From Bacilli bacterium (lineage in GTDB: Bacteria; Bacillota_I; Bacilli_A; RF39; UBA660): a stretch of DNA of 64,000 nt. Of this stretch, positions 1 through 64,000 are shown one piece after another (position 1 is the first letter of the stretch; the number at the start of each line of letters is the position of its first letter). Where the stretch lies: positions 100,119 through 164,118 of the forward strand of contig JAQVKM010000001.1 of assembly GCA_028694645.1 (NCBI GenBank). The letters run 5' to 3'. The translations under genes and the position numbers were made by a program. The notes under the pieces are model-generated. The model was not told where the DNA came from and did not search any database. It was given only the letters and a program-made list of their open reading frames with translations.

Positions 1-1146
1 AATAATATTAATAAAGATATGAAAGTAGTTAGAGGAGCATCATTTGATGATGAACATCCTGAAATAAAAAAAGCTTTAGAGTTGGATGTGCCAATATTTA
101 CATATCCAGAAATGCTAGGTAGTTTAACTAAAAAATTTAAAACAATTTGTGTTGCTGGTTGTCACGGTAAAACAACAACAACAGCTATGTTTGCTCATGT
201 TTTTGGAGAATTAAGAGGAATTAATTATTTAATAGGTGATGGAACAGGATATGCATCTGCAGATAATGAATATTTTGTTTTAGAATCATGTGAGTATCGA
301 AGACATTTTTTAAATTATAATCCATATTATGCTATTATAACAAATATCGATTTGGATCATGTTGATTATTATAAAGATATTGATGATGTTATAGATGCTT
401 ATACTTCTTATGCGAATAAAGCTGAAAAAATGGTTATAGCTTGTGGTGATGATCCATATACTCATTCATTAGAACTTACTAAACCAATTTTCTATTATGG
501 TATTGATGAAGATAATGATATTATAGCCAAAGAAATAGAATATAAAGAAAATGGTATTAGTTTTGAAGTAGAGGCTGAAGGAAATTATTATGGCAATTTT
601 GATTTACCAATATATGGAAAACATATGTTATTAGATGCACTTGCTGTTATATCTACTTGTTATTATGAAAGAATGGAAGCTAAAGATGTTAGTAAAATTT
701 TTAAAACATTTAAAGGAGCTAAAAGAAGATTTTCTGAAGTTATAGTTAATGATGCGGTTGTAATTGATGATTATGCACATCATCCAGGAGAAATAAAAGC
801 TACTATTAAAGCAGTTAAACAAAAATATCCAAACAAAAAAATTATAGCTGTTTTTCAACCTCATACTTTTAGTAGAACAAAAGAATTTGCTATTTCTATA
901 GCTGAAGCACTTAATTTAGCTAATAAAGCATATGTATTAGATATTTTTCCTTCAAGAGAAAAACAAGAAAATTATCCTGATATAAACTCAAATATCATTA
1001 TTGATAAATTAAATGATGGAGAACATATAGATATTACTGAAGCACAAAAATTAAGTCAATATAAAGAATCAGTTATATTATTCATGAGTCCTAATGATGT
1101 ATCAAAATTAGAAAATGATTTAATAAATTTATTACAAAACAATTAA
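1..1146 (+). CDS. murC: UDP-N-acetylmuramate--L-alanine ligase, 5'-truncated by the window edge
   Basis: Mur ligase P-loop CVAGCHGKTTTTAM, DYAHHPGEIKATI and FQPHTFSRT motifs; frame open from base 1. Confidence 0.93.
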   Translation, partial: NNINKDMKVVRGASFDDEHPEIKKALELDVPIFTYPEMLGSLTKKFKTICVAGCHGKTTTTAMFAHVFGELRGINYLIGDGTGYASADNEYFVLESCEYRRHFLNYNPYYAIITNIDLDHVDYYKDIDDVIDAYTSYANKAEKMVIACGDDPYTHSLELTKPIFYYGIDEDNDIIAKEIEYKENGISFEVEAEGNYYGNFDLPIYGKHMLLDALAVISTCYYERMEAKDVSKIFKTFKGAKRRFSEVIVNDAVVIDDYAHHPGEIKATIKAVKQKYPNKKIIAVFQPHTFSRTKEFAISIAEALNLANKAYVLDIFPSREKQENYPDINSNIIIDKLNDGEHIDITEAQKLSQYKESVILFMSPNDVSKLENDLINLLQNN

Positions 1147-1155
1147 TTATTAACT

Positions 1156-1180
1156 AAAGTATCTTTTTAAGATACTTTTT
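1156..1180 (+). terminator. Rho-independent terminator after murC
   Basis: aaagtatctt-ttt-aagatacttt followed by T run. Confidence 0.75.
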
Positions 1181-1213
1181 TAAATATAACATATAATATA
1201 ATAGGTGATCTAT

Positions 1214-1795
1214 ATGAAAATGGTAGGAATAATATTAAGAAATAATAATAAAAAATTAACATTAAATAAAGAAATAGTAGATATCATAATAAAATATAAT
1301 GCTATACCTATTGGCATTGTAAATGATAAATTTGATGAAAAAATAATCAATATATGTGATGGATTTATATTACAAGGTGGAAATGATATAAATAAAAATG
1401 ATTTAAAAATAGTTAAATATTTATATGATAATAATATTCCAACTTTAGGTATTTGTTTAGGAATGCAAATGATGAGTATTATTTTAAAAGGTAAATTAAA
1501 AAAAATAAATAATGAAAAACATAAAAGTGATAAAAAATATGTTCATAAAATTAAAATAGATGAAAAATCAAAATTATATGAAATAATTTCAAAAGAAATT
1601 ATATTAGTAAACAGTAGGCATTTAGAACATATAACAAATATAAATAAATATGTAACCTCTTATTCTTTTGATAATATAGTTGAATCAATTGAAGATAAAA
1701 ACAAAACTTTTTTTATAGGACTACAGTGGCATCCTGAATCTATAAAAGATAGCAATAGTAAAAAAATATTTGATTTCTTTTTTAATACAATATAA
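1214..1795 (+). CDS. class I glutamine amidotransferase / gamma-glutamyl-GABA hydrolase-like (peptidase C26)
   Basis: GFILQGGNDINK, TLGICLGMQMMS nucleophile elbow, LQWHPES catalytic motif. Confidence 0.85.
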   Translation: MKMVGIILRNNNKKLTLNKEIVDIIIKYNAIPIGIVNDKFDEKIINICDGFILQGGNDINKNDLKIVKYLYDNNIPTLGICLGMQMMSIILKGKLKKINNEKHKSDKKYVHKIKIDEKSKLYEIISKEIILVNSRHLEHITNINKYVTSYSFDNIVESIEDKNKTFFIGLQWHPESIKDSNSKKIFDFFFNTI

Positions 1796-1815
1796 AAACA
1801 CAAATAAATTGTGTT

Positions 1816-2175
1816 TTAATTTGCTCTAACTTTATTAATCGTTAATTTTTTTTGTAAAGCCTTTTCATAACAATTAGAAGCTTCTTTTATAGCCTCATAT
1901 CGATTTAAAACTTTGCTTAATTTATTATTATTAATGTGATAATTACTAAGAGGTTCCATATACTCAATTAAGTGATATGGAGAATTAGAATTTGTATCCA
2001 TAGATAATAAAATTTTAGGATTTTTCAAATCAATAAATTTATCATTACTTGTTTTTTTTAAAATTGTCCAATATCTAAATGTAATTAATTCTTCTTTTAT
2101 TAAGTCATTTAAATTAGGTTTTAAAACTTTAATGTGACCAATATATAAATCGTTTAAATAATACTTTTCAAACAT
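1816..2175 (-). CDS. hypothetical protein (119 aa)
   Basis: intact ORF on minus strand in a gap between plus-strand genes, RBS-like sequence upstream. Confidence 0.6.
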   Translation of the reverse strand: MFEKYYLNDLYIGHIKVLKPNLNDLIKEELITFRYWTILKKTSNDKFIDLKNPKILLSMDTNSNSPYHLIEYMEPLSNYHINNNKLSKVLNRYEAIKEASNCYEKALQKKLTINKVRAN

Positions 2176-2326
2176 ACTTTCTCTCCTCGGTAATATTCAT
2201 TTTATCATTTTTAAAAATAATGTCAAGAAAAAATTTTATGAAATAAATATGTAAAATAAACTTGACATAATATATATAAAGGAATACAATAATATTGTAA
2301 AGCTTATTTTACATAGGAGATGGTGT

Positions 2327-2542
2327 ATGAAAAATAATTTAGAAATACTGAGAAAAGAAAAAAACATTTCTCAGGAAGAATTAGCTCTTATTTTAGAAGT
2401 TTCTAGACAAACAATAAGTTCTTTAGAAAACGGAAGATATTGCCCATCTATTTTATTGGCATTTAAAATATCTATATATTTTAATTTACCAATTGAAAAA
2501 ATATTTATATATGAAGGAGAACAAAATGAAAAGAGAAATTAA
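2327..2542 (+). CDS. small XRE-family HTH regulator
   Basis: LRKEKNISQEELALILEVSRQTISSLENGRYCPS helix-turn-helix. Confidence 0.9.
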   Translation: MKNNLEILRKEKNISQEELALILEVSRQTISSLENGRYCPSILLAFKISIYFNLPIEKIFIYEGEQNEKRN

Positions 2543-2942
2543 ATTTAGAATTGTATTTTCATCTATTATTTTCTTAATAGCACTAATATGTATTATTTAT
2601 AGTTTTGCTTTTTATCAAGGTGAAAGTAGGGAATATATAAGTGGATTTGGATTTGGATTATTATCTGTTTCATTATTTATTATAGTAAAAAACATTATAA
2701 TAATAAATAATCCAAAAAAATTAAAGAAAATAGAAATAGAAGAAAAAGATGAAAGAAATTTAAAAATAATGTGTAACTCATATGCTTTAGCATTTAGAAT
2801 AACATTATTAATTGAAGCATTTAGCTGTATAATTATAACTTTACTTAATATGAAAGATATTTCTATGGCTATAGCTTCATTATTATCAATTCAATTATTT
2901 ATTTATCTTATAACTTATCTTATTATGTCAAAAAAGATATAG
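2526..2942 (+). CDS. four-TM membrane protein coupled to the XRE regulator
   Basis: hydrophobic segments; start overlaps the end of the HTH gene. Confidence 0.7.
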   Translation: MKREIKFRIVFSSIIFLIALICIIYSFAFYQGESREYISGFGFGLLSVSLFIIVKNIIIINNPKKLKKIEIEEKDERNLKIMCNSYALAFRITLLIEAFSCIIITLLNMKDISMAIASLLSIQLFIYLITYLIMSKKI

Positions 2943-3007
2943 CTAATTATTTGACATTTAAGTAAATAATTATATATAATAGTATAGAAAGTAAAAGGAG
3001 ATTATGT

Positions 3008-3904
3008 ATGTTAAAATTGGAAAATGTAACAAAATACTATGGTGATTTTTTAGCAGTTGATAATTTATCATTTGAAGTTAAACCAGGAGAAATTTTTGGT
3101 TTATTAGGGGTAAATGGAGCTGGTAAAACAACAACATTTAGAATGATAATGGGTCTATTAGATCCAACAAGTGGGGTAATTACTTTAGATGGCAAAAACA
3201 TTGATTATGATGTAACAGATAATATTGGTTTTTTAACTGAAGAAAGAAGTTTGCTTGTAAAATTAACAGTTAAAGAACAATGTTTATATTATGGTAACCT
3301 AAAAGGAATGTCAGAAAGAAAAATATTAGAAAGAATGGATTATTTATTAGATAGATTTGGAATAAGCGATTATAAAGATAAAAAAATTAAAGAATTATCT
3401 AAAGGTAATCAACAAAAAATACAATTTATAACAGCTATTATAAATGAACCAAAATTACTAATATTAGATGAACCTTTTTCAGGATTAGATCCATTTAATA
3501 CAGAATTATTTAAAGATATGATAGTTGAAATGTCAAATAATGGAAGTATGATTATATTCTCATCACACAGAATGGAACATGTGGAATTGTTTTGTAAAAA
3601 ACTAGTTATAATTTTACGTGGTAAATCTGTTTTAGAAGGAGAATTAAAAGAAATAAAAGAAAAATATCAAAAGAAAAATATTTTTATAGCTGGCGATATA
3701 ACTAAGGAGCAATTGGAAAAAATAACTGGAGTTTATCAAGTTGTTGAAAGAGCAAGTGACTTTGAAGTAAAAATTAATGATTCTAGTATTGTTCCAAATG
3801 TATTTCAAGAAATAAAAAATAATGTTATTACAAAATTTGTTGTTGAAGAACCAACATTAAATGAAATATTTGTTGCGAAAGTAGGTGAATCATTTGAAAA
3901 ATAA
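3008..3904 (+). CDS. ABC transporter ATP-binding protein (NatA-like)
   Basis: Walker A GVNGAGKTTTFRM, signature ELSKGNQQKIQF, Walker B LLILDEPFSGLD. Confidence 0.95.
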   Translation: MLKLENVTKYYGDFLAVDNLSFEVKPGEIFGLLGVNGAGKTTTFRMIMGLLDPTSGVITLDGKNIDYDVTDNIGFLTEERSLLVKLTVKEQCLYYGNLKGMSERKILERMDYLLDRFGISDYKDKKIKELSKGNQQKIQFITAIINEPKLLILDEPFSGLDPFNTELFKDMIVEMSNNGSMIIFSSHRMEHVELFCKKLVIILRGKSVLEGELKEIKEKYQKKNIFIAGDITKEQLEKITGVYQVVERASDFEVKINDSSIVPNVFQEIKNNVITKFVVEEPTLNEIFVAKVGESFEK

Positions 3905-5222
3905 ATTAAGATATTTAACAGAAGTTAGTTTGAAAAGAAAAATTAAAACAAAATGGTTTTTAGTAGCTAATGCATTATTAGCTTTAGCTGTTATATGTGT
4001 TCTTAATATTGATTCAATCATTACTTTCTTTGGTGGAGATTTTAATGAAAAAACAAAAATATACATAATTGATAATACAGATTATGATTTTAAAGATGTA
4101 TTTAGTAATCAATTAACTGTTTTAGATCAATCAGTTAATGGAGAAGAATCAGAAAGTTATGAATTCATTTTAACTGATAAAAGTGAAGCAGAAATAACAA
4201 AAACGATAGAAGATGATGAAAACAATGCATTATTAATGGTTATTAATGAAAATCAAGAAACAGTAATAGGTATTAAAGTTGTATCAGAAAGTTTTATTGA
4301 TACAATTCAATATCAATTAATGTCAACTGCAATTAATAATAGTAAAACTTCTATAGCTTTAGCTACAACAAATGTTTCAGAAGAAGAATTAAATAGATTA
4401 TATTCAACTGTAACAATTGATCGAGTAGTACTTGATGAAGATAAAAATTCAGAAGATGAGAACATGGAAATGATTATGACAACAGTCTTTCCAATGGTTA
4501 TTCTACCATTTTTCATGTTAACTATCTTTTTAGTACAAATGATAGGTGCTGAAATAAATGATGAAAAAACAACAAGAGGAATGGAAATAATTATTTCTAA
4601 TGTTTCTCCTAAAACTCATTTATTATCAAAAATATTATCAGGTAATGTTTTTGTATTATTACAAGGTGGTTTATTAATTTTATATTTTGGATTAGGTTTA
4701 GGCATTAGATTTTTAATGAGTTCAGGAGATATAGCATCAGGACTTGGGTCTAGTGTTATGGACATTGTTAATCAAGTTCTAGCTACTGGTCTTAGCGATA
4801 AATTAATTTATGTAATACCACTTACTTTGATCTTAATGATAATCACTTTTGTAGCTTACTCTTTATTAGCAGGTATTTTAGCTAGTATGACGACAAATGC
4901 AGAAGATTTTGGACAATTACAAACTCCAATTATGTTGATTTCATTAGCAGGATATTATTTATCAATGATGGCAGGATTATTTAAAGGAGCTTTATTTATA
5001 AGAATTCTTTCTTATGTACCTTTAATATCAGCTATCTTATCACCATCATTACTTGTTTTAGGACAAATTGGTATCATTGATGTTATAATTTCAATTATAA
5101 TTGTTATAGGATTTAATTATTTATTAATTAAATATGGTTTAAAAATATATAAAATTGGTATTTTAAATTATTCTTCTAAAGATTTATGGAAGAAAATGTT
5201 TAAAGCTATTAAAGAAAAATAA
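3885..5222 (+). CDS. ABC-2 type permease (NatB-like)
   Basis: multi-TM; large extracytoplasmic loop; overlaps upstream ATPase gene. Confidence 0.88.
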   Translation: MNHLKNKLRYLTEVSLKRKIKTKWFLVANALLALAVICVLNIDSIITFFGGDFNEKTKIYIIDNTDYDFKDVFSNQLTVLDQSVNGEESESYEFILTDKSEAEITKTIEDDENNALLMVINENQETVIGIKVVSESFIDTIQYQLMSTAINNSKTSIALATTNVSEEELNRLYSTVTIDRVVLDEDKNSEDENMEMIMTTVFPMVILPFFMLTIFLVQMIGAEINDEKTTRGMEIIISNVSPKTHLLSKILSGNVFVLLQGGLLILYFGLGLGIRFLMSSGDIASGLGSSVMDIVNQVLATGLSDKLIYVIPLTLILMIITFVAYSLLAGILASMTTNAEDFGQLQTPIMLISLAGYYLSMMAGLFKGALFIRILSYVPLISAILSPSLLVLGQIGIIDVIISIIIVIGFNYLLIKYGLKIYKIGILNYSSKDLWKKMFKAIKEK

Positions 5223-5226
5223 TATT

Positions 5227-5257
5227 AAAAAGTATCTATTCATAAGATACTTTTTTT
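5227..5257 (+). terminator. Rho-independent terminator
   Basis: aaaaagtatct-attcata-agatacttttttt. Confidence 0.75.
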
Positions 5258-5347
5258 ATATTGAAGTACAAAATAAACTTTATATTTTGTTTAAAATATG
5301 ATATATTATATATAGTAGAAAAGATAAGTATAATTGGTGGTGATTAA

Positions 5348-6103
5348 GTGAACGAAATATTAAATAAAAGACAACTTGAATATAATATAGTTGAAAAAAA
5401 TATAAAACAAAAAAGACAACAAATAGAAAATAATTTAGAAAAATTAAAAAAACAATTTTCAACAATTGAAAATGACATGAAAAAACAAGAAGAAATATAT
5501 TCACAAAAATCACAAAATGCTTCTTCAAATTATTTAGAAAAATTAAATAAAGCTCATTTTTACAATAAAAATCTATATAGTTTAGAAGTGAAAAAATATT
5601 TATCGTTAGTAGAAGAAATGCAAAGTCAAATAAAATTGGATAATTTATATTTAATGAGATGCCAAATATTTATTGACTACTTAAAAGCTACTATAAATAA
5701 AGATGCTATAGAAAAAAACAATAAATATTATCAATTACTTAATAATTTACAATTAGAATTAGTAACTAAATTAAAAACAGAATCTTCATATTACTATAAT
5801 AAAGTTGATTTAAGTAGTAATTATGTTTTATTTATTAAAATATGTGTTGAAAATAATCAAGGAAATGTTTATAACTTATCAAAACATGTTTTAGATCCAA
5901 TAGAAAAAATAGAAGCTGATAATATGATAAAAGAATATGAAAAAGATATTGAAGAATATAAAGATTTATTTAGAAATAATAAATTTGAAATAAATGAATT
6001 TTTATTACAAGGAAATACATTAATGATATATGATATAAAAAATGTAATTGATATAATATATGAAAAAGAAAAAATAGGTGCAAATGAAATATATAATAGA
6101 TAA
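5348..6103 (+). CDS. hypothetical coiled-coil protein
   Basis: intact ORF with K/E/Q-rich heptads. Confidence 0.65.
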   Translation: MNEILNKRQLEYNIVEKNIKQKRQQIENNLEKLKKQFSTIENDMKKQEEIYSQKSQNASSNYLEKLNKAHFYNKNLYSLEVKKYLSLVEEMQSQIKLDNLYLMRCQIFIDYLKATINKDAIEKNNKYYQLLNNLQLELVTKLKTESSYYYNKVDLSSNYVLFIKICVENNQGNVYNLSKHVLDPIEKIEADNMIKEYEKDIEEYKDLFRNNKFEINEFLLQGNTLMIYDIKNVIDIIYEKEKIGANEIYNR

Positions 6104-6716
6104 TATAGAATATGATGTTATCATAATTAGAAAAGCCAATAAAAACACATATATTAGAGTTAAAGAAGATTTAAAAATATATGTTACAACATCATATTTA
6201 ATAACAAATAATCAAATAAAAAAAATATTAGATAGTAATTATTCATATTTAATTAAAATGTTAAATAAACGACAAGTAAAAAAAGATAAAGATGAAAAAT
6301 TTTATTTTTTAGGAAAACCTTATGATATAATATTTATGCCAAACACAAGCATTGATATATATGATAATAGAATATATGCTCAAAATCAAAATCAATTAAA
6401 TAAATGGTTAAATAAAAAAACAGAAGAAATATTTACATTTGAATTAAATAAAATATATAATTATTTTGACGAAAAAATACCTTTTCCAAAATTAAAAATA
6501 AGAAAAATGAAAACAAGATGGGGTGTATGTAATAAAAAAGATAACAGCGTTACACTTAATTTTGAATTAATAAAATATGATTTAACAAAACTAGATTATG
6601 TTATAGTGCACGAGTTATCTCATTTCATTCATTTCAATCATTCAGCATCATTTTGGAAATTAGTAGAAAAATATTGTGAAAATTATAAACAAATTAGGAA
6701 ACAATTAAAGGAGTAG
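6084..6716 (+). CDS. YgjP-like (DUF45) zinc metallopeptidase
   Basis: MKTRWGVCNKKDNSVTLNFELIKY and VIVHELSHFIHFNHSASFW. Confidence 0.88.
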   Translation: MKYIIDNIEYDVIIIRKANKNTYIRVKEDLKIYVTTSYLITNNQIKKILDSNYSYLIKMLNKRQVKKDKDEKFYFLGKPYDIIFMPNTSIDIYDNRIYAQNQNQLNKWLNKKTEEIFTFELNKIYNYFDEKIPFPKLKIRKMKTRWGVCNKKDNSVTLNFELIKYDLTKLDYVIVHELSHFIHFNHSASFWKLVEKYCENYKQIRKQLKE

Positions 6717-6721
6717 ATAAT

Positions 6722-7936
6722 ATGCAAAATATAATAAAAAAAATTATGCAAGTTTTTTCAATAATTGTTTTTATTATACCAACATTTATGTCACCAACAA
6801 AAGTTAGTGCTCAAACACTAGGCGATTTAAAAAGTGAATTAGACGCAAAACTAGCTGAATTAAATGCTAATAAAGAAGAACAACAACTTACAGAAGCTCA
6901 GATTAATTCAATTAACTCAACAATAGCTAGTATAAAAAAACAAATCGACCAAACATACACAGATATAGCATCATTAAATGCTGATATAGAAAGTTTAAAT
7001 GGACAAATAGCTGAAAAAGAAGAACAAATAAAGCAAATTGTAAATTTTATACAAGTTTCAAATGGAGAATCTTCTTATTTAGAATATGCTTTTGGAGCTA
7101 GTGATTTTACAGATTTTATTTATAGAATTTCTGTTGCAGAACAATTAGCTAATTACAATGATCAATTAGTTGACGAATATAATCAAATGATAGAAGAGAA
7201 TAAACAAAAACAAAAACAAATAGAAGAAAAAAGAACTAATTTAGCATCTCAACAAGAAAACTTAGATATACAAAAAACAAAACTAGGTCAAGAACTTGAA
7301 ACTTTATCAGATACAAGCGTTGACATAGAAGATGAAATACAATATCAAAAAGAAATAATTGAACTTTATAAAAATAAAGGTTGTAAAGATAATGAAGATA
7401 TATCAACTTGTGGAAGAAAAGCATTACCAGCAGGAACAGCTTTTTATAGACCAACTGATACAGGATATGTTATAAGCGAATTTGGAGCAAGAGACCTTTT
7501 AGGAAGAAATTTCCATGAAGGACTAGATGTTTCTGTACCAGCTGGAACTCCAGTTTATGCAATAGGCACTGGTATGGTAGCTGTTTTAATGAATAAAAAC
7601 AGTTGTGGTGGAAACATGGTTATAGTTCATCACAACATTAATGGACAAACATTTACAAGTGTTTATGCGCATTTAAGAACAATAACAGTTTCTCAAGAAC
7701 AAATTGTTAGTAGAAATACTATAGTTGGATATTCAGGAGGAGATCCAAGTACATTTAGTTATGATGCTTGTACTACAGGAGCTCATTTACATTTGACTTT
7801 AGCATTAGGTTTATATGGAAGTAGTTCAACTTATACATTTTACTATATGAATAATGTTGCACGAAGAAATCCAAGAGATTATATTAATTTTCCAAGTGGT
7901 AGAACAAAATGGGAAGATCGTCTAACAGCTTATTAA
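6722..7936 (+). CDS. coiled-coil M23 family murein endopeptidase
   Basis: signal peptide, long coiled coil, HEGLDVSVPAGTPVYAIGTGMV and GAHLHLTL M23 motifs. Confidence 0.9.
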   Translation: MQNIIKKIMQVFSIIVFIIPTFMSPTKVSAQTLGDLKSELDAKLAELNANKEEQQLTEAQINSINSTIASIKKQIDQTYTDIASLNADIESLNGQIAEKEEQIKQIVNFIQVSNGESSYLEYAFGASDFTDFIYRISVAEQLANYNDQLVDEYNQMIEENKQKQKQIEEKRTNLASQQENLDIQKTKLGQELETLSDTSVDIEDEIQYQKEIIELYKNKGCKDNEDISTCGRKALPAGTAFYRPTDTGYVISEFGARDLLGRNFHEGLDVSVPAGTPVYAIGTGMVAVLMNKNSCGGNMVIVHHNINGQTFTSVYAHLRTITVSQEQIVSRNTIVGYSGGDPSTFSYDACTTGAHLHLTLALGLYGSSSTYTFYYMNNVARRNPRDYINFPSGRTKWEDRLTAY

Positions 7937-8024
7937 TTAATTTTACAAATGAAAATAATTTATATATAATAATACAAATTTTAACAAAAGCATTATTAAT
8001 GCTTTTTTAACTTAGGAGGTAAAA

Positions 8025-9560
8025 ATGGCTTCACGAACTAAAAACTCAATTGTTAATTCTAGTGTTTCTATAATTACACAAATATTAACTGTGATCATTA
8101 ATTTTGCAGTTAAAACGGTTTTTATAAAAATGTTAGGTAGTGAATATTTAGGAATAAATGGTTTATTTTCTAATATAATTACCATGCTTTCTTTAGCTGA
8201 TTTAGGTATTGGTATAGCTATACCATATAGTTTATATAAGCCTTTAGCTTTAAAAGATGAAAATAAAATTCAAGCTTTAATGAATTATTATGCTAAAATA
8301 TATAATATTATTGGAATAATAGTTTTAATGATTGGATTATCTTTAATTCCGTTTTTACCTTTATTAATAAAAGATATGCCAAATATTGCCAATTTATCAT
8401 TAATATATGCATTATTTGTCATTCATTCAGCTTCAAGTTATTTCTTTGTTTATAAAAAATTTCTAATTGATTCAGATCAAAAAGGATATATAACTTCAAG
8501 AATAATATTTGTTTTTTCAACTGTTTTATCAATTATTCAAATATTAATATTAATTATAACTAAAAACTATTTATTATTTTTAATATCATCTATTATTATG
8601 GTTATTATGCAAAACATATATATATCAAAAACAGCTCATAAATTATATCCATATATAAAGAAAAAAAACAATCAAAAATTAGCTGAAGAAGATATAAAAG
8701 ATATTAAAAAAAATGTATCAGCTCTTTTTATATATCGAGTTGGTAGTGTAATCGTTAATGGTACAGACAATATAATTATTTCTAAATTTATTGGATTAGT
8801 AGCGGTTGGAATATATTCTAATTATCTTCTAATTTCAACTTCGATTACAAATATTTTGAATCAAATATTTAATGCTATTACATCTAGTATTGGTAATTTA
8901 GTAGTTACTTCTAATAAAAACAGAAGTAGGGAAATATATGAAAAATTAAATTTCTTTAATTTTTGGATATATGCTTTAACATCTATTTGTATTATGATAT
9001 TAATTAATCCATTTATTAGTATTTGGATAGGAGAATATTATTTATTAGAAAAATATATTATATTTATATTTGCTTTAAAAATATATATTAGTGGTATGCA
9101 AAGTGTCACAAATTCATTTAGAAATGCTTATGGACTATTTTGGAGAGCTAAATATAGACCAGTTATAATGGTTATTTTAAATATTACAATATCACTTTTA
9201 TTAGTAAGTAAGTATAAAATAGCTGGGGTGTTAATGGGAACAGTAATATCTAATTTACTTACAACCGCTATTTTAGATCCATATATAGTATATAAATATG
9301 GTTTTGAAAGTAGTTCGAAAAGTTATTATTTAAACTATATTAAATATATGATTATTTTTATTTTAATATTATTGGTATTTAATTATTTATTTAGTTTTAT
9401 TATTATAACTAATATATTTACTTGGATTTTATATGCTTTAATTTTGTTTATATTAGTAAATATAGTATTGTTATTAATATTTTATAGAACTGAAGAATTT
9501 AAGTATTTTTACAATAAATTTATTCCAACAATTAAAAATAAAATGCGACAAATATTTTAA
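8025..9560 (+). CDS. polysaccharide flippase (MATE/MVF-like)
   Basis: 12+ TM segments, FIKMLGSEYLGINGLFSN N-terminus typical of Wzx-type flippases. Confidence 0.85.
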   Translation: MASRTKNSIVNSSVSIITQILTVIINFAVKTVFIKMLGSEYLGINGLFSNIITMLSLADLGIGIAIPYSLYKPLALKDENKIQALMNYYAKIYNIIGIIVLMIGLSLIPFLPLLIKDMPNIANLSLIYALFVIHSASSYFFVYKKFLIDSDQKGYITSRIIFVFSTVLSIIQILILIITKNYLLFLISSIIMVIMQNIYISKTAHKLYPYIKKKNNQKLAEEDIKDIKKNVSALFIYRVGSVIVNGTDNIIISKFIGLVAVGIYSNYLLISTSITNILNQIFNAITSSIGNLVVTSNKNRSREIYEKLNFFNFWIYALTSICIMILINPFISIWIGEYYLLEKYIIFIFALKIYISGMQSVTNSFRNAYGLFWRAKYRPVIMVILNITISLLLVSKYKIAGVLMGTVISNLLTTAILDPYIVYKYGFESSSKSYYLNYIKYMIIFILILLVFNYLFSFIIITNIFTWILYALILFILVNIVLLLIFYRTEEFKYFYNKFIPTIKNKMRQIF

Positions 9561-9590
9561 ATTATAAATGTTATTATAAATATGGTGATA

Positions 9591-9764
9591 TGGATGAAAG
9601 TTAAAATATTTGATGAAAATCATGAAAAAGATTTAGAAAACAGTATTAACGATTTTATTGAAGAAAATAATAGTTCAATAATTGATATTAAATATCAAGT
9701 AGCTTTAAGTGTTTTTTCAGAAGAACAAATATTTTGTTTTACAGCTATGATAATTTATGAATAA
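9591..9764 (+). CDS. Cse60-like sporulation protein
   Basis: MKVKIFDENHEKDLENSINDFIEEN...IDIKYQVA family pattern. Confidence 0.65.
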   Translation, partial: WMKVKIFDENHEKDLENSINDFIEENNSSIIDIKYQVALSVFSEEQIFCFTAMIIYE

Positions 9765-9877
9765 GACAAAACATTTTAAATTGATTGACTTTGAATTAAA
9801 ATTATGGTATATTTTACTCAGACACAATTTAAAGTGTTTTTTGTTTGAAAAAACATAAACTAAAAAGGAAGTGTAAA

Positions 9878-10057
9878 ATGAAAAGATTGGTAAGATTTCT
9901 TGTATCAGTAAAAAAAGAAATACCTAAAATTAAATGGCCTTCTAAAAAAGAAATGATTAAATTATCTATATCTACTTTATTTATAGTATTTATATTTGTT
10001 GTTTTCTTTGGTGGATTAGATTTATTATTAGGTGCAATAAAGATGGTGATTAGATAA
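9878..10057 (+). CDS. secE: preprotein translocase subunit SecE
   Basis: FLVSVKKEIPKIKWPSKKEM; upstream of nusG. Confidence 0.92.
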   Translation: MKRLVRFLVSVKKEIPKIKWPSKKEMIKLSISTLFIVFIFVVFFGGLDLLLGAIKMVIR

Positions 10058-10593
10058 TGGAAAAAGAATGGTATGTAGTAAACACTTATTCAGGACATGA
10101 AAATAAAGTAAAAGAAAAACTAGAAATGAGAGCTAGTTCTATGGGAATGGAAGATTACATATATAGAGTAATAGTTCCAGAACAAACAGAAATAGAATTA
10201 ACAAAAGAAGGAAAAGAAAAAGAAAAAGTTAAAAAAATGTTTCCAGGATATATTCTAGTAGAAATGATAATGACAGATGAAGCTTGGTTTATTGTTAGAA
10301 ATACACCAGGAGTAACAGGATTTATAGGTTCATCAGGTAGAGGAGCTAAACCATTTCCATTAACTCCAATGGAAGTTGATAAAATTTTAGGAACAATGGG
10401 AATGAGCAGATTAGAAATTGGTAATAATTTAAATGATGGGGACATGATAAAAGTTATTAATGGACCATTTACTAATATGTATGGAAAAATCAAATCAATT
10501 GATATTGAAAATCAAAGATTGGAAGTTTCATTAGATTTATTTGGGCAAGAAACAATAGTTGAACTTGGATTAACAGAAATAGAAAAAGCATAA
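10057..10593 (+). CDS. nusG: transcription termination/antitermination protein NusG
   Basis: EWYVVNTYSGHENKVKEKL, FPGYILVEM, KOW domain. Confidence 0.97.
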   Translation: MEKEWYVVNTYSGHENKVKEKLEMRASSMGMEDYIYRVIVPEQTEIELTKEGKEKEKVKKMFPGYILVEMIMTDEAWFIVRNTPGVTGFIGSSGRGAKPFPLTPMEVDKILGTMGMSRLEIGNNLNDGDMIKVINGPFTNMYGKIKSIDIENQRLEVSLDLFGQETIVELGLTEIEKA

Positions 10594-10806
10594 TGTAATA
10601 AAAATTAGATAAAAATATTATCTTTTTTTATTGAATTAAGAATAAATGATAATAAATTAAAATAATTATTTACAAAACCATAAAAATATGATATTATCAT
10701 AGTGCTATATTTTAATTGATATAGATTTTAGTGGGAGCAAAACGGATTAAGCATTAAAACCACACATGAAAACATGAAAAGTTAATAAAATAAGGAGGTG
10801 TTTTTC

Positions 10807-11232
10807 GTGGCAAAACAAGTTACAAGAAAAATTAAATTACAAGTACCAGCTGGAAAAGCTACACCAGCTCCACCAGTCGGAACTGTTTTAGGACCTGCAG
10901 GAATAAATTTACAAGAATTCTGTACAAAATATAATGATGCAACAAGAGATAGAATGGGTGACATTCTACCAGTTGAAATCAGTGTATATGATGATAGAAG
11001 TTTTGATTTCGTTATTAAAACTCCACCAACATCATTTTTGATTAAAAAATTTACTGGTATCAAAAAAGGTTCAGTTAAAGGAGCTAATGAAACATTAGCA
11101 ACATTAACAAAAGATCAATTAAAAGAAATTGCTGAAATCAAATTACCAGACTTAAATGCTTATGGTATCGAAGAAGCTATGAAAATAGTTGAAGGTACTG
11201 CACTTAACATGGGCGTTAAAGTAGAAAAATAA
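10807..11232 (+). CDS. rplK: 50S ribosomal protein L11
   Basis: IKLQVPAGKATPAPPVGTVLGPAGINLQEFC; GTG start. Confidence 0.97.
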   Translation: MAKQVTRKIKLQVPAGKATPAPPVGTVLGPAGINLQEFCTKYNDATRDRMGDILPVEISVYDDRSFDFVIKTPPTSFLIKKFTGIKKGSVKGANETLATLTKDQLKEIAEIKLPDLNAYGIEEAMKIVEGTALNMGVKVEK

Positions 11233-11297
11233 TTACACATATAGGGTTAACCTATGTGGAAGGAAAAATCCGTTATACCACATAAGGAGGAAATTAA

Positions 11298-11993
11298 ATG
11301 AAAAAAGGTAAAAAATATTTAGAAGCTTCACAAAAAGTAGAAAAAAATAAATTATATACTAAAGAAGAAGCTATAGCATTAGTAAAAGAAACTAGTGTTG
11401 CTAACTTTGATGCTTCAGTTGAATTAGCTATGAGATTAAATCTTGATACAAAAAAAGCTGATCAACAATTAAGAGGTGCATTAGTATTACCTAATGGAAC
11501 TGGAAAAGTTAAAAAAGTATTAGTAATAGCTAGAGGAGAAGCTGCTAAAGCTGCTAAAGAAGCAGGAGCTGACTATGTTGGAGATTTAGACATGTTAGAA
11601 AAAATCGAAAAAGAAAATTGGTTCGATTTTGATACTATGATAGCTACTCCAGATATGATGCCAGCTTTAGGTAAAATAGGTAAAATATTAGGACCTAAAG
11701 GATTAATGCCAAATCCAAAAACTGGAACAGTTACAATGGATACAAAAAAAGCAGTTGAAGAAGTTAAAAAAGGACGTGTAGAATATCGTACAGATAGTTA
11801 TGGAAATGTACACGTGTTAATTGGTAAAGTATCATTTGATGATGCTAAACTAGTTGAAAATTTAGTTAGTTTCGTTACATTAATTAACAAAGCTAAACCA
11901 TCAGTAGTTAAAGGAAAATATATTTTAAATATATCATTATCTTCTACTATGGGACCTGGAGTTAAAATAGACACAGCAAGTTTTGACTTTTAA
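11298..11993 (+). CDS. rplA: 50S ribosomal protein L1
   Basis: [22 protein letters not shown]. Confidence 0.97.
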
Positions 11994-12029
11994 TTAGTGT
12001 TATGATATAATCAATTTGTTTTACAAAAA

Positions 12030-12150
12030 ATGTACCGTAGACAGTAGGTGTAGAAATACTTAATATCCTACCGAGGAACTTATAACAATATAAGGTTTTC
12101 GGCTCTTACTGTCTTTTAATAATAGTAAGAGCTTTTTATTTCGGTATAGA
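12030..12150 (+). promoter_or_regulatory. ribosomal protein L10 leader
   Basis: accgtagacagtaggtg...taatatcctaccgagg...ggctcttactgtctttt upstream of rplJ; matches the remembered L10 leader layout. Confidence 0.8.
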
Positions 12151-12169
12151 TGAATGGAGGTGCAGAACA

Positions 12170-12661
12170 ATGGCTAATCAAAAAATTATTGAAGGAAAAG
12201 CTAATGTCGTAGACGAAATAGCTGACAAGATGAAAAATGCTGCTACTTATGTATTCTTTGAATATCGTGGACTTACAGTTACTGAAACAAACGAATTGAG
12301 AAGAAAACTAAGAGATAGTGATTCAGAATTCAAAATTTACAAAAACACTTTATCAAAAAGAGCTTTAAATAGTTTAAATATCAACATTGATGATGAATTA
12401 AATGGACCTAAAGCTATAGCTTTTGGTAAAGATGCAGTAGCTCCAATTAAAGTACTTAGTGACTTTGCTAAAGAACATAAAGCTTTAGAATTAAAAATTG
12501 GTGTTGTTGATGGTGAAATTGCTAATCAAGCAATGTTACAAGAGTTAGCTTCTATTCCATCTAGAGAAGGATTACTTACAATGCTTGCTGGTGGACTTAT
12601 GGGAGTTGTTAAAGACTTATCTATTTGCCTAGACTTATATAGTCAAGATTTAGAAAAATAA
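12170..12661 (+). CDS. rplJ: 50S ribosomal protein L10
   Basis: FFEYRGLTVTETNELRRKLRDSDSEFKIYKNTL. Confidence 0.96.
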   Translation: MANQKIIEGKANVVDEIADKMKNAATYVFFEYRGLTVTETNELRRKLRDSDSEFKIYKNTLSKRALNSLNINIDDELNGPKAIAFGKDAVAPIKVLSDFAKEHKALELKIGVVDGEIANQAMLQELASIPSREGLLTMLAGGLMGVVKDLSICLDLYSQDLEK

Positions 12662-12686
12662 TTAATTAAAGAAGGAGGAATTTAAA

Positions 12687-13052
12687 ATGGCAAAATTTAC
12701 AAAAGATGAATTTATTAGTGGATTAAAAGAAATGACAATATTAGAAGTAAAAGAATTAGTAGACGCAATGAAAGAAGAATTTGGTGTAGATCCAAGTGCT
12801 GTAGCTGTAGCTGCTGGACCAGTTGCTGCTGTTGAAGAAGGACCAAGTGCAGTTAATGTAACTTTAACTTCTGCTGGAGCTAACAAATTAGCTGTTATCA
12901 AATTAATCAAAGATATCACTGGATTAGGATTAAAAGAAGCTAAAGATTTAGCTGATAATGGTGGAGTTGTTAAAGAAAACGTATCTACTGATGAAGCTAA
13001 TGAATTAAAAGCTAAATTTGAAGAAGCTGGAGCTTCAATCGAATTAAAATAA
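12687..13052 (+). CDS. rplL: 50S ribosomal protein L7/L12
   Basis: VIKLIKDITGLGLKEAKDLADNGGVVKENVS. Confidence 0.97.
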   Translation: MAKFTKDEFISGLKEMTILEVKELVDAMKEEFGVDPSAVAVAAGPVAAVEEGPSAVNVTLTSAGANKLAVIKLIKDITGLGLKEAKDLADNGGVVKENVSTDEANELKAKFEEAGASIELK

Positions 13053-13125
13053 TTATTAATATACACTAGCCTGTACTAAATAAAATAGTATAGGCTTTCA
13101 GTGTTTATAAAAGGGAGGTATTATT

Positions 13126-13713
13126 ATGGCTCAATATTTTGAAAATGATGATACTTTAAAAAGTGAAGAAACAATTAAAAAAGTTGTTATTAATAATAAA
13201 AATTATAACTTTACAACTGATAATGGAGTATTTTCTAAAAAAGGATTAGATTTTGGAACAAGAACATTATTAGAAACAATTAATATAAATGAAATTCATG
13301 GAAAAGTTCTAGATTTTGGGTGTGGATACGGTCCAATTGGTATTTACATAGCTCAAAATACAGATGCAGAGGTTCATATGATTGATATAAACAGAAGAAG
13401 CTTGGAATTGGCAAGAAAGAATGTTAATCTGAATCATGTGAATGTCAAAATATTTGAAAGTGATATTTATCAAAATATTAGTGAATTATATGATTACATT
13501 ATATCTAATCCACCTATAAGAGTAGGTAAAGAAATTTTATATAAAATACTATTTGAAGCTAAAAAACATTTAAATAAAAATGGACAACTTTGGATAGTTA
13601 TTAATAAAAATCAAGGTGCTAAATCAGTACTTAAAGATTTAGCTGAAAAATATGACGTAGAACTAATTACAAAAAACAAAGGCTTTTATATTATATGTGC
13701 TAAAAATAATTGA
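13126..13713 (+). CDS. class I SAM-dependent methyltransferase (RsmC-like)
   Basis: VLDFGCGYGPIGIYIA, DYIISNPPIRVGKE; between rplL and rpoB. Confidence 0.88.
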   Translation: MAQYFENDDTLKSEETIKKVVINNKNYNFTTDNGVFSKKGLDFGTRTLLETININEIHGKVLDFGCGYGPIGIYIAQNTDAEVHMIDINRRSLELARKNVNLNHVNVKIFESDIYQNISELYDYIISNPPIRVGKEILYKILFEAKKHLNKNGQLWIVINKNQGAKSVLKDLAEKYDVELITKNKGFYIICAKNN

Positions 13714-13809
13714 CAGAGCAAGGATGTTTTGTTAAAATTATATATTGACGCATATACTTTAGATTTGTTTATGTTCTTTGGTATAAATATAGTTTATAGG
13801 GGTGAAAGA

Positions 13810-16800
13810 GTGTCTTATACAATCAAAAAATTCAGCGATTATCGCGAAAGAAGAAATTACGCAAAAACAAAAAACGCTATAGAACTAGGTAATTTATTAG
13901 AAATTCAAAAAAGTTCATACAATTGGTTCATTGAAAAAGGAATAGAAGAAGTTTTTAGTGACATTTTTCCAGTTGAAAGTTTTTCAGGAAATTTATCTTT
14001 AGAATTTGGAAATTATTCATTTGATGAACCTAGATATTCAATAAAAGGATGCAAAGAAAGATATTCAACTTATGCTGCACCTTTAAAAGTAGAAGCAAGA
14101 TTATTTAATCATGAAACTGGTGAAGTTAAAGAACAAGATATTTATCTTGGAGATATGCCTGTTATGACCGATTCAGGAACATTTATTATAAATGGTGCTG
14201 AAAGAGTTATTGTATCTCAATTAGTTCGTTCACCTTCTGCTTATTATGGTAGAGAAATAGATAAAAATGGTCGTTTAGTTATAACAAGTCAATTAATACC
14301 TAATCATGGTACTTGGCTTGAATATGAATTAGATGCAAGAGATGTTATTTATGTTAGAATTGATAGAACAAGAAAAGTTCCAATTACAACTTTACTTAGA
14401 GCTATTGGTTTATCTAGTGATGAAGATATATATGATTTATTTGGAGAAAATGATTATATAGAAAGAACTATTGTTAAAGATGCAAATAAAAACACAGATG
14501 AAGCATTAATTGATATTCATTCTAAATTAAGACCAGGTGAACCATCTACATTAGATAGTGCTAAAAATCAATTAGTAACAAGATTTTTTGATTCATTTAG
14601 ATATGATTTAGCTAAAGTAGGTCGTTATACATTTAATAGAAAATTGAATGTATGTGATCGTTTACTAGGTTGTAAACTAGCTGAAACTATTAAAAATGGT
14701 AAAGAAATCATAGCAGAAAAAGATACTGTAATTACTAAGGAATTATTAGAAAAACTTAAACCAATTATGGAAACTGGATATGGAACTAAAGAAGTTTTAA
14801 TTAATCAAGATTTAGATTCATATAATAAAGTTCAAGTTATTAAAGTTTATTCTAAAAATAATCCTGATAAAGTTGTAAATATCATAGGTAATGATGCAAC
14901 AACAGAAATTAAAAGATTAACAATTTCAGATATATATGCAAGTGTATCATATTACTTAAATTTACTTGAAGGAATAGGTAATTTTGATGAAATAGATCAT
15001 TTATCAAATAGACGTGTTCGTCAAGTAGGAGAATTATTACAAAATCAATTTAGAATAGGTGTTTCTAGAATTGAAAGAGTTATTAGAGATAGAATGAGTA
15101 CTCAAGAAATAACTGAAGTAACTCCAAAATCTTTAATTAACATTAGACCACTTACTGCATCTATTAAGGAATTCTTTGGTAGCAGTCAGTTATCTCAATT
15201 CATGGATCAAACTAATCCAGTAGCAGAACTTACTAATAAAAGAAGATTATCTTCTTTAGGGCCTGGTGGATTATCTAGAGATAGAGCTGGAATGGAAGTT
15301 CGTGACGTTAATACATCACATTATGGAAGATTATGTCCAGTTGAATCGCCAGAAGGACCAAACATTGGACTTATAACTTCATTAGCAAGTTACGCTAAGA
15401 TAAATGAATATGGATTTATAATGACACCATATCGTAAAGTTGTTAATAAACATTTAACTGATGAAATAGTATATATGACAGCAGATGAAGAACTAGAATA
15501 TTATATTTCACAAGCAACTGTAGATCTTGATGACAATAATAATTTAAAGGCTGATAGAGTTCCAGTTAGATATCGTAGTGATAATATTATGATAGAATCT
15601 GATAAAGTAGATTATATAGATGTTTCACCACAACAAATTGTTTCTATAACAACACAAGGAATACCTTTCCTTGAGCATGATGATGGAAAACGTACATTGA
15701 TGGGTGCTAACATGCAACGTCAAGCAATTCCATTATTAACAGTTGAAGCTCCTCTTGTTGGAACAGGAGTAGAAGCTATAGCAGCTAGAGATTCTGGAGC
15801 TGTTATAATATCAAAAGCAGATGGTATTGTAGATTATGTTGATGCTAAAAAAATTATTATTAAAACATTAGGTGGTATGGATACATATTATTTAAATGGT
15901 TTTGAAAGAAGTAACGTTGGTACTTGTTATCATCAAATTCCTATTGTAAGATTAGGTGATGCTGTTCATAAAGATCAAGTTATAGCTGATGGGCCTTCAA
16001 CTGATAAAGGAGAAATGGCTTTAGGTAAAAATGTTACTGTAGCTTTCATGAACTATAATGGATACAACTATGAAGATGCCGTTATTTTAAATGAAAGATT
16101 AGTAAAAGATGATGTTTATACATCAATTCATATTGAAGATTACCAAATAGAATGCCGTGATACGAAATTAGGACCAGAAGAATTTACAAGAGATATTCCA
16201 AATATTAGTGAGGATGCTCGTAAAAATCTAGATGAAAATGGTATTGTTCGTATTGGAACAGAAGTTAATACAGACGATATTTTAGTAGGTAAAGTTACTC
16301 CTAAAGGAATGGCAGAACTTACTTCAGAAGAAAAATTATTACATGCTATTTTTGGAGAAAAAACTCGTGAAGTTAGAGATACATCACTAAGAGTACCAAA
16401 TGGTGGAGCAGGAATTGTTCATGATGTAAAAATATTTACAAAAGATGATTCAGATGAATTACCAGCTGGTGTTTCTAAATTAGTTCGTGTTTATATTATT
16501 CAAAAAAGAAAAATAACAGTTGGAGATAAAATGGCAGGACGTCATGGAAATAAAGGTGTTATTTCATTAGTGCTTCCAGAAGAAGATATGCCATATTTAC
16601 CAAATGGAGAAACAGTAGATATTTTACTAAATCCACTTGGAGTTCCATCTCGTATGAATATTGGACAAATATTAGAAATGCATTTAGGAATGGCAGCAAA
16701 AGAATTAGGAATTTTTGTAGCTACACCAGTATTTGATGGAGCAAGTCGTGAAGAAATAATTGATGCTTTAAAAGAAGCAGGATTAGATGAAGATGGAAAA

Positions 16801-17409
16801 GTTGTTTTACGTGATGGTAGAACAGGTGAAGCATTTGATAATAGAATTAGCGTTGGTGTTATGTATATGATTAAATTACACCACATGGTTGATGATAAAT
16901 TACATGCTCGTTCAACTGGACCATACTCACTTGTTACACAACAACCTCTTGGAGGTAAAGCACAATTTGGTGGACAAAGATTTGGAGAAATGGAAGTTTG
17001 GGCACTTGAAGCTTATGGTGCAGCTCATGTTTTACAAGAAATGATTACTATTAAATCAGATGATGTAGTAGGACGTGTTAGAGTTTATGAATCATTAGTT
17101 AAAGGAACACCAATTCCAACATCAGGAATACCTGAAAGTTTTAGAGTTTTAATTAAAGAATTCCAAGCATTAGGACTTGATATGACAGTTCTAAATAAAG
17201 AAGGCGAATTTGTTGATTTAAAAAATCTAGAAGAACAAGATGATGATACATATTTAAATAGTGACGAAATTGAATTAGAAGAATTAGCTGAGACTCCTGA
17301 AGTAGAGGAAGTTGAAGAAGAAACTGATTTCGATGATATGGAACCAGAATTTGATGCAGATTTCGATGAAGATATGGATGATTTGGATTTAGAAGGGGAT
17401 GATAACTAA
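13810..17409 (+). CDS. rpoB: DNA-directed RNA polymerase beta subunit
   Basis: full-length RpoB motifs; GTG start at 13810 more plausible than the 13729 ORF start. Confidence 0.97.
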
Positions 17410-20400
17410 TGGATGTAAACAATTTTGAAGGCTTAAGAATAGCTATTGCATCTCCTGAAAGAATTAGACAATGGTCTTATGGTGAAGTAAAAAAAGCAGA
17501 AACAATTAACTATCGTACTTTAAAACCTGAAAGAGATGGTTTATTCTGTGAAAAAATATTTGGACCAACTAAAGACTTTGAATGTTCTTGTGGAAAATAT
17601 AAAAGATTAAGATATAAAAATATTGTTTGTGATAGATGTGGAGTAGAAGTAACAAAAGCTAAAGTACGTAGAGAACGTATGGGACACATTGAGTTAGCTA
17701 CTCCTGTATCTCACATCTGGTTTTTTAAAGGAATTCCATCTCGTATGGGTCTTGTTCTAGATATGTCTCCAAGAGACCTAGAAGAAGTTTTATACTTTGT
17801 ATCTTATGTTGTTTTAGATAAAGGAGCAGCTCCTTTAGAAAAGAAACAAATTATAAGTGATAAAGAATATCGTGCTTATTATGAGAAATATGGAAATACT
17901 TTTAAAGTAGGTATGGGTGCTGAAGCTATTAAACAATTATTAACTGAAGTTGATTTAGCTACTGAAGTTGAGACAATAAAAAAAGAAATAGATGAAATAA
18001 AAGATTCTACAAGTCAAAAAAGAGTTCGTTTAATTAAACGTTTAGATGTATTAAATGCATTCTTAGAATCTGGAAATAGACCTGAATGGATGATTATGGA
18101 TGCAATTCCAGTTATTCCTCCAGAACTAAGACCAATGATTCAATTAGATGGTGGTAGATTTGCAACAAGTGATTTAAATGACTTATATAGAAGAGTTATA
18201 AATCGTAATAATCGTTTGAAAAAACTAATGGAATTAGGAGCTCCTAGTATCATTATTCAAAATGAAAAACGTATGTTACAAGAAGCTGTAGATGCATTAT
18301 TTGATAATGGTAGAAGAGGGCGTAATATAACTGGTGCTGGAAATAGACCACTTAAATCTTTATCTAGCATGTTAAAAGGTAAACAAGGACGTTTCCGTCA
18401 AAACTTACTTGGAAAACGTGTTGATTATTCAGGACGTTCAGTTATCGTAGTAGGTCCAAACTTAAAAATGTATGAATGTGGTATTCCAAAAGAAATGGCA
18501 CTTGAATTATTTAAACCACATGTTATCAATGGATTAGTTTCTAAAGATATAGCATCAAATATTAAAGCAGCTAAAAGAATGATTGAAAATCAAGATCCTA
18601 GAGTTTGGGATATTGTTGAAGAAAAAATAAAAGAACATCCAGTTATGTTAAATAGAGCACCAACATTACATAGATTGGGTATTCAAGCATTTGAACCAAA
18701 ATTAATTGATGGTAGAGCAATTAGATTACATCCGCTTGTTTGTGCAGCATTTAATGCCGATTTTGATGGAGATCAAATGGCTGTTCACGTACCAATAAGT
18801 GAAGAAGCTAAAGCTGAAGCTAGAATATTAATGTTAGGAGCTAATAACATTCTAAAACCATCTGATGGAGCACCAATTGTTACTCCAGGACAAGATATGA
18901 TTTTAGGAAATTATTATATAACAATTGAAAAAGCTGGATTACCTGGTGAAGGTAGAGTATTTAAAAATCCTAATGAAGCTTTAATGGCTTATGAAAGAAG
19001 AGAAATTACTTTAAGCACCAGAATAGCTATTCAAGTAAAAGGATTTAAGCATAAATTATTTACTGATGATCAAATGGATAAATATTTAGTTACAACAGTA
19101 GGTAAAATTAAATTCAATGAAATATTCCCAGATACTTTCCAATATATTAATGAAGGAACTAAAGAAAATATTGAAGGAATTACTCCAGGTAAATATTTCC
19201 TTAAAAAAGGTTCAAACATTAAAGAAGAAATTGCTAATATGGAATTAGTCTCACCATTCAATAAAGGAGTATTAACTAAGTTAATTGCTCAAATATATAA
19301 AAGATATCAAACTACTGAAACATCTATAATGCTAGATAAAATGAAAGATTTAGGATTCAAAGAATCAACTTTATCTGGAATTTCAATTGGTATTGGTGAT
19401 ATAGCTTTATCTAAAGATAAAGAACAAATCTTAAGCGAAGCTACTGAAAAAGTAACTCAAGTAAATAAACAATTTAAACGTGGTTTAATTACTGATAAAG
19501 AAAGATATGATAAAGTAGTTGAATCTTGGAATGGTGCTAAAGATAAAATAGCTGATGAATTATCTGCTTATATCAAATCAAATAAAGAAAATCCTATTTC
19601 AATTATGATTTCATCAGGAGCTCGTGGTAACATGAGTAACTACAACCAAATGGCTGGTATGCGTGGACTTATGATGAAACCAACAGGTGAAGCAGTAGAA
19701 ATACCAATTACAACTTCATTTACTGAAGGTGCAAGAGTGTTTGAATTCTTCTTAGCAACGCACGGAACTAGAAAAGGTACTGTTGATACAGCCTTAAAAA
19801 CTGCCGATGCTGGATACTTAACAAGACGTCTTGTTGATGTAGCACAAGATATTATTGTTAGAGAAGATGATTGTGGAACTGATGAGGGTGTAATAGTTGA
19901 AGCATTTGTAAATCCAGATGGAACTATTATAGAAAGTTTAAGAAACCGTATTGTTGGTAGATATACTAACAAAAAAGTTATTAATCCTGAAACAAAAGAA
20001 GTAATAGTTGAAAGAAACACTTATATTACAGAAACACTTGCTGATAAAATAATTGCTTCTGGGGTAACCAAAGTAGCTATTAGAACTGTTCTAACATGTA
20101 AAAATGAACATGGTGTTTGTAGACATTGTTATGGGCGTAATTTAGCAACAGGACAAGTTGTTGAAGTTGGAGAAGCAGTTGGTATTATGGCAGCTCAATC
20201 AATTGGAGAACCAGGTACTCAACTTACAATGCGTACTATCAACTCAGGTGGAGTAGCTGGAGATGATATTACTCAAGGTCTTCCACGTGTTCAAGAATTA
20301 TTTGAAGCTCGTAATCCTAAAGGAAAATCAACAATTTCTGAAATAAATGGTGTGGTAACAAAAATAGAAGAACAAAATGGAAAATTCTTGATATTTGTTA

Positions 20401-21041
20401 AAAATGATATTGAAACAAAAGAACATGTAAGTAATTATGGAGCTAAATTAGCTGTTTCAGTAAATGAAGAAGTTAAAGCAGGACAAAGATTAACTCATGG
20501 AGCAATTAGTCCAAAAGAGTTATTAGTTGTAACAAATCCAATTACTGTTCAACAATATATATTATCAGAAATTCAAAAAGTTTATGGATCACAAGGTGTT
20601 GATATTAATGATAAACACGTTGAAATAATGGCTAAACGTATGATTTCAAAAATCAAAATAATTAACTCTAATGATGCTTATTTCTTACCAGGTACAATGG
20701 TAAATATAAATAACTTTAGAGATGTTAATAAAGAATTAATTCTTCAAGGAAAAACTCCTGCTACAGGACGTCCAGTACTTTTAGGTATAACTAAAGCATC
20801 TTTAGAAACAGACTCATTCTTATCAGCAGCATCTTTCCAAGAAACGACAAGAATCTTAACTGATGCAGCAATTCATGGTAAAGTAGATCATTTAAATGGT
20901 CTTAAAGAAAATGTTATCATTGGTAAATTAATACCAGCTGGTACAGGAGCTAAAAAATACCGTGATGTTAATTATGAATTGGAAAAAGATGAATCAAGAT
21001 TAGAACCTCTTGATGCACTAGAAGAAGAATTAATGGATTAA
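17409..21041 (+). CDS. rpoC: DNA-directed RNA polymerase beta' subunit
   Basis: [14 protein letters not shown] active site. Confidence 0.98.
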
Positions 21042-21045
21042 TATT

Positions 21046-21077
21046 AAATCAAGATGAAAACATCTTGATTTTTTTTT
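21046..21077 (+). terminator. rpoC terminator
   Basis: aaatcaagatg-aaaa-catcttgattttttttt. Confidence 0.8.
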
Positions 21078-21120
21078 GAAATGGTTTGTAAAAGTAAAAT
21101 TAATATGATATAATTATTTT

Positions 21121-21283
21121 GCTAGAAAGTTTCGTATAAGAAAAACCTACAAGTTAACGATTGGGAATTTAATTCTTAGAATGTGTTGAATACTTAAATT
21201 TATTTAAGAATCCTAATTTCTATGATGTAATACCCACCTGGGAGATCAGGTTTTATCGTTAAAGGAACTTTCTAGCTTTTTTT
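21121..21283 (+). ncRNA. ssrS: probable 6S RNA
   Basis: closing stem gctagaaagtt...aactttctagc, internal aacctacaagttaacg paired with cgttaa/acccacct...aggttt, then T run; no ORF. Confidence 0.65.
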
Positions 21284-21330
21284 TTGTCTAAAAATATGTT
21301 ATAATTTTCTTATGATATAGGAGGTTTAAT

Positions 21331-23520
21331 ATGGCTAAAAAGAAAAAAAGAAAAGAAACAAAAAAAGAAAGTTCTGGCTATCAAGTTGAGTTAGTAGGTT
21401 TCTTATTAATTTTAATTGCCATTATTGGATTTTTACCTAATACTGGAATAGTTGGAGATTTTATTAAAAATTTTAGTTTGTTTTTAGTAGGAACATGGTA
21501 TAATTTAGCTTTAGCTGGTGTTATTGTAACTGGAATATTTATGATGATAAAAAGAGAAAAACCAGATTTTTTTACAGCTAAATTAGTAGGTTTATATATA
21601 TTTGTTTTAGGTTTATTAGTTTTTTCACATATAAAATATATAGAAAATACAGAATTAGAAGGATTTAAAATAATAACTGAAACAATAAATAATTTTATGT
21701 CTTCATCTTCTAAATTAAATTTAGGTGGTGGCGTTATAGGAGCTATTTTTTCAAGTTTATTTGTTTATTTATTTTCTGTTAATGGAACTAAAATAGTTGT
21801 TTGGGCTTTAATTATATGTGGACTTGTTATGTTTACTGGAGTATCAATAGTTGATGCAATTAAAGCTATATTAAGTAAAATAAAAGTAAGCAAAACAAAA
21901 GAAAAAAACAAGAAAGTAACAGATTTAATTCAAAAAGCTGAAGAAAAATATGAAAATGACAATAAAGTTGTAATTTCTTCAGTAGATGAATTGATTCATA
22001 GTCATGAAGATATAAAAAATGATAAAGATATAAAAGAAGAGCATAAAGAAAATATATATCAAGACAATAAAGGATATATATATCCTTCTATTAATTTATT
22101 AAATAAAAATAATAAAACAAAAAATGTAGAATCAAAAGAAACAATAAATCATAATGTTGATGTATTACATCAAGTACTAAAAGATTTTGGTATTGAAGGT
22201 AAGGTTGTAGCTATAAACCCGGGACCATCTGTAACACAATATGAAATGGAATTAAAAGCAGGAACAAGACTTAGTAGAGTATCAAGTATTCATAGTGAAA
22301 TTGCCTTAGCACTAGCTGCTAAAGATGTTCGTATACAAGCTCCAATACCTGGTAAATCAACAATTGGAATAGAAATTCCAAATAAAATTACATCAATGGT
22401 AACTGTTAGAGAAATATTGGAATTAATACCTAAAAATATGCATGAAAGTAAACTTTTAGTGGCACTTGGTAGGGATATAATGGGAAGACCACAATATTGT
22501 GAAATTAATAAAACCCCACATTTATTAGTAGCAGGTTCTACTGGAAGTGGTAAATCAGTTTGTATTAACAGTATGATTATATCTTTATTAATGCGAGCTA
22601 AACCAGATGAAGTTAAATTAGTTTTGGTAGACCCAAAAAAAGTTGAATTATCTATGTATAATGGAGTACCACATTTATTAACTCCTGTTGTAACTGATCC
22701 TAAAAAAGCTAATATAGCTTTAAAAAAGATAGTTGTTGAAATGGAAAACAGATATGAAATGTTTAGTAATAGTGGAACTAAAAATATAGCTGGATATAAC
22801 ACTTATATTGAAAATAAAAATAAGAATTTACCAGATAATGAAAAAATTAAGAAATTACCTTATATAGTTGTTATTATAGATGAGTTAGCTGATTTAATGT
22901 TAGTTGCAGCTAAAGAAGTAGAAGATTCAATTATGAGAATTACTCAAATGGCAAGAGCTGCTGGAATTCATTTAATTGTAGCAACACAAAGACCATCAAC
23001 TGATGTTATTACAGGAGTAGTTAAAGCTAATATTCCATCTCGTATTTCATTTGCTGTATCTAGTAGTATTGATTCTAGAACAATATTAGACATGATGGGA
23101 GCAGAAAAATTATTAGGTAAAGGAGATATGTTATTTTTACCTCAAGGAGAAAATACTCCAGTAAGAATTCAAGGAAACTTTATTGATGATGAAGAAATTA
23201 AAAATGTTGTTGATTATACAATTAAGCAACAAATAGCAAGATATGATGAAACATTTTTAATGGATGAAGAAGAAATGCATGCAACAACTATGGTTGGTGA
23301 TGAGAAAGATGCCACCGAAGAACCTTTATATAATGAAATAGTTGAATTTGTTGTAACAAGTGGTAAAGCAAGCGCATCTTTATTACAAAGAAGATTCAGA
23401 TTAGGTTATAATAGAGCAGCTAGAGTAATTGATTTATTAGAAGAAAGAGGAATAATAGGTCCTCCAAATGGATCAAAACCTAGAGAAGTTTTAGTGCAAT
23501 TAGAACATAAAGATAATTAA
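21331..23520 (+). CDS. ftsK: DNA translocase FtsK/SpoIIIE
   Basis: N-terminal TM, GSTGSGKSVCINS Walker A, C-terminal gamma winged helix (SASLLQRRFRLGYNRAARVID). Confidence 0.95.
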   Translation: MAKKKKRKETKKESSGYQVELVGFLLILIAIIGFLPNTGIVGDFIKNFSLFLVGTWYNLALAGVIVTGIFMMIKREKPDFFTAKLVGLYIFVLGLLVFSHIKYIENTELEGFKIITETINNFMSSSSKLNLGGGVIGAIFSSLFVYLFSVNGTKIVVWALIICGLVMFTGVSIVDAIKAILSKIKVSKTKEKNKKVTDLIQKAEEKYENDNKVVISSVDELIHSHEDIKNDKDIKEEHKENIYQDNKGYIYPSINLLNKNNKTKNVESKETINHNVDVLHQVLKDFGIEGKVVAINPGPSVTQYEMELKAGTRLSRVSSIHSEIALALAAKDVRIQAPIPGKSTIGIEIPNKITSMVTVREILELIPKNMHESKLLVALGRDIMGRPQYCEINKTPHLLVAGSTGSGKSVCINSMIISLLMRAKPDEVKLVLVDPKKVELSMYNGVPHLLTPVVTDPKKANIALKKIVVEMENRYEMFSNSGTKNIAGYNTYIENKNKNLPDNEKIKKLPYIVVIIDELADLMLVAAKEVEDSIMRITQMARAAGIHLIVATQRPSTDVITGVVKANIPSRISFAVSSSIDSRTILDMMGAEKLLGKGDMLFLPQGENTPVRIQGNFIDDEEIKNVVDYTIKQQIARYDETFLMDEEEMHATTMVGDEKDATEEPLYNEIVEFVVTSGKASASLLQRRFRLGYNRAARVIDLLEERGIIGPPNGSKPREVLVQLEHKDN

Positions 23521-23711
23521 CCAAATGTAAATAATAATGTAAACCTTATTGAAAAGAAAATTATTTTATTGTAATTTATGATATAATTAATCTATAAGTG
23601 AAAAAATACAAAAAAAATTAAAATTTGTATTTTTTTTTTAATTTTTGTGATATACTATTAGTATATTATGGTAGATAACCATAAGCTTGGGGTAAAAGAA
23701 TAAAAAGAGGA

Positions 23712-24605
23712 GTGTTTAATATGGAAGAAAAAACAATAATAAATGAAGGAAATATATTTTCAGAAGTAAATAATGATTTACCTGTTTTAGCTGAAAGTAA
23801 ATTAGATCAAGAACATATAGAAAAAGTTCAATCAGATTTAAATCCTGGAGCTATATTATCTAAAGAAGAAAAAAAAGAAACAACTGGAACAGTTGGTTTT
23901 GATAATTTGTTCAATAATTTATATAATGATGTTGCAGGAGCTAATGACTTTATTTCAAATTTAATTGAGCAAAGAAAAACAATTAGTGTTAGTGAAGCTA
24001 ATTTAAATGAACAAAGAGCTAAATTAGAAAAAGAAAAAGAAGAATTTGAAAAATATTGTGATGTTCAAAAAGATAATTTTAAACAAGAAAAACAAAGACT
24101 AGATGAATATGAAAAAACACAAAAAATAAGATTACAAAATGAAGAATCTAGTTTTGCAGCTGAAGTAGAAGCAACTAAAAATGAAATTTCTTTAGCTCAA
24201 AAAGGACTTAAAATTTCTGAAGAGACATTAAATGAAGAAAAAAGACAATTTGAAAAATATAAAGAAACAGAAGAAGAAAGAATTTTATTAGCTAAAGCAC
24301 AATTTGAAGAAGAAAAAGTACAATATAATAAAGAAAGAAATGCTGAGATTGAACAAATTAGATTAGCTAAAGAAAATCTTGAAGTTGAAAAAGCCTCTTT
24401 CTCTAAAGAAAAAGAAAATGCTTTAAAACTAATCAAAGAAGGTCAAGAAGGATTAGAATCATTAAAACAACAATTTGAAAAATATAAAGAAAATGAAGAG
24501 AAAAAATTAGAATTAGAAAGCAAAAATTTATCACAAAGTTGTGCTAGATTCAAAGAACTTGTTTCACAATTTAATTCAGGTTTTGAATTAATATCAGATA
24601 AGTAG
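23712..24605 (+). CDS. coiled-coil protein A
   Basis: intact ORF, heptad-rich. Confidence 0.7.
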   Translation: MFNMEEKTIINEGNIFSEVNNDLPVLAESKLDQEHIEKVQSDLNPGAILSKEEKKETTGTVGFDNLFNNLYNDVAGANDFISNLIEQRKTISVSEANLNEQRAKLEKEKEEFEKYCDVQKDNFKQEKQRLDEYEKTQKIRLQNEESSFAAEVEATKNEISLAQKGLKISEETLNEEKRQFEKYKETEEERILLAKAQFEEEKVQYNKERNAEIEQIRLAKENLEVEKASFSKEKENALKLIKEGQEGLESLKQQFEKYKENEEKKLELESKNLSQSCARFKELVSQFNSGFELISDK

Positions 24606-24612
24606 GATTAAA

Positions 24613-25275
24613 TTGAAAAAAACAGAAACAAGCGAAATAAATTTAGAATTAGAAGAAAATTCTATTTCTAAAAATATTGAAGTTGATCAAGCATTTAATG
24701 AATTGTTAGAAGAGTCTGAATTAAATTTAAATAAAAAAAGTGATAATATAAAAAACTTTTTTGAAATAGCTAATGAAAATGTTAAGGCTGCTACAGAAAT
24801 TTTTAATAAAAGTGTAGAAATGAAAAAGAAATTAATTGAACAGTCAAAACAAATAGAAAAAGCTAGAGCAAATCATGAAGAAAAAACACAACAAGAAATA
24901 GATAGAATTACTAAATATCGTGAAGAATTAAAAGAAAAATTTGGGGCAAAAAAAGCAATTCTTGAAAATAAAGAAAAAGAATTAAATGAGCTAAAAAATA
25001 AATTTGCTGATGAACAAAAAGAATTTGAAAATTTTAAAAATAATGAAACAGAAAGATTAAAAGAAAAAGAAAGACAAATAGAAGAATTTATCTTTAAAAA
25101 AGAAGAAAAAATTAAAATAGAAAAACAAGAAATAGAAACATTAAAAAAACAATTAGATGTTGATATTGAAAAAAATAAAAAAGAAAAAGAAGAATTAGAA
25201 GAAAATTTAAGAAAATTCAATATGTTAGTAAACGAATTTAGTAATGGAATGGATAAATTTAATATAAATGAATAA
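24613..25275 (+). CDS. coiled-coil protein B, likely paralog of upstream gene
   Basis: TTG start; similar architecture and C-terminus (FNMLVNEFSNGMDKF vs FKELVSQFNSGFELI). Confidence 0.65.
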   Translation: MKKTETSEINLELEENSISKNIEVDQAFNELLEESELNLNKKSDNIKNFFEIANENVKAATEIFNKSVEMKKKLIEQSKQIEKARANHEEKTQQEIDRITKYREELKEKFGAKKAILENKEKELNELKNKFADEQKEFENFKNNETERLKEKERQIEEFIFKKEEKIKIEKQEIETLKKQLDVDIEKNKKEKEELEENLRKFNMLVNEFSNGMDKFNINE

Positions 25276-25344
25276 TCAATTAATTTGATTATTTTTTAAT
25301 TGTTTAAAATAAATATAATTGATATAATTAATTAGGTGATTAAA

Positions 25345-26193
25345 ATGATTAAAAATACATTTTATAAAATGAATAATAATAATAATAAAAGAATAGCATT
25401 GTTATCAGATATACATTATAGTAGAAAATATAATAATGAATTATTATTGCAAATATTTAATAATTTGAAAAAAAACAAACCAGATTTTATTTGTATAGCT
25501 GGAGATATTATAGATGATGCAAAAACCTTGGATAATGAAACAATTAAAAATAGATTGTATAAATTCATAAAACATTTAAGTACAATATGTGATGTTATAA
25601 TTATACCTGGAAATCATGATCTAATAGAAATAAATAAAAATAAAATTGTTAATAGATATCATGAAGAGTTTTTTATTAAATTAAATAGTATTAAAAATGT
25701 TCATTATTTAGACAATCAAAATATTATATTTAATAATATCAATTTTATAGGTTTTAATCCTGGTATTAATTATTATGGAGAAAAAGATGAAAATAAAGAA
25801 TTTTTGTTAAAAGAATTAAGACAAAAAGAAAATTTATTTGTTGATAATAAATATAATATTTTATTGTTTCATTCTCCTATTTATATAATGAATGAATTAT
25901 TAATAAATGAATTTAATAGTTATGAAAAAATAGATATTATATTATCAGGACATATGCACAATGGATTAGTATTTGGAATATTTGATAAAATTAATACAAC
26001 ATTAGGATTTATTAGTCCATATATGAAATTATTTCCAAGAGTATCTAGAAGAAAAAAAGAGATAATTAAAAATAATAAAATGATAAGCCTAATAATATCA
26101 GGAGGAATAATTAAATTATCAGAAACAACACCAAATAATTTAAATAAATTTAATAAGTTTTTTTCTTCACATATAGAATATATTGATATTTAA
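25345..26193 (+). CDS. metallophosphoesterase
   Basis: LLSDIHY, AGDIID, IPGNHD, LSGHMHNG motifs. Confidence 0.92.
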   Translation: MIKNTFYKMNNNNNKRIALLSDIHYSRKYNNELLLQIFNNLKKNKPDFICIAGDIIDDAKTLDNETIKNRLYKFIKHLSTICDVIIIPGNHDLIEINKNKIVNRYHEEFFIKLNSIKNVHYLDNQNIIFNNINFIGFNPGINYYGEKDENKEFLLKELRQKENLFVDNKYNILLFHSPIYIMNELLINEFNSYEKIDIILSGHMHNGLVFGIFDKINTTLGFISPYMKLFPRVSRRKKEIIKNNKMISLIISGGIIKLSETTPNNLNKFNKFFSSHIEYIDI

Positions 26194-26308
26194 AACGACA
26201 TAATAATTTATGTTGTTTTTTTGACATTTAATAAATTTCTTTTATGTTATATTAAAGATGATTAAAAAATATATATAATTACATTATATATAAAGAAAGG
26301 ATGATATC

Positions 26309-28615
26309 ATGTTTAGTAATTTTAATGAAGAAACAAGAAAAATATTAGTCAATGCTAAAATAGAAATGAAAAAATTAAAACATCCATATGTTGGAAGTGA
26401 ACATCTTTTATTAGCTATCCTAAAAGAAAATAATAATATAAGTAAAAGATTAAATCAGTTTAATTTAAATTATAATAAATTAAGACAAGAAATAATTAAT
26501 ATTATTGGAATAGGTAGTGAAGAAAGTAATTGGACATTATATACACCTGTTTTAAAAAGAATAATAGAAAATGCTATTTTAGAATCAAAAGAAAATAATA
26601 ATAATGTTACAACAGAACATTTATTTGCTGGGATGTTAGAAGAAGGTGAAGGTGTAGCTATAAGAATAATGATAGGGTTAAATATTGATTTAGATTTATT
26701 ATACAATGAATTTGTGTGTAAAATAGTAAATAAGAAAAATAAGAAAAATAAAAAACTAGTATTAGAAGAATTAGGTATTGATTTAACAGAACAAGCTTTA
26801 GAAAATAGACTAGATCCTGTTATAGGAAGAAATAATGAAGTGAAAAGAGTTTTAGAAATATTAGCACGTAGAAATAAAAATAATCCACTATTAATAGGAG
26901 ATGCAGGAGTAGGTAAAACGGCTATTGTAGAAGAATTAAGTAGATTGATATCATTAAAACAAGTACCTTTATTATTGCAAAATAAAAGAATAATAAGTTT
27001 GGATATGGCATCATCTGTTGCAGGAACAAAATATCGTGGAGAATTTGAAGAAAGAATTAAAAAAATATTAAAAGAAGTAGAAGAAAATGATGACATTATT
27101 TTATTTATTGATGAAATTCACACATTAGTAGGAGCAGGTGGAGCAGAAGGTGCTATTGATGCTTCAAATATATTTAAACCCGCATTAGCTAGAGGAAAAC
27201 TAAGATGTATAGGAGCTACAACAACATTAGAATATAAAAAATATATAGAAAAAGATTCAGCATTAGAAAGAAGATTTCAGTGTATTATGATTGAAGAACC
27301 TGATTTTGATACAGTTAAAGATATCCTTAATAAATTAAAACCTATATATGAAAAGTATCATTTTGTTAAAATATCAGATGAAATATTAAATACAATTGTG
27401 GAATTATCAAATAAATATATTTATAATCGTCATGAACCGGATAAGTCAATAGATATACTAGATGAAGTTTGTGCTAGTGTATCTTTAAAAGAAAATAAAA
27501 ATTTAAAAAAATATAATGATTTACAAAAAGAATTAGATATAATAATAAAAAATAAAAATGAATATTTATTAAAAAATAAATTTGATAAAGCATTAATATA
27601 TAAAGAAGAAGAAAATAAAATATTAAATAAAATAAATAATTTAGAAAACATTTTAAATAAAAAAATAACAAAAAATGTTACTAAAAAAGATGTAGCTAAT
27701 ATTATAAGTAATAAAAGTAAAATACCTCTTTATGAAATTCTAAATGACAATAAAAAAATGATTAAAAAAATTGAAAATGATATTAAAAATAAAATATTAG
27801 GACAAGAAAATGCAGTAAATGAAACTTTAAAATTAATAAAAAAAATAAAACTAGGATATAAAGATAATAAGTGTTATTCGTTATTATTTGTTGGACCTTC
27901 TGGAGTAGGTAAAACTGCTTTAGCTAAAATAATCGGGGATAATTTAGTAAGTAAAAATAATGTTATAAAATTAGACATGAGTGAATATGCTATGGATAAC
28001 TCTGTCAATAAAATAATTGGAGCTCCTCCAGGATATGTTGGCTACGATGATTTTAAAAATATATTACAGGAAATAAAAAATAAACCATATTCTGTTTTAA
28101 TATTAGATGAAATAGAAAAAGCTCATAGTAATGTAATCAATTTATTTTTTCAAATAATGGAAGATAATCAAATAAAAGATAATAATTCCAATATTATAAG
28201 ATTTGATAATGTAATAATAATAATGACATCAAATGTTGGCTATGATGAAATTAATTTGGGATTTTGTAAAGATGAAAATACTAAATTGATTTCTAAATTG
28301 AAAAATCATTTTAGTATTCCGTTTATTAATAGAATAGATAACATAGTTAATTTTAATTTATTAAAAGAACATGATATATTAAATTTAATAAATATTAAAA
28401 TTGATAATATAACTAAAAAATATAAAGATATTAAAATAACTATATCTGATAATGTAAAAAAAGAAATCTTAAAAAAATCTAATTATGAACAATTTGGTGC
28501 ACGTAAACTAGATAAAATAATTAAAAATGAAATTGAAAATATTATAATTGATAATTTGATAGAAAATAAAACAGAAATCAAAATTGATGATATAAAACAA
28601 CATACTTTGACATAA
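26309..28615 (+). CDS. clpC: ATP-dependent Clp protease ATP-binding subunit (ClpC-like)
   Basis: Clp_N domain, two AAA modules (GDAGVGKTAIVEEL, GPSGVGKTALAK). Confidence 0.92.
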   Translation: MFSNFNEETRKILVNAKIEMKKLKHPYVGSEHLLLAILKENNNISKRLNQFNLNYNKLRQEIINIIGIGSEESNWTLYTPVLKRIIENAILESKENNNNVTTEHLFAGMLEEGEGVAIRIMIGLNIDLDLLYNEFVCKIVNKKNKKNKKLVLEELGIDLTEQALENRLDPVIGRNNEVKRVLEILARRNKNNPLLIGDAGVGKTAIVEELSRLISLKQVPLLLQNKRIISLDMASSVAGTKYRGEFEERIKKILKEVEENDDIILFIDEIHTLVGAGGAEGAIDASNIFKPALARGKLRCIGATTTLEYKKYIEKDSALERRFQCIMIEEPDFDTVKDILNKLKPIYEKYHFVKISDEILNTIVELSNKYIYNRHEPDKSIDILDEVCASVSLKENKNLKKYNDLQKELDIIIKNKNEYLLKNKFDKALIYKEEENKILNKINNLENILNKKITKNVTKKDVANIISNKSKIPLYEILNDNKKMIKKIENDIKNKILGQENAVNETLKLIKKIKLGYKDNKCYSLLFVGPSGVGKTALAKIIGDNLVSKNNVIKLDMSEYAMDNSVNKIIGAPPGYVGYDDFKNILQEIKNKPYSVLILDEIEKAHSNVINLFFQIMEDNQIKDNNSNIIRFDNVIIIMTSNVGYDEINLGFCKDENTKLISKLKNHFSIPFINRIDNIVNFNLLKEHDILNLINIKIDNITKKYKDIKITISDNVKKEILKKSNYEQFGARKLDKIIKNEIENIIIDNLIENKTEIKIDDIKQHTLT

Positions 28616-28653
28616 TCAAAAAAATCTAATATAATTATATTAGTGGTGATAAC

Positions 28654-29505
28654 ATGGATAAAAAATATATCTTAGTAGCTAGAGATAATTATAATAATAC
28701 ATCTATAATTGAAGTTAAATCAGAATATACAAATGAATATGAAAAAATGACATCATTATTAGAAATTGATAAAATGACAACAAAATACTTTAATTCGTTA
28801 AGCGATTTTAAAAAAAGAGTTAAAAATGGAAAATATGAGAACTGTGATATATACATAGTTCATAAAAAAAGGAATAAAGAAGAAGAAAAATTGAATTTTA
28901 GAGATTTAATTTTTCAAAATACAGGAGCAGATATAAATCATTTTTTAAATAATACAGATTCAAAAGGTAAAATAAGTTTAAATGATTCTTATCTAAGTAA
29001 ATATGTTGGAGAATTAATATATCGTTTAAAAAAAGAACCAAGTTATAAACAATATATGGATAAAATTTTTCCTCATTTAACTAGATATTTTAATCTAGCC
29101 ATAACAAATCAATTAAATTTAGATACAATTGAATATTTGAATTTTTTAAAAAGACTTTCAAATTATCTAGAAATAAGAAAATTAATAATGGCAACAAAGC
29201 AATATGATAATAAACTAAATAATTATTATCAAGAACGTCTATCAGCTAAATATCCTTTATTTATATTTATAAGCGATAATTTAAAAAACTATCAAAGAAA
29301 TGATTTAAGTAGTTTATTTAATTTAGAAGAATTTATAAATTATAAATCATTACTTAAAAAGAATGATAATAATTATGTAGAAGGGCAACTTGAATTAGAA
29401 GATTTAAAAGATAATGATTTAGAATTCATTGATAATGAAGAATTATCTCAAATGACAGGAACAGATGAATTTGGGAATTTAAATAATTTACACAAATTAA
29501 AGTAA
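28654..29505 (+). CDS. hypothetical protein
   Basis: intact ORF with RBS. Confidence 0.6.
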   Translation: MDKKYILVARDNYNNTSIIEVKSEYTNEYEKMTSLLEIDKMTTKYFNSLSDFKKRVKNGKYENCDIYIVHKKRNKEEEKLNFRDLIFQNTGADINHFLNNTDSKGKISLNDSYLSKYVGELIYRLKKEPSYKQYMDKIFPHLTRYFNLAITNQLNLDTIEYLNFLKRLSNYLEIRKLIMATKQYDNKLNNYYQERLSAKYPLFIFISDNLKNYQRNDLSSLFNLEEFINYKSLLKKNDNNYVEGQLELEDLKDNDLEFIDNEELSQMTGTDEFGNLNNLHKLK

Positions 29506-29572
29506 ATAGCTATATTTACTTTTTTTTATATGTGATATATAATTAAAATAGAAAATACTAGGAGGAATTTGT

Positions 29573-29932
29573 ATGCATACAATAATATGTCCAAAATGTA
29601 ATAATGAAATATCTGATAAATCAGGGAATTGTATTTATTGTGGTTTATCTAGAAATATTATTGATCAAGAAATAGCTCGTAATAAATATACAAAACAAGG
29701 AATCATGTTATATAAAGAAAAACATAAGCCCTTAATATTAGCAACTGAGTTAGTATTATTAATATTAATTTTTTGTGCTTATGTATATTTATTCATTCCA
29801 CAAATATTAAATTATACAAAACAAAATAAAACGAAATCAAATATAGAAAATTGTATTGATAATTATAATGGATCATGGAATTATGAAAAAAATATATGTG
29901 AGACAGATATTGGCGATGTTACAATTGATTAA
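29573..29932 (+). CDS. zinc-ribbon membrane protein
   Basis: CPKCNNEISDKSGNCIYCG plus one TM. Confidence 0.75.
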   Translation: MHTIICPKCNNEISDKSGNCIYCGLSRNIIDQEIARNKYTKQGIMLYKEKHKPLILATELVLLILIFCAYVYLFIPQILNYTKQNKTKSNIENCIDNYNGSWNYEKNICETDIGDVTID

Positions 29933-29994
29933 AAAAGTATTGAAAAATATATAAAATATGATATACTATATGTATATTTAAAAGCAATGAAAAA

Positions 29995-30190
29995 AAGTAG
30001 TAATAAAATTAATTATTAAAAGAGAGTTAGTGGCTGGTGTAAACTAATAATAATATTTTATGAATTCGTTTTGGAGCTTTATAATTAAAAATTATAACGG
30101 TGGCGTGTTTTAGCTTTTTAAGGTAAATTTATTTACGAATTAAGGTGGTACCACGTAATCACGTCCTTATATGGATGTGATTTTTTTTGG
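29995..30190 (+). promoter_or_regulatory. T-box riboswitch, probably Phe-specific (TTC specifier)
   Basis: gagagttagtggctggtg stem I, gaattcgt specifier region, aattaaggtggtaccacg T-box, terminator atcacgtcc...ggatgtgatttttttt. Confidence 0.9.
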
Positions 30191-30198
30191 AGGTAAAT

Positions 30199-30912
30199 AT
30201 GAAAGCAGTATTATTTATTCATGGTTTTTCAGCTCATAGTGAAGATAATAAATATTTTATAGATCAAATGCAAAAATATAAAGATATTGATATTTATACA
30301 TTTATTTTGCCAGGACATAGTGATGATAAAATGACAAAAGTAAAACATCAAGAATGGTTAAATAAATCAGAAGAAGAGATAAATAAATTATTAAAAAACT
30401 ATGAAAAAATAACCGTTGTAGCTCACTCTATGGGTTGTGTAATTGCTGTTAATTTAGCAGCTAAATATAAAGAAATAAATAAACTAGTTTTATTAGCTCC
30501 AGGATTTATATTTGGAAATATTAAACAAAATACAGAAGATTTAAAAAAAATAATAAAAAAAGAAATTGATGTTGATTTAGGAACAGGATTTGAAGGAGTT
30601 TTAACTAAAATCAAAAACATTCCTATAACTAATTATATTCAGTATCGTATTTTGAGTAAAAACTCAAGAAAAGAAATTGATAAAGTAACTTGTCCAACAC
30701 TAATAATGCATGGCAATAAAGATAATGTTATATCAATTGAATCTAGTAATTATGTATATAAAAAATTAAAATGTAAAAAAGAATTGGTTATTATTAAAAA
30801 TGCTCGTCATCAAATATTTAAAAGTAAAAGAAAAAAAGATATTACAGATTATATATATAGATATATAAAAGGTGGAATAATTTATTATTTCATTAAAAGA
30901 AAGGAAATATAA
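30199..30912 (+). CDS. alpha/beta hydrolase (carboxylesterase-like)
   Basis: FIHGFSAHS, VAHSMGC nucleophile elbow, HGNKDNV, ARHQIF. Confidence 0.88.
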   Translation: MKAVLFIHGFSAHSEDNKYFIDQMQKYKDIDIYTFILPGHSDDKMTKVKHQEWLNKSEEEINKLLKNYEKITVVAHSMGCVIAVNLAAKYKEINKLVLLAPGFIFGNIKQNTEDLKKIIKKEIDVDLGTGFEGVLTKIKNIPITNYIQYRILSKNSRKEIDKVTCPTLIMHGNKDNVISIESSNYVYKKLKCKKELVIIKNARHQIFKSKRKKDITDYIYRYIKGGIIYYFIKRKEI

Positions 30913-30921
30913 GGTGGAAAT

Positions 30922-31959
30922 ATGGAAAATATAATAGAATCAATAAAAAAAGATTTAGAAAACGTTATAAATTTAAGTGATTTAAATGAATTAAAAGTTA
31001 AATATTTAGGTAAAAAAGGAATTATTACAGAACTACAACAACAAATAAAAGATTTAGATGTTGAACAAAAAAAAGAATTCGGGATAAAATTAAATGAGAT
31101 AAGAACTCTTTTTAATGATTTATTTAGTGTTAAACAAGAAATATTTGAAACAGCTTTAATTAATTTGAAATTACAACAAGAAAGTATAGATATTAGTTTA
31201 CCAGAAACAGTTGTTAAAACAGGAAGTAAACATCCAATGACAAGAATTCAAGAACAATTTGAAGATTTATTTGTATCAATGGGTTATACAGTTTATGATG
31301 GACCAGAAATTGAAACAGATGAAAATTGTTTTCAAAAATTAAATTTATGTAAAGGCCATCCTGCAAGAGATGCACAAGATACATTTTATTTAGAAAATGA
31401 AGTAGAAAACTATTTACTACGTAGTCAAACTTCAACAGCTCAGGTAAGAGCTATGGAAGAAAATATAGAAAAAGGTCCTTTAAAAATAGTTTGTCCAGGT
31501 AAAGTATATAGAAGAGATGAAGATGCAACACATTCTCATCAATTCGCCCAAATAGAAGGCTTAGTTATTGATGAGAATATATCAATGGCAGATTTAAAAG
31601 GAACATTAGAATTATTTTTAAAAAAATTCTTAGGTGAAAAAACAGAAGTTAGATTTAGACCAAGTTTCTTTCCTTTTACCGAACCATCAGTTGAAGTAGA
31701 TGTAACTTGCTTTAAATGTGGAGGTAAAGGATGTAGTTTATGTAAACAAACAGGATGGATAGAAGTATTAGGAGCTGGAATGGTTCATCCAAATGTATTA
31801 GAAATGAGTGGTTATGACTCTAATAAATATCAAGCATTTGCCTTTGGAACAGGAATGGATCGTTTTGCAATGTTTAAATATGGAATAACTGATATTAGAA
31901 CTATTTATGGTAATGATATTAGGTTTTTAAATCAATTTAATAGAAGGGATGAAGATTAA
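30922..31959 (+). CDS. pheS: phenylalanyl-tRNA synthetase alpha subunit
   Basis: HPMTRIQEQFEDLFVSMGY, GTGMDRFAMFKYGI. Confidence 0.97.
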   Translation: MENIIESIKKDLENVINLSDLNELKVKYLGKKGIITELQQQIKDLDVEQKKEFGIKLNEIRTLFNDLFSVKQEIFETALINLKLQQESIDISLPETVVKTGSKHPMTRIQEQFEDLFVSMGYTVYDGPEIETDENCFQKLNLCKGHPARDAQDTFYLENEVENYLLRSQTSTAQVRAMEENIEKGPLKIVCPGKVYRRDEDATHSHQFAQIEGLVIDENISMADLKGTLELFLKKFLGEKTEVRFRPSFFPFTEPSVEVDVTCFKCGGKGCSLCKQTGWIEVLGAGMVHPNVLEMSGYDSNKYQAFAFGTGMDRFAMFKYGITDIRTIYGNDIRFLNQFNRRDED

Positions 31960-34331
31960 TGAAATTAAGTAGAAAATTTGTATCTGATTATATTGAATTG
32001 GATTCTAATCTTACAATTAAAGAAATAGCTGAAGCTATGACATATGTAGGCAATGAATATGCAGATGCTTCTAAATTAGTTAATGCTACTTCTTTAGTTA
32101 TTGGCGAGGTTATAAATTGTGATGTTCATCCTGATTCAGATCATCTTCATGTATGTAAAGTAGATGTTAAAACTGAGATTTTAGATATTGTTTGTGGGGC
32201 ACCAAATGTAAAAAAAGGTTTAAAAGTTATAGTAGCTTTAAATGGAGCTAAATTACCAGGTGGAGAAATTAAACAGTCTACTATAAGAGGACAAATATCA
32301 AATGGAATGTTATGTTCGCTAGCAGAATTAGGAATTGATCATAAATTTTTAACAGAAAATGATTTTGCTGGGATTCATGAATTACCTAATGATGCTAAAG
32401 TAGGAGAAGATCCAATTAAGTATTTACAATTAGATGATGAAATAATTGATTTTGAATTAACATCAAATAGAGGAGATTTACTTAGTGTTTTAGGCATGGC
32501 TTATGAACTTGGAGCTATATATAAAAAGAAAACCAAAAAAATTGATATTGAATATAATGAAATAGATAAAAGTATCAATAATGAGTTAAGTCTTAAAATT
32601 AATACTGATGATTGTGTTTTGTTTTTAGCCAAAAAAGTTAATAATGTTATCATAAAAGAAAGCCCATTATTTATAAAAAACAGACTTATTGCATCTGGAA
32701 TAAGACCAATAAATAATGTCGTAGATATATCTAATTATGTTATGTTAGAAACAGGGCAACCATTACATTTTTATGACGCTGATAAATTACAAAATATTAT
32801 TGAAGTTAGAAATGCTTTGAATGAAGAAAAATTAATAACATTAGATAATATAGAAAGAATTTTAGATCAAAACGATATTGTTATATCAAACGGAAATAAT
32901 GTTGTTGGACTTGCTGGTGTAATGGGTGGATTATCAACAGAAGTTGATTCAAATACTAAAAATATAATTATTGAGGCAGCTATTTTTGATGCAATTAAAA
33001 TAAGAAGAACATCTAAAAAAATACTAAGAAGTGAAGCATCAACTCGTTTTGAAAAAGGATTAGATCCAAATCGTACTTACATGGCTATAAATAGAAGTTG
33101 TCATATGCTTGAAAAATATGCAAATGGACAAGTTTTAAAAGATATGTTGGTTTATGATAAAACAAATAAAGAAGATAAAATTATAAATATAACAATAGAT
33201 AAAATAATAAAAGTATTAGGAATAGATGTTAATAAACAAGAAGTAATTGATGTATATAATTCCTTAGGATTTGAAGTTATTGATAACAACGATGTCTTAA
33301 GTGTAAAAGTACCATCACGTCGTTTAGATGTTAATATAAAAGAAGATTTAATTGAAGAATTCGGACGTATTTATGGTATTAATAAAATAAAAGGAAAATT
33401 ACCAGTTTTTGATGGTAAATTAGGAACATATAATAAAGTTAATCGAGATATAAAAAATAGATTAATTGATTTAGGATTAAATGAAACTTCTTCTTATGCT
33501 TTAATTCCAGAAGAAGAAGTATATAAATATACTAAAGATAATTTTACAAGAATTCGTCTTTCTGATCCTATGTCAGAAGATAGATCAACATTAAGATATA
33601 GTTTGATTTACTCTTTAAAAGAAATTTATGAATATAATAAAGCAAGAAATTATAAAGATGTATCTATTTTTGAAATGGGAAAAGGTTTTTATAAAGAAAA
33701 TGATTTGTATAAAGAAGATTTAAAATTAGCTTGTTTAATGTCAGGAAAATATATTAATAAATTGAATGAAATAAAAACAGATTTTTATGTTATCAAAGGA
33801 ATTTTAATAAATTTATTAAATTATCTAGGATATGAAAATAGATATTCATTTGTAATTGATGAAAATATTCCTAATGAATTACACCCAGGACAATCAGCTT
33901 TAATTATAATGCAAGGTGAAAATATTGGATTTATAGGTAAAATTCATCCTAATATAACTAAAGATGATATATTTGTTTTTGAAATAAATTTAACAAAATT
34001 ATTAAAAAATAGAGCAAGCAAAATGAGCTTTAAAGAATTAAACAAATATCCAGAGGTAGTTAAAGATGTAGCTTTCGTTGTTGATAAGAACCTATTATCT
34101 AGTGAAATAGAAAAATGTTTAAAAAAAGTTGGTGGAAGATTATTAACTAATATATCAGTATTTGATGTATATGTTGGTGATAAATTGAATGAAAATGAAA
34201 AATCAATAGCATTTTCACTTACTTTTCAAGACAGTACTAAAACACTAAATGATATTGAAGTTACAGAAATATTTAATAAAATGATTGAAGAAGTTGAAAA
34301 TAAGTTAAGCGCTAAATTAAGAAATAAATAA
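31959..34331 (+). CDS. pheT: phenylalanyl-tRNA synthetase beta subunit
   Basis: tRNA-binding, B3/B4, FDX-ACB domains. Confidence 0.97.
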   Translation: MKLSRKFVSDYIELDSNLTIKEIAEAMTYVGNEYADASKLVNATSLVIGEVINCDVHPDSDHLHVCKVDVKTEILDIVCGAPNVKKGLKVIVALNGAKLPGGEIKQSTIRGQISNGMLCSLAELGIDHKFLTENDFAGIHELPNDAKVGEDPIKYLQLDDEIIDFELTSNRGDLLSVLGMAYELGAIYKKKTKKIDIEYNEIDKSINNELSLKINTDDCVLFLAKKVNNVIIKESPLFIKNRLIASGIRPINNVVDISNYVMLETGQPLHFYDADKLQNIIEVRNALNEEKLITLDNIERILDQNDIVISNGNNVVGLAGVMGGLSTEVDSNTKNIIIEAAIFDAIKIRRTSKKILRSEASTRFEKGLDPNRTYMAINRSCHMLEKYANGQVLKDMLVYDKTNKEDKIINITIDKIIKVLGIDVNKQEVIDVYNSLGFEVIDNNDVLSVKVPSRRLDVNIKEDLIEEFGRIYGINKIKGKLPVFDGKLGTYNKVNRDIKNRLIDLGLNETSSYALIPEEEVYKYTKDNFTRIRLSDPMSEDRSTLRYSLIYSLKEIYEYNKARNYKDVSIFEMGKGFYKENDLYKEDLKLACLMSGKYINKLNEIKTDFYVIKGILINLLNYLGYENRYSFVIDENIPNELHPGQSALIIMQGENIGFIGKIHPNITKDDIFVFEINLTKLLKNRASKMSFKELNKYPEVVKDVAFVVDKNLLSSEIEKCLKKVGGRLLTNISVFDVYVGDKLNENEKSIAFSLTFQDSTKTLNDIEVTEIFNKMIEEVENKLSAKLRNK

Positions 34332-34413
34332 AATATCTATTTAATAGATATTTTTTCTTTTTTTATAAAGAAAAATATGATAAACTAATATTAATGATGT
34401 TAGGAGGAGACTT

Positions 34414-35694
34414 ATGAAAGATAATGTTTTACCAGCTGATACTTTTGTTGTATTCAATAAAACAATTATTAATGAATATGATAGGAAAATCCTAACAATG
34501 CTTTATCAACCGATAATAGGAGCTAACGCGGCCTGTTTATATTTTACATTATGGGCATATTTAGATAAAAACAATTTATATTCTAATGAATGGACTCATC
34601 ATCACTTAATGACTAATATGCGAACAAGACTAAATGATATTGTTGAATCAAGAGAAAAATTAGAAGCTATTGGACTTATAAAAACATATGTTAAAAAAGG
34701 AAATGTCAATAATTATGTTTATGAAATATATTCTCCTGTTTCAGCAGCGGAATTTGTTAGCAATCCTATTTTGGGAACAACTTTATATAATAATGTCGGA
34801 GATATTGAATATGAAAAAATAATAGAATATTTTAAAATACCTAAAGTTATTTTGAAAGATTATGAGGAAATAACGTGTAAATTTAGTGATGTTTTTGAAT
34901 CAACAAACTTTAGTAATTTTGAAAGTATTGAGGGAGACTTAAAAAGATCTAAATCTAACAAATTAGAATTAGCTTCTAAAATAGATTTAAACAGTATATT
35001 TTCACTAATCCCAGAAGAAATGCTAAATCAAAGAACAATAACAAAAGAAACAAAAGAATTAATATATAAATTAGGATTTATATATAATTTTGATGAAGAA
35101 AGAATGACAGAATTAATTAGAAATTCTTTAAATGAAAAAAATGCTATTGATAAAAACTTGTTGCGCTTAAATGCTCAAAAATTTTATCAATTTGAAAATA
35201 ATGGTAAATTACCTAGTTTAATATATCGTAATCAACCAGAATATTTAAGAAGTCCAGTTGGAGATAACAGTAAGAAAGCTAAAATAATATATCAATTTGA
35301 AACAACATCACCATATGATTTTTTAATGAGTAAAAACAATGGAGTTAAACCATCTAAAAATGATTTAACCTTATTAGAATATTTATTATTAAATGTTGAT
35401 TTAAAACCTGGAGTAGTAAATGTTTTAATAGATTATGTTTTAAAAATAAATAATAATAAGTTAAATAAGGCATTTGTTGAAGTTATAGCTTCACAGTGGG
35501 CAAGAAATAAAGTTGAAACAGTTCCATCAGCTATGAAATTAGCAGAAAAAGAATATAAATCTAGACAAATTAAAAAATATCCTGATAAAATAAAAGAAGC
35601 AAAACCAGAATGGTTTGATAAAGATATAAAAGAAACAAAAGCTAGTGATGAAGAAATTAAAATGATGGAAGAAATGCTTAAGGAATTTAAATAG
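34414..35694 (+). CDS. dnaB: replication initiation and membrane attachment protein DnaB
   Basis: DnaB/DnaD-like helical domains; directly upstream of dnaI. Confidence 0.85.
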   Translation: MKDNVLPADTFVVFNKTIINEYDRKILTMLYQPIIGANAACLYFTLWAYLDKNNLYSNEWTHHHLMTNMRTRLNDIVESREKLEAIGLIKTYVKKGNVNNYVYEIYSPVSAAEFVSNPILGTTLYNNVGDIEYEKIIEYFKIPKVILKDYEEITCKFSDVFESTNFSNFESIEGDLKRSKSNKLELASKIDLNSIFSLIPEEMLNQRTITKETKELIYKLGFIYNFDEERMTELIRNSLNEKNAIDKNLLRLNAQKFYQFENNGKLPSLIYRNQPEYLRSPVGDNSKKAKIIYQFETTSPYDFLMSKNNGVKPSKNDLTLLEYLLLNVDLKPGVVNVLIDYVLKINNNKLNKAFVEVIASQWARNKVETVPSAMKLAEKEYKSRQIKKYPDKIKEAKPEWFDKDIKETKASDEEIKMMEEMLKEFK

Positions 35695-35702
35695 GTGATA
35701 AT

Positions 35703-36629
35703 ATGGAAAAATTAAATAATAAATTAAGTAATTATGAAAAAAACAACTTAGAAACTTCTCTTTTAATAGCTTTAGAAGAGGCTTTAAAAAATGAAAACTT
35801 TAATAATTTAGTTTCAAAACTTAATATGACTAAAGAACAACTCTGTAAATATACATCAACATTAGAAGAAAGTGCAATTGAATTTAGTCATTGTCAAAGT
35901 TGTAAAGGTTTAGCTAATTGTCAAAATAAAGTAACAGGATATGCATATTTACCTAAAAAAAATAATAATAAACTAGAATTTAATTATAAAGCATGTAAAT
36001 ATCAAAATAAAATAATTAATCAAAATAAGTTTTTAAATAATGTTTATTTATTTGAAATACCAAAAGTGATTAAAGAAGCTAAAATGAAAGATATTTATAC
36101 AAATGATAAAAATAGATTTGAAGTAATAAAATGGATAAAAGAATTTATTAAAAGATATGAAGCAGATCAACATATCAAAGGGTTATATTTATATGGAAGT
36201 TTCGGAAGTGGTAAAACATATTTAATATCAGCTTTATTTAATGAATTAGCTAAAAAAAATATAAAAAGTGCTATTGTCTTTTGGCCAGAATATTTAAACA
36301 AATTAAAAAATTCATTTAATGGAGACAAAGATGAATTTAAAAATTTATTAGAAAAAATAAAAAGATCACCACTTTTATTAATTGATGATATAGGAGCCGA
36401 AAATGTTACACCTTGGAGTAGAGATGAAGTTTTATCTCCTATATTACAATATAGAATGGAAGAAATGCTGCCAACATTTTTTACATCAAATTTAGATAAA
36501 CAAAATTTAGAAATACATTTTAGTAGTTCTAAAAATGGAGTAGAGGAAGTTAAAGCAAGAAGAATTATGGAAAGAATTAATCAATTAACAGAAAAAATTG
36601 ATTTAATTAGTGGAAATTTGAGGAAGTAA
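35703..36629 (+). CDS. dnaI: primosomal helicase loader DnaI
   Basis: GLYLYGSFGSGKTYLISAL Walker A, LLLIDDIGAE. Confidence 0.92.
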   Translation: MEKLNNKLSNYEKNNLETSLLIALEEALKNENFNNLVSKLNMTKEQLCKYTSTLEESAIEFSHCQSCKGLANCQNKVTGYAYLPKKNNNKLEFNYKACKYQNKIINQNKFLNNVYLFEIPKVIKEAKMKDIYTNDKNRFEVIKWIKEFIKRYEADQHIKGLYLYGSFGSGKTYLISALFNELAKKNIKSAIVFWPEYLNKLKNSFNGDKDEFKNLLEKIKRSPLLLIDDIGAENVTPWSRDEVLSPILQYRMEEMLPTFFTSNLDKQNLEIHFSSSKNGVEEVKARRIMERINQLTEKIDLISGNLRK

Positions 36630-36632
36630 AAT

Positions 36633-37619
36633 ATGAAATATAATGAAATGATGGAAGAATACTTATTAAAAGGGACAGAAAAATGTGATATGCTAACAAT
36701 TGAAAGAGAAATTAAGAGGTTACGAAAACATCTACATTATTTAGCTAACAAAAAGAAAAATTATAATGAACAAAAAAGTTATGTTAATATAGTAAAAATA
36801 AACGAAAATATTAAAATGACAAAAGAATTGCTTAAAGAGTGTTTAAAAAAACAAAAAGAATTAATTAATGAAGCAAACTTAATTAATGAATGTATTAAAA
36901 AAGAAGAATCATATTTTGAAGAATATAACTCAAATTATGAAAGTTCAGAAATTGCTTATAATAAAAAAGTACTAGACTTTTTAATTCAAAAATACTTAAT
37001 AGTTAATTATAATTTGGACAATGAAGCAGACTTTGATATTCATAAAAATGAATATTTATTTAAAGATTTTTATTTAAATATGGATTTTAAATGTAAAGAA
37101 CTATTATATTTTAAAAGAGAATGTGTTAGATTTTTATTAGAAAAAAAACAAGAAAAGAAAAATATAGAGCAAATGGCTAAAGAAAAAAGCATTTATTTTA
37201 AATATGTTAGAATGGTAAAACAAGAAATAAATGTTTTAAAACAAATTATATCTTATATAGATACAATCTTTATTATAAAATTAAAAAGTGAGCCAGTAAA
37301 AAAAATTAAAATAGAAAAAATAAAAAAACAAAGAATTAAACCTAATATTGTTTTAGTTCCAACGGTAGATAAATATCAAGTTAATATAAGATATCCAAAT
37401 TCATTTAATTATTTACTTATATATCAATCAAAGAAAAAAGAAAAAATTATTAAATATATTAGTAAATTATATGAGGAAGATGAAAATTTAATGTTTAGAA
37501 TAGATGCAACTGAGAAAACAACTTTTATCAATAAAAAAGAAGATTTAACTTACTTTCAATATCGTGAAAATGTAATAGAATATTTGAAAGTTTCATATCA
37601 GAAAGTAAAGCAAGTATAA
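36633..37619 (+). CDS. hypothetical coiled-coil protein
   Basis: intact ORF directly after dnaI. Confidence 0.6.
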   Translation: MKYNEMMEEYLLKGTEKCDMLTIEREIKRLRKHLHYLANKKKNYNEQKSYVNIVKINENIKMTKELLKECLKKQKELINEANLINECIKKEESYFEEYNSNYESSEIAYNKKVLDFLIQKYLIVNYNLDNEADFDIHKNEYLFKDFYLNMDFKCKELLYFKRECVRFLLEKKQEKKNIEQMAKEKSIYFKYVRMVKQEINVLKQIISYIDTIFIIKLKSEPVKKIKIEKIKKQRIKPNIVLVPTVDKYQVNIRYPNSFNYLLIYQSKKKEKIIKYISKLYEEDENLMFRIDATEKTTFINKKEDLTYFQYRENVIEYLKVSYQKVKQV

Positions 37620-37631
37620 AAAGGAGTAAAA

Positions 37632-38948
37632 ATGGAATATTTAAAATCAAAAACAACATTTACATTTGTTAATATTGGATTATTAATTATTCCATTAATA
37701 ATTATGTTATCAAATGTTATATTTAAAAATGAATTTATTGTTGATAACATATGGTTTTATAGTATTATTTACTTAGGATATTTTTCTTTAATAATGTCAA
37801 TATATTATATATATATTAATATTATTAAAAACAAAATAAGAATAAATTATAAAGAAATAATACCAATTATTTTATTGTTTATATTTATGATAATTACATT
37901 AATAAGTGTTCTTATAAATAATCCTTTTATATCTTTTTATGGAGATACATATCGTCATGAGGGATATTTTACTTATTTAGCATATGCGGGATTCTTTTTA
38001 GGAGCATTATTTGTTTCAAAAGATAAAAATAAATATTATCAATTATTTGTTATTATTGGGACAATATTATCAATATTTACAATAAATAAAAATGATATAT
38101 TCAATTTATTTGTTAATGAAAGTCAAGAATATAAAGCTATTTTTTATCAATTTAATCATTTTGGATATTTTTTATTAATGGCTATTATATGTAATATTAA
38201 TTTGTTTGTTAATGAAAAAAGAATAAAATATAAAATAATTTATGCATTAACTTTTAGTTTAATGATGCAAATGTTAGTTATTAATGATACATTTGGAAGT
38301 TACTTAGCTGTTTTAGCTTCGTTAATATTTCTAGGAATTTATTATTTATTTATAAATAAAAATAGAAAAAATTATTTGATAGTATTTGTTTTATTTATAA
38401 TAATGTCATTTAATTTAAATGATATTAAAAATAGTAATGTTATTAATAATTTTAAAGATAATTTTTCATCTTTATTATCGATTGATATTAATAACTTAGA
38501 TGAAGAAGAACTAAAAAAAATTAATCATCTTGGAACAAATAGAGGTGCTCTTTGGAGAGGTGCTGTAAAATTAATTGAAAAAAAACCTTTTATAGGTTAT
38601 GGACTTGATAATTCGAGAACACAATATTTTAAAATAGGGTTAATAAATGCAGATCGCCCACATAATATTATATTACAAATGTGTTTATATACAGGTATAC
38701 CTGGTATGATATTATATATATCATCTTTGTTAATAATAATATATGAAACTCTAAAAAAAATAAAAATATTACCAATATCTATTATTATATCTTTTTCAGT
38801 AGTTATTGGATATTTAACATCATCTTTAACATCTAATTCAATGTTTTATACATCACCATATTTTTTAATCTTTTTAGGATTTGTTATGGGATCATTAATT
38901 AATTTTAATAAAGATAATGTTAATTTGAATAAAAACATTGACAAATAA
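37632..38948 (+). CDS. O-antigen ligase/polymerase-like membrane protein
   Basis: about 11 TM; GLDNSRTQYFKIGLINADRPHNIILQM ligase-like loop. Confidence 0.8.
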   Translation: MEYLKSKTTFTFVNIGLLIIPLIIMLSNVIFKNEFIVDNIWFYSIIYLGYFSLIMSIYYIYINIIKNKIRINYKEIIPIILLFIFMIITLISVLINNPFISFYGDTYRHEGYFTYLAYAGFFLGALFVSKDKNKYYQLFVIIGTILSIFTINKNDIFNLFVNESQEYKAIFYQFNHFGYFLLMAIICNINLFVNEKRIKYKIIYALTFSLMMQMLVINDTFGSYLAVLASLIFLGIYYLFINKNRKNYLIVFVLFIIMSFNLNDIKNSNVINNFKDNFSSLLSIDINNLDEEELKKINHLGTNRGALWRGAVKLIEKKPFIGYGLDNSRTQYFKIGLINADRPHNIILQMCLYTGIPGMILYISSLLIIIYETLKKIKILPISIIISFSVVIGYLTSSLTSNSMFYTSPYFLIFLGFVMGSLINFNKDNVNLNKNIDK

Positions 38949-38949
38949 G

Positions 38950-39175
38950 GAAAAAGTAGTAAAATTAGTTATAGAAAAGTTTTGATTAGGACTTGATTAT
39001 TAAATGATTTCTGAAAGCGATTTAGGGTTGGTGGAAGCCTAAAAAGATAATTTAATGATTACTACCTATAAACTGGTATTTAAAAAAATACCCGGGTAAT
39101 ACCGTTATTTAAATTAAGTAAAATCAAGGATGGTACCGTGCTTAAGCACTCCTTTAACCATTCTTTTTTTTGTGT
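38950..39175 (+). promoter_or_regulatory. T-box riboswitch, probably Thr-specific
   Basis: gattactacctataaactgg specifier region, aaggatggtaccgtgc T-box, terminator with T run; thrS downstream. Confidence 0.85.
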
Positions 39176-39191
39176 AGGAGGAAGTATTGAT

Positions 39192-39770
39192 ATGAAAAAA
39201 GGATTTATAAGTAAAGAGGATGCAATTAGTGTTTATCAATTTATGAGTATTTGTGGATTAGAGTGTGATAGAAAATGGGATAATAAAAAAAAAGTTAGAG
39301 TTTCACATGAAATAATGCTTAAAAAGTTATGTCTAAGAAATAAAAAATTTGGTGATAGTGTTTTATTAGTTAAGAGGTTGCCTTTTCATGAAGTAATAAC
39401 AGAAGATATTAAAATAGGAAAAATTATTGCAGTATATGATGATTATGGAAAATTGTATTATTATGAAAATCCAAGATGTTTTAATAATAATTTATTAATG
39501 AAAGATCTTAATTGTTCATCAAGTAAAAAAGAATTGGATAAATTAAAAGAAAAAAGAAGAGAAATTTTAAAATCAATGGGATATACATATGACGATTTTG
39601 GTCAGGTTATAGAAGATGATTGTGTAAATATAAAAGAATATCAAGAAGAAAAAGAAGATCAATTAGAAAAAGTATCTGGAGAAACGGAAATAATTTATAT
39701 TCCTGATGTTCATATAAATAGAACAAAGCAAATGATTAAAAGAGGAACAAGGGGTTCAGTTTTTAAATAA
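39192..39770 (+). CDS. hypothetical protein between T-box and thrS
   Basis: intact ORF with RBS aggaggaag. Confidence 0.6.
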   Translation: MKKGFISKEDAISVYQFMSICGLECDRKWDNKKKVRVSHEIMLKKLCLRNKKFGDSVLLVKRLPFHEVITEDIKIGKIIAVYDDYGKLYYYENPRCFNNNLLMKDLNCSSSKKELDKLKEKRREILKSMGYTYDDFGQVIEDDCVNIKEYQEEKEDQLEKVSGETEIIYIPDVHINRTKQMIKRGTRGSVFK

Positions 39771-39791
39771 TTTAGAAAGGAGTTTTAATAT

Positions 39792-40007
39792 ATGGATTCA
39801 ACTTCAACTGTAAATAGTGATGATTTTCAAATTTTACTCATGAATTTATATCAAATTAAAAAACAAATTTCTTTATACAGAGATAAAAATAATATTACTC
39901 ATTTATTAATAAAAGAAAAACAAATACAAAATGAATTAAAAAAATATATTAGTGAAAAATCAAATAATGAAAGGAATGATATTAATGATCAACATAAAAG
40001 AAGATGA
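39792..40007 (+). CDS. small hypothetical protein
   Basis: ORF with RBS agaaaggag; overlaps thrS start. Confidence 0.45.
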   Translation: MDSTSTVNSDDFQILLMNLYQIKKQISLYRDKNNITHLLIKEKQIQNELKKYISEKSNNERNDINDQHKRR

Positions 40008-41721
40008 AAAATTAAGTGTTTTAAATCATAGTTGTGCTCATTTAATGGCACAAGCTATTAAACATTTATATCCTAAAGCAAAATTTTGGGTAGGACCAGT
40101 TATTGAAGAAGGATTTTATTATGATATTGATTTAGCTGATGAATCAATATCAGAAGATGATTTAGATAAAATATCTAGGGAAATGAAAAAAATATCTAAA
40201 GATGGAAAAAGAATAGTAAAAAATGAATTAACTAAAGAAGAAGCTTTAGAAAAATTTAGTGAAGATGAATACAAATTAGATTTAATAAACAATATGGATG
40301 AAAATACTATTATAACTTGCTATACACAAGGAGATTTTACTGATTTATGTAGAGGACCACATGTAGATACTGTTAAAGAACTTAAAAATTTCAAATTATT
40401 AAAAACTAGTGGAGCTTATTTTAAGGGTGACTCTAAAAATAAAATGTTAACTAGAATTTATGGTATATGTTTTGATACAGAAGAAAATTTAAATATGCAT
40501 TTAAATTATTTAGAAGAAGCTAAAAAAAGAGATCATAAAAAATTAGGAAAAGAACTTGGATTGTTTATGATGAGTGAATATGGCCCAGGATTTCCATTCT
40601 TTTTACCAAAAGGAATGATATTAAGAAATGAATTAGAAAATTTTTGGTATAAAGAACACACTAAAGAGGGCTATGAATTTATTAAAACTCCTATTATGTT
40701 AAATCAAGAATTGTGGGAAGTATCTGGTCATTGGATGAATTATAGAGAAAATATGTATACTTCAACAATTGATGAACAAAACTTTGCTATAAAACCAATG
40801 AACTGTCCAGGCGGAATGTTAGTTTATAAAAACTCATTACATTCGTATAGAGACTTGCCAATTAGATGTGGTGAATTAGGACAAGTTCATAGACATGAAG
40901 CTAGTGGAGCATTAAATGGTCTATTTAGAGTTAGAACATTTACACAAGATGATGCTCATATATTTATGAGAGAAGATCAAATAGAAGATGAAGTAGTAAG
41001 ACTTATAGCTTTTATTAATAGAATATATAGTATTTTTGGTTTAAGTTATGAAATAGAATTATCTACTAGACCACTTGATAAATATATTGGAACAATAGAA
41101 TCATGGAATAATTCAGAAAAAATATTAGAAGCTGCTTGTCATAAAGCTGGTAAAAATTGTAAAATAAATCCAGGAGATGGAGCTTTCTATGGACCTAAAC
41201 TAGACTTCCATATAAAAGATTCATTAGGACGTGTATGGCAATGTGGAACTATTCAATTAGATTGTAATTTACCAGAAAGATTTGATTTAACTTATATTGA
41301 TTCTGATGGAACTAAAAAAAGACCAATAATGTTACATAGAGTTATATTTGGTTCTATTGAAAGATTTATTGGTATATTAATAGAACATTATGCAGGAGCA
41401 TTTCCAACTTGGTTAGCACCAGTACAAGTAAATATTATTCCAGTTAATAATCAATATCATTTAGAATATGCTAAAGAATTAAAAGAATTATTAATTGAAA
41501 ATAATATTAGAGTAGAACTAGATGATAGAGAAGAAAAATTAGGATACCGTATGAGAGAAAGTGTTATTAATAAAATACCTTATACATTAATTATTGGACA
41601 AAATGAAGTTGATAATAAAAATATTTCATTTAGAAAATATGGTACAGAAGATACAATTACACTTGATCAACAAGATTTTATTGATATGTTAAAATATACA
41701 ATTAAAAATAAAGAAAAATAA
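39985..41721 (+). CDS. thrS: threonyl-tRNA synthetase
   Basis: NHSCAHLMAQAI, MNCPGGMLVYK, class II motifs. Confidence 0.96.
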   Translation: MINIKEDEKLSVLNHSCAHLMAQAIKHLYPKAKFWVGPVIEEGFYYDIDLADESISEDDLDKISREMKKISKDGKRIVKNELTKEEALEKFSEDEYKLDLINNMDENTIITCYTQGDFTDLCRGPHVDTVKELKNFKLLKTSGAYFKGDSKNKMLTRIYGICFDTEENLNMHLNYLEEAKKRDHKKLGKELGLFMMSEYGPGFPFFLPKGMILRNELENFWYKEHTKEGYEFIKTPIMLNQELWEVSGHWMNYRENMYTSTIDEQNFAIKPMNCPGGMLVYKNSLHSYRDLPIRCGELGQVHRHEASGALNGLFRVRTFTQDDAHIFMREDQIEDEVVRLIAFINRIYSIFGLSYEIELSTRPLDKYIGTIESWNNSEKILEAACHKAGKNCKINPGDGAFYGPKLDFHIKDSLGRVWQCGTIQLDCNLPERFDLTYIDSDGTKKRPIMLHRVIFGSIERFIGILIEHYAGAFPTWLAPVQVNIIPVNNQYHLEYAKELKELLIENNIRVELDDREEKLGYRMRESVINKIPYTLIIGQNEVDNKNISFRKYGTEDTITLDQQDFIDMLKYTIKNKEK

Positions 41722-41792
41722 AATATTCATTAATATGAATATTTTTTTTTTACTTTAATATTATTAATTAGATGAATATTAGGAGGATATAT

Positions 41793-42299
41793 ATGATAAA
41801 TAAAAAAAAGTTATGGTTTTTGACCTTATTTAGTTTAATTTTAGTTCTAAGTGTTTATTATATAACGATGCCATCAGAATTACTACTTACAAACAATTCA
41901 AATTATGTAAAAGAAGATGAATCTGATGATACTGATGTTGTTATGGATGTAGAAGAAAGTGATGTATTAGAAGTTATGAAAAATAAAGACTTAGAAGAAT
42001 ATTTAGATAAAGTAGATTCTCTTAAACTTATTTTGACAAATAAGGATACTTCTGTTGAAGATAAAAATGAAGCATTTGAACAAATGAAAAATCTAAATAT
42101 AAATAAAACAGAAGAAGAAAATTTAGAAAAAAAAGTTAATACTGAATTAAATTTAAAAAGTTTTGTTAAAATAAATAATGATCAAATTAAAGTTGTTGTT
42201 TTAGCTAAAGAACATGACACCGCTTTAGCTAATAAAATTATGAGATTTATTCAAACACAATATGAAAAGAAAATGTATATAACTGTAGAATTTAAATAA
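41793..42299 (+). CDS. SpoIIIAH-like protein
   Basis: N-terminal KKKLWFLTLFSLILVLSVYYIT anchor plus acidic linker and YscJ-like C-terminal domain. Confidence 0.7.
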   Translation: MINKKKLWFLTLFSLILVLSVYYITMPSELLLTNNSNYVKEDESDDTDVVMDVEESDVLEVMKNKDLEEYLDKVDSLKLILTNKDTSVEDKNEAFEQMKNLNINKTEEENLEKKVNTELNLKSFVKINNDQIKVVVLAKEHDTALANKIMRFIQTQYEKKMYITVEFK

Positions 42300-42403
42300 T
42301 TAAATTCTTTTTTTATAGGCTTTTTTGCTCACTAATATATATATAATATCATACAATAATATGAGTAATTATAAACCACCCAACTTAGGAAGTGAGGGAA
42401 CGC

Positions 42404-42610
42404 GTGAGTAAAAATATATTAACTAAACGAGAAAAAGAAGTTTTTGAATTATTAATACTAAATAAAACAACTAATGAAATAGCTTCAAATTTAAATATTA
42501 GTGAAAAAACAGTAAGAAATCATATATCAAATGCTATGCAAAAACTAGGAGTAAAAGGTAGAGCAGGAGCTGTAGTAGAACTTTTAAAACTTGGAGAATT
42601 AAAATTTTAA
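42404..42610 (+). CDS. GerE/LuxR-type HTH regulator
   Basis: LTKREKEVFELLILNKTTNEIASNLNISEKTVRNHISNAMQKLGVKGRAGAVVELLKLG. Confidence 0.88.
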   Translation: MSKNILTKREKEVFELLILNKTTNEIASNLNISEKTVRNHISNAMQKLGVKGRAGAVVELLKLGELKF

Positions 42611-42657
42611 ACTGCATTAAATTGCAGTTTTTTTCATATCATTAATTAGGTGATATT

Positions 42658-43611
42658 ATGTTGAAAAAGACTTTTATAAAAAAAATGACTTTATCCTTAG
42701 CTATGGTTTTTGCTATCTTATTAATGTATTTAATTCCTAATAATAGTGAATTACAAATAACAAGTGAAACTAAATATATTGATACTGAAATAACTAAATC
42801 ATTTATATATTTATTAGATAAAAATAATTTTTTAGCTCGTACTTCAATGCCAATTGATAATAAAAATAAACAAAAACAGGCATTACAATTGTTACAAGCT
42901 TTAATTAAAGAAGGAGAAATGGAAAGTAACATACCAAATGGATTTAAATCAATTATTCCAAATGATACTGAAATAAAAAGTATTGAAATAGAAAATGATT
43001 TAATTAAAGTAAATTTTTCTTCTAATTTGTTAGATGTTAAACAAGAATATGAAGAAAAAATAATAGAAGCAATTGTATATACTTTAACTAGTATTGAAAA
43101 TATTAATAAAGTTATAATTTATGTTGAAGGAAATATTTTATCAAAACTACCAAAAACTGGTATTAATCTGCCAAGTACTCTTGATAGAAGTTTTGGTATA
43201 AATAAAAAATATGATATCAAAACTTATAAAGATATTACCTCTGTAAATATTTATTATATTAGCAAATATAATGACGAAATATATTATGTACCGGTTACTA
43301 AATATTTAAATAGTAAAGAAGATAAAATAAAGATTATTATAGATGAATTAGCTAGCTTCCCTATATATAATACAAATTTAATGAGTTACTTAAATGGCAA
43401 TGTTAATTTGTTAGATTCAAAATTAGAAGAAAAAAACATGCATTTGGTATTTAATGATTACATATTTAATGATGTGAATTATAAAAATATATTAGAAGAA
43501 GTAATATATACAATAAGTTTATCTGTTAAAGATAATTATGATATAGATCAAGTAATTTTTGAAGTTAACAATGAAGAAATTTATAAAAGTGTCATAAAAA
43601 CTATTGAATAA
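42658..43611 (+). CDS. GerM-like spore germination/sporulation protein
   Basis: signal anchor, two GerM-like repeats (LLQALIKEG...IPNDTEIKSIEIENDLIKVNFSSNL). Confidence 0.75.
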   Translation: MLKKTFIKKMTLSLAMVFAILLMYLIPNNSELQITSETKYIDTEITKSFIYLLDKNNFLARTSMPIDNKNKQKQALQLLQALIKEGEMESNIPNGFKSIIPNDTEIKSIEIENDLIKVNFSSNLLDVKQEYEEKIIEAIVYTLTSIENINKVIIYVEGNILSKLPKTGINLPSTLDRSFGINKKYDIKTYKDITSVNIYYISKYNDEIYYVPVTKYLNSKEDKIKIIIDELASFPIYNTNLMSYLNGNVNLLDSKLEEKNMHLVFNDYIFNDVNYKNILEEVIYTISLSVKDNYDIDQVIFEVNNEEIYKSVIKTIE

Positions 43612-43657
43612 TTTTTATTTTTATTATATAATTAATTTGTTCTTTAAAGAGCAAATT

Positions 43658-43734
43658 GTCTCAGTAGCTCAGCAGGATAGAGCATCGCCCTTCTAAGGCG
43701 GGTGTCGGGGGTTCGAATCCCTCCTGGGACACCA
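43658..43734 (+). tRNA. tRNA-Arg(TCT)
   Basis: cloverleaf gtctcag...ctgggac-acca, anticodon loop cttctaa, T loop ggttcgaatcc. Confidence 0.95.
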
Positions 43735-43743
43735 TTTTATTTT

Positions 43744-43828
43744 GCGGGTGTGGCGAAATTGGCAGACGCGCTAGACTTAGGATCTAGTGCCTTACGGCAT
43801 GGGGGTTCAAGTCCCTTCACCCGCACCA
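43744..43828 (+). tRNA. tRNA-Leu(TAG)
   Basis: gcgggtg...cacccgc-acca, anticodon loop cttagga, long variable arm. Confidence 0.95.
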
Positions 43829-43923
43829 TATTGATAGGAAACTCGAACTTTTCGAGTATGTATAGAAAATACTAACTAAATTATAGTTGGTATTTTTTTG
43901 TGTACTAGGAAAGAGGGATTAAA

Positions 43924-44196
43924 ATGTTACAAATAGAAACTAAAGAAATTAAAATAAGTGAAGAATTAAAAAGAAAAATAGAAATGATAGGAAGATTTAC
44001 TAATACTAAACCAATAATTAAAAACGGAAGTATTAGAAATATAAAAGGGACTAATATTGCATATGTAGAACCTCATCAAATATTTATAAAAAATAATATA
44101 TATTTGATATATGATGAATCTGATATTGTATTTATAAATAATCTATATAATTCTATTTATTTAAAAGATTTAGAAAATTATATAAAACAAAATTAA
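43924..44196 (+). CDS. hypothetical protein (90 aa)
   Basis: ORF with RBS. Confidence 0.55.
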   Translation: MLQIETKEIKISEELKRKIEMIGRFTNTKPIIKNGSIRNIKGTNIAYVEPHQIFIKNNIYLIYDESDIVFINNLYNSIYLKDLENYIKQN

Positions 44197-44200
44197 AATC

Positions 44201-44229
44201 TTGACTTTGATAAGATAAAACTATATTAT
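44201..44229 (+). promoter_or_regulatory. promoter TTGACT-N17-TATTAT for the recombinase leader
   Basis: -35 at 44201-44206, -10 at 44224-44229. Confidence 0.65.
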
Positions 44230-44274
44230 ATAAAACTAGTAAGTGGCAAGTACTGCATTTAGTGGAGGTACATT

Positions 44275-44343
44275 ATGAATAAACCATTAAACAAGTTAAA
44301 ACAATATAATAATCAAAGAGGAGTCAAGAGTATTAGTAAATAA
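44275..44343 (+). CDS. 22-aa leader peptide MNKPLNKLKQYNNQRGVKSISK
   Basis: RBS tggaggt upstream; overlaps the terminator stem 5' arm. Confidence 0.5.
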   Translation: MNKPLNKLKQYNNQRGVKSISK

Positions 44344-44365
44344 TGCTTTTGTCTCCTCTTTTTTT
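44315..44365 (+). terminator. attenuator-like terminator upstream of recombinase
   Basis: aaagaggag ... ctcctcttttttt with an inner aagagtatt/aatgctttt helix (G-U allowed). Confidence 0.7.
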
Positions 44366-44384
44366 GATAGAAAGAGGGAAATGA

Positions 44385-46151
<1,767 letters not shown>

Positions 46152-46318
46152 AAAAAGAAAGTCAAAAGACTGTCAAAAATAAATTTGTATATACAAATAA
46201 AAAAGCAATAAATCTTTGATTTATAAGAGTAAAACTTGCTACTAGCAAGTTGTTGTAATACAGAACTTATCCTGATAAAAAGATAACAAAAAATTCTGCT
46301 TTAAAAAGGAGGCTTATT

Positions 46319-46747
46319 TTGAAAGATAATAAAATAACTGTGAGATTTTCTAATGATGAATTAGAAAAAATAAATGAAGTAGCAAAACAAAAAAAGATTA
46401 AAACAGCAACACTAATTAGAAATATAACTTTATCATCACTTACCAATCAAGAATTGCTAAGTGAAAAAGATGAACTAAGAGATTTTATAATTAAAACAAT
46501 TGAAGAATCTAGTGATAAAAAATTAGGAAGAATAATATCATTAATATTTAGAGCAACATCTAAAATAGAAGAAGTATTTGAGCAAAATGATTTATTCTAT
46601 CAAAATACTAGAGATTTCTATAATTGGGAATATGATAAAAAGGAATATATAAATAGAAATTATTATCATCCAATATCAGAACTTGCAATGGAATTTATTA
46701 AAGAAAGAGATGAAGAAAGAATGAAGAATAGAATTAAATCGGATTAG
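46319..46747 (+). CDS. ribbon-helix-helix protein (mobilization/regulator type)
   Basis: KITVRFSNDELEKINEVAKQKKIKTATLIRN; TTG start. Confidence 0.65.
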   Translation: MKDNKITVRFSNDELEKINEVAKQKKIKTATLIRNITLSSLTNQELLSEKDELRDFIIKTIEESSDKKLGRIISLIFRATSKIEEVFEQNDLFYQNTRDFYNWEYDKKEYINRNYYHPISELAMEFIKERDEERMKNRIKSD

Positions 46748-46785
46748 TAAAATATCAAAATATTCTATAAAATAATTAAAAACCC

Positions 46786-46814
46786 TTGAAAATTCGGGGG
46801 GGGTATGTTATTAT
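46786..46814 (+). promoter_or_regulatory. promoter of DGR target gene with G8 tract in the spacer
   Basis: TTGAAA (46786-46791), 17-nt spacer attcGGGGGGGGtatgt, extended -10 TGt-TATTAT (46809-46814). Confidence 0.7.
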
Positions 46815-46852
46815 ATTGTTAATCAATAAATTAATAGTAGAGGAGTAAGAAT

Positions 46853-48502
46853 ATGAGTTATTTTAAATTATGTAGTAAAAAGATTGTTGATTTAAAAAAA
46901 ACAGGTTTTACATTAATCGAGTTATTAGCAGTAATAGTAATATTAGCAATAATAGCATTAATTGCAACACCAACGATTTTAGGAGTAATAGAAAAAGCTA
47001 AAAAAGGAGCAGCAGAAGCAAGTGCATTAGGTTATATAGATGCAGTAGAAAAGTTATCATTAACTTCATCTTTAAATGGAGATGATTCATTAAATGAGGG
47101 AACTTATGAAGTACCTACATTAAATTCAAAAGTAGATATAAAAGGAAAAAAACCAACATTAGGTAATGTTACCGTAAATTCTGACGGTGAGGTAACGAGT
47201 GCGACTCTTGCTATAAATGGTTATAAAGTTAGTTATACTGACTCAATAGCAAAAGTAGTGAGTAGTGAAATTACTGACATGACATATACTGAAAATGTAT
47301 TGAAAGGAACAGATCCAGTCCTAGGTACAGGAATGATACCAGTAACAATAGCAAATGATGGAACAGTAACATATGCTGATGTAAATAAAGAATGGTATAA
47401 CTATACAGATAAGAAATGGGCAAACGCAGTAAAATTATCTTCAGGAACATATGCAGTAGGACAAGTTATACCGGAGTCTGCAATACAATCATATTTTGTG
47501 TGGATACCAAGATATAAATATAAAATATTTAATATAGGAAATTATACAAGTGGAATAACAGGAACACCAACTAGTAGTACAAAACAAAGTATAGAAATAG
47601 TATTTGAATCAAAAGATAAAACTGTATCAACAGGAAATACAGTAGGATCATATTTAACTCATCCCGCCTTTACAGCTTTAGATACAAATGGAATCTGGGT
47701 TGGTAAATTTGAAACAGGATATTTAGGTGCAACAACGAAAGAAACAGCTCAAGTAACAAGTTCTGATCAAACTAAAATAATAGTTAAACCTAATGTATTT
47801 AGTTGGAGGAATAATACAATTTATAACATGTTTGTTTCAAGTTATAACTATGATAGAACAAATGATTCTCATATGATGAAAAATACAGAGTGGGGAGCAG
47901 TAGCATATCTTTCACATTCCGTATATGGAATAAATAAAGAAGTAAATATAAATAATAACTCATCATATAAAACAGGGTATAGTGCCTTAACTACAACTAA
48001 TCAAACAACATATCCAGGAACATATGGTGATGGATCAAACTATAATAATGCATATAATACAACAACAGGTTACCTAGCATCAACAACCGGAAATATAACA
48101 GGAATATATGATATGTCTGGTGGAGCTTGGGAATATATGGCTTCATATATGTTTGGACAACTTGGAAGTAGTGGATTTACTGCTGCTAATATTGCAACTT
48201 ATAATTCAAAATATTTTGATATTTATAGTGCTTCAAGTACAATAACAGGTTATAATTACAGAATATTAGGAGATGCGACTGGAGAAATAGGGCCATTTTA
48301 TAGTTATGCAGATGGAGATGGAAGTACAAGATACCATAACAGTTGGTACGCTGACTATTCGTACTTCGTTGAGTCTTCTTACCCTTGGTTCAATCGAGGC
48401 GGTGGTTACTACAGTGGAGTTCTTGCGGGTCAGTTCAATTTCAGTAGGAACACAGGGGCTGTGTACACTAGCGTTGGTTCCCGCCTCGTTCTTGCAGGCT
48501 AA
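46853..48502 (+). CDS. DGR target: prepilin-like N-terminus plus FGE/C-type-lectin-like C-terminal domain
   Basis: KKTGFTLIELLAVIVILAIIALIATP prepilin motif; GIYDMSGGAWEYM; C-terminus is the VR. Confidence 0.9.
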   Translation: MSYFKLCSKKIVDLKKTGFTLIELLAVIVILAIIALIATPTILGVIEKAKKGAAEASALGYIDAVEKLSLTSSLNGDDSLNEGTYEVPTLNSKVDIKGKKPTLGNVTVNSDGEVTSATLAINGYKVSYTDSIAKVVSSEITDMTYTENVLKGTDPVLGTGMIPVTIANDGTVTYADVNKEWYNYTDKKWANAVKLSSGTYAVGQVIPESAIQSYFVWIPRYKYKIFNIGNYTSGITGTPTSSTKQSIEIVFESKDKTVSTGNTVGSYLTHPAFTALDTNGIWVGKFETGYLGATTKETAQVTSSDQTKIIVKPNVFSWRNNTIYNMFVSSYNYDRTNDSHMMKNTEWGAVAYLSHSVYGINKEVNINNNSSYKTGYSALTTTNQTTYPGTYGDGSNYNNAYNTTTGYLASTTGNITGIYDMSGGAWEYMASYMFGQLGSSGFTAANIATYNSKYFDIYSASSTITGYNYRILGDATGEIGPFYSYADGDGSTRYHNSWYADYSYFVESSYPWFNRGGGYYSGVLAGQFNFSRNTGAVYTSVGSRLVLAG

Positions 48503-48506
48503 AATT
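48347..48506 (+). repeat. DGR variable repeat (VR)
   Basis: 160 bp aligned without gaps to TR; 14 of 15 mismatches at TR adenines. Confidence 0.95.
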
Positions 48507-48519
48507 TCGGAAATTTTAG
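48499..48519 (+). promoter_or_regulatory. hairpin at VR 3' end overlapping stop codon (IMH-associated candidate)
   Basis: ctaaaattt-cgg-aaattttag perfect 9-bp stem, absent after TR. Confidence 0.65.
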
Positions 48520-48542
48520 TCTAACCCTTTTTCTTTGAATGG

Positions 48543-48576
48543 AGTATGCCCTGCCCCTTTTTAGGCAGGGCATACT
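48543..48576 (+). terminator. 13-bp GC-rich hairpin between VR and TR
   Basis: agtatgccctgcc-N8-ggcagggcatact; function (terminator or DGR element) undetermined. Confidence 0.55.
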
Positions 48577-48645
48577 AAAAATTATGGCATTTATTTTAAA
48601 TAAATGTAGGCATTAAACTGTTAAAAAACTAACCCTTTAACTCTT

Positions 48646-48805
48646 TACGCTGACAATTCGAACTTCGTTGACTCTTCTAACCCTTGGTTCAATCGAGGCG
48701 GTAATTACAACAATGGAGTTCTTGCAGGTCAGTTCAATTTCAATAGGAACACAGGAGCTGTGAACACTAACATTGGTTCCCGCCTCGTTCTTGCAGACTA
48801 AAATT
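48646..48805 (+). repeat. DGR template repeat (TR)
   Basis: non-coding copy of VR rich in AAC/AAT codons, upstream of msl-avd-RT. Confidence 0.95.
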
Positions 48806-49010
48806 ATAAAGTTATATTCTTCATCAATATATAAGTTTAAGGACTTATAAAAGATGCTTATTTTAGAAGTTTAAGGCCTATCTATTTATTAGATAAAAAT
48901 ATAAATAAAATATTTTGATGAGTAGTAAAATGATGAAAACTAGAATATTTATGCAGTACAACTTTTTTGTTCTGCTTTTTTAGTGTTTTACAGATTTTGG
49001 AGGTATGTTT

Positions 49011-49376
49011 ATGAGTAAAATATACAATGAATATTTAAGATTAAAAGAAATTGATAGTAATAAATTATATTTATTTAAAAGTGGCAAATTTTATATATTT
49101 GTAGGTGATGATTGTGATTTGATAAATGAATGTGTAGTATTAAAGAAAACCCCTTTTTCAAAAGAAACTTTTAAATGTGGGTTCCCAGTTAATTCTTTAG
49201 AACAATATTTGAGAGTTTTTAGTAATCATAAATTAAATATTCAAGTTGTGGAAGAAATAAGTGATATCGATGAACCAAAAATAGTGCTTGATTTTATAAA
49301 GGAAATAGATATAGATAATATTACTCCAATGGAAGCAATAATAACTTTGAAAAAATTAAAGGACTTAGTAAGATGA
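49011..49376 (+). CDS. MutS-like DGR accessory mini-protein
   Basis: LYLFKSGKFYIFVGDDCDLINE...CGFPVNSLEQYLRVFSNHKLNIQVVEE resembles MutS domain I; ends ITPMEAIITLKKLKDLV like the MutS C-terminus. Confidence 0.75.
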   Translation: MSKIYNEYLRLKEIDSNKLYLFKSGKFYIFVGDDCDLINECVVLKKTPFSKETFKCGFPVNSLEQYLRVFSNHKLNIQVVEEISDIDEPKIVLDFIKEIDIDNITPMEAIITLKKLKDLVR

Positions 49377-49738
49377 ATGATAAAAAGAGTGCAGAAGATT
49401 TAATTATATATAAGCAATATTTAATTTTAATATATTATACGGAGATGATAACTGAAAAATTTCCTAAAAGTCAAAAATTGTCATTAGTAACAAATATTAA
49501 AAATAATACATATGATGGTATGAAAAAAATAATACTTGCTTATAAATATTATGAAAAAACTGATAAATTAAAATCACTAAATGAGCTTGATATTAACTTA
49601 AAAATGCTAAAAGTATTAATTAGAATTTCTTATAAACGAAAATATATAAATAGTAAAAATTATGAAGCTTGGAGTAAAAAAATAAATAATATTGGTAATT
49701 TATTAGGTGGCTGGATTGTATCATGTCTAAAACAATAA
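49373..49738 (+). CDS. avd: Avd-like four-helix-bundle DGR accessory protein
   Basis: YYTEMITEKFPKSQKLSLVTNIKNNTYDGMKKIILAYKY; directly upstream of RT. Confidence 0.85.
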   Translation: MNDKKSAEDLIIYKQYLILIYYTEMITEKFPKSQKLSLVTNIKNNTYDGMKKIILAYKYYEKTDKLKSLNELDINLKMLKVLIRISYKRKYINSKNYEAWSKKINNIGNLLGGWIVSCLKQ

Positions 49739-50760
49739 AAAATATGTTCAATAGTAAACTAACTTTTGAAAAACTTTTACAAGCTCATGAAAGAGCTAGC
49801 ATAGGTAAAAAATGTAGAAAAGAAATTATTTTATTTGAAATGGATTTAGAAACTAATATTATAAAAATTCTTAATGATTTAAAAAATAGTAAATATAAAT
49901 TTGGTAATTATAGGGAATTTATAATATATGAACCAAAAGAACGAATAATTAAATCATTACCTTATAAAGATAGAATTGTCCATCAATGGTATATAAGTGA
50001 ATTTGTTAAACCTTTTTTCTATCGGAGATTTATTATTGATTCATATGCATGCATAGATAATAGGGGTACTCATAATGCAGTATGTAAAATTCAAAAATAT
50101 ATGCAAAAAATGAAGAAAAAGTATGATGATTATTATGTTTTAAAATGCGATATTAAGAAATTTTTTTATAGTATTAATAAAGAGATTTTATTTAATATAA
50201 TAAAGGAAAATATCTCAGATAAGAAGTTATTAGAATTAACTAAAAATATATTAAGTACAGAAGATAATAAGGGAATACCAATAGGCAATTATACTAGTCA
50301 ATTTTTTGCTAATATATATTTAAATGAACTTGATCATTATATAAAAGAAGAATTATATGTTAAATATTATATTAGATATATGGATGATTTTATTTTACTA
50401 GTGCCTAATAAGGAAATTGCAAATGAATTAAATACCAAAATAAAGGAATTTGTAGAGATAAAATTAGATTTAGAATTAAATAGAAAAACTAAGTATTTTC
50501 CATCAAAATTTGGTATAGATTTTTGTGGATATAAAATATTTGAAACACATATTTTATTAAGAAAAAGATTTAAGAAGAAGTTTAAAAAAAATATTATTTT
50601 ATGGAATAAACTTTATTATAATAACAAACTAAATTATAATAAAATGAGTATGAGTTTAAATTCATATATAGCTCATTCAAATCACTGTAATAGTTATAAT
50701 TTCAAAAACGAAATATTAAAAAAAATAGAATTTGTAATTGATGATAATTTCAAAATATGA
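49723..50760 (+). CDS. DGR-type reverse transcriptase
   Basis: GIPIGNYTSQFFANIYLNELD (DGR-style GxxxSQ), IRYMDDFILL catalytic box, no maturase domain. Confidence 0.95.
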   Translation: MSKTIKNMFNSKLTFEKLLQAHERASIGKKCRKEIILFEMDLETNIIKILNDLKNSKYKFGNYREFIIYEPKERIIKSLPYKDRIVHQWYISEFVKPFFYRRFIIDSYACIDNRGTHNAVCKIQKYMQKMKKKYDDYYVLKCDIKKFFYSINKEILFNIIKENISDKKLLELTKNILSTEDNKGIPIGNYTSQFFANIYLNELDHYIKEELYVKYYIRYMDDFILLVPNKEIANELNTKIKEFVEIKLDLELNRKTKYFPSKFGIDFCGYKIFETHILLRKRFKKKFKKNIILWNKLYYNNKLNYNKMSMSLNSYIAHSNHCNSYNFKNEILKKIEFVIDDNFKI

Positions 50761-50861
50761 TAACATTATCGTAGTTAGTATTTACTTACTACCTATTTAA
50801 TATTGCCGAAAGTTGTCGTACTGGTAACTCTAACGCACCATATGTAATTAAAAACAGATTT

Positions 50862-50890
50862 TTATAATCTGTTTTTTTAGTAAATAAAAT
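50862..50890 (+). terminator. terminator in duplicated intergenic unit, copy 1
   Basis: aacagatt-tttat-aatctgttttttt. Confidence 0.75.
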
Positions 50891-50970
50891 GTCAAACAAA
50901 ATAAAAAAAGATTTGACTTATAGAATATATCATTCTATAATAAAAACAGAATAGAAGATAGGAGAATTAT

Positions 50971-52098
50971 ATGAAAAAAGGTTTTACATTAATTGAGTTG
51001 TTAGCAGTAATAATAATACTAGCTGTTATAGCTTTAATAGCAACACCAATGATACTTGGAATAATTAAGACAGCAAAAGAAGGTTCAGCAGAGGCTAGTG
51101 CACTAGGATATATAGATTCTCTTGAAAAAAGCATAGTTTTATCAACAATGAGTGGAACAACGATTACAGGTGAATATAATGTATCTGATTTGAGTGATAT
51201 TGTTAAAATGAAGGGTGAGGCCCCAACTAAAGGAAATGTTATCATTGCTTCTAATGGAGAAATAAATAGTGGAACATTTTGTATTAATAATTATAAAGTC
51301 AGCTATGATGGAAGTAAAGCAAATGTTGTAGCAAATAATTGTGATGATATGACTGAAGTAACAACTCCAGAAACACCAGAAATACCAGAAACTCCATCAT
51401 ATGAGATAGGTTCAGCAATATATTTTAACCCAGAAACGGGTCTTACATGTACAGCAGGCGAAGCAGTTAGTATAAATGATACAAAAACAGGATGTATGAA
51501 ATGGCATATACTTAATAATAATGAATCAAATGATACATTTGATTTGATTTTAGATCATAACACAACTGCAAAATTTGCTTGGTATCCAACTGCAGTTAAT
51601 ACAACAGGACCATCAACAACTTTTTTAGAAAGACTTAAAAGTGATACCAGTTCGTGGGCAGGAGTACCTACTAGAACAGATAGTTATAGTTTAAGTAATG
51701 GTAGTTCTACTTATACAATCAATTATAGTACATATAAAGCAAGATTAATAACAGCACAAGAAGTAGCTAAATTAACAGGTAATAGTAGTTTTAATGAAGT
51801 AACTTCTGGAAAGACATCATACTTTTTTCTAAATAATAATACTGCCACACAAACAGCATTTACACCAGGAGCAAGTACTTATGCATGGTTATTTGATTAT
51901 ACCAGTGATTGTACAAGCGCAGGATGTAATACCGCTTATGCTTATACTACCGGATATTGGACAGCAACAGCAACTTTTGGAACTACTGATTATGGCTGGG
52001 GTGTTACTTCTTTAGGTGGTTTAGGAAGTATAAGTGTTAGTTATACTAGTATGTTTGGAATACGTCCAGTTATAACAATACCTAAATCTAGTATCTAA
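50971..52098 (+). CDS. prepilin-like surface protein with C-terminal GIRPVITI domain (paralog 1)
   Basis: MKKGFTLIELLAVIIILAVIALIATP; TTGACT-N17-TATAAT promoter upstream. Confidence 0.85.
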   Translation: MKKGFTLIELLAVIIILAVIALIATPMILGIIKTAKEGSAEASALGYIDSLEKSIVLSTMSGTTITGEYNVSDLSDIVKMKGEAPTKGNVIIASNGEINSGTFCINNYKVSYDGSKANVVANNCDDMTEVTTPETPEIPETPSYEIGSAIYFNPETGLTCTAGEAVSINDTKTGCMKWHILNNNESNDTFDLILDHNTTAKFAWYPTAVNTTGPSTTFLERLKSDTSSWAGVPTRTDSYSLSNGSSTYTINYSTYKARLITAQEVAKLTGNSSFNEVTSGKTSYFFLNNNTATQTAFTPGASTYAWLFDYTSDCTSAGCNTAYAYTTGYWTATATFGTTDYGWGVTSLGGLGSISVSYTSMFGIRPVITIPKSSI

Positions 52099-52304
52099 AT
52101 AAAAACTGAAGATTAATTGAATAAATGATAATTTAATATTATTAAGAGTGTTGTACTGGTAACTCTAACGCTCCATATGTAATTAAAAACAGATTTTTAT
52201 AATCTGTTTTTTTAGTAAATAAAATGTCAAATAAAATAAAAAAAATTTGACTTGCATAATATATCATTCTATAATAAAAATAGAATAGAAAATAGGAGAA
52301 TTAT

Positions 52305-53414
52305 ATGAAAAAAGGATTTACATTAATTGAGTTGTTAGCTGTAATAGTAATACTAGCTATAATAGCTTTAATAGCAACACCAATGATTCTAGGAATTATA
52401 ACGAAAGCTAAAAAAGGAGCAGCAGAAGCTAGTGCATATAATTATATTGAAACTGTAGGAACAAAAACAGTATTTAATGAAATACAAAAAAATCCATCTA
52501 TATTAAAAGGAACATATAATGTAGATGAATTAAAAGATACATATAAAGTAACAATAAAAGGAACATATCCAACATTAGGAACAGTAACAATATCAGAAAA
52601 AGGAAATGTAACAAATGCAACACTATGTATTAATAATTATGAAATAAGTTATGATGGTAAAAAAGCAAATATAGAAGCTGATAATTGTAATAATGTATCT
52701 AATGAAACAATAGTAGTATATGCTAATGGAACAGCCATATATTTTAATCCAGTAACAGGTCTTACATGTACAGCAGGAGAAGCGATAAGTACAACAGGAA
52801 CCAAAACAGGATGTATGAAATGGTATACATTTAATGATAATGAATCTAGTAATACAGTTAATTTGATATTAGATCATAATACAACAGCTACTGTAGCATG
52901 GAATTCTAGTAATAGTAATGTCAGTGGACCGACAAATATATTAACGCAACTTGCATCTGATACTAGTTCATGGGCAGGAGTGCCAACAAGAACAGATAGT
53001 TATAGTGTAAGTAATGGAAAAGCTACTTATACAATAAATTATAATACATATAAGGCTAGATTAATAACAGCATCTGAAATAGCTACAATTACAGGAAATA
53101 GTAGTTTTGTAGAAGCAACAGCATATTATGACGCGTGGTTTTATTTAGACAGTAATAATCAAACACAAACGGCTACAACAACTGGAGCAAGTAATTATGC
53201 CTGGTTATTTGATTATACAGATGACTGTACTAGTTACGGATGTAATATTGCTGATGCCAGTAACGGTGGGTACTGGACATCTACAGCCTTCTCTGGCGAT
53301 ACTTACTATGCTTGGGACGTGAATTGTGGCGGCAACTTGAACTACTGGGGCGTAGACAGTCCATTCAACTACGGCGTGCGCCCAGTTATAACTATCTTAA
53401 AATCTAATCTCTAA
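52305..53414 (+). CDS. prepilin-like surface protein with C-terminal GVRPVITI domain (paralog 2)
   Basis: MKKGFTLIELLAVIVILAIIALIATP; tandem paralog of the preceding gene. Confidence 0.87.
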   Translation: MKKGFTLIELLAVIVILAIIALIATPMILGIITKAKKGAAEASAYNYIETVGTKTVFNEIQKNPSILKGTYNVDELKDTYKVTIKGTYPTLGTVTISEKGNVTNATLCINNYEISYDGKKANIEADNCNNVSNETIVVYANGTAIYFNPVTGLTCTAGEAISTTGTKTGCMKWYTFNDNESSNTVNLILDHNTTATVAWNSSNSNVSGPTNILTQLASDTSSWAGVPTRTDSYSVSNGKATYTINYNTYKARLITASEIATITGNSSFVEATAYYDAWFYLDSNNQTQTATTTGASNYAWLFDYTDDCTSYGCNIADASNGGYWTSTAFSGDTYYAWDVNCGGNLNYWGVDSPFNYGVRPVITILKSNL

Positions 53415-53696
53415 AAAGGGTATAATATATTAAATAAAGATAAGATAATAAAAAGTTATGAAGAAAGAAAACTGGAATCCTAAATGGAGCAAGTGTGGCT
53501 TAGGCATGCTTGTAATAGGAAAAAATGCTATGCTTTTTTCCGTTTTCTTCAAAATTGAGTTAAAAAATTTAGATAATAAGTTTGAAACATATTGATTAAA
53601 TTACTTGAAATTATTAATTGAAGATGTTATTATACTTTTAATGGTAATAATAATTAAAGTTATTTTTAGCTATTATGATTTTAAGGAGATATATTT

Positions 53697-54575
53697 ATGA
53701 ACTATAAACAAATACAAGAAAAAGTAAGTAGTGGTGGAAATAAAGTTAAAATATTTGGTTTTATATTTTTATTAGTAGGTGTATTTATTTTATTTACTAT
53801 TTGCTTTTCAAGTTTAAATTGGAATATGAAGAAAAGCAATTATGAAAAACAATATATAAGTACAAATAATAAATTATTAACTTATGAAAAAGAAAATCAA
53901 ATAATTTATATTGAAAAAATATATAATATTTATAATGAACAAATTAGCTTAAGTCTTCCATCAAATAAGACAGCAATTTCTTATTGTGAAAAGAATGATC
54001 CAACTAAGTGTATATATTTTGATATGAATAATTCTATGGAACAAGCAATATTAGATCCAATTAAATATATATTTGTGTCAATTTTTTTAATATCAATAGG
54101 GGTGTTTTTTATATCAACTGTGAAACATAAAAATAATCCAAACACAACATTAAATCCAATATTTTTGTTTTCATTAATTTTATTTTTGATAGGTATTGCA
54201 ATTTTTATGTATCAAATAAATTTAGCAATAAAATTTTTAAATTTGAAATCACAAAACAATGTTGTTGATGCTAAAATTTATTCTGAGATATATAATATAA
54301 GTAGAAACAATAATATGTATAAACCAGTTGCAGAATATTATGTAAACAATCAAAAGTATATATATGTTAGTTCTTTATATATAAGTGGAACATTATATAA
54401 AGATATGAACAAAAGTATTAAACTGTATTATGATATTGATAATCCAAGTAATGCATTAGAAAATAAAAATCCAATAGATATTCCATTATTTATAATCAGT
54501 TTATTTTTTATTATAATAACCTTCCCAGTTATATTTATGAAAAAACAATTAGAAAAAAAACATAACAAAAATTAA
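53697..54575 (+). CDS. DUF3592-like membrane protein
   Basis: four TM segments, repeated extracytoplasmic modules ending in YYD(I)DNPSNALENKNP. Confidence 0.6.
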   Translation: MNYKQIQEKVSSGGNKVKIFGFIFLLVGVFILFTICFSSLNWNMKKSNYEKQYISTNNKLLTYEKENQIIYIEKIYNIYNEQISLSLPSNKTAISYCEKNDPTKCIYFDMNNSMEQAILDPIKYIFVSIFLISIGVFFISTVKHKNNPNTTLNPIFLFSLILFLIGIAIFMYQINLAIKFLNLKSQNNVVDAKIYSEIYNISRNNNMYKPVAEYYVNNQKYIYVSSLYISGTLYKDMNKSIKLYYDIDNPSNALENKNPIDIPLFIISLFFIIITFPVIFMKKQLEKKHNKN

Positions 54576-54586
54576 TTATATATATG

Positions 54587-54622
54587 AAAGTTCTTAATGA
54601 TTTATATTATAGAACTTTTTTT
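54587..54622 (+). terminator. terminator
   Basis: aaagttct...agaacttttttt. Confidence 0.65.
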
Positions 54623-54694
54623 ATGCATAAAATTAACTTGCATATTTATATAAAGATGTTATAATAATAAACATTATATTTTGAAGGAGATTAT

Positions 54695-56473
54695 ATGTTA
54701 AAAGATGAAAGTATTAATATGAAATTAGAACAATTGTTTTATGATAAAGAAGTTATTAAAAAAAGTTATTTATTTCATCAAGCAATATTAAAATCAATAT
54801 TTGATCCAACTTTAATTTTATCTGATATTTTAGAGATAAAAAACTTTGATTTAGAAGATACAGGTTATTTAATAACCAATTTATTAGCTACTAATTTTAT
54901 TATGAATAAAGAAAAAGTAATTAATGAAGACAATAATAAATATGAATTTCTAGTTGATGAAGCAGCAGTATTTAATATTATTAGTAAATATGCATTAAAA
55001 ATTAATGAAGATAGAAGCTTTATAATAGATGACATGACTTATAAAAGTAGTATTGATTTTGTAAATACAATTAGAAATAAATTTGCTCATGGTCAAACAA
55101 TATATGATCCAAAAAATAAAAAAATAGTTATAATTGCAAATAATAAAAAAGTAAATATTGATTTAAATTTAATATTAGAATTAAATGAATTATTATTTGA
55201 TAAATTTGATGTGATTAAAAAAGCTATAAATGAAAAAAAGACATTTATTAAAATTCCAAAAATTTTAAGTAATGATGATTATATTTTGTTAGCTAAATCT
55301 TGTGTATTTGAAAAATATCAAATAACAAGTAATGATGACAATGACTATAATTTACAAAATAATAAAGAAATTATCAATTTTTTTAATAATATAAGTAATA
55401 ATTTATATGAAGATAAAAAAATAAATGAATTTGAAAATGAAATGATAATTTATTGTAATGAAAATAATTTAAAATTAAATAAAGAAATATTTGAATTTGA
55501 TGATTTAACTCAATTAGAAAAACAATATATTATAAAAAAATGTGAAATATTAAAAATAAAAAGTAAAGAAAAAAATATTGATAAAAATAAACAATTATTG
55601 ATTTTCAAAACAATTTTAGATGAATCTTTAAACCTTAATAATTCAAATTATTATTTAAAACATTCTAATAAATTTATATTAGAATATATAAATTTCATTA
55701 TTAAAAATAAGTTTAATGTTAATTTACAACAATTTAGTAGTTATAAAAATGGAATTAATATGGAAATAGTTAGTAAAATAATTCCTTATATGTTTATAAT
55801 GAAATATAATTATTTTTATTCTTTTAATTTAGAAACTTCTTTATTTGAAACTTTAGATTTTAATAGATTCCTTATTAATGATAATGATATAAGTATTAAT
55901 ACATATTGTGATTTAGAAGAAGATAAATTAAATAAACAAATAATATTAAAGGAAAAAGAAATAAGTAATTTAAAAATCAAAAAAGAAGAAATGATTAGAA
56001 ATATAAGACAACAAGAAGAAATTTTAAAAAATCATTTAAGTTTAAGTTTAAAGGAAAATCTAGGAAAAAACATTATTAAATTAAATCAATTGAAAAATCA
56101 AATATTAAGTGTTGAAAATTATAAATTAATACTAGATGATATTAAATTACAAATAAATAATGATAAGATAAAAAGACCAAATTATTATCAAAATAAGAAT
56201 ATATTTAATCATATCAGAAATTCGTTAGCTCATGGCAATTTTGAAATAGTATTTGATGGAGCTAATGTAAATGAATTTAAAATTATTATTAAAGATATAT
56301 ATCAAGAAAAAGTTACATTTGAAATGAATACAACAATGAATACAATTATTAATTTAACTAGTATAACTGTATATAATGCAATAATTGAAAGTATTGACAA
56401 TGAAATTATAAAAACATTATTATCTTGTAAAAATGTTCCTGTAGGACTTGATAAAATATTAATAAAAAAATAA
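54695..56473 (+). CDS. large protein with two HEPN-like RNxxAH motifs
   Basis: IRNKFAHG and IRNSLAHG in similar contexts, each near a predicted beta segment. Confidence 0.6.
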   Translation: MLKDESINMKLEQLFYDKEVIKKSYLFHQAILKSIFDPTLILSDILEIKNFDLEDTGYLITNLLATNFIMNKEKVINEDNNKYEFLVDEAAVFNIISKYALKINEDRSFIIDDMTYKSSIDFVNTIRNKFAHGQTIYDPKNKKIVIIANNKKVNIDLNLILELNELLFDKFDVIKKAINEKKTFIKIPKILSNDDYILLAKSCVFEKYQITSNDDNDYNLQNNKEIINFFNNISNNLYEDKKINEFENEMIIYCNENNLKLNKEIFEFDDLTQLEKQYIIKKCEILKIKSKEKNIDKNKQLLIFKTILDESLNLNNSNYYLKHSNKFILEYINFIIKNKFNVNLQQFSSYKNGINMEIVSKIIPYMFIMKYNYFYSFNLETSLFETLDFNRFLINDNDISINTYCDLEEDKLNKQIILKEKEISNLKIKKEEMIRNIRQQEEILKNHLSLSLKENLGKNIIKLNQLKNQILSVENYKLILDDIKLQINNDKIKRPNYYQNKNIFNHIRNSLAHGNFEIVFDGANVNEFKIIIKDIYQEKVTFEMNTTMNTIINLTSITVYNAIIESIDNEIIKTLLSCKNVPVGLDKILIKK

Positions 56474-56485
56474 AGAACTTAATCA

Positions 56486-56848
56486 TTAAAGTTCTTTTTT
56501 CATATTACAAGAAATATCAATATTATTATTTTTTAAATATATTGATCCCCATTCATACATAGCGTTTAGAATAGGCTTTATACTTTCACCTTGTTTAGAT
56601 AAATGATATTCAACTTTTGGTGGGACAACAGGATATACTGTACGAATAATTAATTTATTTTCTTCAAGTTCTCTTAATTGCTGAGTTAACATTTTTGATG
56701 TTGCATTTGGAATTAGTTTAGTTAATTCATTAAATCTTAATGTTTGATCAACCAAATGCCATAAAATTAAAGCTTTATATTTTCCACCTATTAAAGATAA
56801 GGTAGCATCAACAGGACAATTTATAATATTTTGTTTACATTTTTTCAT
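56486..56848 (-). CDS. HxlR-family transcriptional regulator
   Basis: CPVDATLSLIGGKYKALILWHLVDQTLRFNELTKLIPNATSKMLTQQLRELEENKLI; start refined from ORF track. Confidence 0.92.
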   Translation of the reverse strand: MKKCKQNIINCPVDATLSLIGGKYKALILWHLVDQTLRFNELTKLIPNATSKMLTQQLRELEENKLIIRTVYPVVPPKVEYHLSKQGESIKPILNAMYEWGSIYLKNNNIDISCNMKKEL

Positions 56849-56880
56849 ATTATTACCTCCATAGTATCTTTTTTGATAGT

Positions 56881-56910
56881 ATATTACAAAAAAGTACATA
56901 CTTGTAATAT
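56881..56910. promoter_or_regulatory. inverted repeat, candidate HxlR operator
   Basis: atattacaa-N12-ttgtaatat in the divergent hxlR/copA intergenic region. Confidence 0.55.
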
Positions 56911-56976
56911 TGATATCAGTTGTTATAATTATAACAGGCAATATTTGATAAGTCAAATAAAGAAAGGATAATGAAT

Positions 56977-59211
56977 ATGAAACAAGCAATTTTAAATATA
57001 GGAAAAATGTCATGCACTTCATGTGCTAAGACAATAGAAAAAGAAATATCTAAATTAAAAGGAGTAAAAATAGCTCAAGTTAATTTTGCTTCTGAACAAC
57101 TTTTTATTGAATATGATGAAAGTATTATAGCAATTAAGAATATCAAAAATAATATTAAAAAATTAGGTTATGATGTTTTACAAGATACAAAAAATGAGGT
57201 TGAAAAATATAAAGAAAAAGAAAGTAAAATATTATTAATAAAACTTATTATATCAATCTTTTTTACAATACCACTTTTTTATATTGCTATGGTACCAATG
57301 ATAAATTTTATAAAATTACCATATTTTTTAATTGATCCTATGAAAGAACCGTTAATTTATGCAATGATACAATTATTATTAGTAATTCCTATTATATTAG
57401 GCGGATATAAATTTTATACAGTTGGATTTAAGTTGTTGATAAAAAGAAAACCAAATATGGACACTCTAATTGCTATAGGAACAACTTCTGCTTTAATATT
57501 TAGTGTTTACAATACTATTTTAATATCAAAAGGAAATTATAATTTGATTGAATCACTATATTATGAAACAATTGGAGTTATTATAACTTTAATATTATTA
57601 GGAAAATATATGGAAACATTTTCAAAAGGAAAAACAAGCGAATCTATAAAAAAATTAATTAGTTTATCTCCAAAAACAGCGATTGTTTTGAAAAATAATG
57701 AAGAAAAAGAAATACTAGTTGATGATGTTGTAATAGGTGACATTATTATAATTAAGCCAGGAATGAAAATACCCGTTGATGGAGTGATTATAGATGGGTG
57801 TAGTTCTTTAGATGAATCAATGCTAACAGGAGAAAGTATGCCCGTAGAAAAAAAAGAAGGTAATATTGTTTATGCAGCTTCTATAAATATAAATGGGACT
57901 TTCAAGTTTAAAGTAACACAAATAAAAAGTGGTACGGTAATATCTCAAATAATAAAATTAGTAGAAGAAGCTCAAAATTCTAAAGCACCAATAGCTAAAA
58001 TAGCCGATACTGTGTCAGGATATTTTGTGCCAATAGTTATTTTGATAGCTATTGTTGCAAGTTTATTTTGGCTTATTATTACAAAAGATATAGAATTTGC
58101 ATTAAAAATATTTATTTGTATTTTAGTTATAGCTTGCCCATGTGCTTTGGGTTTAGCTACACCAACTGCTATTATAGTTGGTACTGGTAGAAGTGCTGAA
58201 AATGGAATTTTGATTAAAAATGGTGAGGCATTAGAGTTAGCTCATAGTATTGATACAATAATTTTTGATAAAACAGGTACAATAACTGAAGGAAAACCTA
58301 GTGTAACAGATATAATTTCTTTTAGTGATATTGATAAAAATCAATTATTATTAATGTCAGCATCAGTTGAAAAAGGATCAGAACACCCTCTTGGACAAGC
58401 AATTGTTAAAGAAGCAAATTCAAAAAAATTGAATTTGCTAAAAGTCAAAAAATTTAAATCTTTAACAGGATATGGAATTGAAGCTGATATCAATAATATT
58501 AATATATTAATTGGAAATAAAAATTTGATGAAAAAAAACAATTTAATTTATGAAATGTATGAAAAAACATATGAAGAACTATCAAAAGATGGAAAAACAC
58601 CAGTATTTATATCATTTAACAATAAAATTGTTGGAATAATAGCTATAGCAGATGTTATCAAAAAAGATTCTAAAAAAGCTATAGAAATATTACATAAAAT
58701 GGGGATAGAGGTTATGATGATAACTGGAGATAATGCCTTAACAGCTAATGCAATAGCCAAAAAAGTTAATATAGATAAAGTACTATCTGAGGTTTTACCA
58801 ATAGAAAAAGCTAACGAAATAAAAAAATTACAAATAAAAAACAAAAAAGTTGCAATGGTAGGAGATGGTATAAATGATGCTTTAGCTTTAGCTCAAGCAG
58901 ATATAGGAATTGCTATAGGAGCAGGAACAGATATAGCTATAGAATCTGCAAATATAATTCTTGTTCAAAATGAGTTGATAAAAGTCCCAATGGTATTAAA
59001 TATAAGTAAAAAAACGATTAAAAATATTAAACAAAATTTATTTTGGGCTTTTGCTTATAATATTGTTGGAATTCCAATAGCAGCAGGATTATTATATATT
59101 TTTAAAGGTCCATTATTAAATCCAATGTTTGCAGCTTTAGCTATGAGCTTAAGTAGTGTTTCAGTATTATTAAATGCTTTAAGATTGAAAAAAGTTAAAA
59201 TTGATAGTTAA
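56977..59211 (+). CDS. copA: copper-translocating P-type ATPase
   Basis: HMA MSCTSCAKTIEKEI, CPC motif (ACPCALGLATP), DKTGT. Confidence 0.95.
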   Translation: MKQAILNIGKMSCTSCAKTIEKEISKLKGVKIAQVNFASEQLFIEYDESIIAIKNIKNNIKKLGYDVLQDTKNEVEKYKEKESKILLIKLIISIFFTIPLFYIAMVPMINFIKLPYFLIDPMKEPLIYAMIQLLLVIPIILGGYKFYTVGFKLLIKRKPNMDTLIAIGTTSALIFSVYNTILISKGNYNLIESLYYETIGVIITLILLGKYMETFSKGKTSESIKKLISLSPKTAIVLKNNEEKEILVDDVVIGDIIIIKPGMKIPVDGVIIDGCSSLDESMLTGESMPVEKKEGNIVYAASININGTFKFKVTQIKSGTVISQIIKLVEEAQNSKAPIAKIADTVSGYFVPIVILIAIVASLFWLIITKDIEFALKIFICILVIACPCALGLATPTAIIVGTGRSAENGILIKNGEALELAHSIDTIIFDKTGTITEGKPSVTDIISFSDIDKNQLLLMSASVEKGSEHPLGQAIVKEANSKKLNLLKVKKFKSLTGYGIEADINNINILIGNKNLMKKNNLIYEMYEKTYEELSKDGKTPVFISFNNKIVGIIAIADVIKKDSKKAIEILHKMGIEVMMITGDNALTANAIAKKVNIDKVLSEVLPIEKANEIKKLQIKNKKVAMVGDGINDALALAQADIGIAIGAGTDIAIESANIILVQNELIKVPMVLNISKKTIKNIKQNLFWAFAYNIVGIPIAAGLLYIFKGPLLNPMFAALAMSLSSVSVLLNALRLKKVKIDS

Positions 59212-59225
59212 AGAAAGGAGATTTC

Positions 59226-60518
59226 ATGAACAAAATTTATATAAAAATAGAAAATATGACATGTGATAGTTGCAAGCAAAAAATAACATCAAAATTAATT
59301 AAAATTAAAAATATTAAAAACATTATTTTCGATAAAGATATAGTGCAATTAGAATATGTTAAAACAATAAATATAAATGAAATAATTAAAAATATTATAG
59401 ATTTGGGTTATTATACAGATTTAAAAATGATTTCTGATAATAAAAAAAAATTATTAAAAAAAATAACTTTTTTTGAAATTTTCTATATTAGTTTAATTAT
59501 TATTTTAATTAGTCTTATAGTAAATAAAATTTTTGGATTCAACATTTTTAATGTTATTCCTAAAATAGATTCTAAAATATCATATTCAATGCTTTTTATA
59601 ACTGGTCTTTTAACTAGCATTCATTGTGTTTCAATGTGTGGAGCAATAAATTTAGTTGCAAGTTCATCTATAAAAAGAAATTATAAAAAACCGATTTTTT
59701 ATAATTTAGGTAGATTAACTTCTTATACTATAATAGGTGGTTTTGTTGGACTAATCGGTGGCATAATAACTTTTAATGGATATATGCGTGGTATAATTAT
59801 AATTTTATCGGCAATTATTATGCTTATAATGGCTTTAAATATGGCTAATATATTGAATCTAAAAATTAAATTTAACAAAATTAAATTAACAAAAAAAATT
59901 CACAATTCATTTTTAATTGGCATTGTTAATGGCTTTATGCCATGTGGTCCACTTCAAGCTATTCAAATTTATGCTTTATCAACAGGCTCTTTAATATCTG
60001 GGGCTTTATCTATGTTTATCTTTTGCTTGGGAACAATACCTTTGATGTTATTAGTAGGATTTGCATCTTCTTTTTTACAAAATAAAAAACTTTTCAATAA
60101 AATAGCTATTACATTAATTCTAATATTATCCATATCAATGTTTAATAGAGGTTTATTAAGCATAGGTATTGATTTATCAAACATATTTCAACCGAACTAT
60201 GAAAATTATTTAAAAAGTGAAATTAAAGATGAATATCAGCAAATAGAATTTGATTTATCATATACTGGATATAAAGATATAGTTGTGCAAAAAGGAATAG
60301 AAGTAAAAATGATTATTAATGCATCTAGAAGAATGCTGACAGGATGCAATAATAATATAAATATTGATGAATTTAAATTAAATAAAAATTTAAAAATAGG
60401 AGACAACGTTATAACTTTTACTCCTAAAAAAACAGGAACGTTTACATATACTTGTTGGATGGGAATGCTTAAAAGTAAAATAATTGTAATTGATAATATT
60501 GATTTTTTCAATAAATAA
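59226..60518 (+). CDS. HMA - SafE/DsbD-like membrane - cupredoxin-like fusion protein
   Basis: MTCDSCKQKITSKL; HCVSMCGAINL and GFMPCGPLQAIQ; TFTYTCWMGM C-terminal copper-site-like motif. Confidence 0.88.
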   Translation: MNKIYIKIENMTCDSCKQKITSKLIKIKNIKNIIFDKDIVQLEYVKTININEIIKNIIDLGYYTDLKMISDNKKKLLKKITFFEIFYISLIIILISLIVNKIFGFNIFNVIPKIDSKISYSMLFITGLLTSIHCVSMCGAINLVASSSIKRNYKKPIFYNLGRLTSYTIIGGFVGLIGGIITFNGYMRGIIIILSAIIMLIMALNMANILNLKIKFNKIKLTKKIHNSFLIGIVNGFMPCGPLQAIQIYALSTGSLISGALSMFIFCLGTIPLMLLVGFASSFLQNKKLFNKIAITLILILSISMFNRGLLSIGIDLSNIFQPNYENYLKSEIKDEYQQIEFDLSYTGYKDIVVQKGIEVKMIINASRRMLTGCNNNINIDEFKLNKNLKIGDNVITFTPKKTGTFTYTCWMGMLKSKIIVIDNIDFFNK

Positions 60519-60593
60519 AAAAATGTAATTTAATTACATTTTTATTTTTAAACAAAATAAAAACTCTTTAATTCAAGAGTTTATTATTCATAA

Positions 60594-60670
60594 TGGTGGA
60601 CCCTATAGGACTCGAACCTATGACCGCCCGGTTATGAGCCGGATGCTCTAACCAACTGAGCTAAGGGTCC
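60594..60670 (-). tRNA. tRNA with CAT anticodon, probably tRNA-Ile2 (lysidine-modified)
   Basis: reverse complement ggacccttagctcagttggttagagcatccggctcataaccgggcggtcataggttcgagtcctatagggtcca-cca. Confidence 0.85.
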
Positions 60671-60911
60671 AACTTCGTTACTTCAATATAATAGCATAAT
60701 AAAAAAATTATTGCAATAACTAAGATAAAAAAATTTTAAAAATAATTAATTTTTTTTATTTAAATATTATATTTATGTTAATTTAGAATATTATAATTTA
60801 GAAGAAATTATAAAATATCAATATTAAATAATACATAATTACTTTTTTATAAAATCATTAATTGAAATTAAAAGTTATTTTATGTTATAATCAAAATTAG
60901 GAAGTGATAAT

Positions 60912-62309
60912 ATGAAAATATATAATACATTAACAAGACAAATAGAAGACTTTATACCAAATGATGAAAACAATGTGAAAATGTATACTTGTGGGCCAAC
61001 AGTATATCATTATGCTCATATTGGTAATTTAAGAACTTACGTTTTTGAAGATATATTAGAAAAAACATTAAGATATGTTGGATATCCTGTAACTAGAGTT
61101 ATGAATATAACTGACGTTGGACATTTAAGCAGTGATTCTGATACTGGTGAAGATAAAATGTTAAAAGGAGCAGCTAGAGAAAATAAAACTGTTTTAGAAA
61201 TAGCAGATTTTTATACTAAAGCATTTATGGAAGATATTGAAAAATTAAATATAAAAATACCGGATATTATTAGTAAAGCTACAGATAATATTGATATATA
61301 TATAAAAATGATAAGCGAACTTTTAAATAAAGGTTATGCATATGAATCAAATGGAAACATTTATTTTGATATAACAAAACTGGAAGATTATTATAAATTA
61401 ACAAATCATAAAATAGATGAAATGGTAGTTGGAGTTAGAGAAGGTGTTGAGCAAGATAGTTTTAAAAAAAATCAAGCAGATTTTGTTTTATGGTTTACTA
61501 AGTCTAAATTTGCTGAACAAGAATTAAAATGGGATTCTCCGTTTGGAATAGGTTATCCAGGCTGGCATATCGAATGTTCTGGAATAAGTATGAAATATTT
61601 AGGTGAAAATTTAGATATCCATTGTGGAGCTGTTGATAATATTTTTCCTCATCATACAAATGAAATAGCTCAATCTGAGGCCTATTTAGGTCATAAATGG
61701 TGTAATTATTGGTGCCATGGAGAACATTTAAATGACAAAATGGGAAAAATGAGTAAAAGTAATGGAGAATTTTTAACTATATCATTATTAGAAAGTAAGG
61801 GATATAATCCGTTAGCATATCGCTTTTTATGTTTAAATTCTCATTATAGAAAAACTTTGATATTTTCTTTTGACATATTAGATAGTATGACAAATGCTTA
61901 TAATAAATTATTAAGTAAAATTAATAATATTAATGTTGATAATAAAGAATTAAATAACGATTTATTTGATAATTATAAAAACAAATTTAAAAATTCTTTA
62001 GAAGATGATTTAAATACATCTAATGCTATTACTATTTTATTTGATGTTTTAAAAGATGAAAATATTAATGGATATACAAAATTAAAATTAATTGAGGATT
62101 TTGATAATGTATTATCACTTGATTTAATAAAAAAAGAAACAAAAATAGATGAACAATTAGAAAAATATATAAATGAAATGATTGAGAAAAGAAATGAAGC
62201 TAAAAAAAATAAAGATTTTATAAAAGCTGATCAAATCAGAGATGAATTATTATCAAAAAATATATTAATTAAAGATACAAGAGAAAAAACAATATTTGAA
62301 ATATTATAA
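60912..62309 (+). CDS. cysS: cysteinyl-tRNA synthetase
   Basis: MYTCGPTVYHYAHIGNLRTY, GWHIECSGIS, KMSKSNGEF. Confidence 0.97.
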   Translation: MKIYNTLTRQIEDFIPNDENNVKMYTCGPTVYHYAHIGNLRTYVFEDILEKTLRYVGYPVTRVMNITDVGHLSSDSDTGEDKMLKGAARENKTVLEIADFYTKAFMEDIEKLNIKIPDIISKATDNIDIYIKMISELLNKGYAYESNGNIYFDITKLEDYYKLTNHKIDEMVVGVREGVEQDSFKKNQADFVLWFTKSKFAEQELKWDSPFGIGYPGWHIECSGISMKYLGENLDIHCGAVDNIFPHHTNEIAQSEAYLGHKWCNYWCHGEHLNDKMGKMSKSNGEFLTISLLESKGYNPLAYRFLCLNSHYRKTLIFSFDILDSMTNAYNKLLSKINNINVDNKELNNDLFDNYKNKFKNSLEDDLNTSNAITILFDVLKDENINGYTKLKLIEDFDNVLSLDLIKKETKIDEQLEKYINEMIEKRNEAKKNKDFIKADQIRDELLSKNILIKDTREKTIFEIL

Positions 62310-62321
62310 AGAAGGTGAAAT

Positions 62322-63026
62322 ATGAATGGATTTATATTAGGTTATGATAATTTATTAACAACATTACTTTTAATAGCTGGTTTTTTAATAGTTATTTATG
62401 CTCAAACTAAAATAAATAGAAGTTACTCAAAAAATAAAGAAATTGAAAATAAAAAACAATTAACAGGACAAGAAATAGCTAGACATATATTGGATGCTAA
62501 TGGATTATCTAATATATATATTGTTAAAACAAATGGACATTTAACTGATCATTATGATCCAACTAGAAAAGTAGTAAAATTATCTAATGAAGTATATGAT
62601 AAAACATCAATTGCTTCTATGGCTATTGCAGCACATGAATGTGGTCATGCTCTTCAAGATAAAGACAATTATACTTTTATGAAGATAAGATCAACATTGG
62701 TTCCAATTGTTAATTTTATAAGTCATATTGGATACTTTATTCTATTTATTTCAATTTTAGCGGGGATGACAGGATATATTTTATCAGGAATCATAATAAT
62801 ATTAGCTACTTTAGTTTTTCAACTTATAACTTTGCCAGTTGAATTTGATGCATCCAAAAGAGCTTTGTTGCAATTGGAAAAACTAAATTTAGTAGATGAA
62901 AATAATGACGAGGTTAGTAAAACAAATGAAGTATTAAGTGCGGCTGCATTTACTTATGTAGCATCAGTTATATCTTCATTACTTAGCTTGTTAAGATTAT
63001 TAATAATATATCAAGATAAAGATTAA
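62322..63026 (+). CDS. YugP-like neutral zinc metallopeptidase
   Basis: AIAAHECGHALQDKDNY plus TM segments. Confidence 0.9.
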   Translation: MNGFILGYDNLLTTLLLIAGFLIVIYAQTKINRSYSKNKEIENKKQLTGQEIARHILDANGLSNIYIVKTNGHLTDHYDPTRKVVKLSNEVYDKTSIASMAIAAHECGHALQDKDNYTFMKIRSTLVPIVNFISHIGYFILFISILAGMTGYILSGIIIILATLVFQLITLPVEFDASKRALLQLEKLNLVDENNDEVSKTNEVLSAAAFTYVASVISSLLSLLRLLIIYQDKD

Positions 63027-63221
63027 TTTTAAAAGGTGTTTTTTCACCTTTTTTTTAAATTTTAGTATATTTTAAAATATTTATACAATAATATAAAAGA
63101 AAAATGTAAATATATAAACTTGTAAAATGTAAACCAAAGATATTTATAAAAAAAATATGTTGACTAATTTTATTTGCATGTGATATATTTGTATTGTAAC
63201 AAAATAGAGGAGGAAAGTTAT

Positions 63222-63662
63222 ATGAAAAAAACAGGGTTTACGCTAATCGAATTATTAGCAGTTATCGTAATTTTAGCAATTATAGCATTAATTGCAACAC
63301 CAATGATTTTAGGAGTTATCAATACTGCTAAAAAAGGTTCAGCAGAATCATCTACATTAGGATATGTTGATTCAGTTGAAAAATCAACAGTAATCGCATT
63401 ATTAAATGATGAAGCAAGTGGTTCAACTACAGCTTTAGCTGCAGGAACTTATTATGTTGATGCTACAGGAGACTTAGCTTCAGATGTTGCTTTAACAGAA
63501 AAAGTTCTTGATGTAAATTATAAAGGTGAAGCTCCAGAAGCTGGAGGAACTATTACAATTGGTTCTGAAGGTGACGTTACAGCTGCAACTTTAGAATTTC
63601 CAAGTATCTATGCATACGCTGTAGATTATGCTAACAACAAAGCAACTGCAAGAAACAGCTAA
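63222..63662 (+). CDS. type IV pilin-like protein
   Basis: MKKTGFTLIELLAVIVILAIIALIATPMILGVINTAKKGSAESS; RBS gaggagg; refined start. Confidence 0.9.
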   Translation: MKKTGFTLIELLAVIVILAIIALIATPMILGVINTAKKGSAESSTLGYVDSVEKSTVIALLNDEASGSTTALAAGTYYVDATGDLASDVALTEKVLDVNYKGEAPEAGGTITIGSEGDVTAATLEFPSIYAYAVDYANNKATARNS

Positions 63663-63903
63663 TAACAATTACGACAAATCATAAAAAATGGATATTACTA
63701 TTCATTTTTTTATTTATATATTTTATTAAAAAGAAAAATAAGCATTATAATAGTAAATACTTGAAAAATTATAGGCGTTTAAATTGACATAATAAAATAA
63801 ATTTATATGTGTCAAATATGAATAATTTATATCAAAATATATTGACTAAAACTAATTGTCTGTGATATATTTATATTGTAACAAAATAGAGGAGGAAAGT
63901 TAT

Positions 63904-64000
63904 ATGAAAAAAACAGGGTTTACGCTAATCGAATTATTAGCAGTTATCGTAATTTTAGCAATTATAGCATTAATTGCAACACCAATGATTTTAGGAGTTA
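63904..64000 (+). CDS. type IV pilin-like protein, 3'-truncated by window edge
   Basis: start identical to the preceding pilin gene, including RBS region. Confidence 0.88.
   Translation, partial: MKKTGFTLIELLAVIVILAIIALIATPMILGV

Follow-up and report, generated by a model that had tools for sequence, protein, structure and literature searches.

Background

Slippage in the spacer between the -35 and -10 boxes is known for the porA and opc promoters, and both slippage and expression have been measured there. The optimal distance between the two boxes is 17 nt, and an extended -10 element can lessen the dependence on this spacing. Frame-shifting switches, on the other hand, carry their tracts in coding or leader sequence. 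For the porA and opc promoters of Neisseria meningitidis, van der Ende 1995 and Sarkari 1994 are referenced in PMC5084427. Furthermore, DGRs with pilin-like targets have been reported (PMC6642488). Gut Bacteroidales possess invertible promoters on capsule loci as well as tip pilins that are diversified by DGRs (PMC12632263), and the sortase pili of Bifidobacterium breve are controlled by a replication-slippage switch (PMC9187656).

The DGR described here lies in a stretch of DNA of 64,000 nucleotides, which was analysed as a whole and is called the window (positions count from its first letter). The promoter of the DGR target contains eight consecutive guanines between its boxes. The preferred reading, to which a probability of roughly 80% is assigned, is that this G8 tract is a slipped-strand contingency element of the porA/opc kind in the core promoter of the target, stacked on the DGR.

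A mobile DGR with a pilin-like target

The DGR is real, with a TR/VR pair, bAvd and a reverse transcriptase (RT) with the YMDD motif all present. The RT adjoins the TR, the VR forms the 3' end of the target, and 14 of the 15 differences between TR and VR are located at TR adenines. The cassette and the element that carries it consist of the following features:

43829-50840, + strand: 7.0-kb integrative element with the DGR inside, located behind the 3' end of tRNA-Leu (43744-43828)
44385-46151, + strand: large serine recombinase of the element (Resolvase and Recombinase Pfam matches)
46319-46747, + strand: small NikA-like or DUF6290-like protein, 5' neighbour of the promoter (weak Pfam matches below cut-off)
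46853-48502, + strand: DGR target, 549 aa, type IV pilin-like N terminus (N_methyl Pfam, pilin matches), C-terminal variable region
48347-48502, + strand: variable repeat (VR), 160-nt direct repeat, ends at the target stop codon
48646-48801, + strand: template repeat (TR), direct repeat with the VR
49005-49376, + strand: accessory ORF, small protein with MutS domain I only (Pfam MutS_I, E 3.6e-9)
49373-49738, + strand: Avd accessory protein (Pfam bAvd, E 5.9e-22)
49723-50760, + strand: DGR reverse transcriptase (Pfam RVT_1; YMDD)

Surface exposure of the target rests solely on the sequence match of its pilin-like N terminus. The FGE-sulfatase match, which concerns a possible C-type lectin fold of the variable domain, is weak and below the curated cut-off, and the AlphaFold model of the target (mean pLDDT 38.8) was too poor for a structure search.

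A second copy of the element was detected on another contig (C14, about 14229-21245). It is internally identical, has a tmRNA at its left end, and contains the same VR and also a G8 tract. CACCA occurs at the element ends. The whole DGR is mobile and was copied recently in the source genome. Beside the element, a 308-bp repeat with 90% identity was observed (50795-51102 and 52131-52436). The first copy spans the right end of the element; the second precedes the next pilin gene and carries a AACTCTAACGCTCCA variant of the end sequence. Perhaps this repeat was left behind by an older insertion, or it arose by tandem duplication.

An ORF with MutS domain I only is also part of the second DGR (contig C8, see below) of this genome, which has full-length MutS and a MutL. 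Its function is inferred; the protein might shield DGR products from mismatch repair. It is conceivable, yet quite improbable, that the cassette is a mobile two-layer module in which the MutS_I protein locally hinders mismatch repair and jointly raises two rates, that of adenine mutagenesis in the VR and that of slippage at the promoter G tract. If this were true, its effect would couple the identity of a variant to its expression. Loss of mismatch repair was considered as a cause of the tract and rejected: since the source genome has a full-length MutS and a MutL, absent mismatch repair does not explain the G tract. MutL was found in 364 of 390 genomes of the family UBA660.

The target promoter and its G8 tract

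The promoter (46786-46814, TTGAAA-attcG8tatgt-TATTAT) lies a short way 5' of the start codon of the target. The original prediction had claimed boxes 17 nt apart and an extended -10 TG, and both were confirmed on reading the sequence, with exact coordinates:

46786-46791, + strand: -35 box TTGAAA of the DGR target promoter (read directly; same box at the C8 DGR)
46792-46808, + strand: spacer, 17 nt (read directly)
46796-46803, + strand: G8 tract within the 17-nt spacer, proposed slippage site (read directly)
46806-46814, + strand: extended -10 TGT-TATTAT (read directly and by promoter scan; conserved at C8), with TG at 46806-46807 and the -10 box TATTAT at 46809-46814 (read directly)
46840-46845, + strand: GAGGAG, likely ribosome binding site (read directly)
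46853, + strand: target ATG (read directly)

The arrangement fulfils one criterion of a porA/opc-type slippage promoter, a homopolymer between the -35 and -10 boxes. Including the TG, it scored 10 of 12 in the promoter scan. However, the scan found 78 promoter-like sites in the window, and shuffled sequence would be expected to yield 77.9; by themselves, the boxes therefore carry no meaning.

Two pilin-like genes of the window (50971-52098 and 52305-53414) possess TTGACT-17-TATAAT promoters without a G tract and provide a natural contrast to the DGR target. A tract is thus not generally needed by pilin promoters in the window.

The tract had been put forward as very rare in such DNA, and within the 64 kb it is indeed the only G or C run of at least 6 (153 runs of length 3, 27 of 4, 2 of 5 and 1 of 8). 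Markov models of orders 1, 3 and 4 predict about 0.04 G8/C8 runs per window but about 0.7 per genome; the order-2 model predicts fewer. Because of the latter expectation, rarity is only suggestive and was dropped as stand-alone evidence. Together with the abundance of promoter-like pairs in shuffles, the same expectation would allow for a coincidence, i.e. a chance G8 in a chance pair of boxes, with the true promoter located elsewhere.

In the source genome (1.216 Mb in 20 contigs), three G8 tracts and one G7 tract were found. The G7 tract lies directly 5' of the start of a YhgE-like ORF, in the position of a ribosome binding site. Two of the three G8 tracts belong to the duplicated 7-kb element, and the third belongs to a second, diverged DGR locus.

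A second DGR locus with nearly the same promoter

This second locus (C8) is a DGR with an RT of 56% identity, a MutS_I ORF, a 133-nt repeat pair and an Avd-like ORF, which was assigned by position and sequence. Its promoter, TTGAAAAATCG8TATGTTATTAT, is located 5' of a 563-aa pilin-like protein. A comparison of the two independent promoters from the -35 box to just past the -10 box gives 30 identical positions out of 31; their flanks differ. Both independent G8 tracts of the genome hence lie in near-identical promoters, each driving a DGR target. The same motif at a second, diverged DGR speaks against a chance origin.

That both DGRs share G8 and nearly the same sequence from box to box would also be compatible with a promoter feature that is fixed and does not act as a switch. 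Such a feature could be a site to which a regulator binds, or a structural spacer of constant length, common to co-regulated surface genes of this lineage. The same can be said of some related genomes, in which many promoters have the motif in common.

Poly-G promoters in the family UBA660

The genomes were surveyed with the pattern TTGA-N(2-14)-G7-N(2-14)-TANNAT (G7 or longer) and a reversed control. Matches occurred in 143 of the 390 family genomes and in 75 of 152 genera, with a maximum of 110 in one genome, versus 20 matches in total for the reversed control. These counts refer to matches and not to sites, because one tract can match several boxes. In the sample of the order RF39, 74 of 194 genomes matched, all from the same family. 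Strict specificity of the poly-G promoter for the family was nevertheless rejected: in the class sample, 27 of 217 genomes outside the family matched the G8 version of the pattern, mostly at few sites.

Each of four genomes (G362, G073, G082 and G393) gave about 45 to 110 matches to the poly-G promoter pattern; their apparent repertoire of contingency loci is unusually large. Relatives of the RT were found in 144 of the 390 family genomes. The relatives that could be named in this way are metagenome assemblies, mostly labelled uncultured Bacilli and many from 'Lapin' isolates; Candidatus Onthousia faecavium was among them.

Tract length and downstream ORF were examined in 62 records from 13 genomes. 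The tracts range from G7 to G13 with a mode of G9-G10, which places the G8 of the window at the short end. The apparent spacers between the boxes measure 11 to 25 nt, and the assignment of boxes is uncertain in AT-rich DNA. Most downstream ORFs begin with an N-terminal membrane anchor or a pilin motif; the predominant gene products are surface proteins with an anchor, pilins and glycan enzymes. Pfam domains in 53 of these ORFs include camelysin, BspA LRR, DUF285, FGE-sulfatase, Big domains, GLF and IspD, among others. A separate case is one genome (G027) with TTGACA, a 20-nt spacer and G10 located 5' of a BspA-like protein. In uncultured gut bacteria of this family, there appear to be many poly-G promoters before surface proteins, a large set that has apparently not been described.

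Paralogous sites within one genome were paired if their downstream sequences were at least 80% identical over 150 bp or more, and the G count differed in 13 of the 20 pairs. Examples are G9/G10 with 95% identity over 547 bp (L306/L308 in G163), G10/G13 with 95% identity over 336 bp (L316/L317 in G238) and G9/G10 with 92% identity over 600 bp (L330/L331 in G242). The comparison is one of paralogues and not of strains, and a single miscounted base in an assembly could explain individual cases. Lengths that vary between close paralogues with the same flanks, as well as the span from G7 to G13, are difficult to reconcile with a fixed promoter feature.

An artefact of sequencing or assembly, such as two-colour poly-G calls or miscounted homopolymers, was considered: all genomes are drafts, many of the family matches are close to the end of a contig, and exact counts may be wrong by one. 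It is very unlikely, because the tract of the window lies well inside a contig of 215 kb and occurs in both element copies, and because the flanks are conserved among independently assembled genomes.

Viral contigs were considered as a source of near-identical loci with other tract lengths. This was not successful, as matches to the promoter motif were unrelated or recurrent non-promoter sequences. Viral relatives of the DGR were at most about 42% identical and had few tracts.

G tracts at other DGR targets

The comparison drew on about 40 additional DGR loci and on loci from genome contigs; the start of the target or operon was resolved in 19. These 19 loci (216 kb) contain 12 tracts of at least 8, and 10 of the 12 fall between -230 and +100 relative to that start. 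This zone makes up 2.8% of the sequence, in which 0.34 tracts were expected (binomial p ~2e-14; the zone was chosen post hoc). Thus, 10 of the 19 loci have a G8-G10 tract at the start, of which six are clear spacers, one is degenerate and three lie in leader or coding sequence:

Window: G8, 17-nt spacer, clear promoter spacer
L126: G8, 17-nt spacer, clear promoter spacer
L201: G10, 17-nt spacer, clear; in front of a small gene that lies upstream in the operon
L159: G9, 18-nt spacer, clear promoter spacer
L188: G10, 19-nt spacer, clear promoter spacer
L181: G10, spacer of 18 or 21 nt depending on the -10 chosen, clear promoter spacer
L167: resembles the other poly-G promoters of its genome, except for a degenerate -35
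L170 (G258:C3): G8 within the ORF, directly before KGFTLIELL, in frame
L166 (G137:C3): G10, preceded by an upstream ATG in a different frame from the target
L217: short leader with G10, relation to the target not established

No tract was found at the other nine of the 19 loci (L161, L162, L163, L168, L169, L174, L176, L187, L194). A tract is therefore not required for a DGR, and the pairing is frequent but not universal.

With the recurrence throughout the family, the few matches in the control and the concentration at the 5' ends of targets, a coincidental G8 can hardly be maintained. L166 and L170 likely represent translational phase variation of DGR targets. The tract of the Bifidobacterium breve pilus study is reportedly located in the coding sequence and not in a promoter spacer, which would resemble L170. 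A role in the promoter is impossible for the tracts in the coding sequence of L170 and in the leader of L166, which is a further point against a fixed promoter feature. This explanation is considered unlikely, though less so than coincidence or artefact. The pairing of G tract and DGR recurs in several genera, including the leader and coding forms.

Proposed switch of the DGR target

Under the preferred reading of a slipped-strand element, gain or loss of guanines would shift the distance between the boxes from 17 nt (G8) to 16, 18 or 19 nt etc., and transcription of the gene for the pilin-like surface protein would fall or rise with the changed spacing. Independently of this, the DGR would rewrite the variable face of the protein. 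Two stacked layers would result, one determining whether and how much protein is made and the other which variant. The many promoters of this kind in related genomes, whose G counts vary, make it very probable that slippage also switches this target up and down; length variation at the locus, the transcription start and the effect on expression are inferred. No length variation was seen at the tract of the window: the count is G8 in either copy of the element, and likewise in the C8 promoter. Since G8 gives the optimal 17 nt, the gene is probably ON in the assembled state.

The view that a spacer homopolymer marks a phase-variable design is supported by the recurrence in the family, the length differences between paralogues and the concentration at DGR targets, with length variation here being deduced from relatives. 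The original prediction of ON/OFF phase variation on top of hypermutation is supported with regard to a second layer, but the response may be graded: G8 together with the extended -10 may lead to modulation instead of a strict ON/OFF switch. Tract lengths are countable in existing metagenome reads, so that switching at the population level can be tested without cultures.

Comparison with known systems

In a search of an open library, which does not hold subscription papers and preprints, no paper was found that describes the combination, as had been supposed, nor one on phase variation in RF39. As in porA and opc, the length of a G or C homopolymer in the promoter, 5' of the gene for a putative surface protein, would set the spacing of the boxes or the output. 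Those are single genes of a Gram-negative pathogen, however, without a DGR on the same gene. DGRs of the BPP-1 type resemble the cassette in RT, Avd, adenine-directed differences between TR and VR and a surface-type target; the available portions of PMC6642488 and PMC12875486 make no mention of a target promoter with a slippage tract. In comparison to these, the cassette of the window has an additional ORF for MutS domain I and is carried along with a serine recombinase.

Gut Bacteroidales likewise combine ON/OFF promoter switching with DGRs on surface structures, but the switching is achieved by DNA inversion and not by slippage, as far as the accessible text of PMC12632263 goes. In Bifidobacterium breve, homopolymer slippage switches pili in a gut Gram-positive bacterium (PMC9187656, in the extract available), but without a DGR. 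The locus thus apparently unites a known switch and a known mutator in a new combination and in a large new setting.
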